Source: an uncultured Oscillospiraceae bacterium
Lineage (GTDB): Bacteria; Bacillota; Clostridia; Oscillospirales; Oscillospiraceae
NCBI GenBank assembly: GCA_947631845.1
Contig: CANRMY010000013.1
Span: forward strand, 1 to 49,308
Direction: 5' to 3'
Length of the DNA stretch: 49,308 nt
A model generated the notes under the pieces. That model made no database searches. It worked only from the letters and a program-made list of their open reading frames with translations, and had not been told where the DNA came from. The position numbers and the translations under genes are program-made. The first letter of the stretch is position 1; every line of letters starts with the position of its first letter. This document shows, piece after piece, positions 1 through 49,308 of this stretch.

Positions 1-298
1 ATGGGGAAAGGAGGAGCGAACCGTGCGCCTGAGGGCGAATACTTGGAGCCCGAGGTTAAGCCGGTTCCGCGACGACGTCACGCGCGGATATGAGTGGGAC
101 CATGGGTATCGTTTATTGCCGCGGAAGCCGGACCGCCGTAACAAAACACCAAGCCAAGATACCTGCCAGGCCCTAAAATTGCTTTTCTCTTCTTTGAAGC
201 TTTCTTCTCTTTTGTCAATACAAAAGAGAAGAAAGCGTATCTCCCGCCGCCCTTATAAGGGCGGAACCCCCGCCGGGGTAAGGGCGGACACCTTATAA
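1..298. repeat. Dispersed structured repeat, copy 1 (partial, runs off the left edge)
   Basis: This non-coding stretch shares two blocks with copies further right. About positions 88-150 match 35759-35820 (cgcggatatga.tgggacc, then a gccgcgg hairpin). Positions 180-270 match 35857-35943 and 42698-42786; they hold a long imperfect hairpin of cttttctctt/aagagaagaaagcg type followed by the palindrome cgcccttataagggcg. The right end, GGCGGACACCTTATAA at 283-298, is the exact reverse complement of the left end of the copy at 38414. Its TTATAA supplies the stop codon of nrnA (293-295). I see no convincing gene here; the 91-codon ORF at 23-298 lies wholly in repeat sequence. Confidence 0.75.
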
Positions 299-1243
299 CG
301 CCTCCCGGGCGTTCAGGGCCGCTTCGATGGGGGGGAGGAGCAGGCGCAGAGCTGTTTCGGGATCGGCTTTTATGGTACAGCCGGAGGCCATGGCGTGGCC
401 GCCGCCGCCGAACTGCTTGGCGATCTCGGAGACGTTGACGCGCTGGCCGGAACGGAGGGAGACGCGGCAGGTGCCGTTATCGTTTTCGCGAATGGTGACG
501 CTGACCTGGTGGCCCGCCAGCTTGCCGGCTAGGGAGGCGATGTCGTCCATGTCGTTTTCCGTGACACCGGCGCGGCGCACCATGTCCAGGGTCACGATAT
601 TGACCACGATCTGGCCGTCGTGAAAGGTGCGCAGGCCGGAGTAGACGGCGCCCTCCAGGGCCAGGCGGGCGCGGGAGAAGGTGCGGAAGAAAAGCCGGGA
701 GAGGCCCGCCGTATCCGCCCCGGCCCGGGCCAGGGCGGCCGCCGTCAGGTAAGTATTTTCATTGACGTTGGCGTACTGGAAACAGCCGGTGTCGGTGGAG
801 ACGGCGATGTAGAGAAGGTCGGCCTCGGTCTTGTCGATCCCGCCGCACAGGCTCTCGATGAGCTTCAAAACGATCTCGCCGCAGGCGGCCCGGGAGGCGT
901 CCAGCAGGGTGCTGTCCGCAAAGCCGGTGTTGGAGGGGTGGTGATCCACGGCCAGTTCCACGTTTCCCTGAAAGCCCGCGGGAAAGAGGTTGGGGGAGGC
1001 GATGTCTACGCTGACGGTGTGGGCGGGGGAAAAGTCCTTCCCGGCCAGATAGGGGGCCAGGAAGGGGATGAATTTTTCGGTGATCTCGGGGTTCGGGTAA
1101 AGATACGCCTGTTTGCCGGCTCTGCGCAGGGCGTGGCAGAGGGCCCCGGCGGAGCCCAGAGTATCCCCGTCCGGGCGGGTGTGGGTCAGAAGAAGATAGC
1201 CGTCGTGCTCCCGGAGCCACCGGGCGGCGTCACTCAGCGTCAT
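293..1243 (-). CDS. nrnA: DHH/DHHA1 phosphoesterase, NrnA-type oligoribonuclease/pAp phosphatase
   Basis: This 316-residue protein belongs to the DHH family. NrnA-type members degrade short oligoribonucleotides and dephosphorylate 3'-phosphoadenosine 5'-phosphate. The N-terminal metal motifs are visible as THTRPDGDT near residue 20 and VDHHPS near residue 100. The C-terminal DHHA1 domain carries the glycine-rich GGGGHAMASG near residue 280. Length fits the family. The ATG overlaps the end of rbfA by 14 bases, with GGAGG about 9 bases upstream, so it is the last gene of the nusA-infB operon, its usual place in Firmicutes. The stop codon lies inside the terminal repeat of a dispersed element. 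Confidence 0.92.
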   Translation of the reverse strand: MTLSDAARWLREHDGYLLLTHTRPDGDTLGSAGALCHALRRAGKQAYLYPNPEITEKFIPFLAPYLAGKDFSPAHTVSVDIASPNLFPAGFQGNVELAVDHHPSNTGFADSTLLDASRAACGEIVLKLIESLCGGIDKTEADLLYIAVSTDTGCFQYANVNENTYLTAAALARAGADTAGLSRLFFRTFSRARLALEGAVYSGLRTFHDGQIVVNIVTLDMVRRAGVTENDMDDIASLAGKLAGHQVSVTIRENDNGTCRVSLRSGQRVNVSEIAKQFGGGGHAMASGCTIKADPETALRLLLPPIEAALNAREAL

Positions 1244-1604
1244 CTTCCGGTTCCTCCTCGGTTTTGATGTCCAGAGACGCCAGCAGGGAGTTGATGTGCG
1301 CGCCCTCCTCGATGGAGTGATCCATGACGAAGGTGAGCTCCGGGGTGTTGCGCAGTCTCAGCCGCTGGCCCAGCTCCCGCCGGAGCCACCCGGAGGCGGA
1401 CTTCAGGCCCTGCTTTAAGGCTTTGGCGTCCTCAAGACCCAAGACGCTCAGGTAGACCTTGCAGTATTTGAGATCCCCGCTTGTCTCGCAGGCCGTGACG
1501 GACATAAGGCCTTGATGGATGCGGGGATCCTTGACCTCCCGGAGAAGCTTGTCCATGCACAGGCGGATGTCCTCGTTGATACGATTCAAATGATTGGATG
1601 GCAT
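1230..1604 (-). CDS. rbfA: Ribosome-binding factor A
   Basis: A 124-residue KH-fold protein that binds the 30S subunit near 16S helix 1 and assists late maturation. The sequence shows the family pattern: an N-terminal helix (RINEDIRLCMDKLLREVKD), then VTACETSGDLKYCKVYLSV, and the conserved LRNTPELTFVMDHSIEEG near residues 85-105. It starts at ATG with AAAGG upstream, and its end overlaps nrnA. It sits in the nusA-infB-rbfA operon, but a 148-codon unknown gene separates it from infB. Confidence 0.95.
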   Translation of the reverse strand: MPSNHLNRINEDIRLCMDKLLREVKDPRIHQGLMSVTACETSGDLKYCKVYLSVLGLEDAKALKQGLKSASGWLRRELGQRLRLRNTPELTFVMDHSIEEGAHINSLLASLDIKTEEEPEDDAE

Positions 1605-1616
1605 ACTTTTTTCCTT

Positions 1617-2063
1617 TCAGACCGTGACGGTCAGGTAAATCTGGGAGATCAGTCCCTTGGGGAAGTCCCCGGTATAATCGGGCTCATAGGACGGTTCGCA
1701 CAGAAGGCGCAGGCGCTCCAACTCCAGCTCCCGGAGGGCGCAATGGCGAACCCGGGGCCGCTTCCCGCCGCCGCCCCCCACCCAGAGGGACCAGAGCTCC
1801 AGCGCCTCGCCGGAGGAGAAATTTTCGCGGATATACGCCTTGAGGAGACGCATATCATCCTCGCACGGGGCCAGGTCCAGCTGGGCCCGGAAGGGCATCA
1901 TCGCAAAGCCCAGCACCTCCACCGCCCCTTGGTAGTATGTGTGTTCCGACACCGAAAATCCCGGCGCCGTGACGGTAACGCCCCCGCCGGACCAGGTTCG
2001 TGTACCGCGCGGCGCCATAAGCGGGACCGGCTTTTCCGAGGCGAGCAGAAGAACGCGGCTCAT
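1617..2063 (-). CDS. Unrecognised 148-residue protein between infB and rbfA
   Basis: I do not recognise this protein. The ORF is open far upstream, but the only start with a good ribosome-binding site (AGGAGGGG, 6-7 bases upstream) is the ATG at 2063. The longer reading frame overlaps infB and is its shadow. The product begins MSRVLLLASEKPVPL and contains a glycine run (GGGGGK) near residue 97 and an acidic Asp/Tyr-rich C-terminal third. No signal peptide or membrane segment is seen. It lies 12 bases upstream of rbfA and 59 bases after infB, the slot that holds ylxP (DUF503) in many Firmicutes, but it does not resemble YlxP. A perfect hairpin (2081-2113) separates it from infB. A role in translation is suggested only by position. 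Confidence 0.75.
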   Translation of the reverse strand: MSRVLLLASEKPVPLMAPRGTRTWSGGGVTVTAPGFSVSEHTYYQGAVEVLGFAMMPFRAQLDLAPCEDDMRLLKAYIRENFSSGEALELWSLWVGGGGGKRPRVRHCALRELELERLRLLCEPSYEPDYTGDFPKGLISQIYLTVTV

Positions 2064-2080
2064 GTGTCCCCTCCTATAAA

Positions 2081-2113
2081 ATATTTTTCCAAGGGAATCC
2101 CTTGGAAAAATAT
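2081..2113 (-). terminator. Perfect 15-bp hairpin between infB and the unknown gene
   Basis: The arms atatttttccaaggg (2081-2095) and cccttggaaaaatat (2099-2113) pair perfectly around a three-base loop. On the minus strand the A-rich arm is followed by TTTTATA, so this could act as a weak intrinsic terminator or processing site inside the operon, lowering rbfA relative to infB. It lacks a clean U-run. Confidence 0.5.
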
Positions 2114-2122
2114 TATAATTTG

Positions 2123-4471
2123 TTAAATCTGCTCCATGACGAAGCACTCGATGACGTCGCCCACCTTGACGTCGTTGAATTTTTCCACCTGCATACCGCA
2201 CTCGTAGCCGGAGGCCACCTCGCGCACGTCGTCCTTGAAGCGCCGGAGAGACGCCAGCTCCCCGTCGAAGATGATGACGTTGTCGCGGATGACGCGCACC
2301 TTGCAGCCGCGCTGGATCTTGCCGTCCAGCACATAACAGCCGCAGACGGTGCCCACCTTGGAGACCTTGTAGGTCTCCCGCACCTCGGCGTGGCCCAGCT
2401 GGACCTCCCGGAATTTCGGGGCCAGCATACCCTTCATGGCGGACTCGATCTCGCCGATGCAGTCGTAAATGATGTTGTAAAGCCGGATGTCCACATGGCT
2501 TCTGGCGGCGGACTCCCGGGCGGCGTTGTCCGGGCGGACGTTGAAGCCCACCACGATGGCCCCGGAGGTGGCGGCCAGCATCACGTCGGATTCGGAGATG
2601 GCGCCCACGGCGGAGTGGATCACGCGGACCCGGACCTCCTCGTTGGTCAGCTTCTCCAAACTGGCCTTGATGGCCTCGGCGGAGCCCTGGACGTCGGCCT
2701 TGACGATGATGGGCAGCTCCTTCAGCTCGCCCTCCTTGATCTGGGCGAAAAGATCCTCCAGGGAGACCTTCCGTGCGCCGGTGTCGGGGGCGTTGCGGTT
2801 TTGCTTGCGCTCCTCGGCCAGCTCGCGGGCCATGCGCTCGTCCGCCACGGCGTTGAAGATGTCGCCGGCGTCGGGCACCTCGTTCATGCCCGCGATCTCC
2901 ACGGGGACGGAGGGGCCGGCCTCGGTGACGCGCTCGCCCTTGTCGTTCATCATGGTGCGCACGCGGCCCACCGCCGTGCCGGCGATGATGATGTCGCCCT
3001 GCTTCAAGGTGCCGTTCTGCACCAGGACGGTCATGATGGGGCCGCGGCCCTTGTCCAGGCGGGCCTCGATGACCACGCCGCGCGCCGCGCGGTTGGGGTT
3101 GGCCTTCAGCTCCTGGACCTCGGCCAGAACCACCAGATTTTCCAAAAGCTCTTGGACGCCCTCGCCGGTCTTGGCGGAGATGGGGCACACGATGGTGTCG
3201 CCGCCCCACTCCTCGGGGACGATGTCGTACTCGGTGAGCTGCTGCTTGATGCGCTCGGGATTGGCGCCGTGGACGTCCATCTTGTTGATGGCCACCACGA
3301 TGGGGATCTTGGCCGCCTTGGCGTGGTTGATGGATTCGATGGTCTGGGGCATGATGCCGTCGTCGGCGGCTACCACTAAGATGGCGATATCCGTGGCCAT
3401 AGCGCCGCGGGCGCGCATGGAGGTGAACGCCTCGTGGCCCGGGGTGTCCAGGAAGGTGATGGGACTGCCGTTGACCATGACCCGGTAGGCGCCGATGTGC
3501 TGGGTGATGCCGCCGGCCTCGCCGGAGGCCACGTTGGAGGACCGGATCTTGTCCAAAAGGGAGGTTTTGCCGTGGTCCACGTGGCCCATGACCACCACCA
3601 CGGGGGCGCGGGGCTGAAGCTCCTCGGCGGTATCCTGCCGGTCATCGATGAGGCGCTCCTCGATGGTGACCACCACCTCGCGCTCCACCTTACAGCCCAG
3701 CTCCATGGCCACCAGGGCGGCGGTGTCGTAGTCGATGGTGTCGCTCACCGAGGCCATGACGCCCATTTTGATGAGGGATCTCACCACCTCGGCGCCGGTC
3801 TTCTTCATGCGGGAGGCCAGCTCGCCTACGCTGATCTCGTCGGGGATCTGCACCTTCACGGGGGCCTTCTTGGCCACCTCGAACTGGAGACGTCTTAACC
3901 TGTCGCGCTCCTCCTGGCGGCGCTTGGCGGATTTATCCTGGGCGGGATTCGTCCTCTGCTGGCCGCCCTTTTTCTTGATCTGCTCCTTGCCGCGCTTCAT
4001 ATTCTGGGCGCGCTCTCCGGCCATCTGGTCGAAGCGCTCGTCGTATTTTTCGATGTTGATGGTGACGCCGGAGGTGTCGATGACACGCTTCTGCTTCTCC
4101 GGCCGGGGGGTGAACTGCTTCTCCGGCTTGGGCTTGGCCTGGCCGGCGCTCTGGGACTGGGGCGCGGCGGGCTTGGCCGGGGTCTTGCCCGCCTGAGCCT
4201 CCGGGGCCGCGGGCGCGGAGGAGGCCGTACCGGCGGCCGGCTCCGCCTTGGGAGCGGCGGGCTTCACGTCGGTGAACACCTCCGCGATGGATTCCATCTG
4301 GTGATGCTGGGTCAGATACTCAAAAATGTAGTCAAGCTCCTGATTTTCAAGCACCTGCATATGATTTTTGGGCGTAGTGGCATACTTCGTCAGTATCTCC
4401 GTAACGACCTTCGTGGCGACTTTAAAATCCTTCGCCACCTCATGTACCCTGTATTTTACTACAACTGCCAT
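2123..4471 (-). CDS. infB: Translation initiation factor IF-2
   Basis: A 782-residue GTPase that recruits fMet-tRNA to the 30S subunit and promotes subunit joining. An IF2_N domain occupies residues 1-50. An Ala/Pro/Lys-rich linker follows to about 200, then a second IF2_N-like segment. The G domain begins near 285 with the P-loop GHVDHGKT at 296-303, then the switch II DTPGHEA and NKMD motifs. Domains II, III and the C-terminal fMet-tRNA-binding domain complete the protein. Length is normal. The low-complexity linker is long, as is common in Clostridia. It lies downstream of the L7Ae-like gene in the nusA operon. Confidence 0.98.
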
Positions 4472-4536
4472 ACTTGAAAAATCATCCTTTCAAAATGCTT
4501 GAAATATCTGTATAGGAACTGCCTGGGGACGCGCGG

Positions 4537-4953
4537 TCATTTCTTTTTGCCGCGCCGGATATTGGCCTGATGGCGCCGGGCTTCCCGCTGCCGCTCCAGA
4601 GCCTTTTCGTTTTGCCGGTCTAAGGCCGCCTTGATGTCCGAGAACCCCGGATGCTCCGTGGAGAGCTTGTCGATGAAGGCGCTGGCGAAGGAGATATCGG
4701 TAACGGCGGCGGCGCTGACGGGGCCCTTGCCCAGGGCCGCGCCCAGGGCTTCTTTGGGATAGGGGAGGGCGGCCACGGGGCAGTGGGCGGCGGCGGAGGC
4801 GTTTTGCGCCCGGGTCAGGGCGTTTTCGCCGGCGTCCGAGGCCGTCAGAATGACCTTGGCCTTTCCGGCGCGGGCGGCCATGGCGATGTATTCCTCGCCC
4901 ACCTCCACCCGGCCGGCTCTCATCGCCAGACCCAGAAAGCTGAGGGCGCTCAT
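4537..4953 (-). CDS. L7Ae/L30e-family ribosomal protein (YlxQ-like)
   Basis: A 138-residue protein with an L7Ae/L30e RNA-binding fold. It opens with LSFLGLAMRAGRVEVGEE, the pattern of YlxQ proteins, and has a C-terminal basic tail (RRHQANIRRGKKK) likely to contact RNA. Members bind kink-turn RNA. Its ATG overlaps the ylxR stop as ATGA, so translation is coupled. It sits between ylxR and infB, the standard Firmicutes position. The basic tail makes it longer than the roughly 100-residue family norm. Confidence 0.9.
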   Translation of the reverse strand: MSALSFLGLAMRAGRVEVGEEYIAMAARAGKAKVILTASDAGENALTRAQNASAAAHCPVAALPYPKEALGAALGKGPVSAAAVTDISFASAFIDKLSTEHPGFSDIKAALDRQNEKALERQREARRHQANIRRGKKK

Positions 4954-5219
4954 TCCTCCGCCTCCAGCTGGGCCTTCAGCGTGTCAAAGATGCTTTCGGG
5001 GATCTCCGTGCCCAACGCTCTGCCCAGGGCGCGGGATTTGATGGCCTTTTTCAGGCACGCGGGATCCGGGCAGATATACGCGCCACGGCCCGGTTTTTTG
5101 CCGCGGGCGTCGATGGAAACCTCCCCCTCCGGGGAGCGGACCACCCGTGTCAGCTCGCGCTTGGGCCTCTGGGCGCGGCACCCCACGCACTGGCGCAGGG
5201 GGATCTTTTTCTCGGGCAA
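4950..5219 (-). CDS. ylxR: YlxR (DUF448) RNA-binding protein
   Basis: A small protein with the DUF448 signature: IPLRQCVGCRAQRPKREL near the N terminus, then RGKKPGRGAYICPDPACL and a Lys/Arg-rich helix. I chose the TTG at 5217-5219 because AAAGGA lies 9 bases upstream and homologues begin just before IPxRxCVGC. An in-frame GTG at 5255 would add 12 residues (89 to 101) but has a poorly placed ribosome-binding site. YlxR homologues in Bacillus and Clostridium bind RNase P RNA or act as nucleoid/transcription regulators. The gene is in its usual position between nusA and the L7Ae-like gene. Confidence 0.9.
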   Translation of the reverse strand: MPEKKIPLRQCVGCRAQRPKRELTRVVRSPEGEVSIDARGKKPGRGAYICPDPACLKKAIKSRALGRALGTEIPESIFDTLKAQLEAEE

Positions 5220-5269
5220 AGCGATCAATCCTTTCGGCGGCAAATGGCCGGACACAGCTCCGGGGCGGG

Positions 5270-6343
5270 TCAGCCCTCAAAGCTTTCGGGCTTGATGTCG
5301 ATCTTGAAGCCGGTGAGCCGGGCGGCCAGACGGACGTTCTGCCCCTCCTTGCCGATGGCCAGGGAGAGCTGATTGTCCGGGACGATGACCCGGCAGACCT
5401 TGGAGTCGTCTAAAAATTCCACCTTGGTGACGGAGGAGGGGGAGAGGGCCGCCGCCACGTATTCGCAGGGGTCCTCGGAGTATTTGATGATGTCGATCTT
5501 CTCGTCGCGCAGCTCCTTGACCACGGCGCCCACGCGGCCGCCGCGGGGGCCCACGCAGGAGCCGATGGGCTCCACCTCGGGGTCGGAGGACCAGACGGCG
5601 ATCTTGGTGCGGCTGCCCGGCTCGCGGGCGATGGACTTGATCTCCACGGTGCCGTCCATGATCTCGGGGACCTCCAGCTCAAACAGGCGCTTGACAAGGC
5701 CCGGATGGGTGCGGGAGACGCGCACCTGGGGGCCGGCCCCCAGCTTGCGCACGTCGATGACGTAAACCTTGAGCATGTCGCCCTCCCGCAGCTCCTCGCC
5801 GGGTACGCGCTCGTCGGCGGGCATGACAGCTTCGGTGTATTCACTGCCGGCACCCAGATTCAGGGTGACGGAGCCCCGGGCCGGGTCGATGCGGCTGACG
5901 GTGCCGGTCAGGATCTCGTGGCCCTTGGTGGAGAACTCCTGATAGACCTGATTGCGCTCGGCCTCGCGGATGCCCTGGATGATCACCTGCTTGGCGGCCT
6001 GGGCGGCGATGCGGCCGAATTTCTTGGTGTCCACAGGCACGTTCACCGTGTCGCCGGCGGCGGCATGCTTGTTGTAGCGCTGGGCCTCCTCGGGGAGCAG
6101 CTGGATGTCGGGATCCTCCACCTCCTCCACCACGTCCTTGCGGACGTACATGGCGATGCGCTTTTTGGCCTCGTCCACCTCCACCACCATGCGGTCCTCG
6201 GCGGCGGGGCTGTCCTTGCGGAGAGCCGCCAAAAGGGCCTGGCGGATCTTCTCGAACATATCCTCCCGGGGGATGCCCTTCTCCTTCTCGATGTCGGCGA
6301 TGGCGTCAAAAAACTCTGCGTTGACTGCGTTCGGTGCGTTCAT
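5270..6343 (-). CDS. nusA: Transcription termination/antitermination factor NusA
   Basis: A 357-residue transcription elongation factor that binds RNA polymerase and nascent RNA and stimulates pausing and intrinsic termination. An N-terminal polymerase-binding domain (1-125) is followed by an S1 domain (from about 135, ILTGTVSRIDPARG) and two KH domains (IGSCVGPRGGRVGAVV near 235; LAIGKEGQNVRLAARLTG near 335). It lacks the C-terminal acidic repeats of proteobacterial NusA, as is typical of Firmicutes. AAGGAG precedes the ATG. It follows rimP by 37 bases. Its operon leader contains an intrinsic terminator suited to NusA feedback. Confidence 0.98.
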   Translation of the reverse strand: MNAPNAVNAEFFDAIADIEKEKGIPREDMFEKIRQALLAALRKDSPAAEDRMVVEVDEAKKRIAMYVRKDVVEEVEDPDIQLLPEEAQRYNKHAAAGDTVNVPVDTKKFGRIAAQAAKQVIIQGIREAERNQVYQEFSTKGHEILTGTVSRIDPARGSVTLNLGAGSEYTEAVMPADERVPGEELREGDMLKVYVIDVRKLGAGPQVRVSRTHPGLVKRLFELEVPEIMDGTVEIKSIAREPGSRTKIAVWSSDPEVEPIGSCVGPRGGRVGAVVKELRDEKIDIIKYSEDPCEYVAAALSPSSVTKVEFLDDSKVCRVIVPDNQLSLAIGKEGQNVRLAARLTGFKIDIKPESFEG

Positions 6344-6380
6344 GATGACACTCCTTATAGTTATACCTTCTACGGTTTAT

Positions 6381-6836
6381 TCATTCAAGCCTCAGACGGA
6401 CCGAGGCTGTCTGGGCCGGGGAGAAGGTCTTTGTCTCCCCCGCCTTTGTTTCCAGGGTGACGGCGCCGACGTCGTAGCCGCGCAGATACCCCAGGTACTC
6501 CTTCTGACCGTCCACGGCGCTGTAGAGCTTCACGGCGATGTATGAGCCCAGGAAGCGCTGAAAATCCGAGGGCCGCTTCAACGCCCGCTCCACGCCGGCG
6601 GAGGAGACCTCGAAATTGTAGCTCTGCTCGATGGGGTCGGCCTCGTCCAGCAGAGGATCCAGCGCCCGGGAAACGGCCTCGCAGTCGTCGATGGAGACGC
6701 CGCCCTCCTTATCGATATACACGCGCAGGAACCACTCGCCGACCTCCCGCACATATTCCACGTCCCAAAGCTCGCACCCCTGGGCCTCCACCACCGGGCG
6801 GGCCAGTTCGGCGACCAGATCCGTGACCTTGCTCAT
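6381..6836 (-). CDS. rimP: Ribosome maturation factor RimP
   Basis: A 151-residue protein needed for maturation of the 30S head domain. The family signatures are visible: GCELWDVEYVREVGEWFLRVYID near residues 20-45, the acidic DDCEAVSRALDPLLDE, and EVSSAGVERALKRPSDFQRFLG near 80-100. It is the first gene of the nusA-infB operon. TAGGAG lies 7 bases before the ATG. The promoter (6937-6965) and a leader terminator (6885-6910) lie upstream. Confidence 0.97.
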   Translation of the reverse strand: MSKVTDLVAELARPVVEAQGCELWDVEYVREVGEWFLRVYIDKEGGVSIDDCEAVSRALDPLLDEADPIEQSYNFEVSSAGVERALKRPSDFQRFLGSYIAVKLYSAVDGQKEYLGYLRGYDVGAVTLETKAGETKTFSPAQTASVRLRLE

Positions 6837-6884
6837 GGACTCACTCCTAAATCATGGAAAATATTGCCCGCTGAAAATTTGCGT

Positions 6885-6910
6885 AAAAAAGAGTGGGAAC
6901 ATACCCACTC
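6885..6910 (-). terminator. Leader terminator/attenuator of the rimP-nusA operon
   Basis: On the minus strand GAGTGGG and CCCACTC pair around a six-base loop and are followed directly by six U residues. It lies between the promoter and the first gene, so it can only act by attenuating the operon. NusA-dependent leader attenuation of this operon has been described in Bacillus subtilis; the same role here is inference from position. Confidence 0.8.
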
Positions 6911-6936
6911 AAGCAAATCCTCATACCAACATACTC

Positions 6937-6965
6937 ATTATAGCACAGGTTACCGGCCTTTGCAA
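6937..6965 (-). promoter_or_regulatory. Sigma-A promoter of the rimP-nusA-infB operon
   Basis: On the minus strand: TTGCAA (-35, 6960-6965), 17-base spacer, TATAAT (-10, 6937-6942). It is the only consensus-like promoter found before rimP. The predicted transcript begins roughly 25 bases before the leader terminator. Confidence 0.8.
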
Positions 6966-7000
6966 GTGTTTTTTCAAATTTCGGGGCGGGATTTCTCCTG

Positions 7001-7029
7001 TTGACAAACGGAAAAATTTCACCTAAACT
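7001..7029 (+). promoter_or_regulatory. Sigma-A promoter of the lipoprotein gene
   Basis: TTGACA (7001-7006), 17-base spacer, TAAACT (7024-7029). It lies 53 bases before the lipoprotein ATG and is divergent from the rimP promoter, with the two -35 boxes about 35 bases apart. Confidence 0.75.
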
Positions 7030-7081
7030 ATGGGCAGGAACAAGGTAATGGAACAAGACGGACGGAAAAGGAGAATGCGCG

Positions 7082-8014
7082 ATGAAAAAAGCTTTGGCGC
7101 TGACGCTGGCGCTTGTATGGATCGTGGCTCTGGGCGGATGTATCGCCGGAGGGCCGGGGGAGACGCTGCCCCCGGAGACCGGCGGCGGGACGCAGACGGA
7201 GGACACCGGGAAGTCCCCGGACACCACGGCCCCGGACACCACGCCGGAGGACACGACGCCCCCGGATACCCAGACCGAGGACACCGCGCCGGCTCTGCCC
7301 GTGCTGGCGGGCTTCGGCCCCGTGGCGGAGGCCGTAGGCGCGGCGGCGACGGGCTGGGAATTCATGAATACCTCCGACGCGGCCAAGCTGCTGTCCGACG
7401 GCGCCGCCGGGGCGGCCGTCCTCTCCGTGGGGGAGGCGGCGCGGATCTACAACGAGACGGACGGGGCCATCGCCGTCGCGGCCCTGCTCACCTCCGGCGG
7501 CTGGGTGATCGCCGAGCAGGGGGACGCTATCCGGGATATCTTCTCCCTGGCGGGCAAGACGGTGTACGTCCCCGCCGGCGAGGCGGAGGCGGCGGCCGTA
7601 TTCGGGTACATAGCGGGGGAGTACGGCTTTGAGATCGGCTCCACGCTGAAGCTGGAGGCGACCGAGGATGCGCGAAGCAAGACGCCGGCGCTCCTGCCCG
7701 GGGATCTCTACGGAAATGCCGCCCAGAGGGCGGCCATCGACCTGCTGGCGGAGTGGAAGGACGTGACGGGCCAGAGCCTGTGGCCCGGCCTGTGCCTGGC
7801 GGTGCGCCAGGACGCGGAGGGGGCGGAGGCCCTGGCCAGCGCGGCGAAAAAAGCGCTGGAGGGGGCCAAAGCGCTTCCCGGAACGGAATATATGTATGTG
7901 ACGGGGGCGGACACCCTGCGGGAGAGCCTGCGGAGCTATTTGAGCCTTCTCTACAGGCTCGACCCTGAAATCATCGGCGGGTATATCCCGGACGATGGAT
8001 TTTATACCCCCTGA
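7082..8014 (+). CDS. Lipoprotein resembling an ABC-transporter solute-binding protein
   Basis: A 310-residue secreted lipoprotein. Residues 1-20 form a signal peptide ending in a lipobox-like VALGGC, with Cys20 as the lipidation site. Residues 25-70 are a Thr/Asp/Pro-rich linker. The remainder has the alternating pattern of an NMT1/SsuA-type solute-binding fold: AAVLSVGEAARIYNE, then VYVPAGEAEAAAVFGYIAGEYGFE, then LPGDLYGNAA. No permease or ATPase gene is adjacent, so its partner and ligand are unknown and it could be a degenerate or sensor-type binding protein. The ATG is preceded by AAAAGGAG. Fold assignment is moderate; the lipoprotein call is firm. Confidence 0.8.
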   Translation: MKKALALTLALVWIVALGGCIAGGPGETLPPETGGGTQTEDTGKSPDTTAPDTTPEDTTPPDTQTEDTAPALPVLAGFGPVAEAVGAAATGWEFMNTSDAAKLLSDGAAGAAVLSVGEAARIYNETDGAIAVAALLTSGGWVIAEQGDAIRDIFSLAGKTVYVPAGEAEAAAVFGYIAGEYGFEIGSTLKLEATEDARSKTPALLPGDLYGNAAQRAAIDLLAEWKDVTGQSLWPGLCLAVRQDAEGAEALASAAKKALEGAKALPGTEYMYVTGADTLRESLRSYLSLLYRLDPEIIGGYIPDDGFYTP

Positions 8015-8043
8015 AAACCCTGACGGTATCGATATTAAAATTT

Positions 8044-8065
8044 CAAGGCCGCTGACGCGGCCTTG
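8044..8065. terminator. Hairpin after the lipoprotein gene
   Basis: caaggccgc (8044-8052) and gcggccttg (8057-8065) pair perfectly around tgac. There is no U-run on the plus strand, so termination may be weak. Confidence 0.45.
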
Positions 8066-8096
8066 AAGCTTAACGGTTATTTTCGGAGTGAAAACC

Positions 8097-9479
8097 ATGC
8101 TTTCCAGATTTATCGGGGACCGGAAATTTTACAGGACCGCTATGGCGGTGACGGTGCCCATCATGATCCAGAATTTCATCACGAACTTCGTCTCGCTCCT
8201 GGACAACCTGATGATGGGGCGCATCGGCACGGCGCAGATGAGCGGCGTGGCCATCGTTAATCAGGTGCTGTTCGTCATCAACCTGTGCATCTTCGGGGCG
8301 GTGTCCGGGGCGGGCATCTTCACCGCCCAGTACGCCGGAAGCGGGGACCAGGAGGGCGTGCGGGCCACCTTCCGCTTCAAGCTCCTGACGGTGCTGGGCA
8401 TCACCGCCGTGGGGATCGGGGCGCTTCTCTGTTGGGGCGACCAGCTGATCCGGCTGTGGCTCCAGGGGGAGGGCAGTCCGGAGGAGGCGGAGCGGTTCCT
8501 GCAATACGGCAAGGCGTATCTGGCCGTGATGCTCTGGGGACTGCCGCCCTTCGCCCTCTCCAACGTCTACTGCTCCACCCTCCGGGAGAATGGCGAGACA
8601 GTGGCCCCCATGACCGCCGGGATCGTGGCGGTGGGGGTGAATCTTTTCCTCAACTATGTGCTGATTTTCGGCCATTTTGGCGCGCCGGCCCTGGGCGTCC
8701 GGGGCGCGGCCTGGGCCACGGTGATCTCCCGCTGGGTGGAGCTGCTGCTGGCCGCCGGCTGGACCCATCTGCATCCGGGCAAAATGCCCTTCGCCAGGGG
8801 GCTTTACAGGACGCTGAGGGTCCCCGCCGCCCTGGCGGGACAGATCTTCCGCCGGGGGATGCCCCTCCTGCTCAACGAGACGCTGTGGGCGGGCGGCATG
8901 GCGGTGTTGAACCAGTGCTGGTCGGTGCGCTCCCTGGACGTGGTGTCCGCCGTGAACATCGAATCCACCATCTGGAACGCCATGAGCGTGGCCTTCATGT
9001 CCACCGGCAGCGCCGTGGGGATCATCATCGGGCAGAAGCTGGGGCAGAACGAGGACAGGGACAGGGTCATGGACGAATTTTGCCGGCTGACGGCCTTCTC
9101 CCTGGCGCTGAACATCGTCACCGCGGCGCTGATGATCCTGGCCGCCCCCTGGTTCCCCAGGCTCTACGCCACCACGGAGGCGGTGCGGGCGCTGGCCGCC
9201 CGGTTCATCCGGGTGCAGGCGGTGATCCTGCCCTTCTACGCCTTTACCAACTGCTGTTATTTCGCCATGCGCTCCGGCGGCAAGACCGTCATCACCTTCC
9301 TCTTTGACTCGGTCTTTGTCTGGTGCGTCAACGTGCCCCTGGCCTACGGCCTCAGCCGGTTCACCGATCTCCCGGTGGTGCCCATGTACGCCCTGGTGCA
9401 GGGCACGGAGGCGGTCAAGTGCCTCATCGGCTTTTTCTTCATCAAAAAGAGGGCCTGGATGCAGAACATCATCGTGTGA
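8097..9479 (+). CDS. MATE-family efflux transporter
   Basis: A 460-residue membrane protein of the multidrug and toxic compound extrusion family, which exports cationic or xenobiotic compounds by sodium or proton antiport. About twelve hydrophobic segments are visible. Typical features are the N-terminal VTVPIMIQNFITNFVSLLDNLMMGRIG and the two-fold repeat, with the second half beginning near residue 240 (RRGMPLLLNETLWAGG). I chose the ATG at 8097 because GGAG sits 8 bases upstream; a GTG at 8088 would overlap that site. It is probably transcribed with, or just after, the lipoprotein gene. Substrate cannot be read from sequence. Confidence 0.93.
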   Translation: MLSRFIGDRKFYRTAMAVTVPIMIQNFITNFVSLLDNLMMGRIGTAQMSGVAIVNQVLFVINLCIFGAVSGAGIFTAQYAGSGDQEGVRATFRFKLLTVLGITAVGIGALLCWGDQLIRLWLQGEGSPEEAERFLQYGKAYLAVMLWGLPPFALSNVYCSTLRENGETVAPMTAGIVAVGVNLFLNYVLIFGHFGAPALGVRGAAWATVISRWVELLLAAGWTHLHPGKMPFARGLYRTLRVPAALAGQIFRRGMPLLLNETLWAGGMAVLNQCWSVRSLDVVSAVNIESTIWNAMSVAFMSTGSAVGIIIGQKLGQNEDRDRVMDEFCRLTAFSLALNIVTAALMILAAPWFPRLYATTEAVRALAARFIRVQAVILPFYAFTNCCYFAMRSGGKTVITFLFDSVFVWCVNVPLAYGLSRFTDLPVVPMYALVQGTEAVKCLIGFFFIKKRAWMQNIIV

Positions 9480-9499
9480 TTACCGCAGTATAAAAACAG

Positions 9500-9536
9500 G
9501 GCCGGAGGCGAACCTCCGGCCATGTTTTATTTTTTT
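9500..9536. terminator. Bidirectional terminator between the MATE gene and porB
   Basis: ggccggagg and cctccggcc pair around cgaa, with T-rich sequence on the plus-strand 3' side (9524-9536) and A-rich sequence on the other. It serves two convergent transcripts. Confidence 0.85.
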
Positions 9537-9544
9537 CAGCGCGG

Positions 9545-10480
9545 TCAGGACTGGGAGCAGCGGTTGAGAAGCTCGGCCCATTTGCGGTCTACGTAGTCCT
9601 GGGCGGCCTCGATGGTCCACTCGTTGCCGGGCTTGAAGCAGTGCTTGAAGCGGCCCTGGAGGCGCATGAACTCCTCCACGGGGAGCTTCTTTTTGGGCTC
9701 GTAGCTGAGGATCCACTTGCCCTCCACCACCTCGTAGAGGGGCCAGACACAGGTCTCCACGGCCATCTTGCAGATCTGGGGCAGGAGCTCGGCGGAGTAC
9801 TGCCAGCCGCGAGGGCAGGGGGCCATCACGTTGACAAAGGCGGGGCCGGGGGTGTAGATGGCCCGGTGGGCCTTCTCGTGGAAGTCCTTGAAGTTGCCGA
9901 TGAAGGTGGTCTGGGCCACGTAGGGGATGTTGTGGGCGGCCATGATCACGGTCAGATCCTTCTTCTCCTGCTTCTTGCCCAGGGACTCGGTGCCCACGGG
10001 GGTGGTAGTGGCGTTGGCGAAGCGGGGGGTGGAGCTGGAGCGCTGGATGCCGGTATTCATGTACGCCTCGTTGTCGTAGCAGAAGTACACCATGTCGTGG
10101 CCCCGCTCCATGGCGCCGGACAGGGACTGGAAACCGATATCGTAGGTGCCGCCGTCGCCGCCGATGGTGATGAATTTGTATGCCTCGTTAAGCTTGCCCT
10201 TCTTGTGCAGGGCCTTGCAGGCGGCCTCCACGCCGCCGCAGACGGCGGAGGCGTTTTCAAAGGCGGAGTGGATGTAGCTGTCCTCCCAGGCGGTGTAGGG
10301 GTAGAGGAAGGAGCTGACCTCCAGGCACCCGGTGGCGTTGCAGATGACGGCCTTGTCCCCCTCGTTCAGGGCGCGGGTGATGCCGCGGCAGACGATGCCC
10401 GCGCCGCAGCCGGCGCACAGCCGGTGGCCGGGGGCGAACCGTTCGGGCTTGGAAAGCTCGACCTTATGATTGTAAGCCAT
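9545..10480 (-). CDS. porB: 2-oxoacid:ferredoxin oxidoreductase, beta (TPP-binding) subunit
   Basis: A 311-residue beta subunit of the pyruvate/2-ketoisovalerate ferredoxin oxidoreductase family. It holds thiamine diphosphate and cluster-ligating cysteines: HRLCAGCGAG near residue 20, and the TPP/Mg motif GDGGTYDIG near 108 with NEAYMNTG near 138. The enzyme interconverts a 2-oxo acid plus CoA with acyl-CoA, CO2 and reduced ferredoxin. It is the last gene of a four-gene operon with alpha, delta and gamma subunits. The upstream isoleucine-type T-box argues for a branched-chain substrate; sequence alone does not separate Por from Vor. Confidence 0.93.
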   Translation of the reverse strand: MAYNHKVELSKPERFAPGHRLCAGCGAGIVCRGITRALNEGDKAVICNATGCLEVSSFLYPYTAWEDSYIHSAFENASAVCGGVEAACKALHKKGKLNEAYKFITIGGDGGTYDIGFQSLSGAMERGHDMVYFCYDNEAYMNTGIQRSSSTPRFANATTTPVGTESLGKKQEKKDLTVIMAAHNIPYVAQTTFIGNFKDFHEKAHRAIYTPGPAFVNVMAPCPRGWQYSAELLPQICKMAVETCVWPLYEVVEGKWILSYEPKKKLPVEEFMRLQGRFKHCFKPGNEWTIEAAQDYVDRKWAELLNRCSQS

Positions 10481-10481
10481 C

Positions 10482-11681
10482 TCAAAGCACCTCCTCTTGA
10501 TTGCTGCGCTGGCCGAAGTGGATGTACCGGGGGCCGGTCTCGCCGGTCTCCACGATCTTCAGAAGATGCCGGTAGACCTTCTCAATGTCCTCCACCGCGC
10601 AGTCACGGCCGGCCAGACCGTAGACCACGTCGATCATCTTCGGGGGATTGGGCAGGTCGTAGCAGGCGGAGCGCGTTTCGGCGAACAGGGGGCCGCCGCA
10701 GCCGGAATAGCCCTCGCTCTTGTCCATGACGGCCACGGCCTTCACGTTTTTGAGGGCCTGGGCCAGCTCCTCCATGGGGAAGGGCCGGAACACACGGATC
10801 TTCACAAGGCCGGCCTTGACGCCCTGGGCCCTCAGCTTTTCGACGCAGGCCTTGGCGGTGCCGGCGGTGGAGCCGATGAGCACCAGGGCCACCTCCGCGT
10901 CCTCCATGCGGTACTCCTCAAAGAAGCCGTACTTACGGCCGAAGGTCCTTTCAAAATCGGCGGCCACGTCCAGGATCACCTTTTTGGCGTTCTTCATGGC
11001 CTCGGCCTGCATGACCTTGTGCTCCATGCAGAAGGGGCAGGAGTCGTAGGGCCCCACGGCCAGGGGGTGATCCCGGCCCACCAGGGCGTGCTCGGGGCGG
11101 TACTCGCCCACGAATTTTTTCACGTCCTCGTCGGACTCCAAAAGGATGTTTTCCACCGCGTGGGAGGTGATGAAGCCGTCCTGGCAGATCATGATGGGGA
11201 GCCGGACGGAGGGGTGCTCGGAGATGCGCATGGCCTGGAGGTAGTTATCATACGCCTCCTGGTTGTTCTCGGCGTAGATCTGGAGCCACCCGGCGTCCCG
11301 GGCGCCCATGGAGTCGGAGTGGTCGTTGTTGATGTTGATGGGGCCGGTCAGCGTCCGGTTGACGCAGGCCAGGGTGATGGGCAGGCGGCTGGAGGCGGCC
11401 ACGTAGAGGACCTCGTACATGAAGGCCAGCCCCGCGGAGGAGGTGGCTGTCACGGCCCGGGCGCCCGCCGCGGCGGCGCCGATGCAGGTGGACATGGAGG
11501 AGTGCTCGCTCTCCACGGTGACGTACTCGGTGCCCACCTTGCCGTCGGCCACGTACTGGGCGAAGTACTGGGGGATCTCGGTGGAGGGGGTGATGGGGAA
11601 GGCGGCAAACACGTCGGGGTCGATCTGCCGCATGGCGGTGGCGATGGCCTCGTTGCCGGAAAGACGTTCACGGATGCTCAT
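10482..11681 (-). CDS. porA: 2-oxoacid:ferredoxin oxidoreductase, alpha subunit
   Basis: A 399-residue alpha subunit. The N-terminal domain contacts TPP of the beta subunit (GNEAIATAMRQIDPDVFAAFPITPSTEI, ESEHSSMS). The C-terminal transketolase-like domain carries VLIGSTAGTAK near residue 265 and ends in RYIHFGQRSNQEE. AGGAGG lies upstream of the ATG; it overlaps the delta subunit gene by four bases (ATGA) and lies one base from porB. The subunit order gamma-delta-alpha-beta is normal for archaeal and anaerobic bacterial enzymes. Confidence 0.93.
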   Translation of the reverse strand: MSIRERLSGNEAIATAMRQIDPDVFAAFPITPSTEIPQYFAQYVADGKVGTEYVTVESEHSSMSTCIGAAAAGARAVTATSSAGLAFMYEVLYVAASSRLPITLACVNRTLTGPININNDHSDSMGARDAGWLQIYAENNQEAYDNYLQAMRISEHPSVRLPIMICQDGFITSHAVENILLESDEDVKKFVGEYRPEHALVGRDHPLAVGPYDSCPFCMEHKVMQAEAMKNAKKVILDVAADFERTFGRKYGFFEEYRMEDAEVALVLIGSTAGTAKACVEKLRAQGVKAGLVKIRVFRPFPMEELAQALKNVKAVAVMDKSEGYSGCGGPLFAETRSACYDLPNPPKMIDVVYGLAGRDCAVEDIEKVYRHLLKIVETGETGPRYIHFGQRSNQEEVL

Positions 11682-11989
11682 TGGTGTACCTCCTGTTCCA
11701 TGGTGATGGCCTGGAAGGGGCAGACCTTCCAGCAGATGCCGCAGCCCTTGCAGTGGTCATAGTCGAAATCCGTCCGCTTACCCGCCTTCACGGGGATGGA
11801 GGAGTCGGGGCAGAAGGGGGCGCAGAGAAGGCACTGGCGGCACTTTTGGGGATCCCACACGGGCCGGTTGGAGCGCCATTCGCCGGTTTTCGTAAGCCGC
11901 GAGGTGCCGCCCTCGTAGATCTCTCCGCCGGGGGTCATCTCCTGCCAGGGGGACTGTTCGTTGATGTTTTCGGCCTTTTGGAAACTCAT
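11678..11989 (-). CDS. porD: 2-oxoacid:ferredoxin oxidoreductase, delta (2[4Fe-4S]) subunit
   Basis: A 103-residue ferredoxin-like subunit that passes electrons from the TPP site to ferredoxin. Two cluster motifs are visible: CRQCLLCAPFCPD near residue 52 and HCKGCGICWKVCP near 80. GAAGGAGG precedes the ATG, and both ends overlap their neighbours by four bases, so all four subunits are translationally coupled. Confidence 0.95.
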   Translation of the reverse strand: MSFQKAENINEQSPWQEMTPGGEIYEGGTSRLTKTGEWRSNRPVWDPQKCRQCLLCAPFCPDSSIPVKAGKRTDFDYDHCKGCGICWKVCPFQAITMEQEVHQ

Positions 11990-12567
11990 AAGCCGCGCAC
12001 CTCCTTCATGGATTCTATGAGACAGTTCATGTTGCCCTCGATGACCTGGGGCTTGGTGGCGAATTTGTGGTGGAAGGACGCCTCCATATCGGCGATGAAC
12101 TGGTCGGGATCCAGCACGCCGCTGACCTTCACGATGGCCGCCAGCATGGGCGTGTTGGGGAAGTACCGGCCCAGGTACCGCTCGGAGATCTTCCTGGCGT
12201 CGATGGTACAGACCTTCCCGGTATAGCCACGCAGGAGGGGCCGCAGCTCCTCCGGCTCCCGGGGGGAGTTGATGACGATGGCCCCCTCGGGATCCAGGCC
12301 CGCCGTCACATCCACGGCGTGGAGGAGGGATTCGTCCACCACCACAACATAGTTGGGGTTATAGATGTTGGAGTGGATGGTGCAGGGAACGTCGCTGATG
12401 CGGTTGTAAGCGGTGATAGGCGCGCCCATCCGCTCAGGGCCGTATTCCGGGAAGCCCTGGACGTGCTTGCCGGAGGCAAAGGCGGCGTCGGCCAGCAGGA
12501 GACAGGCCGTCTTGGCCCCCTGCCCGCCCCGCCCGTGCCAGCGGATCTCGGTCATGGTTTTGTTCAT
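11986..12567 (-). CDS. porC: 2-oxoacid:ferredoxin oxidoreductase, gamma subunit
   Basis: A 193-residue gamma subunit, first gene of the operon. It begins EIRWHGRGGQGAKTA, the family signature, and continues VQGFPEYGPERMGAPI near residue 40. I chose the ATG at 12567: GAGG lies 7 bases upstream, and the longer frame to 12660 runs through the T-box terminator and is not translated. The gene follows the T-box leader by about 20 bases. Confidence 0.93.
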   Translation of the reverse strand: MNKTMTEIRWHGRGGQGAKTACLLLADAAFASGKHVQGFPEYGPERMGAPITAYNRISDVPCTIHSNIYNPNYVVVVDESLLHAVDVTAGLDPEGAIVINSPREPEELRPLLRGYTGKVCTIDARKISERYLGRYFPNTPMLAAIVKVSGVLDPDQFIADMEASFHHKFATKPQVIEGNMNCLIESMKEVRGL

Positions 12568-12587
12568 GGAACTACCTCTTTTCATTG

Positions 12588-12848
12588 AAAAAAGCGCCCG
12601 CCCCGTAAAGGGACGGACGCCATAAGTTGACACCGTTGTACCACCCGTTACTGCGTACACGACGATACGCGCCTCCTGTAACGGGGAGAACCGTCAGCGC
12701 CTACTCCAGATCTGTTTGGGGCTGAAACTCCGGAGTGATATTCGGACAGGCCCTCCGGCGCCGGATTTCCACCATCCACCGGCTCTCTGCGGCCTCGGGC
12801 AAGCCTACTGTCTCCATCATCGTCTTTGCTTCTTTAAATTGTGCTTCG
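12588..12848 (-). promoter_or_regulatory. T-box leader, probably isoleucine-specific
   Basis: On the minus strand the leader shows T-box landmarks in order. A Stem I distal region (AGAGAGCCGG, then TGGTGGAAATCCGG) spans about 12755-12787. The specifier region GAATATCACTCCGGAG is at 12728-12743, with codon ATC (Ile) at 12737-12739. The T-box core GGGTGGTAC is at 12638-12646. A competing terminator, gcgtccgtccc/ggggcgggcgc plus six U, spans 12588-12620. The bulge base after UGG is U, which pairs with discriminator A, as in tRNA-Ile. Uncharged tRNA-Ile should stabilise the antiterminator and switch the downstream oxidoreductase operon on. Overlapping readings (TAT, TCA) are possible, so the Ile call is inference from alignment to known specifier loops. 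Confidence 0.88.
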
Positions 12849-12849
12849 T

Positions 12850-12878
12850 ATTGTACCCCTCGCCGGCGGCGCTGTCAA
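12850..12878 (-). promoter_or_regulatory. Sigma-A promoter of the T-box/2-oxoacid oxidoreductase operon
   Basis: On the minus strand: TTGACA (12873-12878), exactly 17 bases, TACAAT (12850-12855). Transcription should begin near 12843, just before the first T-box stem. The -35 box overlaps the stop codon of a small zinc-ribbon ORF. Confidence 0.88.
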
Positions 12879-13009
12879 GGTACATCTTTGACAAAAAAGA
12901 CTGTTCTCCGCGCCGAAAATCCGGTTTTATCATAAAATTCAGGGGAAATCGGGAGCCGCCAGCTATACCCCTCCTCCATCTGGGCGCCGCATCTGAGACA
13001 CTTTCTCAC
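12875..13009 (-). CDS. Small zinc-ribbon-like ORF, possibly truncated
   Basis: This 44-codon ORF starts at GTG (13007-13009) with GGGAGAGG about 10 bases upstream. It begins VRKCLRCGAQMEEGY, resembling the N-terminal half of small clostridial zinc-ribbon proteins (CxxCG...), but the second CxxC pair expected in such proteins is absent. The TGA stop is inside the TTGACA box of the next promoter. It follows the methyltransferase by 19 bases. It may be a remnant whose 3' half was replaced when the T-box operon arrived. Expression is unproven. Confidence 0.35.
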   Translation of the reverse strand: MRKCLRCGAQMEEGYSWRLPISPEFYDKTGFSARRTVFFVKDVP

Positions 13010-13028
13010 GGCCTTCGCCTCTCCCGCT

Positions 13029-13925
13029 TTACGGTCTTCCGCAGATGATCCAGGGGGCGGGCTCGGCGTCGAAGGTGTTTTTGGAGGTGAGCTTGGAGAC
13101 GGAGATCTGCAGCGCCTCCACGTCCGACAGGCCGTATTGGCGCAGACGGTCGGGCAGGGAGGCGGCGCACCGGAAGTCCAGGGTGTAGACGACGAACTCC
13201 ATGGCGGGGTTGAGCTTCAAAAGGCACTCCATCTCCCGCTCCATGCTGGCGGAGGCAACCAGGAAGGTGAGCGCGGGTACCGGCAGGCCCTCCAGGGTCT
13301 TTTCGTCCACATGGTCGATGACGGTGATGTTGTTGAGGCCGAACTGGTGGGCGTTCTCCTCCACGGTGCGGCGGTCCCGCTGGCTGTACTCCACGGCGAT
13401 GACCGTGCCCTCCGGGGCCAGGATGGCCGTCTCCACGGCGATGGAGGCCCCGCCGATGACGCAGACCGTGTCGGCGCTGGAGACGTGCATCTTGTTCAGG
13501 ATCACCGCCCGGATCTCGCTGCCCACATAGTGGACGGAGCCCCGGAAGAAGTCGGAGTTGCGCATACCGATCTTGGTGGTGGAGCGGGCGTTGGGGTTCA
13601 GGATCAGCATCCCGGCGGAGGCGTTGATGCCCCGGTTGATCATATCCTTCACCTGGGAGTGGAGAATGGGCCCTGTGGGTTCTGAGCCCTCGTTATACCA
13701 GACGTCGCACTCCCCCAGGCCCGCGTCCCACATGCGGTAGAAGATGTCCGGGTGGCCCGCCTCGGTGAACACCAGCACGGCGGGGCGGGATTCCACCGTG
13801 GGGATCAGGTTCTTGTTCTTGCGGGTGATGTCCAGGATCTTGACCTTCTCCAGATCCACCTGCATGTTTTCGGCGAAATAGGTGAGCCAGGCCAGAATGT
13901 GGGCGTTGGTGAACATGTTTTCCAT
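13029..13925 (-). CDS. CbiE/CbiT-like SAM-dependent methyltransferase
   Basis: A 298-residue protein whose C-terminal half matches the CbiT (cobalt-precorrin methyltransferase) pattern: FFRGSVHYVGSEIRAVILNKM leads into the SAM-binding VCVIGGASIAVETAILAPEG near residue 165, with AVEYS as the acidic ribose-binding end of strand 2. The N-terminal half resembles a degenerate CbiE. No other cobalamin-pathway gene is in the window, so its real substrate is uncertain. The ATG at 13925 has GGAGGG 6 bases upstream; the upstream ORF extension to 14030 lacks one. Confidence 0.7.
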   Translation of the reverse strand: MENMFTNAHILAWLTYFAENMQVDLEKVKILDITRKNKNLIPTVESRPAVLVFTEAGHPDIFYRMWDAGLGECDVWYNEGSEPTGPILHSQVKDMINRGINASAGMLILNPNARSTTKIGMRNSDFFRGSVHYVGSEIRAVILNKMHVSSADTVCVIGGASIAVETAILAPEGTVIAVEYSQRDRRTVEENAHQFGLNNITVIDHVDEKTLEGLPVPALTFLVASASMEREMECLLKLNPAMEFVVYTLDFRCAASLPDRLRQYGLSDVEALQISVSKLTSKNTFDAEPAPWIICGRP

Positions 13926-14091
13926 GACGGTCCCTCCGAATGAAAAGATAGGGGTGCGCTTCCCGGAAACGGGCGATAAATCAAATAACGGGTATAAAAA
14001 TATTTTACCACATTTTTCTGGAAAACGCAACCGTTTCCGTCACGCGCCGCGAAAAAGCGCGGGGATTTTTTCATTCGGAGCGGCCCATCCC

Positions 14092-15468
14092 TCAAAATCC
14101 GCCGCCCGACCTGGCATCGTCGTGATATTGGGCCTGCGCCTCAAAGTATTCCGCCATCCCGCTGACCTCCACGGCGGGGACATAGGTTTGAGCGTAAGCG
14201 GTGCTGCCGTTTTCGGCCTGCCCCAGGGCTTTGTAAAAGACGTAAAAGGGCAAGGCACCGGTGGGAGTGCCGCCCGCCTCGTTCCAGGTGGTGATATAGG
14301 TGAGGCCCCAGGCGTCGTAGGTGTCGAAGGTCACCGCCTCCTGCTCCGCCATGCACAGCGGGCAGGAGTGGCCGCCGAACACCCAGCCCTTCCGGAGGTA
14401 TTCCTCCGCCTTCTCCAGGCCCATGAGAGGGCCATAGTCCTTCTCACAGTACCCCGCGCCGGGGGGAACGCGGCCCTGGCGGTAAGAGACGGTGACGATT
14501 CCCAGCACGCGGTCGCTGACAATGTCACCGGGGTAGTTTTCGGCGTTGTCAAAGCTCAGTTGGACGTAGTCGCTGACCGGCACATCCAGATACGCGTTCA
14601 GCGGGTGGGCGGACGCGTCGTAGAAATACACATCCAGCCACGCGGCCCCGTGCTCCGACCAGCTGTCGTAATGGCGGGATATTCGGATATCCGGGAGGCT
14701 GACGCCGAAAATCGCGGACAGCTCCCGCCGCAGCGGCTCCAGGGCGGCAATGATTTGTTCGTCGCTCAGACTCTGATCCACGGTCACCGGGACGCCGTTC
14801 AGGGCGAGGGGGCCCTCCGCGTGGGACAGGCTGAGATAATTGGCGTCCCCCTTCTGAAAGGCGATCAGCGGACAGCCGGGAACGTCAAAGTCCATCTCCG
14901 GCCAGCCGCCGAGCCCCTCCCGTGTGACAGCGGAGGGGACGGACAGACCCGCCGCCCCGGCAAGCCGGGGAAGGGTGCCGTTTGCGAAGTCCTGAAGCTC
15001 CGCGCTGTCGGGGGCCGTGTCCGGGGCCTCATAGCCGTACCCCGGCAGATACTTCGCCTCCGTCCTACGTATCCCCAAATACGACACGTCCGGCGCGTAG
15101 ACCTTCTGATAGGCGCGGGTGGCCGCGTCGCCCATCATTTTGACCTGCCGAAAGGCCGCGCCGGCCTCCTGGGCGGTCAGGGTCAGATGGGGGCTCACGG
15201 TGTCGTCCCCGGCGGTATCCGGGGGGAGCGTCCCGGCTGTGTCGGCATGATCGCCGGTGTCGGCGGTGACCGGCGGCCGGACGTCTACCGGACCGTGCGC
15301 GCGCCAGTACCCGTAGCCCGTCAGGCCCCCGGCGACGATCAGGGCCAGGCACGCCGCCAGGGCCAGGGGCCGCTTTATATTCTTTTTGGGCCTGGCGTCG
15401 GGGGCGGCCTGGAGAATAAATCTCCCGTCTATCCCGCCAAGCTCCGTGAGGATCGTTTTTCCGTTCAT
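14092..15468 (-). CDS. Membrane-anchored protein partnered with an ECF sigma factor
   Basis: A 458-residue protein that begins at an ATG overlapping the sigma-factor stop (ATGA). Residues 1-33 are basic and cytoplasmic, about 34-54 form one membrane helix (PLALAACLALIVAGGLTGYGYW), and 55-100 are an Asp/Thr/Pro-rich linker. The outside domain of about 350 residues is rich in Tyr and Asp and has one CPLC pair (GGHSCPLCMAE). I do not recognise the outer domain. By position and topology it is an anti-sigma factor or sensor for the upstream sigma gene; no zinc-finger anti-sigma motif is visible. Confidence 0.7.
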   Translation of the reverse strand: MNGKTILTELGGIDGRFILQAAPDARPKKNIKRPLALAACLALIVAGGLTGYGYWRAHGPVDVRPPVTADTGDHADTAGTLPPDTAGDDTVSPHLTLTAQEAGAAFRQVKMMGDAATRAYQKVYAPDVSYLGIRRTEAKYLPGYGYEAPDTAPDSAELQDFANGTLPRLAGAAGLSVPSAVTREGLGGWPEMDFDVPGCPLIAFQKGDANYLSLSHAEGPLALNGVPVTVDQSLSDEQIIAALEPLRRELSAIFGVSLPDIRISRHYDSWSEHGAAWLDVYFYDASAHPLNAYLDVPVSDYVQLSFDNAENYPGDIVSDRVLGIVTVSYRQGRVPPGAGYCEKDYGPLMGLEKAEEYLRKGWVFGGHSCPLCMAEQEAVTFDTYDAWGLTYITTWNEAGGTPTGALPFYVFYKALGQAENGSTAYAQTYVPAVEVSGMAEYFEAQAQYHDDARSGGGF

Positions 15469-16013
15469 AGGATGAAGCCCTCCTTTTCCAGGTGCTTTTT
15501 CAGATTTTTTCGGGCGCGGCAGAGGGCGCTGGTGACGGCGCTTTCGCTCAGGCCCAGGCTTTCAGCGATCTCCGCCACCGGGCAGGCGTACCAGTACCGG
15601 CGCAGGAAGAGGATTCGCGTCCGCTCCGGCAGGGAGCGGAGGAAGCCGTTCAGGGCTTCCCGCAGGGCCAGACTGTCCGCTGGGTCCCCGGCGGGGTCGG
15701 GGACGCACTCGTCCAGCTCCGCCGCCAGCGCCTCCGTGCCGCCGCGCTTTTGGGCCGCCCGCTTCTCCGCCATATCCAGGGCCAGATGGCGGCATACCGC
15801 GGCGGCGTAGGCCTTGAGGCTGTCGGGCCGCCTGGGCGGGATGGCGTTCCAAAGCCGCAGATACGTCCCGTTGACGGCCTCGGCGGCCTCCTCCCCGTCG
15901 CCCAGGATCCGTTGGGCGACGCCCCGGCACAGAGCGCCGTATTGACGTTCCGTCTCCTCCAGGGCGCGCTCCGAGCGCGACCAGTAGAGGTCGACAATCT
16001 CCCTGTCGGTCAT
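15465..16013 (-). CDS. ECF-type RNA polymerase sigma factor
   Basis: A 182-residue sigma-70 family protein with region 2 (residues about 20-95, ending LKAYAAAVCRHLALDMAEKR) and region 4 (about 125-178: LPERTRILFLRRYWYACPVAEIAESLGLSESAV then a recognition helix). AAAGGAGG precedes the ATG. It is cotranscribed with the membrane protein downstream. Target promoters are unknown. Confidence 0.9.
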   Translation of the reverse strand: MTDREIVDLYWSRSERALEETERQYGALCRGVAQRILGDGEEAAEAVNGTYLRLWNAIPPRRPDSLKAYAAAVCRHLALDMAEKRAAQKRGGTEALAAELDECVPDPAGDPADSLALREALNGFLRSLPERTRILFLRRYWYACPVAEIAESLGLSESAVTSALCRARKNLKKHLEKEGFIL

Positions 16014-16189
16014 CCCGACACCTCCTTTCGTGATCCTTGGAAGGCCTTCATCTGATTAGACGGAAAAACCCGCCCCGCCGTCACGGCGGGTGGAAAAATT
16101 TCTTTCGTTTCCCTTTTGACCCCTCCTGCCCGCCGGGTTTTATGCGTTTACCGTCGATGAATACACCGCGGCCGCTGATTGGCAGACGG

Positions 16190-16282
16190 TTTTTGACAAG
16201 CCGAGGCGGCGGGCCCTTGCGCCCGCCGCCTCAGCTTGTCAAAAAACTCAAACCCGGCGCGGCTTATGCGGCGCCGGGTTTT
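16190..16282 (-). terminator. Tandem hairpin terminators after the CBS-domain gene
   Basis: Two strong hairpins occur in series. The first met by the CBS transcript, at 16250-16282, pairs aacccggcgc with gcgccgggtt and is followed by a T-rich stretch on the minus strand. The second, at 16190-16246, is a long stem built from ttgacaagc and a ggcggcgggc arm. Both could stop transcription in either direction. Confidence 0.75.
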
Positions 16283-16301
16283 GAAAGGAGGGTGGACGGC
16301 G

Positions 16302-16730
16302 TCAGCGGCTCTGGATGTTGCCGGAGATCTCCCCCAACGCGCGGGCCGTCTCCCTATCCAGGGCGGCGGTCCTGGCCAGATCCCCCAGGGAGAGCATCCC
16401 CACCAGTTTCCCGTTTTCGGTGACGGGGAGCCGCCGCACCTGGCCGCGTCCCATCAGCTCCGCCGCCCGTTCCACGTCCTCGCCGGGGTTCACGGAGATG
16501 ACGCCCCTGGTCATCAGCCGCTCCACCGGCGTGCGCTCCGGGTCGTCCCCCGCCGCCACGCACCGGGTGACGATGTCCCGGTCGGTGACGACGCCGTGGA
16601 CGCGGCCATCCTCGTCGCACACGGGCAGGGAGCCGATGTTGTGGCGGCTGAGGAGCCGCGCCGCCAGACCGGCGCTCTCCTCCGGCGTGACGGAGACGGT
16701 GGAATCGCTCATAAGCTCGGATACCTTCAT
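16302..16730 (-). CDS. Protein of two CBS domains
   Basis: A 142-residue protein made of a tandem CBS pair (residues about 1-65 and 70-140). Both repeats are visible: VSELMSDSTVSVTPEESAGLAARLLSR and VERLMTRGVISVNPGEDVERAAELM, with GVVTDRDI and VGMLSLGDLA closing each. CBS pairs bind adenosyl ligands such as AMP, ATP or SAM and act as energy sensors. The ATG at 16730 is chosen for GGGAGG 8 bases upstream. It is a stand-alone gene, with tadA divergent. Confidence 0.9.
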   Translation of the reverse strand: MKVSELMSDSTVSVTPEESAGLAARLLSRHNIGSLPVCDEDGRVHGVVTDRDIVTRCVAAGDDPERTPVERLMTRGVISVNPGEDVERAAELMGRGQVRRLPVTENGKLVGMLSLGDLARTAALDRETARALGEISGNIQSR

Positions 16731-16792
16731 ATGTTTACCCTCCCAAACGGTCTTTTCCTTATTATGAACGGAACGGGTGAAAAATATACCGG

Positions 16793-16821
16793 TTGCCACC
16801 GGGCGGAAACCGCGTTATAAT
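16793..16821 (+). promoter_or_regulatory. Sigma-A promoter of tadA
   Basis: TTGCCA (16793-16798), 17 bases, TATAAT (16816-16821). Because the -10 box covers the ATG at 16820, that ATG cannot be the translation start. This decides for the ATG at 16871. Confidence 0.85.
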
Positions 16822-16870
16822 GGGAAAAACAACACACGGGGAGGCGGCGGAGACGGACGCGGAAACATAC

Positions 16871-17293
16871 ATGCGGGAGGCCCTTTCGTTGGCGCGGGAG
16901 GCCGCTCAGGCCGGGGAGACGCCCGTAGGGGCGGTGATCGTGGACGGCCAGGGCCGGATCGTGGGCCGGGGCCGCAACCGCACCGAGGAGCGGGACGCCA
17001 CCTGTCACGCGGAGACGGAGGCCATCCGGGACGCCTCCGCGAAGCTGGGCTGGCGGCTGACGGGGTGCAGTCTGGTGGTCACCATGGAGCCCTGCCCCAT
17101 GTGCGCCGGGGCGGCCCTGAACGCCCGGCTGGACGCCATCTATTACGGCGCGCGGGATCCCCGGGCCGGGGCCTGCGGCGGGGTCTTCAACCTGTTCATG
17201 GAGCGGCTGGACCGGCGCGTGAGGGTCTACGGGGGCGTTCTGGAGGAGGAGTGCCGTGCGCTCCTGGGGGAATTCTTCCGGCAAAAGCGGTAA
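16871..17293 (+). CDS. tadA: tRNA-specific adenosine deaminase
   Basis: A 140-residue zinc deaminase that converts A34 to inosine in tRNA-Arg(ACG). The catalytic HAE motif is present (CHAETEAIRDAS near residue 50), as is the second zinc motif PCPMCAGA near 82. The start at 16871 is set by the promoter, whose -10 covers the earlier ATG, and by homologues that begin MREALxLA. The ribosome-binding site is weak. A symmetrical terminator follows. Confidence 0.93.
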   Translation: MREALSLAREAAQAGETPVGAVIVDGQGRIVGRGRNRTEERDATCHAETEAIRDASAKLGWRLTGCSLVVTMEPCPMCAGAALNARLDAIYYGARDPRAGACGGVFNLFMERLDRRVRVYGGVLEEECRALLGEFFRQKR

Positions 17294-17312
17294 CCCCCGC
17301 CGCCTTGCCAAA

Positions 17313-17356
17313 AAAAGATCATTTTTCCGGCGGGATGCGCGGAAAAATGATCTTTT
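17313..17356. terminator. Bidirectional terminator between tadA and the anti-sigma gene
   Basis: aaaagatcatttttccg (17313-17329) pairs perfectly with cggaaaaatgatctttt (17340-17356) around a ten-base loop. It serves the convergent tadA and dusB-sigma transcripts. Confidence 0.9.
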
Positions 17357-17376
17357 GCGGATATTCGGTCAAGCTT

Positions 17377-18030
17377 TTACCCGGATATGCCCGTCAGCAC
17401 GGCCAGATAGACGGTCCCGGCGGGATCGGGGGCGTCCAGCCTCACGGCCTCGTCCCGGTGGGCCTCAAAAAACGCCTCCGGCACGGCGTAGCCCCGGTCA
17501 CCGTTGGCAAAGAGGTAGTCGGGGGCGGCTTCGGCGATCTCCTCCGGGAGTTCCCGGAAATACGCCACGGCCCGGACGCCGGCCAGGTCGTCCACGCCGT
17601 CCAGGACAGCGGGCTGGCCGGGGAGGCCGATCCTCGCGTCGGGGAAGAGGCTGACGGGCGTACCCGTATCGCCGCTGTAGGCGGAGAGGCCGGTATCGGC
17701 CGCCGGCGTCCTGCCGCTGTGAGGCAGGCACACCAGGGCCAGCGCCGCCGCGGCGGCCGCCAGGCTCACCGCCAGGCCCGTCCGGCGGATCATCACGGTT
17801 TTGCGCGTCCGCTTCACGCGCTCCACCCCCTCCAGAACGCCCCGCAGCAGGGCCTCCGGGGGGTCTTTTTCTACGCTCAACGTATCGTGTACGCCGGTGA
17901 GGAGGGTAAGAAGCTCCCGGCACGCCCGGCAGCTCTCCAGATGGACGCGCAGCTCCGCTTCGCCGGCCTCGTCCAGCGCGCCGTCAAGGTAGAGGCTGAT
18001 CAGATCCTCAAAACGCTCGTGGTCACTCAT
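17377..18030 (-). CDS. Zinc-finger anti-sigma factor
   Basis: A 217-residue protein with an N-terminal zinc-binding anti-sigma domain: the HxxxCxxC motif is HLESCRAC near residues 30-37, preceded by LISLYLDGALDEAGEAEL. One membrane helix lies at about 84-102 (TGLAVSLAAAAAALALVCL). The outer part of about 110 residues contains a Thr/Asp/Ala-rich linker and a short unrecognised domain. The ATG at 18030 has AAGGAGG 9 bases upstream and overlaps the sigma gene by 8 bases, so the two are coupled. Confidence 0.88.
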   Translation of the reverse strand: MSDHERFEDLISLYLDGALDEAGEAELRVHLESCRACRELLTLLTGVHDTLSVEKDPPEALLRGVLEGVERVKRTRKTVMIRRTGLAVSLAAAAAALALVCLPHSGRTPAADTGLSAYSGDTGTPVSLFPDARIGLPGQPAVLDGVDDLAGVRAVAYFRELPEEIAEAAPDYLFANGDRGYAVPEAFFEAHRDEAVRLDAPDPAGTVYLAVLTGISG

Positions 18031-18646
18031 GACGCCGCGCCTCCTTTTCCCCGTCCTGCCTATTTGACTGTGTATCAAAGGAAATTGTTCCACGTTTTTT
18101 CAAAATTTCCCCCAGCGCCGCCCTGGCCCTGGCCAGCCGGGATTTGACGGTGCCCTCCTCCACCTTCAGCGCCGAGGCGATGTCCGCGTAGCTCATCTGC
18201 CGGTACTCCCGCATCAGGAGGATGCGCCGCTTGTCCTCGTCCAGCGCCAGCACCGCCTCCCGCACGGCCTCCATACGCTCCCGCCGCTCCACCTGCTCGT
18301 CCGGCGTGGGTCCGTCGTCGGGCATGTCCGGCACGGCGCCGTCCCCGTCCTGGGACAGGGACACCAGCTTGCCCCGACGGGATTTTTTGATGATGTCCAT
18401 GCTGGCGTTGTAGGTGAGCCGGTACAGCCACACCGACAGGCGGCTCTCGCCCCGGAAGGAGCGGAGGTTCTGATACGCCTTCAAAAAGGCGTCCTGGGAG
18501 GCGTCCAGCGCGTCCTGCTCGCTGCCCGTCAGCTTGTAGGCCAGGTTGTAGACGTTCTTCTGGTGCTCCCGCACGATCTGCTCAAAGGCGGATCCGTCGC
18601 CGGACGAGGCCGCCCGCACGAGCCGAAGCTCCTCCTCAACCGTCAC
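18023..18646 (-). CDS. ECF RNA polymerase sigma factor, SigW-like
   Basis: A 207-residue sigma factor with region 2 (AFEQIVREHQKNVYNLAYKLTGSEQDALDASQDAF, residues about 20-60; FRGESRLSVWLYRLTYNASMD near 70) and region 4 (DEDKRRILLMREYRQMSYADIASALKVEEGTVKSRLARAR). I chose the GTG at 18646 because AGGAGGGG lies 6 bases upstream; the longer frame lies inside dusB. It overlaps dusB by 11 bases and the anti-sigma gene by 8, forming one operon with them. Confidence 0.92.
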   Translation of the reverse strand: MTVEEELRLVRAASSGDGSAFEQIVREHQKNVYNLAYKLTGSEQDALDASQDAFLKAYQNLRSFRGESRLSVWLYRLTYNASMDIIKKSRRGKLVSLSQDGDGAVPDMPDDGPTPDEQVERRERMEAVREAVLALDEDKRRILLMREYRQMSYADIASALKVEEGTVKSRLARARAALGEILKKRGTISFDTQSNRQDGEKEARRHE

Positions 18647-19640
18647 GCTCTCCCCTCCTCTCCCCGTCGCGCAGGAAGTCCAGCACATCCCGCGCGGCGG
18701 CCTCCACGTCCGCCAGCGTCTCTACGGACATGATCTGACGGCGGAAAAAAGCCGCCCGGGGCATCCCGTGGAGGTACCAGGCCAGGTGCTTCCTGGCCTC
18801 CAGGCAGGCGGACTTCTCCCCCACATGGGCGCTGGCCGCCCTGACCTGCTCCAGGGCGGTCCTGACGCGCACGGCGTAATCCGGCGGCGCGGGGATCTCC
18901 CGCCCCTCCAGCGCCGCCTCCGCCTCGGCGAAAAGCCACGGGTAGCCCTGACAGCCCCGGCCGATCATCACGCCGTCCGCGCCGGTGGTTTTTAGTATGC
19001 GCACGGCGTCCCGGGCCGTAAACACGTCGCCGTTGGCAAATACAGGAATCGAAACGGCCTCCACCACCTGCCGGATGGCGTCCCAGTCGGCGCGGCCGGA
19101 ATACATCTGCTGACGCGTCCTGCCGTGGACCGCCACGGCGGCGGCGCCGGCGTCCTCGCACATCCGGGCGAAGGCCGCGCAGTTGACGCTCCCCGCGTCC
19201 CAGCCCTTGCGGAATTTCACCGTCACGGGCCTGTCGGAATTTCTGATTACCGATTCGATGATTTTTTGCGCCAGCTCCGGCGTCTTCATCAGCGCCGAGC
19301 CGTCCCCGGCGTTGACGATCTTCCCCATGGGACAGCCCATGTTGATGTCGATCACGTCGCAGTCGGAGATCCGGCAGACCTTGGCCGCCGCCTCGCCCAT
19401 GCAGACGGGGTCGGAGCCGAAGATCTGCGCGGCGGCGGGGTGCTCGCCGGGGGCCAGCTCCAGCAGCTGAAGGGACTTCTTGTCCTGGTGCATCAGCGCC
19501 ATGGCGGACACCATCTCCGTGACGGTGTATCCCGCCCCCAGGGAGCGGCACACGGACCGGAAGGCGATATCCGTGACGCCGGCCATAGGCGCCAGCGCCA
19601 GCCTGGAATCGATATGGACCCGGCCGATGTTCACAGACAT
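18636..19640 (-). CDS. dusB: tRNA-dihydrouridine synthase
   Basis: A 334-residue FMN enzyme that reduces uridines in the tRNA D-loop. Motifs: LALAPMAGVTDIAFR near residue 12, NMGCPMGKIVNAGDGSALM near 98 with the catalytic Cys, VKFRKGWD near 137 and HGRTRQQMYSG near 165. The ATG at 19640 has GAGGGAGGG directly upstream; a GTG two codons later is equally well placed. The promoter at 19666-19694 drives dusB and probably the sigma/anti-sigma pair that overlaps its end. Confidence 0.95.
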   Translation of the reverse strand: MSVNIGRVHIDSRLALAPMAGVTDIAFRSVCRSLGAGYTVTEMVSAMALMHQDKKSLQLLELAPGEHPAAAQIFGSDPVCMGEAAAKVCRISDCDVIDINMGCPMGKIVNAGDGSALMKTPELAQKIIESVIRNSDRPVTVKFRKGWDAGSVNCAAFARMCEDAGAAAVAVHGRTRQQMYSGRADWDAIRQVVEAVSIPVFANGDVFTARDAVRILKTTGADGVMIGRGCQGYPWLFAEAEAALEGREIPAPPDYAVRVRTALEQVRAASAHVGEKSACLEARKHLAWYLHGMPRAAFFRRQIMSVETLADVEAAARDVLDFLRDGERRGERDG

Positions 19641-19665
19641 CCCTCCCTCGAAATTCGTAAAGCAT

Positions 19666-19694
19666 ATTGTACGAAATTTCGTGTCAAATGTCAA
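19666..19694 (-). promoter_or_regulatory. dusB promoter with an internal palindrome
   Basis: On the minus strand: TTGACA (19689-19694), 17 bases, TACAAT (19666-19671). The spacer contains the perfect 12-base palindrome ACGAAATTTCGT (19671-19682), and a related ACGAATTTCG lies between the -10 box and the gene. Spacing and symmetry suggest an operator, but no regulator can be named. Confidence 0.8.
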
Positions 19695-19741
19695 GAACCG
19701 CGCTCCGGTGGGAAAAAATCGCGCTTTATGCAATTTGCCTC

Positions 19742-19770
19742 TTGAAACCGGCGCGGGGATGGTCTACAAT
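19742..19770 (+). promoter_or_regulatory. Sigma-A promoter of the riboswitch-controlled S-component gene
   Basis: TTGAAA (19742-19747), 17 bases, TACAAT (19765-19770). The predicted start, near 19777, is just before the riboswitch. Confidence 0.8.
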
Positions 19771-19782
19771 ACTCCCATACTG

Positions 19783-19885
19783 TGCAGAGTAGGCCGGCGC
19801 GCGTCAAGTGCTTCGGGGACGGAGAGTTGCCCCGGGGACGAAGAAAGCAGCGCTTTCGCGGTGCGCCTGCCGCATCCCGCTGCGA
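19783..19885 (+). promoter_or_regulatory. Tetrahydrofolate (THF) riboswitch
   Basis: The conserved elements of the folT-type THF riboswitch occur in order: P1 5' strand gcag then AGTAGG (19784-19793), GCGTCAAGTG (19801-19810), GGACGAA (19836-19842), CGCGGTGCGCC (19857-19867), GCATCCCG and the P1 3' strand ctgc (19872-19883). gcag/ctgc closes P1 and ggcgc/gcgcc closes P2. It sits between the promoter and an S-component gene. Folate binding likely lowers expression by hiding the ribosome-binding site or by termination. Confidence 0.85.
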
Positions 19886-19944
19886 CAGAGGATAGCCATA
19901 TCTCCTGCCTTGTGGACAGTTCTGCATGGAGGGAGGTATTTTTT

Positions 19945-20493
19945 GTGGAGAAAATCAGGCAAAATCTTGTCGAATCGGCCCTGGAGCTGAAAAAGCTCCG
20001 GGTGCTCACCACCCTCGCCGTCATGGGGGCGCTGTCCCTGGCCCTGAAGGCCGCCGACGTGGACATCGGGGGCGTCGCCTCCATCGGTTTCGCCGGCATC
20101 CCCAACCAGGTGGTGGATATGCTCTTTGGGCCGGTGACGGGGACGTTCTTCGGCGGGGCCATGGACGTGCTGAAATTTTTCATCAAGCCCACCGGCGCCT
20201 TCCACTTCGGCTACACCTTCAACGCCATGCTGGCGGCCTTTATCTACGGGTGCTTCTACTACAAAAAGCCCGTCCGCTTCTGGCGCATCCTGGCGGCCAA
20301 GGGGCTCATCGAGGTGGTGGTCAACCTGGGGTTCGGCACGCTGTGGTCGGCCCAGCTCTACGGGCGGGCGTTCCTGGCGACGCTGAAGCTGAGAATCGGT
20401 TGGAGCCTCTTCATCAACTGGCCCCTGAACACGGCTGTTTTCTACCTCATCGCCAAGGGGCTGGAAAAAGCGGGGGTTTTTAGGAAAGGCTGA
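19945..20493 (+). CDS. folT: ECF-transporter S component, folate type (FolT-like)
   Basis: A 182-residue membrane protein with about six hydrophobic segments, the size and layout of ECF S components that capture vitamins for the shared EcfAAT energising module. The segment FAGIPNQVVDMLFGPVTGTFFGGAMDVLKFF resembles the folate family. The THF riboswitch upstream supports folate as substrate. The start is GTG at 19945, with AGGGAGG 8 bases upstream; the longer ORF runs through the riboswitch. Its end overlaps tatD (convergent) by 14 bases. No EcfA/EcfT genes are in the window. Confidence 0.88.
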   Translation: MEKIRQNLVESALELKKLRVLTTLAVMGALSLALKAADVDIGGVASIGFAGIPNQVVDMLFGPVTGTFFGGAMDVLKFFIKPTGAFHFGYTFNAMLAAFIYGCFYYKKPVRFWRILAAKGLIEVVVNLGFGTLWSAQLYGRAFLATLKLRIGWSLFINWPLNTAVFYLIAKGLEKAGVFRKG

Positions 20494-21241
20494 AAAGCCG
20501 CTTTCCGTTCTCCAGGGTGATCCGGGCCACGTCCGCGACCTCCATGCCCCGGATCTCCGCGATCTTCTCCGCCACCAGATGGACGAACAGGGAGGAGTTG
20601 CGCTCCCCCCGGTGGGGGACCGGGGCCATATAGGGGCTGTCCGTCTCAATGACCATGCGATCCAGAGGCATCTTCTCCACCACCTCCAGCACACGGCGGG
20701 CGTTTTTGAAGGTGACCACGCCGGTGAAGCCCAGGTAAAAGCCCATATTCAGCAGCAGCTTCGCCGTCTCCCAGCTCCCGGAGTAGCAGTGGACGACGCC
20801 CCGCGCGCCGGGGTGGGCCTTTAAAATGTCCAGGTTGTCGGCCACCGCCTCCCGCTCGTGGATGATAACGGGCTTGTCCAGCTCCCGCGCCAGCGCCAGC
20901 TGCCGGGCGTACACCCGCCGCTGTACGTCCCGGGGGGAGAAGTCGTAGTGGTAGTCAAGGCCGATCTCGCCGATGGCCACGCACTTGGGGTCGGCGGCCA
21001 GGGCGCGGATCTCCTCCGGGTAATCCGCCGCCGCCTCCCCGGCCTCGTGGGGATGGACCCCGGCGGCGAACCAGACAAAGTCGTGCTCGTGGGCGATGTC
21101 CCGGGCCTTTTTGGCCGAGGCGATATCCGAGGCCGGGTCCACGATGAGCTCCACGCCGGCTTCCCGTACTTTTGCCAGCAGCTCCCCCCGGTCGTCGTCA
21201 AATTTTTCGTCGTCGTAGTGGGCGTGGGTGTCAAAGAGCAT
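20480..21241 (-). CDS. tatD: TatD-family metal-dependent hydrolase
   Basis: A 253-residue TIM-barrel hydrolase; family members are DNases or act in DNA repair and RNA quality control. Metal ligands appear in order: FDTHAHYDD at the N terminus, IGEIGLDYHYD near 90, PVIIHEREA near 125, VVHCYSGS near 150 and IETDSPYMAPVPHRG near 200. I chose the ATG at 21241 (GGGGG upstream); another in-frame ATG five codons earlier has no ribosome-binding site. Confidence 0.93.
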   Translation of the reverse strand: MLFDTHAHYDDEKFDDDRGELLAKVREAGVELIVDPASDIASAKKARDIAHEHDFVWFAAGVHPHEAGEAAADYPEEIRALAADPKCVAIGEIGLDYHYDFSPRDVQRRVYARQLALARELDKPVIIHEREAVADNLDILKAHPGARGVVHCYSGSWETAKLLLNMGFYLGFTGVVTFKNARRVLEVVEKMPLDRMVIETDSPYMAPVPHRGERNSSLFVHLVAEKIAEIRGMEVADVARITLENGKRLFSLS

Positions 21242-21281
21242 AAACTTTTCCCCCATTTTGTGTGAAATTTGAAAAAAACTC

Positions 21282-21310
21282 TTGCAATCCTGCCGAAATT
21301 ATGATAGCAT
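21282..21310 (+). promoter_or_regulatory. Sigma-A promoter of secG
   Basis: TTGCAA (21282-21287), 17 bases, TAGCAT (21305-21310). Confidence 0.7.
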
Positions 21311-21361
21311 AGAATTCCCGCGAATGAAAGTACAATATTATCTTAAAAAGGATTGATTATT

Positions 21362-21598
21362 TTGGAAATCGCAATCACCATCATCCAGCTCATCGCCTGT
21401 GTGGCTCTTGTGGTCATCGTCCTTATGCAGAGCGGCAAGAGCGCCGGCCTCTCCGGCGCCATCGGCGGCGGCAGCGGCGACACGTTCCTGGCCAAGAACA
21501 AGGCCAAGACCCTGGACGCGCGTCTGGCCCGGCTCACCAAGTGGGTGGCCGCCCTCTTCATCGTCCTGACCCTGGTGCTGGATTTCTTCGTAAAATAA
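21362..21598 (+). CDS. secG: Preprotein translocase subunit SecG
   Basis: A 78-residue protein with two membrane helices (residues about 1-20 and 57-75) and the conserved LMQSGKSAGLSGAIGGG loop of SecG, a subunit of the SecYEG channel. The start is TTG at 21362 with AAGGA 9 bases upstream; an earlier TTG at 21353 touches that site. A strong terminator follows, so it is monocistronic. Confidence 0.95.
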   Translation: MEIAITIIQLIACVALVVIVLMQSGKSAGLSGAIGGGSGDTFLAKNKAKTLDARLARLTKWVAALFIVLTLVLDFFVK

Positions 21599-21609
21599 GC
21601 GGTCAAAAA

Positions 21610-21643
21610 ATACCGGAAGCCGTCAGGCTTCCGGTATTTTTTT
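21610..21643 (+). terminator. Intrinsic terminator of secG
   Basis: ataccggaagcc and ggcttccggtat pair around gtca, followed by a run of seven or more T. Confidence 0.93.
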
Positions 21644-21644
21644 G

Positions 21645-22457
21645 CGAAAAGCGAATTTCCGCAAATCTTATTTAGACCTTGTAAGGGCCGCCGTCATGCG
21701 TAACGATTCCTCAATATTTTTCGCTATCTCCCAACGAACAATTTATCCGTACGGGCCGGACACCCGGCCGGCCCGCCAAACGAATTACGATAAAACCATC
21801 GTACAACCTTGTAGGGGCCGCCTCTCTTGGCGGCCCGCCGAATTTCCGGCGCAGTATGTATGATGCACCCGTAAGGGCCGCCGTGGGCGGCGGCCCGTAC
21901 AGCGTTTAAAGATAGGTTTTCAGGAAGGCGGAAGGCGGGCCGGCCGGATGTCCGGCCCGTACGGAACATTTTGCGAGAATAATTCAATAGATAATTTAAT
22001 TATTTAAATATTTTTTGCAAGGACATGCGCCTCGAAAAAAATCCCTTTTGTTTTGCGGAGCGTGCTAATAGGGACCCAGCCGGGCTGTTGCCCGGCTGGG
22101 GAGACTGTCGAAAAAGCCCTAACGGGCTTTTCCGCCAAAGGGAACGTGCGGTCAATTTTCTCTGAATTTTGCGAAATTCAGAGAAAATTGACCTGCTGTT
22201 GCCCTGCGCGCACCCCAAAGGGGCACGCTTGTGCGACAAAAGGGATTTTTCCCGACGCACATGTCGCCGGGAAAAATATTGAATTTGAGTTTTTTGACAG
22301 ACTGCCCAGCCGGGCTGTTGCCCGGCTGGGAGAGGACGGCGCGGGCGGCGTGACAGCAGGAACCCCTTGGCCGAATTTCGCAAAATTCAGTCAAGGGAGT
22401 TCGCACGTTTCTTATTGGCCTTTGAAGGCCGCCTTGCGGCCTTCAAAGCCAGAGAAG
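21645..22457. repeat. Gene-free region made of palindromic repeats
   Basis: I see no gene in these 813 bases. A GC-rich module occurs at 21749-21777 and, inverted, at 21934-21962 (gtacgggccgg...cggcccgcc). Between them are several gggccgcc/ggcggccc palindromes. A 26-base palindrome, cccagccggg-ctgttg-cccggctggg, occurs identically at 22075-22100 and 22305-22330. Between those copies lies a perfect 19-bp hairpin (22151-22169/22174-22192). A last hairpin at 22418-22451 (ggcctttgaaggccgc...) adjoins the pta stop and may end its transcript. Similar gggccggcc modules recur at 42410-42510. Confidence 0.75.
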
Positions 22458-22458
22458 A

Positions 22459-23478
22459 TTAGTCTAATGCCGCCGTGATGATGGCCATGGTGTAGACCTC
22501 GTCGGCATTGCAGCCGCGGGAAAGGTCGTTGATGGGGGCGTTGAGGCCCTGGAGGATGGGGCCGTAGGCGTCGTAGCCGCCCAGGCGCTGGGCAATCTTG
22601 TAGCCGATGTTGCCGGCCTCGATGAGGGGGAAGATGAAGGTGTTGGCGTAGCCGGCCACGGAGGAGCCGGGGAACTTCAGCTGTCCCACGGTGGGGGAAA
22701 CGGCGGCGTCAAACTGCATCTCGCCGTCGATGGCCAGGTCGGGGGCCATTTCCTTGGCTATCTTCGTGGCCTCGGCGGAGAGGGCCACGGTGCCGCCCTT
22801 GCCGGAACCCTTGGTGGAGAAGCTGAGAAGCGCCACCTTGGGGTCGATGCCGAAGAGCTTGGCGGTCTTGGCGGTCTCTACGGCCACCTCGGCCAGCTTC
22901 TGCGCGCCGGAGATAGCCACGTTGCCCTCCTTGTCCAGGGTGTCCTCATAGGAGAGGTTGATGGCGCAGTCGCCCATGCAGATGGTCTTCAGGTTCTCCT
23001 CGCCGGTCTCCCGGGTGAGGATGAAGGCGGAGGACACCAGATGCGCGCCGGGCTTCGTCTTGATGAGCTGGAGGGCCGGACGGACGGTGTCGGCGGTGGA
23101 GTAGGTGGCGCCGCCCAACAGGCAGTCGGCCACGCCCATCTTCACCAGCATGGTGCCGAAATAGTTGCCCTTTTGGAGAGCCGCGCGGCACTCGTCGGCG
23201 GTCATCTTGCCGCGGCGCAGGGCCACCATGGTGTCCACCATCTTGTCCATGTCGGGGTAGTTTGCCGGATCCACGATCTGGCTGTCGCCGATGTCAAAGC
23301 CGCCCTTGGCCGCGGCGGCCTTCACCGCGTCGGGATCGCCCACGAGAACGACGGTGAGAAGCCCCTCCTTCACCAGACGGTCCGTGGCCTCCAGGATACG
23401 GGCGTCGGTGCCCTCGGTGAACACAATGCGCCGTCCCGCGCCCTGAAGCTTTTTCTTGAGATTGTCTATCATTTCCAT
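22459..23478 (-). CDS. pta: Phosphate acetyltransferase
   Basis: A 339-residue enzyme interconverting acetyl-CoA and phosphate with acetyl phosphate and CoA, used for acetate formation with energy conservation. The start is MEMIDNLKKKLQGAGRRIVFTEGTDARIL. Signatures near residues 300-335 (GPILQGLNAPINDLSRGCNADEVY) and SFSTKGSG near 215 are those of Pta rather than phosphotransbutyrylase. Length is that of the short Pta form without the regulatory N-terminal domain. GGAGG is 9 bases upstream. An acetate kinase gene is not in the window. Confidence 0.95.
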   Translation of the reverse strand: MEMIDNLKKKLQGAGRRIVFTEGTDARILEATDRLVKEGLLTVVLVGDPDAVKAAAAKGGFDIGDSQIVDPANYPDMDKMVDTMVALRRGKMTADECRAALQKGNYFGTMLVKMGVADCLLGGATYSTADTVRPALQLIKTKPGAHLVSSAFILTRETGEENLKTICMGDCAINLSYEDTLDKEGNVAISGAQKLAEVAVETAKTAKLFGIDPKVALLSFSTKGSGKGGTVALSAEATKIAKEMAPDLAIDGEMQFDAAVSPTVGQLKFPGSSVAGYANTFIFPLIEAGNIGYKIAQRLGGYDAYGPILQGLNAPINDLSRGCNADEVYTMAIITAALD

Positions 23479-23513
23479 GGGTATCTACCTCCGTAATTTT
23501 GATTGATGAGAAT

Positions 23514-23542
23514 ATTTTACCACTACCTATTCCGGTATGCAA
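23514..23542 (-). promoter_or_regulatory. Sigma-A promoter of pta
   Basis: On the minus strand: TTGCAT (23537-23542), 17 bases, TAAAAT (23514-23519), about 36 bases before the pta ATG. The -35 lies close to the nfo stop. Confidence 0.65.
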
Positions 23543-23549
23543 GTGATTT

Positions 23550-24383
23550 TTACTCTTTATACAGTCCCCGCAGCAGCTCGATCTCCTTTTTATACCCCTC
23601 CAGCTCATTGGGCGTCTCCAGGTAGAACGGAAGCTTTCTCAGCGCCGGATGGTTGATGATCCGCGCGATGGCCTCCAGGCCCAGGGAGCCGCCGCCGATG
23701 ACCTCGTGCCGGTCCTTGTGGCTGGAAAACGGGTTTTTGGAGTCGTTTAAGTGGATGCACTTGAGCCTGTCAAGGCCGATGACCCGGTCAAATTCCGTCA
23801 GCACCCCGTCTAAGTCGTTCACGATGTCGTACCCGGCGTCGTAGACGTGGCAGGTGTCCAGACACACGCCCAGCTTGTCCGAAAGCTTCACCCGGTCGAT
23901 GATCTCCCGGAGCTCCTGAAAGCTCCGCCCCACCTCGGAGCCCTTGCCGGCCATGGTCTCCAGCAGGACGGTGGTGCGCTGTTCCGGCTTCAGGGTCAGA
24001 TCCAGCGTCTCGGCGATGAGCTCGATGCCCCGCTCCGTCCCCTGGCCCACATGGGAGCCGGGGTGGAAGTTATAGTAGTTCCCCGGCAGCCACTCCATCC
24101 GCGTAAAGTCGTCGGCCATGGTCTGGCGGGCAAACTCCAGCGTCTCCGGCTTGGCGGCGCAGGGGTTGATGGTGTAGGGCGCGTGGGCCAGAAAGGAGTT
24201 GAGGCCCCGCTCCCGCGCGATTTGAAGGAACTCCGCGATATCCTTCTCGTCTATGGGCTTGGCCCCGCCGCCCCTGGGGTTGCGGGTGAAGAACTGGAAA
24301 CAGCTGGAGCCGGTGTACAGGGCGTCCCGGGCCAGGGCGGCGTAGCCCCCGGACACGGAGAGATGACAGCCAATGTTGAGCAT
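23550..24383 (-). CDS. nfo: Deoxyribonuclease IV (AP endonuclease family 2)
   Basis: A 277-residue TIM-barrel enzyme that cuts DNA at abasic sites in base-excision repair. The family metal-site motifs are visible: [18 protein letters not shown] at the start, [11 protein letters not shown] near 67, [14 protein letters not shown] near 140, [15 protein letters not shown] near 170 and [12 protein letters not shown] near 205 followed by [11 protein letters not shown]. Stand-alone gene. Confidence 0.95.
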
Positions 24384-24455
24384 ACGATTACCCCCTTTTT
24401 CACCGCTATTATACAGGAACGGCGGGCGTTTTGCAAGACTCCCGCCGTCTTTCGG

Positions 24456-24485
24456 TTGACACGGCCCCGCCGGATTTGGTATACT
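24456..24485 (+). promoter_or_regulatory. Sigma-A promoter of the aldo/keto reductase gene
   Basis: TTGACA (24456-24461), 18 bases, TATACT (24480-24485). The ATG at 24515 is the first start after it, which excludes the upstream ORF extension. Confidence 0.8.
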
Positions 24486-24514
24486 TGGGAAAAACAGGTG
24501 AAAAGAGTGATCTT

Positions 24515-25504
24515 ATGTATAACCCCTCCGATACACGTTACGACGCCATGCCCTACAACCGGGCCGGCGACAGCGGCCTGAAGCTGCCCGCCATCTCCCT
24601 GGGTCTGTGGCACAACTTCGGCGACACCGCGTCCTACGACGCCATGCGTCAGCTTGTCTTCACCGCCTTCGACTGTGGGATCACCCACTTCGACCTGGCC
24701 AACAACTACGGCCCCCAGCCGGGGAGCGCCGAGCGGAACCTGGGCCGGATCCTCCGGGAGGACTTGGGCGGATACCGGGACGAGCTGATCGTCACCACCA
24801 AGGCCGGCTACGACATGTGGCCCGGCCCCTACGGCAACGGCGGCAGCCGGAAATATCTGCTGGCCAGCCTGGATCAGAGCCTCCGGCGCCTGGGGCTGGA
24901 CTATGTGGACGTCTTCTACCACCACCGGCCCGACCCGGAGACGCCGCTGGAGGAGACCATGGGCGCCCTGGCTCAGGCCGTCCGGTCCGGGAAGGCGCTG
25001 TACGCGGGCCTGAGCAACTACGACGGGGAGCGCATGGAACGGGCGGCGGCGATTTTAGAGGCGATGGGCGTCCCCTTCGTCATCAACCAGAACCGCTACT
25101 CCATCTTCAACCGCTCCATCGAGCAAAACGGGCTGAAGGACGCCTCGGCCCGCCTGGGCAAGGGCATCGTGGCCTTCTGCCCCTTAGAGCAGGGCCTGCT
25201 CACCGACCGGTATTTAAAGGGCATCCCCGCCGACAGCCGCATCCGCACCGACGGGCGCTTTTTGAAGGAGAACGCCCTGACGGAGGAGAAGCTGGGGAAG
25301 ATCCGCGCCCTCAACGATATCGCCGCCCGCCGGGGCCAGACTCTGGCGCAGATGGCTCTGGCCTGGATCCTGCGGGACGGCGTGGTCACCACCGTCCTCA
25401 CCGGCGCGTCCCGGCCCCAACAGATCCTGGACAACGTGAAGGCCGCCGAAAACACCGCCTTCACCGCCCAGGAGCTGGCCGAGATCGACGCCGCCAGCCT
25501 GTAA
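24515..25504 (+). CDS. Aldo/keto reductase, YghZ-like (L-glyceraldehyde 3-phosphate reductase type)
   Basis: A 329-residue NADPH-dependent reductase of the AKR fold. The catalytic tetrad is visible: Asp in FDLANNYG near residue 55, Tyr in the same motif, Lys in VTTKAGYDMWPGPYG near 95 and His in FYHHRPDPETP near 140. The WPGPYGNGGSRKYL segment and C-terminal VLTGASRPQQILDN are typical of the YghZ subgroup, which reduces methylglyoxal and L-glyceraldehyde 3-phosphate. Monocistronic under its own promoter. Confidence 0.9.
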   Translation: MYNPSDTRYDAMPYNRAGDSGLKLPAISLGLWHNFGDTASYDAMRQLVFTAFDCGITHFDLANNYGPQPGSAERNLGRILREDLGGYRDELIVTTKAGYDMWPGPYGNGGSRKYLLASLDQSLRRLGLDYVDVFYHHRPDPETPLEETMGALAQAVRSGKALYAGLSNYDGERMERAAAILEAMGVPFVINQNRYSIFNRSIEQNGLKDASARLGKGIVAFCPLEQGLLTDRYLKGIPADSRIRTDGRFLKENALTEEKLGKIRALNDIAARRGQTLAQMALAWILRDGVVTTVLTGASRPQQILDNVKAAENTAFTAQELAEIDAASL

Positions 25505-25530
25505 GAGAGAGCCGCACCCGGGATCCGTTG

Positions 25531-26442
25531 TTACGCTTGCGCTTTCCTCTTTTTCAGCAGCAGTACCGTCACCGTCACGGCCGCGGCCAGGAGGGGGAGG
25601 CGCGGGACGCCCAGGAGGAGGTTCACCAGATCCACGATGACATTTATCCTGTGCCAGTCCGGAGCCGTGGTGACGGTGGACGGGTCCGGCAGATGCTCGA
25701 TAACCAGCCGGGAGGCGGCGGGCAGGATCACCATCGCCAGGAGCCACAGCCCCACCGCCAGGATGACGGTCTTGGCGTTCCGGGGCAGGACCGTCCTTCG
25801 GAAGGACAGCACCGTCCAGAGGATCATCAACACATCCACCGCCAGCAGAGCGCCGGAGACCCAGAGTGTTGCGGGCGACGTACCCGCCAGAAGCTCCGGG
25901 TGCCAGAGATAGAAGACGATCCCCGCGGGGGAAACGCCGGTGGCGGACGCCAGATACATCTCCACTATCAGCACCGCCGACCACACCGCCCACAGGGCCG
26001 GACGCTTCCTACAGGCAAGGCACAGGATCCCGGGCACGCACAGGGGCACGGTGAGAAGCAGGATCCCAAAGCCCGCCAGAAACAGTCCCAGCAGGGTGCC
26101 CACCCCGGCGATGATCAGCAGGATTGCCCCCGCCAGCCGCGCGCCGGTCAGGGGCCTGCCCGCGTCCGCCCGCGATTCCGGTGCCGGCGGCGCGGCCTCC
26201 GACCGTGCCGTACCGTTCTCCGTATTTTCCGGCGCGGCGGGGCCGGGCCTGTCCAGCACCAGCTCGTCCAGGGTCACATGGAACAGCTCCGAAAGCCTGA
26301 CAAGCTTCTCCAGCTCCGGCACCGAGACGTCCGTCTCCCACTTGCTCACCGACTGCCGCGATACGTCCAGCTTCTCCGCCAGGGCGTCCTGGGAGAGGCC
26401 GGCTTTGTTGCGCAATTCATAAAGTTTTGTTCCAAGGCTCAT
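25531..26442 (-). CDS. XRE-family regulator with membrane domain
   Basis: A 303-residue protein with an N-terminal helix-turn-helix domain (residues about 1-65; LSQDALAEKLDVSRQSVSKWETDVSVPELEKLVRLSELF), then a Pro/Glu/Ala-rich linker, and about six hydrophobic helices from residue 100 to the end. Such fusions are common in Clostridia and link a membrane sensor to transcription control; target genes are unknown. The ATG at 26442 has AAGGGGG 7 bases upstream and is preferred to the one at 26460. Its end converges on the aldo/keto reductase. Confidence 0.85.
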   Translation of the reverse strand: MSLGTKLYELRNKAGLSQDALAEKLDVSRQSVSKWETDVSVPELEKLVRLSELFHVTLDELVLDRPGPAAPENTENGTARSEAAPPAPESRADAGRPLTGARLAGAILLIIAGVGTLLGLFLAGFGILLLTVPLCVPGILCLACRKRPALWAVWSAVLIVEMYLASATGVSPAGIVFYLWHPELLAGTSPATLWVSGALLAVDVLMILWTVLSFRRTVLPRNAKTVILAVGLWLLAMVILPAASRLVIEHLPDPSTVTTAPDWHRINVIVDLVNLLLGVPRLPLLAAAVTVTVLLLKKRKAQA

Positions 26443-26473
26443 AGGTAAGCCCCCTTTCATACGTTATCTTACT

Positions 26474-26508
26474 AAAAAAGCGCCGGGTTGTCTGCAAACC
26501 GGCGCTTT
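26474..26508 (-). terminator. Terminator of the pyrimidine operon
   Basis: On the minus strand aagcgccgg and cccggcgctt pair around a loop of about 11 bases and are followed by TTTTTT. It lies downstream of pyrI and upstream of the XRE gene. A second small hairpin (gcaact/agttgc) lies at about 26515-26530. Confidence 0.8.
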
Positions 26509-26598
26509 GAAATTGCGCAACTGTCAGTTGCGGAACGTTTAAAATACGTTATTATTTATGCAAATTTTGAATTTATCAAAAATACTTCAAAAATATAC

Positions 26599-26627
26599 TT
26601 GACAATAATTTTGATATACCGTATAAT
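26599..26627 (+). promoter_or_regulatory. Orphan consensus promoter facing the 3' end of pyrI
   Basis: TTGACA (26599-26604), 17 bases, TATAAT (26622-26627), a perfect sigma-A promoter in an AT-rich island. No plus-strand gene follows; transcription would run antisense into pyrI. Confidence 0.65.
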
Positions 26628-26649
26628 GCACCCACACAAAAGCTTCACG

Positions 26650-27066
26650 TCACTTCGCCCGCGTGTCGCAGTAGGCGCACCGGTAAATCCGGTTTTCCCG
26701 GTCGGTGAGCTTGAAGATGTGCTGGATCTCCTGCTCGGTGGAGGTGATGCACCGGGGATTTTTGCAGCGGATCACGTCCCGGATCTCGTCGGGCAGGTCG
26801 GGGTGGCGCTTTTCCACCCGTTCGCCGCCCCGGATGATGTTGACGGTGATGTGGGGGTCGATGTAGCCCAGCAGGTCAAAGTTCAGGTCGATGACCTCGT
26901 TGATTTTCAGGATATCCTTCTTCCCCCGCTTGCCGGAGGGGGCGTTTTTGATGAGGGCCACCTCACAGCTCAGCTTGTCCAGCCCTAAGTAGCCGTACAG
27001 CTCCATGCCCCGCCCCGCGGGGATGTGGTCGATAACGATCCCGTCCACGATGGTACCGATAAGCAT
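26650..27066 (-). CDS. pyrI: Aspartate carbamoyltransferase regulatory subunit
   Basis: A 138-residue subunit that binds nucleotide effectors and zinc and confers feedback control on PyrB. The allosteric domain (1-90) opens GTIVDGIVIDHIPAGRGMELYGYLG. The zinc domain holds four cysteines: CKNPRCI near 108 and CAYCD near the C terminus. It is the last gene of the operon, one base after pyrB. Confidence 0.95.
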   Translation of the reverse strand: MLIGTIVDGIVIDHIPAGRGMELYGYLGLDKLSCEVALIKNAPSGKRGKKDILKINEVIDLNFDLLGYIDPHITVNIIRGGERVEKRHPDLPDEIRDVIRCKNPRCITSTEQEIQHIFKLTDRENRIYRCAYCDTRAK

Positions 27067-27067
27067 C

Positions 27068-27982
27068 TCACTCCACCTCCAACAGCATCAGGATCAGGGC
27101 CATACGGATAAATTTACCGTTGAGCACCTGCTTAAAGTAACAGGCCCGGGGATCTGAGTCGATAGCGACGCTGATCTCGTTGACCCGGGGCAGGGGGTGC
27201 AGGATGGACAGATCCGCCTTGGCGCCCGCCAGCTTGTCCGGGGTCAGGATATAGGTGTCCTTCAGGCGCACATAGTCCGCCTCGCTGATGAACCGCTCCC
27301 GCTGGACCCGGGTCATGTAGAGGACGTCCAGCGCCGGCATGGCCTCCAAAAGGGACTCCGTCTCCCGGTATTGGACGCCGGAGGCGTTGAGGATATCCGT
27401 GCGCACATGCTCGGGGACCTTCAGCTCCTCCGGGGAGATCAGCACGAAATCCACGCCCTCATAGCGGCTCATGGCCCCTAAGAGGGAGTGTACCGTGCGG
27501 CCAAATTTCAGGTCGCCGCAGCACCCCACGGTCATGTGATGGAGCCGCCCCTTCTCCCGCTGGATGGTGAGCAGGTCGGTGAGGGTCTGGGTGGGGTGGT
27601 TGTGGCCGCCGTCGCCGGCGTTGATGACGGGGATGCTGGCGTTCATGGCCGCCACCCGGGGCGCGCCCTCCTTGGGGTGGCGCATGGCGATGATGTCCGC
27701 GAAGCAGCTGATGACCCTGGCGGTGTCCGCCACGCTCTCGCCCTTGGCGGCGGAGCTGGACTGGGCCTCGGAAAAGCCGATGACCGAGCCGCCCAGCTCC
27801 AGCATGGCCGACTCGAAGCTCAGGCGGGTGCGGGTGGAGGGCTCGTAAAAGAGGGTAGCCAGCTTCTTGCGGCGGCATTTTTCAGCGTATTTGTCGGGGT
27901 TTTCGATGATGTCCTGGGCCTTGGCGATCAGGGCGTCGATCTCCTCAACGGTGAGGTCGGCGATATCCAAAAGACTTCTCAT
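27068..27982 (-). CDS. pyrB: Aspartate carbamoyltransferase catalytic subunit
   Basis: A 304-residue enzyme forming N-carbamoyl-aspartate from carbamoyl phosphate and aspartate. The carbamoyl-phosphate motif [11 protein letters not shown] is near residue 50, with [12 protein letters not shown] near 130 and HPLPRVNEI near 265. The ATG at 27982 overlaps the pyrE stop (ATGA) and has GGAG 8 bases upstream; the longer frame to 28075 is inside pyrE. Confidence 0.96.
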
Positions 27983-28635
27983 TTTTTCGCTCCGTTCACC
28001 GCCAGATAGTCGCGGATCCGTTTTACGTTTTCGGCGTTCTCCGGCTTCTCCTCCAGGTACTCGATGATGTCCCACACGTCCACCACGGAATAGACCGGGA
28101 AGCCGAACTCCTCCCGGATCTCCTCCATGGCGCCCTTGTCGGTTTTTCCCTTCTCGCCCCGGTTCACCATGATGAGGCAGGCGGCCACCTTCGCGCCCTC
28201 CAGCTGAGAGAGGATCTCCATGCTCTCCCGGATGGCGGTACCGGCGGTGATCACGTCCTCGGTGATGACGATCTCCTCCCCGGCCTGGGGGACGTGGCCC
28301 ACGATGGTGCCGCCCTCCCCGTGATCCTTGGCCTCCTTGCGGTTGAAGCAGAAGGGGACATCCAGCCCCTCCCGGGCCAGGGCGGCGGCGGCGGAGACGG
28401 CGATGGGGATGCCCTTGTAGGCTGGCCCGAAGAGGACGGCCTTCCGGTCCCCCAGGTTGTCCAGATACGCCCTGGCGTAGAAGTGGCCCAGGCGCATGAT
28501 CTGCTCGCCGGTCTTGATCTCCCCGGCGTTGATGAAGTAGGGGATCTTCCGGCCGGATTTGGCGGTGAAGTCGCCGAATTTCAGCACCCCGGCCCCTTCC
28601 AGAAATTCAATAAAGTCGTGCTTGTAGGTTTCCAT
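27979..28635 (-). CDS. pyrE: Orotate phosphoribosyltransferase
   Basis: A 218-residue type I phosphoribosyltransferase that makes OMP from orotate and PRPP. The PRPP motif [16 protein letters not shown] is near residue 128, and the flexible-loop [15 protein letters not shown] near 103. The ATG at 28635 is preceded by GGGAGGA; the long upstream extension is a shadow of the small gene before it. Confidence 0.95.
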
Positions 28636-28660
28636 ATAATTATCCTCCCATAGGATTATT

Positions 28661-28939
28661 TTACTGCTGATTATCTTCCAGAGCGGCCTCGGAGGCGAGA
28701 CACCGCAGGCCCTCTCGCCCGATCTCCACGGCCCGGTCCAAGGTGTCGGCGATGTGGGCCGCGTCGGAGACGGGCGTCCAGCCGAACCAGTCCGGCCCCA
28801 TATACTCATCCGTTATCTTCCGCTCCGTTCGCACCTTAAAAAGGCCCCAATCCCGGTAGACCTCAAATCGGAACGCCCCGTCGGCGGAGGTTTCCTGATA
28901 GACCGTATCCGTCGGATTTTCAACCTTGCGCCGTTTCAT
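28661..28939 (-). CDS. Unrecognised 92-residue protein in the pyrimidine operon
   Basis: I do not recognise this protein. It begins MKRRKVENPTDTVYQET with AAGGAG about 9 bases before the ATG at 28939, and is rich in Trp, Asp and Glu (WGLFKVRTERKITDEYMGPDWFGWTPVSD). No signal or membrane segment is visible. It lies between the HAD phosphatase and pyrE on the same strand, 25 bases before pyrE, so it is probably cotranscribed. The longer frame to 29749 overlaps the HAD and pyrF genes and is discarded. Confidence 0.7.
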   Translation of the reverse strand: MKRRKVENPTDTVYQETSADGAFRFEVYRDWGLFKVRTERKITDEYMGPDWFGWTPVSDAAHIADTLDRAVEIGREGLRCLASEAALEDNQQ

Positions 28940-29022
28940 GCGCCATTCTCCTTCCAACAATGCCCCGTTGAAGCGAGTTACCGTCTCAACGTAACTACTC
29001 TGTTGTCTTGGCTGAATTGCGG

Positions 29023-29670
29023 TTATCGTAAAAGGATTTCTTCCATCTGCGCCAAATCTTCCGCCAGGTATTTCGCACCCGCCGTTTCCAGCTCCTCCCT
29101 TGTGCCGTAGCCCCAGAGGACGCCCACGGTAGAAATACCGTTTTGGCGCGCGCCCTCCACGTCGTGGCGCTTGTCGCCCACCATCAGGGCGCGGCTTTTG
29201 TCCCTGATGCCCGCCTCCCGGACGGCCCGCTCCACCACGGCGGCCTTGAACGCCTTCTTCTCGTCCATGGGCGCGCCGCACAGGTGGGTGAAGTATTTCG
29301 CCAGGTCGAACCGCTCCATGATGCGCCGGGCGAAGGCCTCCGGCTTGGAGGTGGCCAAAATCAGCGTTATCCCGGCCCCTTGCAGGCGCTCCAGGGTCCT
29401 TTCGATGCCCGGGTAGGGCACGTTCTCCAGCCAGCCGCGCGGCTCGAAATACTCCCGGAATTTGGAGACCGCCGTGGGCAGCTGGTCCTCCGTCAGGCCG
29501 AAGCGCTCCGAAAACGTCTCGTTGAGGGGCGGGCCGATGAAGCAGGTCAGCGTCTCCGGGTCGGCCTCGATGCCGAAATGCCGGAGGGCGTGGGCGGCGG
29601 AGCGGGTGATACCCACCTTGGGGTCGGTGAGAGTGCCGTCCAGGTCGAAAAGGGCGTAGTCCGTGCCCAT
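29023..29670 (-). CDS. HAD-superfamily hydrolase, phosphoglycolate-phosphatase-like
   Basis: A 215-residue HAD hydrolase. Motif I is FDLDGTLTDP near residue 7, motif II LATSKPEAF near 107, and motif III MVGDKRHDVEGARQNG near 160. A helical cap lies between motifs I and II. It resembles Gph/PpaX types, but the substrate is unknown. Its ATG at 29670 overlaps the pyrF TGA (TGATG), so it is coupled to pyrF; a nucleotide-monophosphate phosphatase role would fit but is inference. Confidence 0.88.
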   Translation of the reverse strand: MGTDYALFDLDGTLTDPKVGITRSAAHALRHFGIEADPETLTCFIGPPLNETFSERFGLTEDQLPTAVSKFREYFEPRGWLENVPYPGIERTLERLQGAGITLILATSKPEAFARRIMERFDLAKYFTHLCGAPMDEKKAFKAAVVERAVREAGIRDKSRALMVGDKRHDVEGARQNGISTVGVLWGYGTREELETAGAKYLAEDLAQMEEILLR

Positions 29671-30368
29671 CAGTCCACGAACTCCCGGACGCACCGCAGA
29701 TACGCCTCCTCCGGATCGGGGGCGGCGGTGATGGGCCGGCCCACCACAATGTAGTCAGAGCCGATCTTCTTAGCCTCAGCGGGGGTCATGACCCGCTTCT
29801 GGTCCCCCGCGTCCCCGTCGGCAAAGCGAACGCCGGGGGTGACGGTGACAAAGCCCGCGCCGCAGTGCTCATGGACGATCCGCGCCTCCAAGGGCGAGCA
29901 GACCACGCCGTCCAGACCGGCGGAGGCGGCGTTTTTGGCGTAGCGGATGACGGTGCCGGGGAGCTGGCCCGTAATGCCCAGCTCGTCCGTCATCACCGTC
30001 TGGGAGATGCTGGTCAGCATGGTCACGGCGATGAGCAGGGGCCGGGTGCCATCGGGACGGGTCAGGCCCTCCAGGGCGTATTTCATCATCTCCACCCCGC
30101 CGCCGGCGTGGAGGTTGGTCATGTCCACGTCCAGCCCCGACAGCACCGCCATGGCCTTTTTCACGGTGTTGGGGATGTCGTGGAGCTTCAGATCCAGGAA
30201 GATCCTGTGCCCCCGCTCCTTGATTTTCCGCACGATGTCCGGCCCCTCGGCGTAAAAAAGCTCCATGCCGATCTTCACAAAGGGCCGGGCCGTGCCGAAT
30301 TTGTCCAAAAAGTCAAAGGTCTGCTTCGCGCTTGCGAAATCACACGCCACGATTACGTCTTTACCCAT
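29670..30368 (-). CDS. pyrF: Orotidine 5'-phosphate decarboxylase
   Basis: A 232-residue TIM-barrel enzyme converting OMP to UMP. The catalytic Lys/Asp array is visible as [16 protein letters not shown] near residues 55-72. The N terminus [19 protein letters not shown] and the C-terminal [23 protein letters not shown] with [10 protein letters not shown] are those of the group I family. It overlaps pyrD by 8 bases. Confidence 0.96.
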
Positions 30369-31278
30369 GATGCGCTCCTCCGATAATGTCCGTTAAATTT
30401 TCTATGCCCAGCCGCTCCATCACATGGGGCAGCTCGTCAACGATTTTTTTGGAGGCCAGGGGATCCACTAAATTGGCGGCTCCCACCTCCACCGCCGCGG
30501 CCCCGGCCAGCATCATTTCCACAACGTCCTCGGCGCTGGCGATCCCGCCCATGCCGATGATGGGGATCTTCACCGCCTCATAGACCTGCCAGACCATCCG
30601 GAGCGCCACCGGGAACACGGCGGGACCGGACAGGCCGCCGGTGGTGTTGCCCAGGAGGGGACGGCGCTTTTTCAGATCGATGCGCATCCCCAGAAGCGTG
30701 TTGATGAGGCTGATGCCGTCGGCACCGGCGTCCTCACAGGCCCTGGCGATGGCGGCGATGTCAGTCACATTTGGGGACAGCTTCATGTAGACGGGCTTGG
30801 TGGTTACGGCCTTGACGGCCCTTGTCACCTCCGCCGCCGACTCGGGAGAGGTGCCGAAGCTCATGCCGCCGCAGTGGACGTTGGGACAGGAGATATTGAC
30901 CTCGATGAGGCCCACCTGCTCCTCCTTGTCGATGCGCGCGCAGCACTCCGCATACTCGTCGATGGAGAAGCCGGAGATGTTGGCCACCACCGGCTTGTGG
31001 AAGACCCGGCGCAATTTGGGAAGCTCCTCCCCGATCACCCTGTCGATGCCGGGGTTTTGCAGGCCCACGGCGTTGAGCATCCCGGAGGCCGTCTCCGCGA
31101 TGCGGGGCGGGGTGTTGCCGAAGCGGGGCTCACGGGTGGTGCCCTTGAAGGAGAAGGAGCCCAGGCAGTTGATGTCGTAAGTTTCCGCAAACTCGTACCC
31201 GTAGCCGAAGGTCCCGCTGGCGGGGATCACGGGGTTTGAGAGAACAAGGCCCGAGAGGGTCACCTGTGTATTCACCAT
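30361..31278 (-). CDS. pyrD: Dihydroorotate dehydrogenase B, catalytic subunit
   Basis: A 305-residue FMN enzyme of class 1B, which oxidises dihydroorotate and passes electrons through PyrK to NAD. The active-site loop shows [11 protein letters not shown] near 130 (base Cys), with [15 protein letters not shown] near 15 and [25 protein letters not shown] near 240. It overlaps pyrK by 7 bases. The presence of PyrK fixes the class. Confidence 0.96.
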
Positions 31279-31997
31279 GCCAGCTCCTCCTTTGTCAGCA
31301 CCGGGCCGTCCTTGCAGATGCGCTTGTGGCCGGTTTTCGTCTTACAGGTACAACCCATGCAGGCCCCGAAGCCGCACCCCATCCGCTCCTCCAGGGAGAA
31401 CTGCCCGGAGGTGACGGATCTTTGGTAGACGGCCTTCAGCATGGGTTCCGGCCCGCAGGTGTAGAAGTAGGTATAGGGGACGTCCATGGCGTCCGTCACG
31501 AAGCCCTTTATACCGCAGCTGCCGTCCACCGTGGTGACGGCGGGCTCCAGCCCCAGGGCGCGAAATTCCTCCCGGTAAAAGACCTCGCCGGCGCTGTTGA
31601 AGCCCAGGATCACCGCGGGGGTCTTGCCTTCCCGGAGCAGGGCCTTGGCCAGGGCGTAGAGGGGCGGGACGCCGGCGCCGCCGCCGATGAGCAGGGGGCG
31701 CGGGCCGGAAGGGCCAGTGTCGTAGCCGTTGCCAAGGCCGGTGAGCACGTCCAGCGCCGTCCCCACGGGGAGGGCCGCCAGGGCCTCGGTGCCGTGGCCC
31801 ACCACCTTGTAGATCAGCGTCAGGGCTCCGGCGTCAAAATCGCACACGGAGAGGGGCCGCCGGAGGTAGAAGCCGGGCAGCTTCAGGTTGACGAACTGCC
31901 CCGGCGCGATACCGCGCGTGTCGCCCCGCAGCACCAGCTCCCAGGTGTTTTTGGCGATAAGTTTGTTGGAAAGTATCTCAAATTCCGTATCAAGCAT
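31272..31997 (-). CDS. pyrK: Dihydroorotate dehydrogenase B, electron-transfer subunit
   Basis: A 241-residue subunit with an N-terminal FAD domain (FYLRRPLSVCDFD near 50), an NAD domain (LLIGGGAGVPPLYALA near 105) and a C-terminal [2Fe-2S] cluster set by CGFGACMGCTCKT near 215-227 and a final Cys in RICKDGPV. It overlaps pyrC and pyrD. Confidence 0.95.
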   Translation of the reverse strand: MLDTEFEILSNKLIAKNTWELVLRGDTRGIAPGQFVNLKLPGFYLRRPLSVCDFDAGALTLIYKVVGHGTEALAALPVGTALDVLTGLGNGYDTGPSGPRPLLIGGGAGVPPLYALAKALLREGKTPAVILGFNSAGEVFYREEFRALGLEPAVTTVDGSCGIKGFVTDAMDVPYTYFYTCGPEPMLKAVYQRSVTSGQFSLEERMGCGFGACMGCTCKTKTGHKRICKDGPVLTKEELAW

Positions 31998-33267
31998 GTG
32001 TATCCCTCCATGCGATCCCGCCCTGCGCCAGGGTCATCAGGCATTTCCCCCGGACGCGCCACCCGGCGAAGGGCGTGGCCCGGCCCATGCTGAGAAAATC
32101 GGCGGGATCGATCTCAAACTCCTGATCAAGGTCGAAGACGGCGATGTTGGCCGGTTCTCCCGGCGCGATCTTGCCGCCGGGGAGGCCGAAGCGGCGGGCC
32201 GGGGCGGCGCTCATCAGCTCCACAAGCCTTGCCAGGGTGGTGACGCCGCCCAGAACAAGCCTTGTGTACAGCACCGGGAAGGCGCACTCCAGACCCACGA
32301 TGCCGTTGAGGCTCCCGGCCAGGCCCCGGGACTTCTCCTGGGAGGAATGGGGGGCGTGGTCGGTGGCGATCATGTCCACCGTCCCGTCGCACAGGCCCTC
32401 GATGAGGGCGTCCCGGTCCTCCTTAGCGCGGATGGGCGGGTTCATTTTAAAGCGCCCGTCGTCCTGAAGGTCCTCGTCCGTCAGGGTCAGGTAGTGGGGG
32501 CCCGTCTCACATGTCACGTCCAGCCCCTCGAATTTGGCCAGACGCACAAGGCCCACCGTCTCCTTGGTGGAGACGTGGCAGACGTGGTAGGCGCACCCGG
32601 TTTCACGCACCAGGGCGAGATCCCGCTCCACCTGGCGCCATTCGCTCTCCGGGTCGTTGCCGATGAGGCCGTGGGCGCGGGCGTAGGCCCCGTCATGGAC
32701 GGCCCAGCCCTTTTGGAGGAGGCTCTCATCCTCGGCGTGGGCCACGATGGGCCGGCCCAGAGCCTTCGCCCTTTCCATGGCGGCGCGCATCAGCTCCTCC
32801 GACTGCACGCCGCGCCCGTCGTCGGAGAAGCCGGCCACGTAGGGGGCCAGGGCCTCCAGTTCGGAGAGCTCCCCGCCGGCCTCGCCCCGCGTGATCGCCC
32901 CGTAGGGGCGCACGGCGACGGCGGCGTCCCGGGCGATGATATCCAGCTGCTCCCGCAGATTTTCCAGGGTGTCCGGCACGGGCTTCAGGTTAGGCATGGC
33001 GCACACCGCCGTGTACCCGCCGTGGGCCGCCGCCAGCGTGCCGGTGCGGACCGTCTCCTTGTACGCGAATCCCGGCTCCCGCAGATGGACGTGGGGATCC
33101 ACCAGCCCCGGCAGGGCCGCGGCCCCGTGAAAATCAAAAACGGCAACGTCACCGCCGGCCAAAAGGTTTTGGCCAATGGCGGCAACGATGCCATCCGTGA
33201 TCAAGATGTCCGCCGGTCGAAGGGCGGCGTCCAGAAAGACGTTGAGATTTTTGAGAAGGAATTTCAT
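31990..33267 (-). CDS. pyrC: Dihydroorotase
   Basis: A 425-residue class I amidohydrolase that closes N-carbamoyl-aspartate to dihydroorotate. The metal motif VDPHVHLREPG is near residue 57, with AHAEDES near 180, YHVCHVSTKETV near 230 and ATDHAPHSSQEK near 305. It is the first gene of the operon, with CGGAGG just before the ATG. No PyrR-type leader could be recognised in the 69-base gap upstream. Confidence 0.95.
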   Translation of the reverse strand: MKFLLKNLNVFLDAALRPADILITDGIVAAIGQNLLAGGDVAVFDFHGAAALPGLVDPHVHLREPGFAYKETVRTGTLAAAHGGYTAVCAMPNLKPVPDTLENLREQLDIIARDAAVAVRPYGAITRGEAGGELSELEALAPYVAGFSDDGRGVQSEELMRAAMERAKALGRPIVAHAEDESLLQKGWAVHDGAYARAHGLIGNDPESEWRQVERDLALVRETGCAYHVCHVSTKETVGLVRLAKFEGLDVTCETGPHYLTLTDEDLQDDGRFKMNPPIRAKEDRDALIEGLCDGTVDMIATDHAPHSSQEKSRGLAGSLNGIVGLECAFPVLYTRLVLGGVTTLARLVELMSAAPARRFGLPGGKIAPGEPANIAVFDLDQEFEIDPADFLSMGRATPFAGWRVRGKCLMTLAQGGIAWRDTHA

Positions 33268-33304
33268 AGAGCCTCCGTTGAGGTTTTGGTTAAAGCGGGG
33301 GAAA

Positions 33305-33328
33305 CGGGCCGGCAGCCTTACCGGCCCG
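33305..33328. terminator. Hairpin between the aminotransferase gene and pyrC
   Basis: cgggccgg (33305-33312) and ccggcccg (33321-33328) pair around an eight-base loop, with TTT on the minus-strand 3' side. It probably separates the aminotransferase transcript from the pyrimidine operon, perhaps incompletely. Confidence 0.6.
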
Positions 33329-33336
33329 CTTTACGT

Positions 33337-34587
33337 TTACGAATGTCTCTCCTTCACCACGCTGAAGGCCTCGTCGGCGATCTCCAGGGTGTCCTCGATG
33401 TCCTCGTCGGTGAGGCTGGCGTTGATGAAGTGGTTGTGGTGGTTGGTGAAGAACACGCCGCGCTTGACGCACTCGGCGATCCACTCCTGGTGGAGCATCA
33501 GGGTGGGGTCGTCGGCGATGCGCAGGTAGAAAAGGCTGGGCACGCCGGAGACGTGCAGATCGTAGCCGTATTTCAGAGCCGTGTGAATTAAGCCGTTTTT
33601 CAGCTTCGTCCCCTGGTCGATAAGGAGCTTGGGGCAGTCAAGGCGCTTCATCTTCTGGATGCAGGCGATGCCGGCGGCGAAGGGGACGGCGCTCATCCAG
33701 TAGGAGCCGGTGAAGCTCAGGGAGGAGACGGAATTTTTCAGGAAGTCCTGTCCGCACAGGGCGGAGACGTTGTAGCCGTTGGCCAGGGCCTTGCAGAAGC
33801 AGATGAGATCCGCCTTGAAGCCGAAATAGTGATCGCTGCCGGCGATATCCAGCCGGAAGCCGGCCCGCACGTCGTCCACGATCAGCACCGTGCCGGTGTC
33901 GTCGCAGAGCTTGCGGACGCGCTGCCAGAAGCCGGGGAGGGGCAGCTCGTTGTCGGCGAAGTTGCCGTGCATGTAGGGCTGGGCGATGACGCAGGCGATC
34001 TCGCCCTTGTTTTGCTCAAAGACCTCCTGCAGCTCGTCGAAGTTGTTCCAGGTGACGTAGAGGTTGTTGGCCACGTCCTCCTCCAGAATGCCGGCGTAGT
34101 CGATCTTCTGGGTCCAGGGGGAGACGCCGTGGTAGTAGCCCTTGAAAAAGACGATCTTTTTCCGGTGGGTGTAGGCCCGGGCGGTCATCACGGCGCAGGT
34201 GGTGACGTCGTTGCCGTTCTTGGCGAAGAAGGCCCAGTCGGCGCAGGCCACGGTCTCCACTAAGAGGTCGGCGAAGTCGATCATCACGGGGTTGGGCAGG
34301 GTGGTGCAGTCGGAGACGGCCCGCTGACGGGCCGCGGCCTCGTCCACGTCGGGGTCGTTGTAGCCCAGGACGTTGGGGCCGTAAGCGCACATGTAGTCGA
34401 TAAACTTGTTGCCGTCCAGATCCCAGAGGTAGCTGCCCTGGGCCTTGGAGGAGTAGAGCGGGAACGCCTCCACGGGGATGTAACAGCCCTCGGCGGGGCC
34501 CTGGTGGCCGTAGATGCCGGAGGGGATCAGCTTGCAGGCCCGCTCAAAGGCGGCCCGGGACTTGGGATATTCGTATACCGTTCTCAT
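33337..34587 (-). CDS. Class III pyridoxal-phosphate aminotransferase (GSA-aminomutase-like)
   Basis: A 416-residue fold-type I PLP enzyme resembling glutamate-1-semialdehyde aminomutase and related transaminases. N-terminal features are LIPSGIYGHQGP and YLWDLDGNKFIDYMCAYGPNVLGY (residues 20-75). The PLP region has GNDVTTCAVMTARAYTHRKKI near 122, VLIVDDVRAGFR near 228, and the Schiff-base lysine is probably in FCKALANG near 258. No haem-pathway gene is adjacent and the N terminus lacks features of true HemL, so substrate is open. It lies 9 bases after the SCP2-like gene, in one operon. Confidence 0.88.
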   Translation of the reverse strand: MRTVYEYPKSRAAFERACKLIPSGIYGHQGPAEGCYIPVEAFPLYSSKAQGSYLWDLDGNKFIDYMCAYGPNVLGYNDPDVDEAAARQRAVSDCTTLPNPVMIDFADLLVETVACADWAFFAKNGNDVTTCAVMTARAYTHRKKIVFFKGYYHGVSPWTQKIDYAGILEEDVANNLYVTWNNFDELQEVFEQNKGEIACVIAQPYMHGNFADNELPLPGFWQRVRKLCDDTGTVLIVDDVRAGFRLDIAGSDHYFGFKADLICFCKALANGYNVSALCGQDFLKNSVSSLSFTGSYWMSAVPFAAGIACIQKMKRLDCPKLLIDQGTKLKNGLIHTALKYGYDLHVSGVPSLFYLRIADDPTLMLHQEWIAECVKRGVFFTNHHNHFINASLTDEDIEDTLEIADEAFSVVKERHS

Positions 34588-34596
34588 ATGCTCACC

Positions 34597-35349
34597 TCAC
34601 GCCAAATACATCGACACTCTGTCGAGAATACGGTTCACATTGTCCACCATGGAGATCATGCCGCCCATGCGCACCTTGCCGGAGCCCACGCAGACGACGC
34701 CGTTGACCTTGCCGTCGAAGAGGTCCCGGGCGTCGCGCATGGTGGCGAAGATCATATAGCTCGTGGGGTCGTCACAGGGGGTGTGCACGGCGGTGAGGGT
34801 GTGGTTCCGGGCGTGTATGTACCCCTCCGGACCGCCGTCGATGCCGATGCGCACGTTGCCGTCCACGATGTAGGAGGCGCTGGCCCGGCCCACCTTGTCC
34901 TGGTTGCCGATCTGGGCGACGGCGTCCAGAATCAGGTGGAGCATGACGGTGGTGCTGATCCGGAAAAACTCCGGGTCGTCCAGAGCGCCCTCTGCCGGCC
35001 GGAGGTAGGCGGTGAGCTTGTCCGTGAGCTTCGTAAATTCCTTCAGCAGGAACCCGATCTTGGTGAAGCCCTTGGAGGGGATGGGGGTGACGGTGCCGTC
35101 GATGAGGCCGTTGAACTTCTTGCAGGAGCCGAAGGGCAGCTTGATGTCGCACTTGTCAACGCCGGGGGTCACGGTGCAAACGCCGTTTTCAAACCGGATC
35201 GTCCCCTCGGGGCCGTCCTTGACGGAGATGCCGATGGAGATGGTTTTGCCCTCGATGAGAGCTTTACATTCCGGGTCAAGCTCGCAGAGCTTCGCGAGCC
35301 CGCCCAGGACCGCGTGGAGATTGATAAACGCCAGAGTCCGTTCATCCAT
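34597..35349 (-). CDS. Protein with two SCP2-like lipid-binding domains
   Basis: A 250-residue cytoplasmic protein. Two halves each fit the SCP2 sterol-carrier pattern: residues about 30-115 (VKDGPEGTIRFENG ... LPFGSCKKFNGLIDGTVTPIPSKGF) and about 150-250 (IDGGPEGYIHARN ... ATMRDARDLFDGKVNGVVCVGSGKVRMGGM). SCP2 domains bind fatty-acyl or other hydrophobic ligands. I chose the ATG at 35349, with AAGGAGG 9 bases upstream; the longer ORF extends into a dispersed repeat. It is the first gene of an operon with the aminotransferase, which suggests the enzyme handles a hydrophobic or carrier-bound substrate. Confidence 0.72.
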   Translation of the reverse strand: MDERTLAFINLHAVLGGLAKLCELDPECKALIEGKTISIGISVKDGPEGTIRFENGVCTVTPGVDKCDIKLPFGSCKKFNGLIDGTVTPIPSKGFTKIGFLLKEFTKLTDKLTAYLRPAEGALDDPEFFRISTTVMLHLILDAVAQIGNQDKVGRASASYIVDGNVRIGIDGGPEGYIHARNHTLTAVHTPCDDPTSYMIFATMRDARDLFDGKVNGVVCVGSGKVRMGGMISMVDNVNRILDRVSMYLA

Positions 35350-35386
35350 AAAGGCCGCCTCCTTGTAAATTCGCATAAACATGACA

Positions 35387-35415
35387 ATTATACTACGGTA
35401 AAGGGATGATTGCAA
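35387..35415 (-). promoter_or_regulatory. Sigma-A promoter of the SCP2-aminotransferase operon
   Basis: On the minus strand: TTGCAA (35410-35415), 17 bases, TATAAT (35387-35392). It lies about 20 bases from the edge of repeat copy 2. Confidence 0.85.
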
Positions 35416-35432
35416 GAGGCGGGAAGACGATT

Positions 35433-35953
35433 TTATAAGGTTGTCCGCCTTATAGGCGGACGGAGATTTTCTTTTCTCCTTTTGGATTTCCAAAAGGAGA
35501 AAAGAAACAAAAGAGGAAAAGAAACCAGAGGGGGGCTTTCGCATTTCCCCCCTCTGGACTCCCCCTTAAAACGACCACACAGGGGCCGCGGCCCCTATGT
35601 GGAGAACCCCGGGGGTTCGCTCGCACGAAAACAGAAGCAACGTTGAAAGTCACCACACGATTATAGCCGCACCAGCGCGGGTGAAGTAGGAACGAAAGAT
35701 TTATTAATAGAGCTGTAAGCGATTAGCGGGTTAGGCGCAGAGACCATTCGTTTACGTACCGCGCGGATATGAATGGGACCATGGGTATCGACTGTTGCCG
35801 CGGCAGCCGAACCGCCGAAATAAAGCTTGGGCCCGGTTCACCACCGGGCCCAAAAATTGCTTTTCTCTTCTTTGAAGCTTCCTTCTCTTTTGTCAACACA
35901 AAAGAGAAGAAAGCGTATTTTCTCCGCCCTTTTAAGGGCGGAATACTTTGGGT
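35433..35953. repeat. Dispersed structured repeat, copy 2 (complete)
   Basis: This gene-free stretch is a chain of hairpins. It opens with TTATAAGGTTGTCCGCC and the palindrome gtccgcc-ttata-ggcggac. A polypurine/polypyrimidine hairpin (35470-35502) and a ccagagggggg/ccccctctgg hairpin (35524-35557) follow. Positions 35437-35560 are identical over 124 bases to 42166-42289. The middle (35660-35820) is shared with copies 1 and 3. A gggcccgg hairpin follows, then the right arm (35857-35943) ends in cgcccttttaagggcg. The right end adjoins the stop of the RsgI-like gene and may act as its terminator. Confidence 0.8.
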
Positions 35954-35955
35954 CG

Positions 35956-37740
35956 TCAATCGTCCCGATCGCGCTCGTGCTCTAAGACGGAACCGGAGGC
36001 GGCGTCGATTTTGTATTCATACTCCCAACCGTTGGATTTAAACTCGATCTCGTAGACAAGCCGGCCGTCGTCACGGTCCCGCTCGCATTTAAGGCGCGTG
36101 ACCTGGCTCTCGGCAAGGCCGGCGTGCCGGAGGGCGGCGGCTTTGGCGGCGTCGGCGCCGATATCGCCGGATTGGGCGCCGCCGGAGCTGCCGGTGTTGT
36201 ATTTGGACTTCTCCGTTTCGTATTTGGTGACGGTACCGTCGGCGGCCAGGACGGTGATCTCGTATTCGGTGCCGCCGGCGGTAAACTCGATCTCGTACTC
36301 CAGCCTTCCGTCGTCGTACTCCCGTTGGCACTTTATCCAGGTGGCGTCGGCCTCGGAGACGCCGGCTCTGGCTAAGGCGGCGGCCTTGGCGGCCTCAACG
36401 CCGATGTCCGTGGGCTGGGCGGGGGTGGTGTCCTTAGGTGTTGTGTCTTTGGGGGTAGTATCTTTGGGTGTTGTGTCCTGGGTGGTGTCGGGGACGGTAG
36501 GGGGCGTGCAGCGGTAGTCCGTCTCCTCCTTAAGGATGTCGCCGGTTTGGCCGTCCACGTCGTAGTCAAATTCGTAGCCGACGCACCAGAATTCCACGTC
36601 GTAGTGGCCGTCGTCCCAGTCGTATTTCGTCTTGATGTTCAGGAAATTCCCGTTGAGCTCGGGATGCTGGGTGTTAAAATATTCCGCGGCGGCATTGAAG
36701 GCCTCATCGGCGGTGACGCCGGGTCCTGTAGTCGTACTGGAGGTGCCAGTCTGGTGGTGGGTCAGCCCCGTCCAGACGGTGAGGTCCGCCGGGTCCGTGG
36801 CTAAAATCTCCCCGGTGAAGGCGTCCACGACGACCTCCGCATCTCCCATGGAGGCGTGGTGGCTGATGAGCTCCACCTCATAGTGGGGCATAGGATCGTC
36901 CAGCTCCGGGTCCACCTGGGTATTCAGGTCATCGCCCCCCAGGGACGCGGCGTAGGCCAGCGCGGCCTGGACGGCGGCGTCCTTCCCGATGGGTATGGCG
37001 GGAGCGCCGATCTTGATGAGATCCCGCAGCTCCTCCACGGAGAGGGCGGCCAGCTTTTCAAAATCCAGGTTGGCGTTCAGGGCCAGCACCTGGTTGACCA
37101 GGGCGGCCTTGCCGGAGGAGATGTTGTTTTGCTGGGCCTGCTGATTCAGCCCGGCATCCACGGTCAAATACTGGCTGAGGACGCCGGCGGAGTTGGCGGC
37201 GGTCTGGAGGACCTCGTCCACCTCGGCCACCAGCTGGGCCTGAAGGCGCTCGCCCCGGGCGGCGTCATTGTCCTCCACGGAGATGAGGATGGCGGAGCTG
37301 AGGCTGTCTAAATACCCGGCCCGGACGATGGCGCCCACGATGGCGTTGACGGCCACGTTGAGCTTGGAGCCCTTCAGGTCGGCCCCGCCGTTCATGGAGG
37401 CGAGGATCTCCCGGCCCTCGTCGTTGAGGCCGGCGCAGGTGAGGACCTTTTCGGAGCGGTTGACCTCCAGCTGGATGCTGGGGTTCACGTCCAGGGATAC
37501 GGTGGTGGCCACGGCGTAGTTTTGCCTGTAGTAAACTCCGCTGGCCCCGCCGATGAGGGCTACGGCCAGGAGGGCGGCCACAAGGCCGATCCAGCGGTTT
37601 CTCTTTTTCGGAACAGCGGTCTTTTCCATGATGATATCTCCTTTCCCGTTGTCGATGGCGGAGAGGAGCCGGCCCAATCCGTCGGGGGCCGTGCGCTCTA
37701 TGGCGGCTTTCAGCTTCAGTTCGATGTCCTTATCTGTCAT
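35956..37740 (-). CDS. RsgI-like anti-sigma protein with PepSY repeats
   Basis: A 594-residue protein. Residues 1-48 are cytoplasmic, one membrane helix is at about 49-68 (WIGLVAALLAVALIGGASGVYY), then the RsgI-type segment TVSLDVNPSIQLEVN follows near 78. The outer part has four PepSY-like repeats near 250-313, 340-405, 445-510 and 528-592; the last two are close to each other in sequence (YDDGRLEYEIEF, RDDGRLVYEIEF). A TTPKD-repeated linker separates repeats two and three. The ATG at 37740 has GGAGA 9 bases upstream and follows the sigma gene by 5 bases. By topology and context it restrains the neighbouring sigma factor and senses an external signal. Confidence 0.85.
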   Translation of the reverse strand: MTDKDIELKLKAAIERTAPDGLGRLLSAIDNGKGDIIMEKTAVPKKRNRWIGLVAALLAVALIGGASGVYYRQNYAVATTVSLDVNPSIQLEVNRSEKVLTCAGLNDEGREILASMNGGADLKGSKLNVAVNAIVGAIVRAGYLDSLSSAILISVEDNDAARGERLQAQLVAEVDEVLQTAANSAGVLSQYLTVDAGLNQQAQQNNISSGKAALVNQVLALNANLDFEKLAALSVEELRDLIKIGAPAIPIGKDAAVQAALAYAASLGGDDLNTQVDPELDDPMPHYEVELISHHASMGDAEVVVDAFTGEILATDPADLTVWTGLTHHQTGTSSTTTGPGVTADEAFNAAAEYFNTQHPELNGNFLNIKTKYDWDDGHYDVEFWCVGYEFDYDVDGQTGDILKEETDYRCTPPTVPDTTQDTTPKDTTPKDTTPKDTTPAQPTDIGVEAAKAAALARAGVSEADATWIKCQREYDDGRLEYEIEFTAGGTEYEITVLAADGTVTKYETEKSKYNTGSSGGAQSGDIGADAAKAAALRHAGLAESQVTRLKCERDRDDGRLVYEIEFKSNGWEYEYKIDAASGSVLEHERDRDD

Positions 37741-37745
37741 GGGGC

Positions 37746-38303
37746 TCACTCTCCTTTCTCAAGTCCCGCGCGCATCTTTGATATGGCGCGGCTGTACTTC
37801 GACAGGACCGTGTTCTGGGGGAGGCTGAGGAGCTTTGCGATCTCCCGGTGTTTCAGCCCCGCCACGGCGTGGAGCAGGACGATCTGGCGGGAGGCGGGAT
37901 CCAGGGAGCCCAGCGCCCACTGGAGAAGCGCCCGCTCCTCAGCGCCAAGGCCCCGGTCTTCGGCGGGGATGGCGTTCCACTCGTCCTCGGAAAGCTCCTT
38001 CTGCCGCTTTTTGCGCCGCAGCTCCATGAGGCAGAGATTCCGCGTCACCGCCATGAGCCACGCCATGGGCGAGCCCTTGGCCTTGTAGGAGGCGGCGTAA
38101 TCCCAGACGCGCAGATAGGCGTCGTGGGCGGCCTCCTCGGCGTCGTGGGCGTTGGCCAGTATGGACAGCGCCAGGGCGTAGACCGCCGCGTGGGTGCGGG
38201 TGTAAAGCTCTCCGAAGGAGTCCTTGTCCCCTGTCCCGACGTTCAGAAGCAGCCGCTCGAGTTCGACCGCCCCGGCGTCGGGCTCCTTGACCAGATCCTC
38301 CAT
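37746..38303 (-). CDS. ECF-type RNA polymerase sigma factor
   Basis: A 185-residue sigma-70 family protein. Region 2 covers about residues 20-95 (FGELYTRTHAAVYALALSILANAHDAEEAAHDAYLRVWDYAASY; SPMAWLMAVTRNLCLMELRRKKRQ). Region 4 is near 125-180 (LDPASRQIVLLHAVAGLKHREIAKLLSLPQNTVLSKYSRAI). The ATG at 38303 has AGGAG 9 bases upstream; the longer ORF runs into a repeat. It forms an operon with the RsgI-like gene. Confidence 0.9.
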   Translation of the reverse strand: MEDLVKEPDAGAVELERLLLNVGTGDKDSFGELYTRTHAAVYALALSILANAHDAEEAAHDAYLRVWDYAASYKAKGSPMAWLMAVTRNLCLMELRRKKRQKELSEDEWNAIPAEDRGLGAEERALLQWALGSLDPASRQIVLLHAVAGLKHREIAKLLSLPQNTVLSKYSRAISKMRAGLEKGE

Positions 38304-38413
38304 GTTTCTCACTCCTGTCAATGAAGTAATGCGCGGGAAAGGGGTTTTATTGCAAAGGCTGGAAAAATTTTTTATTCCGGGCCGCATGGCCCTTGAGCTG
38401 AACCCGGCGGGGG

Positions 38414-38541
38414 TTATAAGGTGTCCGCCTGACCCCGGCGGGGGGTATAAGGTTTCCGCCTTATAGGGCGGAGGTGCTTTTCTCTCTTTTGTGTTCAACA
38501 AAAGAGAGAAAAGCGTATTTTCCCCGCCCTTATAAGGGCGG
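38414..38541. repeat. Dispersed structured repeat, short copy 4
   Basis: A compact form of the repeat family: left end TTATAAGGTGTCCGCC (38414-38429), a second ataaggtttccgcc-ttata-gggcgga module, a cttttctctcttttg/caaaagagagaaaag hairpin, then the right palindrome ccgcccttataagggcgg (38524-38541). It lies between the third sigma gene and the D-2-hydroxyacid dehydrogenase. It lacks the middle block of the long copies. Confidence 0.7.
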
Positions 38542-38555
38542 AAAGCCCTGCCGGG

Positions 38556-39524
38556 TCAAGGCATATTGACTACGTTTTGCGGCGCTCCCGCCAGGAAAGC
38601 CCTCAGGTTCGCCACGGCGATATCCATGACCCGCTGGCGGCAGGTTTTCGGGGTCCAGGCCACATGGGGGGTGATGAAGCAGTTCTCGCATCCCAACAGC
38701 GGGTTCTCCGGCAGGATGGGCTCCACGGACACCACGTCCACCCCGGCGGCGTAGAGCTTGCCGGATTTCAGGGCCTCCGCCAGGGCGTCCTCGTCCACCA
38801 GACCGCCCCGGCCCGTATTGAGGAGGATGGCGCCGTCCTTCATTTTGGCGATGGTCTCCCGGTTGATGAGCTTGCGCGTCTCGTCCTTCAGGGGACAGTG
38901 GAGGGACACCACGTCGGATTCCCGGAGCAGGGTATCCAGATCCACGTATGTCCCGATCTCCCGGCCTTCCTCCGTCTCGCGGCTCCCCGTGGCCAGTACG
39001 CGCATCCCCAGGGCCCTGGCGATCCGGCCGGCGGCCCTGCCGATCTGACCGAAGCCGATGACGCCGAAGGTCTGACCGGCCAGCTCCATGAGCGGCGCCT
39101 CCCAGAAGCAGAAATCCTCGCACCGCTGCCAGTCCCCGGCGTGGACGGCCCGGGAGTGGACGCCCACCTTGGAGCAGATCTCCAGTAAAAGGGCGATGGC
39201 GTGCTGGGCCACGGCCTGGGTGGAGTAGGCGGGGATGTTGCTCACCGGGATCCCCTTCTTGGCGGCGTGGGCGCAGTCGCACACGTCGATGCCGGTGGAG
39301 AGCAGACCCACATATTTGACGGTGGGGCAGGCGTCCAGGGCGGCGGCCCGCACGGGGGTCTTGTTGGTAATAACGATGTCCGCGCCGCCGATGCGGCGGA
39401 TGATCTCCGCGTCGTCAAATTTGGGCGTGCGGTCGTATACGGTCAGCTCTCCCAATGCCTCGAAGCCGGCCCAGCTCAGGTCGCCGGGATTTTCGGTGTG
39501 GGCGTCAAGAACCACGATTTTCAT
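38556..39524 (-). CDS. D-isomer-specific 2-hydroxyacid dehydrogenase (hydroxypyruvate reductase-like)
   Basis: A 322-residue NAD(P)-dependent oxidoreductase. The Rossmann motif FGVIGFGQIGRAAGRIARALGM is near residue 150. The catalytic triad is visible: Arg in NTGRGGLVDEDAL near 235, Glu in SVEPILPENPLL near 265 and His in ITPHVAWTP near 287. The sequence resembles glycerate dehydrogenase/hydroxypyruvate reductase; the exact 2-oxo acid is open. AAGGAGG precedes the ATG and its promoter lies upstream. Confidence 0.92.
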   Translation of the reverse strand: MKIVVLDAHTENPGDLSWAGFEALGELTVYDRTPKFDDAEIIRRIGGADIVITNKTPVRAAALDACPTVKYVGLLSTGIDVCDCAHAAKKGIPVSNIPAYSTQAVAQHAIALLLEICSKVGVHSRAVHAGDWQRCEDFCFWEAPLMELAGQTFGVIGFGQIGRAAGRIARALGMRVLATGSRETEEGREIGTYVDLDTLLRESDVVSLHCPLKDETRKLINRETIAKMKDGAILLNTGRGGLVDEDALAEALKSGKLYAAGVDVVSVEPILPENPLLGCENCFITPHVAWTPKTCRQRVMDIAVANLRAFLAGAPQNVVNMP

Positions 39525-39559
39525 GGAAATCCTCCTTGACTTCTTTAAATCAACACCTT

Positions 39560-39587
39560 ATTATAAACCTTATAAAGAAAAAGTCAA
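39560..39587 (-). promoter_or_regulatory. Sigma-A promoter of the 2-hydroxyacid dehydrogenase gene
   Basis: On the minus strand: TTGACT (39582-39587), 16 bases, TATAAT (39560-39565). Confidence 0.75.
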
Positions 39588-39605
39588 TTGCGGGAGGGGC
39601 GTTTT

Positions 39606-40490
39606 ATGGCGTTTACCTGTGACCTCTGCCCCCGGAAATGCGGGGCGGTCAGGGAGGAGCTCACCGGGGACGGCTTTTGCGGCGAGGGACTGACGGCCCG
39701 GGTGGCCAGGGCCGCGCCCCACATGTGGGAGGAGCCGCCCATTTCCGGGCAGCGGGGCAGCGGGGCGGTCTTTTTCTCCGGGTGCAATCTGCGGTGCGTC
39801 TACTGCCAGAACGCGGTCATCTCCACCGGGAAGGTGGGCAAGCCGGTGAGCCCGGAGCGGCTGCGGGAGATCTATTTCGAACTGATAGAAAAGGGCGTAC
39901 ACAACATCAATCTGGTGACGGGGTCGCATTTCCTGCCGGCGGTACTTGCCTCCCTGCGGGAGCCGCTGCCCGTGCCGGTGGTGTGGAATTCCTCGGCCTA
40001 CGAGTCGGCGGAGGCTGTACGGCACCTTCAGGGGAAGGCGCAGATCTATCTGCCGGATATGAAATACATGGACGCGGCCCTGGCGGAAAAATACTCCGCC
40101 GCCCCGGACTACCCGGAGGTGGCGAAAAGGGCGATTTTGGAGATGGTCCGCCAGGTGGGGCCGTATCAAATGGGGGAGGACGGCCTTTTGCGGTCCGGCG
40201 TCGTCATCCGCCATCTGGTCCTGCCCAACGCCCTTGAAAATACGAAAGCCGTCATCGACTGGGTGGCGGAGGCCTTCGGGCCGGGGGAGGTGCTGTTCTC
40301 CCTTATGAGCCAGTACACCCCCATGGGCCGGGCCGGCGCGTACCCGGAGATCGACCGGCGTCTGACGCGGGAGGAGTACGGCGCGGCGGTGGCGTACATG
40401 GAGCGAAGCGGCATCGAGGACGGATTTTATCAGGAATTATCCTCCGCGAAGGAGGAATATACCCCAGATTTTGATCTGACGGGGGTGTGA
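39606..40490 (+). CDS. Radical SAM protein, PflX type
   Basis: A 294-residue radical SAM protein related to pyruvate formate-lyase activating enzymes (PflX group). The SAM-cluster motif is CNLRCVYCQN near residue 61 (CxxxCxxC). A second, N-terminal cysteine set, CDLCPRKCG with GFCG near residue 25, is typical of the group. EEPPISGQRGSGAVFFSGC links the two. The ATG at 39606 has GGGAGGGG upstream. No glycyl-radical enzyme is adjacent, so its target is unknown. Confidence 0.88.
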   Translation: MAFTCDLCPRKCGAVREELTGDGFCGEGLTARVARAAPHMWEEPPISGQRGSGAVFFSGCNLRCVYCQNAVISTGKVGKPVSPERLREIYFELIEKGVHNINLVTGSHFLPAVLASLREPLPVPVVWNSSAYESAEAVRHLQGKAQIYLPDMKYMDAALAEKYSAAPDYPEVAKRAILEMVRQVGPYQMGEDGLLRSGVVIRHLVLPNALENTKAVIDWVAEAFGPGEVLFSLMSQYTPMGRAGAYPEIDRRLTREEYGAAVAYMERSGIEDGFYQELSSAKEEYTPDFDLTGV

Positions 40491-40504
40491 ATGGAAACTT
40501 TTTG

Positions 40505-40533
40505 TTGTATCCGCCGCCTGATTGTAGTATAAT
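40505..40533 (+). promoter_or_regulatory. Sigma-A promoter of ddl
   Basis: TTGTAT (40505-40510), 17 bases, TATAAT (40528-40533). It probably once drove ddl, the phosphotransferase, murF and the pseudouridine synthase together. Confidence 0.8.
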
Positions 40534-40574
40534 GCACAGTGTAAAAATGTCCTTTGCATGAGGAGGCGGTCGTT

Positions 40575-41612
40575 TTGAATATTATCGTGCTTTGCGGAGG
40601 GCTCTCCCTGGAGCGGGATGTCTCGCTGAAAAGCGGGGCGATGATCGCGAGGGCCCTTCGGGAGAACGGGCACCGGGCGGTGCTTGTGGACGCGTTTTTC
40701 GGCTATACCGGGGAATACTCGGATCCCCGTGAGATATTTGAACGGCCCGTGGACGACGGCGCGGCGGAGATATCCGCCGACGTACCGGATCTGGAGGCGG
40801 TGAAGGCATCCAGGGCACAGGATAACGACGCCCGGGTGGGCGACAATCTCATCGAAGTGTGCCGGGCCGCCGATATGGTCTTTCTGGGGCTTCACGGGGC
40901 CGACGGGGAGGACGGACGCCTGCAGGCCATGTTCGACATCGCCGGGATCAAATATACCGGCTCGGGGCACTTGGGCTCCGCCTGCGCCATGGACAAGGAG
41001 ACGGCCAAGCGGCTGATGGCCGCCGCCGGCGTCCGGGTGGCGGAGGGCGTCAACATCACCCGCGCCACCGCCCATGCCCCCGCGCCTTTTTTGCCCTGTG
41101 TGGTGAAGCCCCGCTCCGGCGGCTCCTCCGTGGGCACCTCCATCGCACACACGGAGCAGGAGTACGCCGACGCCTTGGGGCTGGGCTTTGCCTACGCCGA
41201 CGAGCTCCTGGTGGAGCGGTACATAAAGGGTCGGGAGATCAACGTGGGCGTTCTGGCGGGGGAGGCCCTGCCGCCCATCGAGATCGTGCCCAAGATGGGC
41301 TTTTTCGACTACAAAAACAAGTATCAGGATGGGGTCACCGACGAGATCTGCCCCATCCCCGGCCTGCCGGAGGCGCTGGAGCGGGAGCTGCGGGAGGCGG
41401 CGGTCAAGGTCTACGACGCCCTGGGGCTGGAGGTCTACGCCCGCATGGACTTCATCGTGGACGGGGAGGGCCGGATCTGGTGCCTGGAGGCCAACACCCT
41501 GCCCGGCATGACCCCGGCCAGCCTGCTGCCCAAGGAGGCAAAGGCGGCGGGCATCGGCTACAACGAGCTGTGCGAGAGGATCATCGCCGCGTCCATGAGA
41601 AGATTTTCCTGA
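40575..41612 (+). CDS. ddl: D-alanine--D-alanine ligase
   Basis: A 345-residue ATP-grasp enzyme that makes the D-Ala-D-Ala dipeptide of peptidoglycan. Motifs: IVLCGGLSLERDVSLKSG at the N terminus, FLGLHGADGEDGRLQ near 100, PCVVKPRSGGSSVGTSI near 175, MGFFDYKNKY near 245 (omega-loop with the Tyr typical of D-Ala specificity) and LEANTLPGMTPASLLPKEAKAAG near 310. The start is TTG at 40575, with GAGGAGG 8 bases upstream. murF, which uses its product, lies downstream. Confidence 0.93.
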   Translation: MNIIVLCGGLSLERDVSLKSGAMIARALRENGHRAVLVDAFFGYTGEYSDPREIFERPVDDGAAEISADVPDLEAVKASRAQDNDARVGDNLIEVCRAADMVFLGLHGADGEDGRLQAMFDIAGIKYTGSGHLGSACAMDKETAKRLMAAAGVRVAEGVNITRATAHAPAPFLPCVVKPRSGGSSVGTSIAHTEQEYADALGLGFAYADELLVERYIKGREINVGVLAGEALPPIEIVPKMGFFDYKNKYQDGVTDEICPIPGLPEALERELREAAVKVYDALGLEVYARMDFIVDGEGRIWCLEANTLPGMTPASLLPKEAKAAGIGYNELCERIIAASMRRFS

Positions 41613-41634
41613 CCCCCAAGCCGGGAGATATGAC

Positions 41635-42300
41635 ATGAGAAGCGAGCTTGCGGAGCGGGTACTCCGCGCCTTTGGTATCAAGACCATGCCGGAGGATTCC
41701 CGGCCCTTTTTCGCCGAGGAGGACGGGGAGCCCTATGCCGTGTGGCGGCTCACCTGGCCGGACCGGTGGGCGGTGCTGAAGCGGACGTCGCCGGCGGAGC
41801 GGGCGGTCTATGAGACCTTTTTCGGCCGGGGCGGCGGCCCCGTGCCGGAGATCTACGGCTTCACGCCGTTTGGGGAACACCTCTACATGCTCATGGAGTA
41901 CGTGAAGGGGGAGACGCTCTCCCACTGCGTCAGGGGGAAGCTGATCCCGGCGCTGGACGCCCTCATCCACATACAGGATCGGTGGTGGAACGACGCGGAT
42001 CCCGGGCACGCCCGCGTGGGGTACGACTTTGACGCCTGCCTTGCCAGTCTCGAAAAGCGCCTGCCCTATATGGGGGAGCTTCAGGATACCTACCGGGACT
42101 ATCTGGAGACGTTTCGCGCTGTTCCCCGGACGCTGTGCAACGAAGACCTGCTCCCCTTCAACGTGAAGGTTGTCCGCCTTATAGGCGGACGGAGATTTTC
42201 TTTTCTCCTTTTGGATTTCCAAAAGGAGAAAAGAAACAAAAGAGGAAAAGAAACCAGAGGGGGGCTTTCGCATTTCCCCCCTCTGGACTTCCCCTTTTAA
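41635..42300 (+). pseudogene. Phosphotransferase (APH-like) gene cut short by a repeat insertion
   Basis: The first 178 residues follow an aminoglycoside/choline-phosphotransferase-like kinase: WAVLKRTSPAERAVYETFF (ATP lysine), LYMLMEYVKGETLSH (hinge) and TLCNEDLLPFNV, the catalytic loop in which the usual HxD is NED. At 42166 the sequence becomes identical to the left end of repeat copy 2, and the frame continues through repeat DNA to a stop at 42298. The C-terminal lobe with the Mg-binding Asp of the I-D-W motif and the following helices is missing. A functional kinase is therefore unlikely. It starts 22 bases after ddl. Confidence 0.8.
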
Positions 42301-42786
42301 AAACGACCAGAGGGGGCTTGCGAGCCCCCATCTGGACTCCTCCGGGGGAGCGCCCGCACGGGGGCGGTTGCGGGAAAGGGGATATTCCCACGCATGGGGT
42401 TTTCCGGGAATTCGGCGGGCCGCCGAGGGCGGCGGCCCCTACGGCGGTGAACGAAGGAATTTCGGGAATTCGATACCCGGGCCGGCCGGTGTCCGGCCCG
42501 TACGGAAGGGAATTCGGAGATTCGGCGTGTGGGCCGAGCGGGTCTCTGGCCCCTACAGATACACAGCCGCAGCAACGCGGGAGAAAGAGGACATCACGCC
42601 TCGTTGACAGAGTGGTGAGCGGCTAAGCGAGTTAGAAGCAGAGACAATTCGTCAAAAGACGCGCGGTGATGAATGGGACAGGGTAACGACTACAGCCCCA
42701 TTGCTTTTCTCTTCTTTGAAGCTTTCTTCTCTTTTGTCAACACAAAAGAGAAGAAAGCGTATCTCCCTCCGCCCTTATAAGGGCGG
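42166..42786. repeat. Dispersed structured repeat, copy 3 (complete, inserted in a gene)
   Basis: Positions 42166-42289 are identical to 35437-35560. A cagagggggc hairpin, then a different GC-rich palindromic insert (42405-42510, gggccggcc modules like those at 21749-21962) follow. The conserved middle (42548-42690: gcagagacaattcgt, acgcgcgg.gatgaatgggac) and the right arm with palindrome cgcccttataagggcg (42698-42786) close it. It truncates the phosphotransferase gene and precedes murF. No gene of its own is seen in 42301-42880. Confidence 0.8.
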
Positions 42787-42880
42787 AAACCCCCGCCGCC
42801 CGCTCTGGGCGGCACCCCCGCCGCGGAGGCGGCGCTATCCCCGGCAATACTGCCGGAATCAGTATAAGGAGGGCAAAGAA

Positions 42881-44266
42881 ATGAGTTTAAAATCCCTTAC
42901 CGTTGAGAAGATCGCGGAGGTGGTGGGCGGGAGGTACATCGGCCCGCGCTCCCTGCGCAACGACAGGATCAGCTCCGTCTCCATCGACAGCCGGGAGGTG
43001 GAGCCGAACGGCCTCTTTGTGTGCATCAAGGGCCAGCGCTTCGACGGCCACAGCTTTGCCCTGCAGGCGGTGGAGGAGCGCGGCGCCAAGCTGTGCCTGG
43101 CCGAGGAGGAGCTGACCACCGTGCCCTATATCCGCGTGGCCAACACCCGGAAGGCCCTGCAAGATCTGGCGGCCTATTACCGCCGGCTTTTCAAGATCCC
43201 CGTGGTGGGCATCGTGGGCAGCGTGGGCAAGACCACGGCCAAGGAGCTGACGGCCAGGGTGCTGTCCCGGCATTTCCTGACGCTGAAGACCCCGGAAAAT
43301 TACAACAACGAGCTGGGCGTGCCGCTGACCATCCTGAAGCTCCGGGAGGGGCATGAGGCGGCGGTGGTGGAGATGGGGATCTCCGACTTCGGAGAGATGC
43401 GCCGCCTGGCGGCCATCGTGCGGCCGGATATCTGCGTGGTCACGTCCATCGGCTACTGCCATTTGGAGAAGCTGGGCGATCTGCAGGGCGTTCTGAAGGC
43501 CAAGAGCGAGGTCTTTGAATTCATGGAGTCCAACGCCGTGGCCGTATTGAACGGCGACGACGAGATGCTCCGGGAACTGGACACCGGCACCAGGAAGCTC
43601 CTGTACGGCGCGGGGCCCTGGAACGATGTGCGGGCGGAGAACGTGGAGAATCTGGGCCTGGAGGGCGTCAGCTGCGACATCTGCTTTGCCGACGATCGGA
43701 TTTTCACCATGATCCCGGCCTTCGGAAGCCACATCGTCTACGGCGCCCTGGCCGCGGCGGCGGTGGGCTATATCCTGGGCGACACCGGCGAGGAGATTTT
43801 GCGCGGCATCGCCGACTACCGGCCCGTGGGCGGCAGGGCCAGCGTCACGGACACCGGGTTTATCACCCTCATTGACGACTGCTACAACGCCAACCCCAAC
43901 TCCATGGCGGCGGCTATCCGCTCCCTGAGCTCCATCCGCGCCCTCAGCGGCGACCACGGCAAGCGGGTGGCTATTTTGGGCGACATGAAGGAGCTGGGCG
44001 CGGACTCGGCCCATCTGCACTATCTCATGGGCAAGCTGGCCGCCGAATGCGGCATCGACTCGCTGGTGTGCTGCGGCGAGGACGCCAAGAACATCTATGA
44101 CGCGTATCTGGCCGCCGGCGGGAAAAAGGCCCGGTATTACCTGCGCCGGGAGGACTTCACGCCGGACATCGCCGAGACGGTGGGGCGCGGCGACGTGGTC
44201 CTTGTCAAGGCCAGCCACAGCATGGAGTTTTATGAGATCGTGAAGCTTCTGAAGACCCTGAAATGA
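42881..44266 (+). CDS. murF: UDP-N-acetylmuramoyl-tripeptide--D-alanyl-D-alanine ligase
   Basis: A 461-residue Mur ligase that adds D-Ala-D-Ala to the UDP-MurNAc-tripeptide. The N-terminal substrate domain shows SIDSREVEPNGLFVCIKGQRFDGH near residue 35. The P-loop is GIVGSVGKTTAKEL near 110, with KTPENYNNELGVPLT near 140 and EMGISDFGEM near 168. The C-terminal domain has IDDCYNANPNSMAAAI near 330. The ATG at 42881 has AAGGAGGG 9 bases upstream. The upstream ORF extension lies in repeat DNA. Confidence 0.95.
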   Translation: MSLKSLTVEKIAEVVGGRYIGPRSLRNDRISSVSIDSREVEPNGLFVCIKGQRFDGHSFALQAVEERGAKLCLAEEELTTVPYIRVANTRKALQDLAAYYRRLFKIPVVGIVGSVGKTTAKELTARVLSRHFLTLKTPENYNNELGVPLTILKLREGHEAAVVEMGISDFGEMRRLAAIVRPDICVVTSIGYCHLEKLGDLQGVLKAKSEVFEFMESNAVAVLNGDDEMLRELDTGTRKLLYGAGPWNDVRAENVENLGLEGVSCDICFADDRIFTMIPAFGSHIVYGALAAAAVGYILGDTGEEILRGIADYRPVGGRASVTDTGFITLIDDCYNANPNSMAAAIRSLSSIRALSGDHGKRVAILGDMKELGADSAHLHYLMGKLAAECGIDSLVCCGEDAKNIYDAYLAAGGKKARYYLRREDFTPDIAETVGRGDVVLVKASHSMEFYEIVKLLKTLK

Positions 44267-45195
44267 CGCTGACCTATCTTTGCGGGGAGCGGGATACGGG
44301 CCGGAGGGTCTACCACGTCCTGAAAAATGAGTTGCGCCTGTCCGCCGAACAGATCAAGCGCGTCAAGCGGGCGGAGGCCGTAACGGTGGACGGGGCGCCC
44401 GTGTGGATGGACAGGGTCCTCGCCCCCGGCGAGACGGTGGCCGTGGCGCTGGAGAAGCTGGAGACGCCGCCGGACTTCCCGCCTGAGCGCGGGCCGGTAG
44501 AGGTGATCTTCGAAAACGAAGCCCTGCTGGCGCTGAACAAGCCGGCAGGGCTTTTGACCCATCCGTCCAGGGGGAAATACACGGGGACGCTGGCTAATTT
44601 CGCCGCCGGCTACCTGCTGGACACCGCCGGGAGCGCCGTCTGCCACGCGGTAAACCGGCTGGACCGGGACACGTCGGGCGTGGTTCTCTTTGCCAAGAGC
44701 GCCCATTTCAAAAATCTGGCCGTCGAGGCGCTGAAGGCCCCGGAGGCGGAAAAGGAGTACACTGCCTTCCTGTGCGGACGGCTGCCGGAGGCGCGGGGCG
44801 TCATCGATCTTCCCATCGCCCGGGAGCGGGAGGGGTGCCAGCGGCGCGTGGTGCGCGGCGACGGAAAGCCGGCGGTGACGGAGTATGAGCTGGTGGAGAC
44901 GGCCAAGGTGGGCAGCGTGGAGGTGTCGCTGGCGCGGCTGCGGCTGAAAACCGGGCGGACGCACCAGATTCGGGTCCACTGCGCCTGCTTGGGGGCGCCG
45001 GTGCTGGGCGACAGGCTCTACGGGGACGCGGAAAGCGCGGCGCTGGCCGAGGCTCTTGGCCTGACGGCGCATCTGCTTCACGCGGGGCGGCTGACCTTCC
45101 TTGAGCGCGTGAGCGGGGAGACGGTCTCGCTGCGGGCGGAGATCCGGCGGGAGGATATGATAAAAATCGGGGAATTTTTTAAAAATTTCTATTGA
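44263..45195 (+). CDS. RluA-family pseudouridine synthase
   Basis: A 310-residue RNA pseudouridine synthase. An S4-like N-terminal RNA-binding segment (LSAEQIKRVKRAEAVTVDGAPVWMDRVLAPGETV) is followed by the catalytic domain with VNRLDRDTSGVVLFAKS near residue 130, containing the nucleophilic Asp, and KTGRTHQIRVHCACLG near 230. It resembles RluD-type enzymes acting on 23S rRNA, but the target uridines cannot be read. The ATG overlaps murF (ATGA). Confidence 0.92.
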   Translation: MTLTYLCGERDTGRRVYHVLKNELRLSAEQIKRVKRAEAVTVDGAPVWMDRVLAPGETVAVALEKLETPPDFPPERGPVEVIFENEALLALNKPAGLLTHPSRGKYTGTLANFAAGYLLDTAGSAVCHAVNRLDRDTSGVVLFAKSAHFKNLAVEALKAPEAEKEYTAFLCGRLPEARGVIDLPIAREREGCQRRVVRGDGKPAVTEYELVETAKVGSVEVSLARLRLKTGRTHQIRVHCACLGAPVLGDRLYGDAESAALAEALGLTAHLLHAGRLTFLERVSGETVSLRAEIRREDMIKIGEFFKNFY

Positions 45196-45220
45196 CAACG
45201 GCGGACAAATGGGGTAGAAT
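45192..45220 (+). promoter_or_regulatory. Sigma-A promoter of the tRNA pair
   Basis: TTGACA (45192-45197), 17 bases, TAGAAT (45215-45220). Its -35 overlaps the stop of the pseudouridine synthase gene. Confidence 0.85.
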
Positions 45221-45248
45221 AATCGAGCGCCGTAAAGGAAGCAGATAC

Positions 45249-45325
<77 letters not shown>

Positions 45326-45328
45326 TAT

Positions 45329-45404
<76 letters not shown>

Positions 45405-45456
45405 GAATTGCAGGTTAAAACTACTATTAGTAGCCAAAACGCCTGCGCCGCAAGGG

Positions 45457-45505
45457 TTTTGAGGTCGTTCCAGAGCGAACTGGAACGACCTCAAAATTTT
45501 CCTAT
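45457..45505. terminator. Terminator after the tRNA pair
   Basis: A 17-bp perfect stem (arms around gaggtcgttccag/ctggaacgacctc) spans 45457-45496 and is followed by a T-rich tail. It is symmetrical and could stop both strands. The rest of 45405-45640 holds no gene; a degenerate tRNA T-loop sequence on the minus strand lies near 45528-45548. Confidence 0.85.
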
Positions 45506-45575
45506 TTTTCCTCGTTTCCCCCAAACTGGAGGGATTCGAACTGGCGACATCAACAATTGAATAGAAGCTGCACAA

Positions 45576-45607
45576 ATGCCGGGTCAGACGACCCGGCATA
45601 TTTTTTT
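45576..45607 (+). terminator. Intrinsic terminator just inside the accessory region
   Basis: atgccgggtc and gacccggcat pair around agac, followed by seven T. No complete gene ends here, so it may belong to a lost or deleted upstream gene of the mobile element. Confidence 0.8.
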
Positions 45608-45640
45608 GCCCTGACTGGATGGCTTCAACAGTTATTTTCG

Positions 45641-45669
45641 TTGACTCAAATGGGGCGTGCAGGTATAAT
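45641..45669 (+). promoter_or_regulatory. Sigma-A promoter of the accessory gene cluster
   Basis: TTGACT (45641-45646), 17 bases, TATAAT (45664-45669), 28 bases before the ATG at 45698. Confidence 0.8.
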
Positions 45670-45697
45670 CCCCTTAACCACAGCTGGAGGTGAGCAA

Positions 45698-46696
45698 ATG
45701 AATTTGCGAGATCTGTCCAAGTCTTTGCAAAAGGCGATAGAGGATATGGAAGGCGCATGGGCAAAGGTTGACGAGGGCAAAGATTGCCTATCTTGGGATT
45801 GCTACTTCTGCGAGCTTCAAAGCAGTATCAACAGTGCGGAGGTGAACGGAGTCATAAGCTCTGATGCGGCATGGGACCTCCGAGAAAAGTATCTGCGGAT
45901 GGGGCGTCCGACCCTTTCGAGAAAAACATCATACATTAAGCGCCGGGGTTATGAAGCCCCGGTAATTTTATTATTGGGAGGTAAATCAATGGACACTAAA
46001 GAGATCAGTGAAGAAGCAAAGGCGCGGTTTTTTGAGGAGGCCGGTATCTGTCTGAAGCGGGGCGGGTTTCAGGTCGGTCCCGTGGAGGAGGGGTATATGC
46101 CGGTCTCCTGGCAGGACGCTCCTCTGTGCCGGGTGAACGGCGTGGGCGGAATCAGATACCGCAGCGAGGTGGTACGGGACCCTGACGCGGGGGAGGCACT
46201 GAACCGCGTGTTGGACATCATCAACGTCGCCGACGAATACATGCGGCTTCTGGAAAAGGCCCCGCAGCTCAACGCCACCGGGCTGGACGAGAGCTATAAG
46301 TGCCTTAACGAGTTCAACGGCGCTGTGCTGGCCGCCCATCATTCCTCCCGCGGCTGGGATTTCGTGACTTGGTACCGGGATTACAGCGGCGAAGCCGTGA
46401 CGCAGGGGCACTATGTCGGCGGCGACTACGAGGGAGCAAAACGGGACTTCGCCATCCGTGCCGGGCTCGTGCCCCAAAAAGAATTATTCTCTCAGGAACA
46501 GCTTGCGGAGATACACCGCTGTGTGGAGACAGTCCGTGACATGGATCTCCCCACGACTGTAAAGAGAGAAGACCGCATGGACGGCATCCTCGAACAGATA
46601 CGCAGGGCGGTGCCGGACCTGGACGCTCGGATCGGGCAGGCGCAGAACGAGGACGGCCAGATCGCGGATCAGGCTCTATGGTCGCAGACCATGTAG
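45698..46696 (+). CDS. Unrecognised accessory ORF, possibly two cistrons fused in frame
   Basis: The ATG at 45698 has TGGAGG upstream and opens a 332-codon frame. The first 80 or so residues (MNLRDLSKSLQKAIEDMEGAW...) are acidic and look like a small complete protein. They are followed by a terminator-like hairpin (45943-45962) and then by a second GGGAGG plus ATG at 45989, which begins a 235-residue module (MDTKEISEEAKARFFEEAG...) without an intervening stop. The second module has a segment, FVTWYRDYSGEAVTQGHYVGGDYEGAKRDFAIRAGL, of the sort seen in proteins of clostridial conjugative elements. I do not know its function. Either a real fusion or loss of the first stop is possible. Confidence 0.6.
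   Translation: MNLRDLSKSLQKAIEDMEGAWAKVDEGKDCLSWDCYFCELQSSINSAEVNGVISSDAAWDLREKYLRMGRPTLSRKTSYIKRRGYEAPVILLLGGKSMDTKEISEEAKARFFEEAGICLKRGGFQVGPVEEGYMPVSWQDAPLCRVNGVGGIRYRSEVVRDPDAGEALNRVLDIINVADEYMRLLEKAPQLNATGLDESYKCLNEFNGAVLAAHHSSRGWDFVTWYRDYSGEAVTQGHYVGGDYEGAKRDFAIRAGLVPQKELFSQEQLAEIHRCVETVRDMDLPTTVKREDRMDGILEQIRRAVPDLDARIGQAQNEDGQIADQALWSQTM
45943..45991 (+). promoter_or_regulatory. Internal hairpin, ribosome-binding site and start codon inside the ORF
   Basis: ccggggtt/aagccccgg (45943-45962) is followed by TAATTTTATTATT, then GGGAGG (45976-45981) and ATG at 45989. This layout is that of a gene boundary, placed inside an open frame. It argues for separate translation of the downstream module. 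Confidence 0.6.
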
Positions 46697-46707
46697 GGGG
46701 TGTTGAG

Positions 46708-47064
46708 ATGTCAATCCATTTTTCGGTGGTGACTGTCACGGCCAACGGGAATGAGGCGGAGTTCTACGCGGCAAATACCCCCTGGAGCCGGCTCGATTTG
46801 GAGGAAAACGATGACTTCCTGGATTTCATCGCAGACTTGGATGAGGCACAGGATGTGCATGTCCATGTGGAGGATTACATTTACGGAGAGGGAGAGGTTG
46901 AGGCGGCCAGTGAAGATGAGCTGGCGGACATCGCGGCGCGTGTGGAGCGTGACCCCGCCTTTCTTGACCACCACTGCGACAACATCGCGGACAACGACTT
47001 CTCCTTCTGGTTTGAGCCGGAGGAGAGCATGGGTCAAACTGAATTTGGACAGACAATGTATTGA
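46708..47064 (+). CDS. Extremely acidic 118-residue accessory protein
   Basis: I do not recognise the family. By hand count the protein has about 31 Asp/Glu and only three Arg/Lys, spread along its length (LDLEENDDFLDF, HVEDYIYGEGEVEAASEDEL, HCDNIADNDFSFWFEPEE). No signal or membrane segment is present. The ATG at 46708 is 11 bases after the previous stop, with GGGGGTG upstream. It is one gene away from an ArdA-like antirestriction gene. The charge pattern is that of DNA-mimic proteins, but function is inference. Confidence 0.72.
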   Translation: MSIHFSVVTVTANGNEAEFYAANTPWSRLDLEENDDFLDFIADLDEAQDVHVHVEDYIYGEGEVEAASEDELADIAARVERDPAFLDHHCDNIADNDFSFWFEPEESMGQTEFGQTMY

Positions 47065-47125
47065 GCCGGGGCTTTCGGAAACGAGAGCCCCGGCTTTTGC
47101 GTATACGAGGAGGTGATCAAATCAA

Positions 47126-47413
47126 ATGTATGAGGATGACTATTTCGCGGATACCGGCATGGAATATGACCGTTTAGAACCGAGGGAGGAGCTTAATTTC
47201 AAGTTCAGGGCCTATGTGCCGGACTATGCGCCCCCGTCTCTCCTGGAGAGGCCGGAGGCGCACATAAACGATTGGTGCGAGGGCTGTCCCTATCCCGCCC
47301 ACGGATTCGTCTGCTGGAGCCAGGACGGGGACTGCCTGAGACAACGGGTTTCAAGGATTTATCACAGGAAGAAGGAGAGTGCGAAATATGGCACAGGCGC
47401 TAATATGCAATAA
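47126..47413 (+). CDS. Cysteine-containing 95-residue accessory protein
   Basis: Unrecognised. It begins MYEDDYFADTGMEYDRLEP with GAGGAGG about 11 bases upstream. Near residues 52-72 it has four cysteines (WCEGCPY, FVCW, GDCLRQ), which could bind a metal. The N-terminal half is acidic, the C-terminal tail basic (RIYHRKKESAKYG). The 3' end overlaps the next gene by 26 bases, so the two are cotranscribed. Confidence 0.7.
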   Translation: MYEDDYFADTGMEYDRLEPREELNFKFRAYVPDYAPPSLLERPEAHINDWCEGCPYPAHGFVCWSQDGDCLRQRVSRIYHRKKESAKYGTGANMQ

Positions 47414-48572
47414 GGATAACCCGGTTGGCGCGGTGGTGGTCCCGCTTCCTATCCCGGATAAGGAATACTCCAAAACCCTCGATGACCTTCGAAAGTTGGG
47501 TATCGGGGACACAACCATGCTGGACTGCTATGTGGATCAGATCATGGACGCCCCGCCCGTGCTGGACTGTCTGGAGGGGCAGAATGTCAATATCGATGAG
47601 CTGGATTTCCTGTTCCGTTCCATTGACCGCTATACCGATAATGAGTTGGCGGAGTTCCAGGCGATGGCGGCAAAGTTAGAACTCACGGACATTAAGGACC
47701 TCATCAACATGAGCTTCTGCTCGGAGAAGGCCACGGTCATTACCAACTTTGATGATCTGGAGAATTTGGGCCGGAGGCACTACATGACCATGTGCGGCGG
47801 TGCCTGCTCGACGGAGGAGTACGACAGCCTCAACGGTGTAGGCATCGCCCGCGAACTTATTGCCAGCGGCAAGGGAACAGTAACTCCTTACGGCGTGGTC
47901 TATGACAACGGTCTGCAGCTGGAGGAGCTCTACACGGGACGGAACTTCCCGGCCTACGCAGACCAGTCGTATATGATGGAGTTGGAGCTGGTCCCCATTA
48001 CGGACGGCCCGGAGAAGGGAATCCCCGCCGTGCTGTTCCTGCCCACCCCGGAGGAACGGCTGAAGCGGCTCGTGGAGAGGGCGGGATACGGCGGCCTCGA
48101 TGAGATCATTGTACAGAGCTGGAGCAGTGAGCTCCCGGAGGCGGTGAATCAGGCGATGTACATCCCGCAGGAGGATCTGCGGATGCTCAACACTCTGTGT
48201 GAAAAGGTGGCGGAAATGAGTGATTTCCAGAGGAAAACTCTCGCCGCCGCCGTACTCTACGCCCAACCGCAGGGCGTATACCAGGTGAACAGGGTGGCGG
48301 AGGAGCTGGAGCAATTTGAATTCGTCCCCGGCGTCAGCACTCCGGAGGAGTACGGAAGATGCCTGATACAGAAGTCTGTCCAGTATGACCCGGAGCTGGA
48401 GGACTACTATGACTTCGCTAAATACGGCCAGAGCCGTGTGGAGAGCGAGGAGGGGCGCTTTTTGAACGGCGGGTACGTCCGCTTCAAAGGATGTATCTCC
48501 ATGGAGGAGTTTCTGATGGAGCCGCCCTCCCCCGGCCCCGAACAGGGCGGTATGCAGATGGTGGGGTTTTGA
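47388..48572 (+). CDS. ArdA-like antirestriction protein
   Basis: A 394-residue acidic protein. The C-terminal part (LEDYYDFAKYGQSRVESEEGRFLNGGYVRF, about residues 335-370) follows the end of ArdA domains, which mimic bent DNA and inhibit type I restriction enzymes. The N-terminal part (VVVPLPIPDKEYSKTLDDLRKLGIGD ... IDELDFLFRSIDRYTDNELAEFQAM) resembles the ArdA-like proteins of Firmicutes conjugative elements, which are longer than classical ArdA (about 165). The ATG at 47388 has GAAGGAG about 9 bases upstream. Context is a mobile-element accessory cluster. Confidence 0.72.
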   Translation: MAQALICNKDNPVGAVVVPLPIPDKEYSKTLDDLRKLGIGDTTMLDCYVDQIMDAPPVLDCLEGQNVNIDELDFLFRSIDRYTDNELAEFQAMAAKLELTDIKDLINMSFCSEKATVITNFDDLENLGRRHYMTMCGGACSTEEYDSLNGVGIARELIASGKGTVTPYGVVYDNGLQLEELYTGRNFPAYADQSYMMELELVPITDGPEKGIPAVLFLPTPEERLKRLVERAGYGGLDEIIVQSWSSELPEAVNQAMYIPQEDLRMLNTLCEKVAEMSDFQRKTLAAAVLYAQPQGVYQVNRVAEELEQFEFVPGVSTPEEYGRCLIQKSVQYDPELEDYYDFAKYGQSRVESEEGRFLNGGYVRFKGCISMEEFLMEPPSPGPEQGGMQMVGF

Positions 48573-48644
48573 AAAACCTTCGTGGACTTTTGCGAAAACA
48601 AGCGGTATGTTGTGTGCTTACCGCAGAAAGGAGGAAGATCATCA

Positions 48645-49244
48645 ATGTACACTGACGCATGGAAAGAAACCTTTGAGCGGGCCGAGCTTCAGGGAAAGCC
48701 TGTGCTGTTCACCCCGAACCGCGTCCTGCCGGATACCGTGCCGGAGAAGTGGTTTCGCTATGAGCTTCGCGGTCGTGGCCGGGACTTTGAGGTGCCTCGT
48801 TATCTGGAAAAAGAAGTCGCGGTTGACTTCCTTGGTACAGTGCTGTCGCCGGAGCGTTTTGCTCTGAACCACGGCAGGCTGAACATCGAGGGAGAGTTCG
48901 AAAGGCTTTACGAACCCATGACCGTTTCGGGCTTCTGCAGGACCCAAAGCCTCCCGCTTCCCAAAGACACAAAAATAAGTTGGAGCTCCGGCCCCGCGGA
49001 GAGGCTGTCCAGTACGAAGACATTGGCCTTCGGGTGGAGCTCCAGATACTCCCGCCGCGCCTGGCCGGCGCAGGCGAAGCTCCCGGAGAGGGCCCCGGTG
49101 ATCGTGACGGCGAAAACTGTGTCCGCGCCCCCGAAGGCGTCCAGCCACTCGGAGGCGTTGGGGCATGAGGTCCCGGACTTTCCGCCGTATTCGGCCAGCT
49201 CCCGGAGCATCCTATCTGTATCAAGGCCCGGAATTCGCGTATGA
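48645..49244 (+). pseudogene. LPD28-like accessory gene, disrupted after about 105 codons
   Basis: The ATG at 48645 has AAAGGAGG about 10 bases upstream. The first 105 or so residues (MYTDAWKETFERAELQGKPVLFTP ... EFERLYEPMTVSGFC) look like LPD28-type proteins from clostridial conjugative elements. From about 48960-48978 the frame reads the antisense of a DegV-family gene and is Ser/Pro/Arg-rich nonsense to the stop at 49242. The native 3' end is therefore missing. Function of the intact family is unknown. Confidence 0.6.
48975..49230 (-). pseudogene. DegV-family protein fragment, inverted
   Basis: On the minus strand about 85 residues match the DegV family of fatty-acid-binding proteins: GLDTDRMLRELAEYGGKSGTSCPN, then VFAVTITGALSGSF, then NVFVLDSLSAGPELQLI. 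Both ends stop abruptly inside the domain: one merges with the LPD28-like gene, the other with a transposase fragment. It is an internal piece of a gene, with no start or end of its own. Confidence 0.75.
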
Positions 49245-49308
49245 GGCGCACACGGCATGCGATGAGAACGGGTTTATCTTAGGTGTAGAGGTAACAGCGG
49301 GGAATGTG
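49225..49308 (+). mobile_element. Transposase fragment (IS1182/DDE type), cut by the right edge
   Basis: The last 28 codons, in frame from 49225, read GPEFAYEAHTACDENGFILG then VEVTAGNV. This matches the region around a catalytic Asp of IS1182-like DDE transposases (FAYxxHTACDxNGFVLGxxVTxGN). There is no start, and it begins abruptly at the DegV junction. Insertion sequences are multi-copy, so this edge may be an assembly breakpoint. Confidence 0.7.

Follow-up and report, generated by a model that had tools for sequence, protein, structure and literature searches.

T-box leaders switch genes on when the tRNA is uncharged, and a UGGNACC bulge is their hallmark. With transcriptional T-boxes of the isoleucine type (Rfam RF00230), the locus described here shares a promoter, a stem I with a specifier, a UGGU bulge, a competing terminator and, as predicted, an amino-acid gene downstream, and it differs from them in that the regulated gene encodes a ferredoxin oxidoreductase. 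The PorGDAB pyruvate synthase (entry 9bt4) has the same subunits in the same order, the same carboxylate-binding Thr and Arg and the same pocket Asn, whereas the operon here appears to be under isoleucine control and falls below the PorA/PorB equivalog cut-offs. The 2-ketoisovalerate ferredoxin oxidoreductase has the superfamily and the subunit plan in common with this enzyme, but alpha and beta score lower here with its profiles and the specifier is for Ile only. Since 1969, several anaerobes have been proposed to have a 2-oxobutanoate (2-ketobutyrate):ferredoxin oxidoreductase, which would likewise make the isoleucine precursor from propionyl-CoA; an excerpt of the source states that pyruvate formate-lyase may account for some such cases and that the enzyme is disputed (PMC7476758). 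In that excerpt it is an activity without an assigned gene (PMC7476758), whereas porGDAB here is a set of genes with a predicted activity.

The window, meaning the whole stretch of DNA that was analysed, comprises 49,308 nucleotides of contig CANRMY010000013.1 from an uncultured Oscillospiraceae bacterium. All of the promoter, leader, terminator and operon features lie on its minus strand, the first three within the coordinates that an earlier note on this DNA had given. A promoter-like site, TTGACA-17-TACAAT (12850..12878; TTGACA at 12878-12873, TACAAT at 12855-12850), has 11 of 12 consensus matches, and 0.6 sites of this type would be expected by chance in the 3.8 kb scanned; the promoter is strong, although "perfect", as it had been called, is slightly overstated. 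It is followed by a full-length T-box leader (12606..12829), which was matched over the whole RF00230 covariance model (1-219 of 219) with 90.0 bits and an E value of 3e-20. This score is 3 bits below the Rfam gathering score of 93 for RF00230, which is why the T-box is absent from a default Rfam scan of the window. In an RF00230 search of the whole genome, eight T-boxes were found at E <= 0.001, among which the porGDAB leader ranked fourth. The specifier codon AUC (Ile; ATC in the DNA) is located at 12737..12739, and the bulge, read from the sequence as UGGUACA (TGGTACA; 12637..12643), departs from UGGNACC. An intrinsic terminator (12593..12621; 12 pairs and then a T run), with a folding energy of -23.9 kcal/mol that none of 200 shuffles equalled, is predicted to compete with the antiterminator. 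Then follow in order the genes for the gamma (P0001, 11986..12567), delta (P0002, ferredoxin type, 11678..11989), alpha (P0003, 10482..11681) and beta subunits (P0004, TPP-binding, 9545..10480) of a four-subunit oxidoreductase operon (12567-9545), which a terminator-like hairpin closes (9500..9521; 9 pairs and a T run). The full leader, the competing terminator and the four-subunit operon of the earlier note were thus all recovered.

Elsewhere in the window, the upstream neighbour of the T-box (13032-13925, minus strand) had no Pfam match at 1e-5 and looked methyltransferase-like by eye; a THF riboswitch was found at 19783-19884 (plus strand, 88.3 bits), followed by a 185-residue frame with no Pfam match; and the NusA and IF-2 genes lie close together (2126-6343, minus strand).

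The specifier was taken as the base triplet standing nine nucleotides ahead of the point where the closing GAG ends (GAAG in a single leader). In that register, the eight T-boxes of the genome read GUC, CUC, UGG, UUC, ACC, UGC, UAC and, at porGDAB, AUC. For six of the remaining T-boxes, NCBIfam identified the downstream genes as valS, leuA, pheS, thrS, a serine O-acetyltransferase gene (cysteine synthesis) and tyrS, and codon and gene agreed in these six of the seven (Val, Leu, Phe, Thr, Cys and Tyr). These codon-matched T-boxes fix the register, and the porGDAB specifier is therefore AUC, isoleucine. The seventh is a Trp-type T-box (UGG with a UGGC bulge; L003, 869-1110, minus strand, contig C102), for which no fitting gene was present on the short contig; a transposase-like frame was seen by eye on the opposite strand downstream of it.

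AUC was found in 35/35 leaders before the porGDAB operon, 11 from the genus and 24 from named genomes among the best 80 relatives, while the base 5' of it varied (T in 14, A in 12, G in 5 and C in 4); the base 3' of it was A in 34 of them. Three named loci (L085, L086 and L087) have an alpha subunit identical to that of a genus locus, so the 35 leaders represent about 32 distinct entries. Both the T-box register and the variation at the base preceding AUC ruled out a Tyr reading of the specifier as UAU. The ATC (Ile) specifier proposed earlier was therefore borne out, and a check for another codon in the specifier position left AUC in place, by register and comparison alike, making a chance or misread codon very unlikely.

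Among the named-genome leaders from the best 80 relatives, the UGGU of the bulge was present in 24/24 and the ACC of UGGNACC was kept in 1/24, with forms such as UGGUACA, UGGUAUA and the like, and the UGGNACC bulge was intact in all seven other T-boxes of the source genome. The UGGU had been said to fit tRNA-Ile; it is indeed present, but it says little for isoleucine in particular, being common to the valS, leuA, pheS and tyrS T-boxes of the same genome. No tRNA-Ile gene was seen among the 30 of 40 tRNA loci that were scanned.

Of the 33 congeners of the source genome, 10 share the operon with it, and the T-box leader was present in all of these carriers (11/11). Contigs of GTDB genomes were then scanned with an alpha alignment, and the best 80 relatives were taken as named loci. 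With a stem I model (R1), a T-box was found at 24 of these 80 loci, from Oscillospiraceae to Syntrophomonadaceae; the training set of R1 included leaders that the model went on to detect, though not L085, L091, L114 and L146. The 24 T-boxes end 1.04 to 1.24 kb before alpha, just upstream of gamma, with a terminator behind every one of them (24/24, counted without a shuffled control). A further match at L092 (16 bits) was located elsewhere and was left out of the count as spurious. The pairs of stem I covary: both partners were altered in seven of them, compared with 2.0 in shuffled controls, and 0/500 shuffles were as high; these counts, made on 25 rows including the spurious L092 match, lean to the structure of the model. 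By record title, the carriers include Butyricicoccus pullicaecorum, Agathobaculum desmolans, uncultured Oscillospiraceae and Lachnospiraceae, a Syntrophomonas, a Gelria, Syntrophomonadaceae and Desulfoscipio geothermicus. By a regular expression and then model R1, no T-box was found in any of 29 class-level relatives whose alpha is 62-68% identical, these being the new loci returned out of the 78 genomes, among 391, that gave a match.

In a tree of 113 alpha subunits, 33 of the 34 rows with a T-box fell in one clade of 48, and one (L146, on a long branch) fell among the other 65; the T-box label required 6 changes on this tree, against a shuffle mean of 29. The tree was a quick one made without bootstrap, in which the 48-row clade had an SH-aLRT of 92, and seven of the 40 genus and class loci (L015, L061, L070, L071, L077, L079 and L084) were left out for short flanks. 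No T-box was detected by model R1 in 15 of the 48 clade members, of which L094 and L105 were also scanned with Rfam; some of the absences by R1 may be diverged T-boxes. Ten of the 15 belong to one Lachnospiraceae and Eubacterium group (L094, L097, L098, L101, L103, L105, L106, L107, L113 and L115), mostly named as rumen or gut assemblies; at L094, a short leader stands directly after an unrelated gene. The leader, codon, terminator, operon and their conservation are established by sequence and comparison, and the central claim that an Ile-type T-box controls the operon is well supported by this conservation together with the invariant AUC.

For the metabolic setting, the source genome holds leuA, ilvB, ilvN, ilvC, ilvD, leuC, leuB and ilvA behind the Leu T-box, with ilvC split over two contig ends. 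Since the canonical route from ilvA to ilvD is present, the enzyme would add to the route and not replace it, and replacement of a missing isoleucine pathway was rejected for this genome (ilvA, ilvB, ilvN, ilvC and ilvD present). Between leuB and ilvA lies the frame of a protein of about 400 residues (L049, 6122-7324; L053, 15545-16741), for which there was no NCBIfam match at the thresholds used. At ileS (L165, contig C20), neither Rfam, taken up to E 1, nor model R1 found a T-box, and the porGDAB leader is therefore the sole isoleucine T-box found in the genome; an excerpt of a T-box survey reports an ileS T-box in all of the T-box bacteria it covered (PMC2494555).

Within the genus, ilvA was above its cut-off in 11/11 carriers of the operon and in 15/23 non-carriers, so that operon presence does not follow ilvA loss; citramalate synthase (cimA) passed its cut-off in 0/34 genus genomes, with three matches of 188-226 bits. 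Of the 24 named T-box genomes from the best 80 relatives, 21 were surveyed, three near-identical to genus members being left out; ilvA was found in 13, cimA in 6 others (above cut-off) and neither in 2, both of which have ilvC, and ilvC was present in 17/21. Many of these genomes are incomplete assemblies, which makes gene absences weak.

We infer antitermination by tRNA-Ile, the direction of the reaction and the substrate as follows. Transcription would start at the promoter and, with charged tRNA-Ile, stop at the terminator. Uncharged tRNA-Ile would pair with the AUC specifier and, via its acceptor end, with UGGU; the antiterminator would then form and porGDAB would be made. The enzyme would run reductively and supply an isoleucine precursor, the most likely reaction being conversion of propionyl-CoA and CO2 to 2-oxobutanoate, from which IlvBN, IlvC, IlvD and a transaminase would make isoleucine, sparing threonine. 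This model as a whole, built on sequence comparison, is given a probability of roughly 45%. Consuming 2-oxobutanoate or 3-methyl-2-oxopentanoate would deepen an isoleucine shortage, so the synthetic direction is the sensible reading; the reductive, synthetic role, which the earlier note had derived from induction on isoleucine shortage, can soundly be inferred from the conserved Ile T-box. Several observations count against the model, namely the 15 of 48 clade rows in which no T-box was detected, the operon not tracking ilvA, and a gene neighbourhood in which, apart from the four subunits, no recurrent family points to a substrate (grouped on ORFs of both strands, where antisense frames inflate some groups). 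Furthermore, ilvA or cimA in 19/21 named T-box genomes provides another source of 2-oxobutanoate there, which also counts against it, as does the shortfall of the subunits against every substrate-specific NCBIfam cut-off. The two genomes of the 21 with ilvC but neither ilvA nor cimA above cut-off speak in its favour.

Concerning the substrate, the gamma (TIGR02175, 201.7 bits, cut-off 81.1) and delta subunits (TIGR02179, 101.2 bits, cut-off 60.05) exceeded the cut-offs of the pyruvate/2-ketoisovalerate families. The alpha subunit, with POR_N and PFOR_II domains, reached 474.5 bits with NF040682 PorA_Arch (cut-off 550), and the beta subunit 357.1 bits with NF008819 PorB (cut-off 405); with the 2-ketoisovalerate models they reached 331.2 (cut-off 646) and 285.9 bits (cut-off 405), respectively. 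For both, the pyruvate synthase scores were thus the higher, and none of the substrate-specific NCBIfam cut-offs was reached by the porGDAB subunits. The nearest solved sequence is that of a pyruvate:ferredoxin oxidoreductase (9bt4). In the pyruvate-specific enzyme of D. africanus, an excerpt of the structural source places Thr31 and Arg114 at the carboxylate and Leu121, Ala219, Ile843, Asn996 and Met1202 around the methyl group of pyruvate (PMC5020499). Counted along the alignments, these pocket residues align to T31, R109, I115 and Y212 of alpha and V55 and N142 of beta, with no counterpart of Met1202 found. T31 and R109 were invariant in 113 alphas; I115 and Y212 did not vary among the clade's 33 T-box rows, the 65 outside rows having I or L and L or Y; and V55 and N142 were the sole letters in 78 betas recovered from the best 80 relatives. 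The aligned residues speak for a small substrate, with acetyl- and propionyl-CoA not separated and larger ones possible.

The earlier note had named 2-methylbutyryl-CoA as the substrate, the product being 3-methyl-2-oxopentanoate. On this reading, the product would lie one transamination from isoleucine, and 2-methylbutyrate from other microbes would be salvaged. The reading draws on the same Ile sensor and its conservation, the bypass of ilvBCD would make the reaction worthwhile even where the canonical route is complete, and the enzyme family does include pyruvate/2-ketoisovalerate enzymes; yet the 2-ketoisovalerate scores of alpha and beta are the lower ones, and one would expect an enzyme for branched-chain substrates to act for valine and leucine as well, whereas the specifier is Ile in all 35 leaders. 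Nothing tested prefers 2-methylbutyryl-CoA to propionyl-CoA and the alpha and beta scores are nearer to pyruvate synthases, so this assignment was not sustained; it is doubtful, while being the best placed of the alternatives. 2-Oxobutanoate is the precursor peculiar to isoleucine and the enzyme is pyruvate-synthase-like, and propionyl-CoA therefore fits best; propionate is plentiful in the gut. Conversion of propionyl-CoA to 2-oxobutanoate is accordingly favoured over use of 2-methylbutyryl-CoA.

Next in probability, and unlikely, is a pyruvate synthase or broad-range enzyme, whose isoleucine control would reflect a heavy draw on pyruvate or tRNA-Ile serving as a general starvation signal. 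The nearest profiles and the nearest solved structure are those of pyruvate enzymes, and in six of the 21 named T-box genomes (G454, G456, G458, G461, G462 and G464) no nifJ-length frame was found, five of these six having cimA, whose route starts from pyruvate. Against it, such a frame was present in 14 of the 21 (a fragment in one more), and the source genome has two POR_N genes, the porGDAB alpha and a nifJ-type gene truncated where its contig ends (about 1,180 residues in relatives), so that pyruvate oxidation in these genomes does not need porGDAB; isoleucine-specific control also fits poorly with a product that many pathways use. A pyruvate synthase role is possible mostly for the syntrophs.

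A degenerate leader, or a specifier other than AUC, would leave the operon outside isoleucine control. This reading would agree with a score just under the gathering score and with the departure of the bulge from UGGNACC, but it is very improbable given that the fixed spacing yields the right codon before valS, leuA, pheS, thrS, the cysE-type gene and tyrS, that AUC stays invariant beside a varying 5' neighbour, and that terminators and stem pairing persist in relatives.

The regulation is that of a transcriptional T-box with an unusual bulge, and the enzyme is a member of a known family. The pairing of a T-box with porGDAB, its spread and a direction derived from the sensor were not found in the literature searched, and an earlier listing is possible in T-box surveys, supplements or T-box databases; the words "ferredoxin" and "oxidoreductase" are absent from the main texts of PMC2494555 and PMC3766115.

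Annotation would file this operon as a pyruvate oxidoreductase of energy metabolism, whereas the Ile sensor points to amino-acid synthesis by an enzyme probably running backwards, that is, fixing CO2 with reduced ferredoxin. The sensor sets the clade apart from T-box-less relatives that are only 62-68% identical in alpha. On these comparisons, the chances are about even that the T-box clade represents a dedicated isoleucine-making ferredoxin oxidoreductase across much of Clostridia, fixing CO2 onto propionyl-CoA (or 2-methylbutyryl-CoA), in which the tRNA sensor would identify the genes behind an activity that anaerobes have been reported to show for half a century, and the absence of ACC common to these leaders would mark a T-box sub-lineage travelling with the enzyme. 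If this is true, gut and rumen Clostridia as well as syntrophs would have to be modelled differently, the supply of isoleucine would be linked to cross-fed short-chain acids, and there would be testable candidate genes for the disputed reductive carboxylation of propionyl-CoA.
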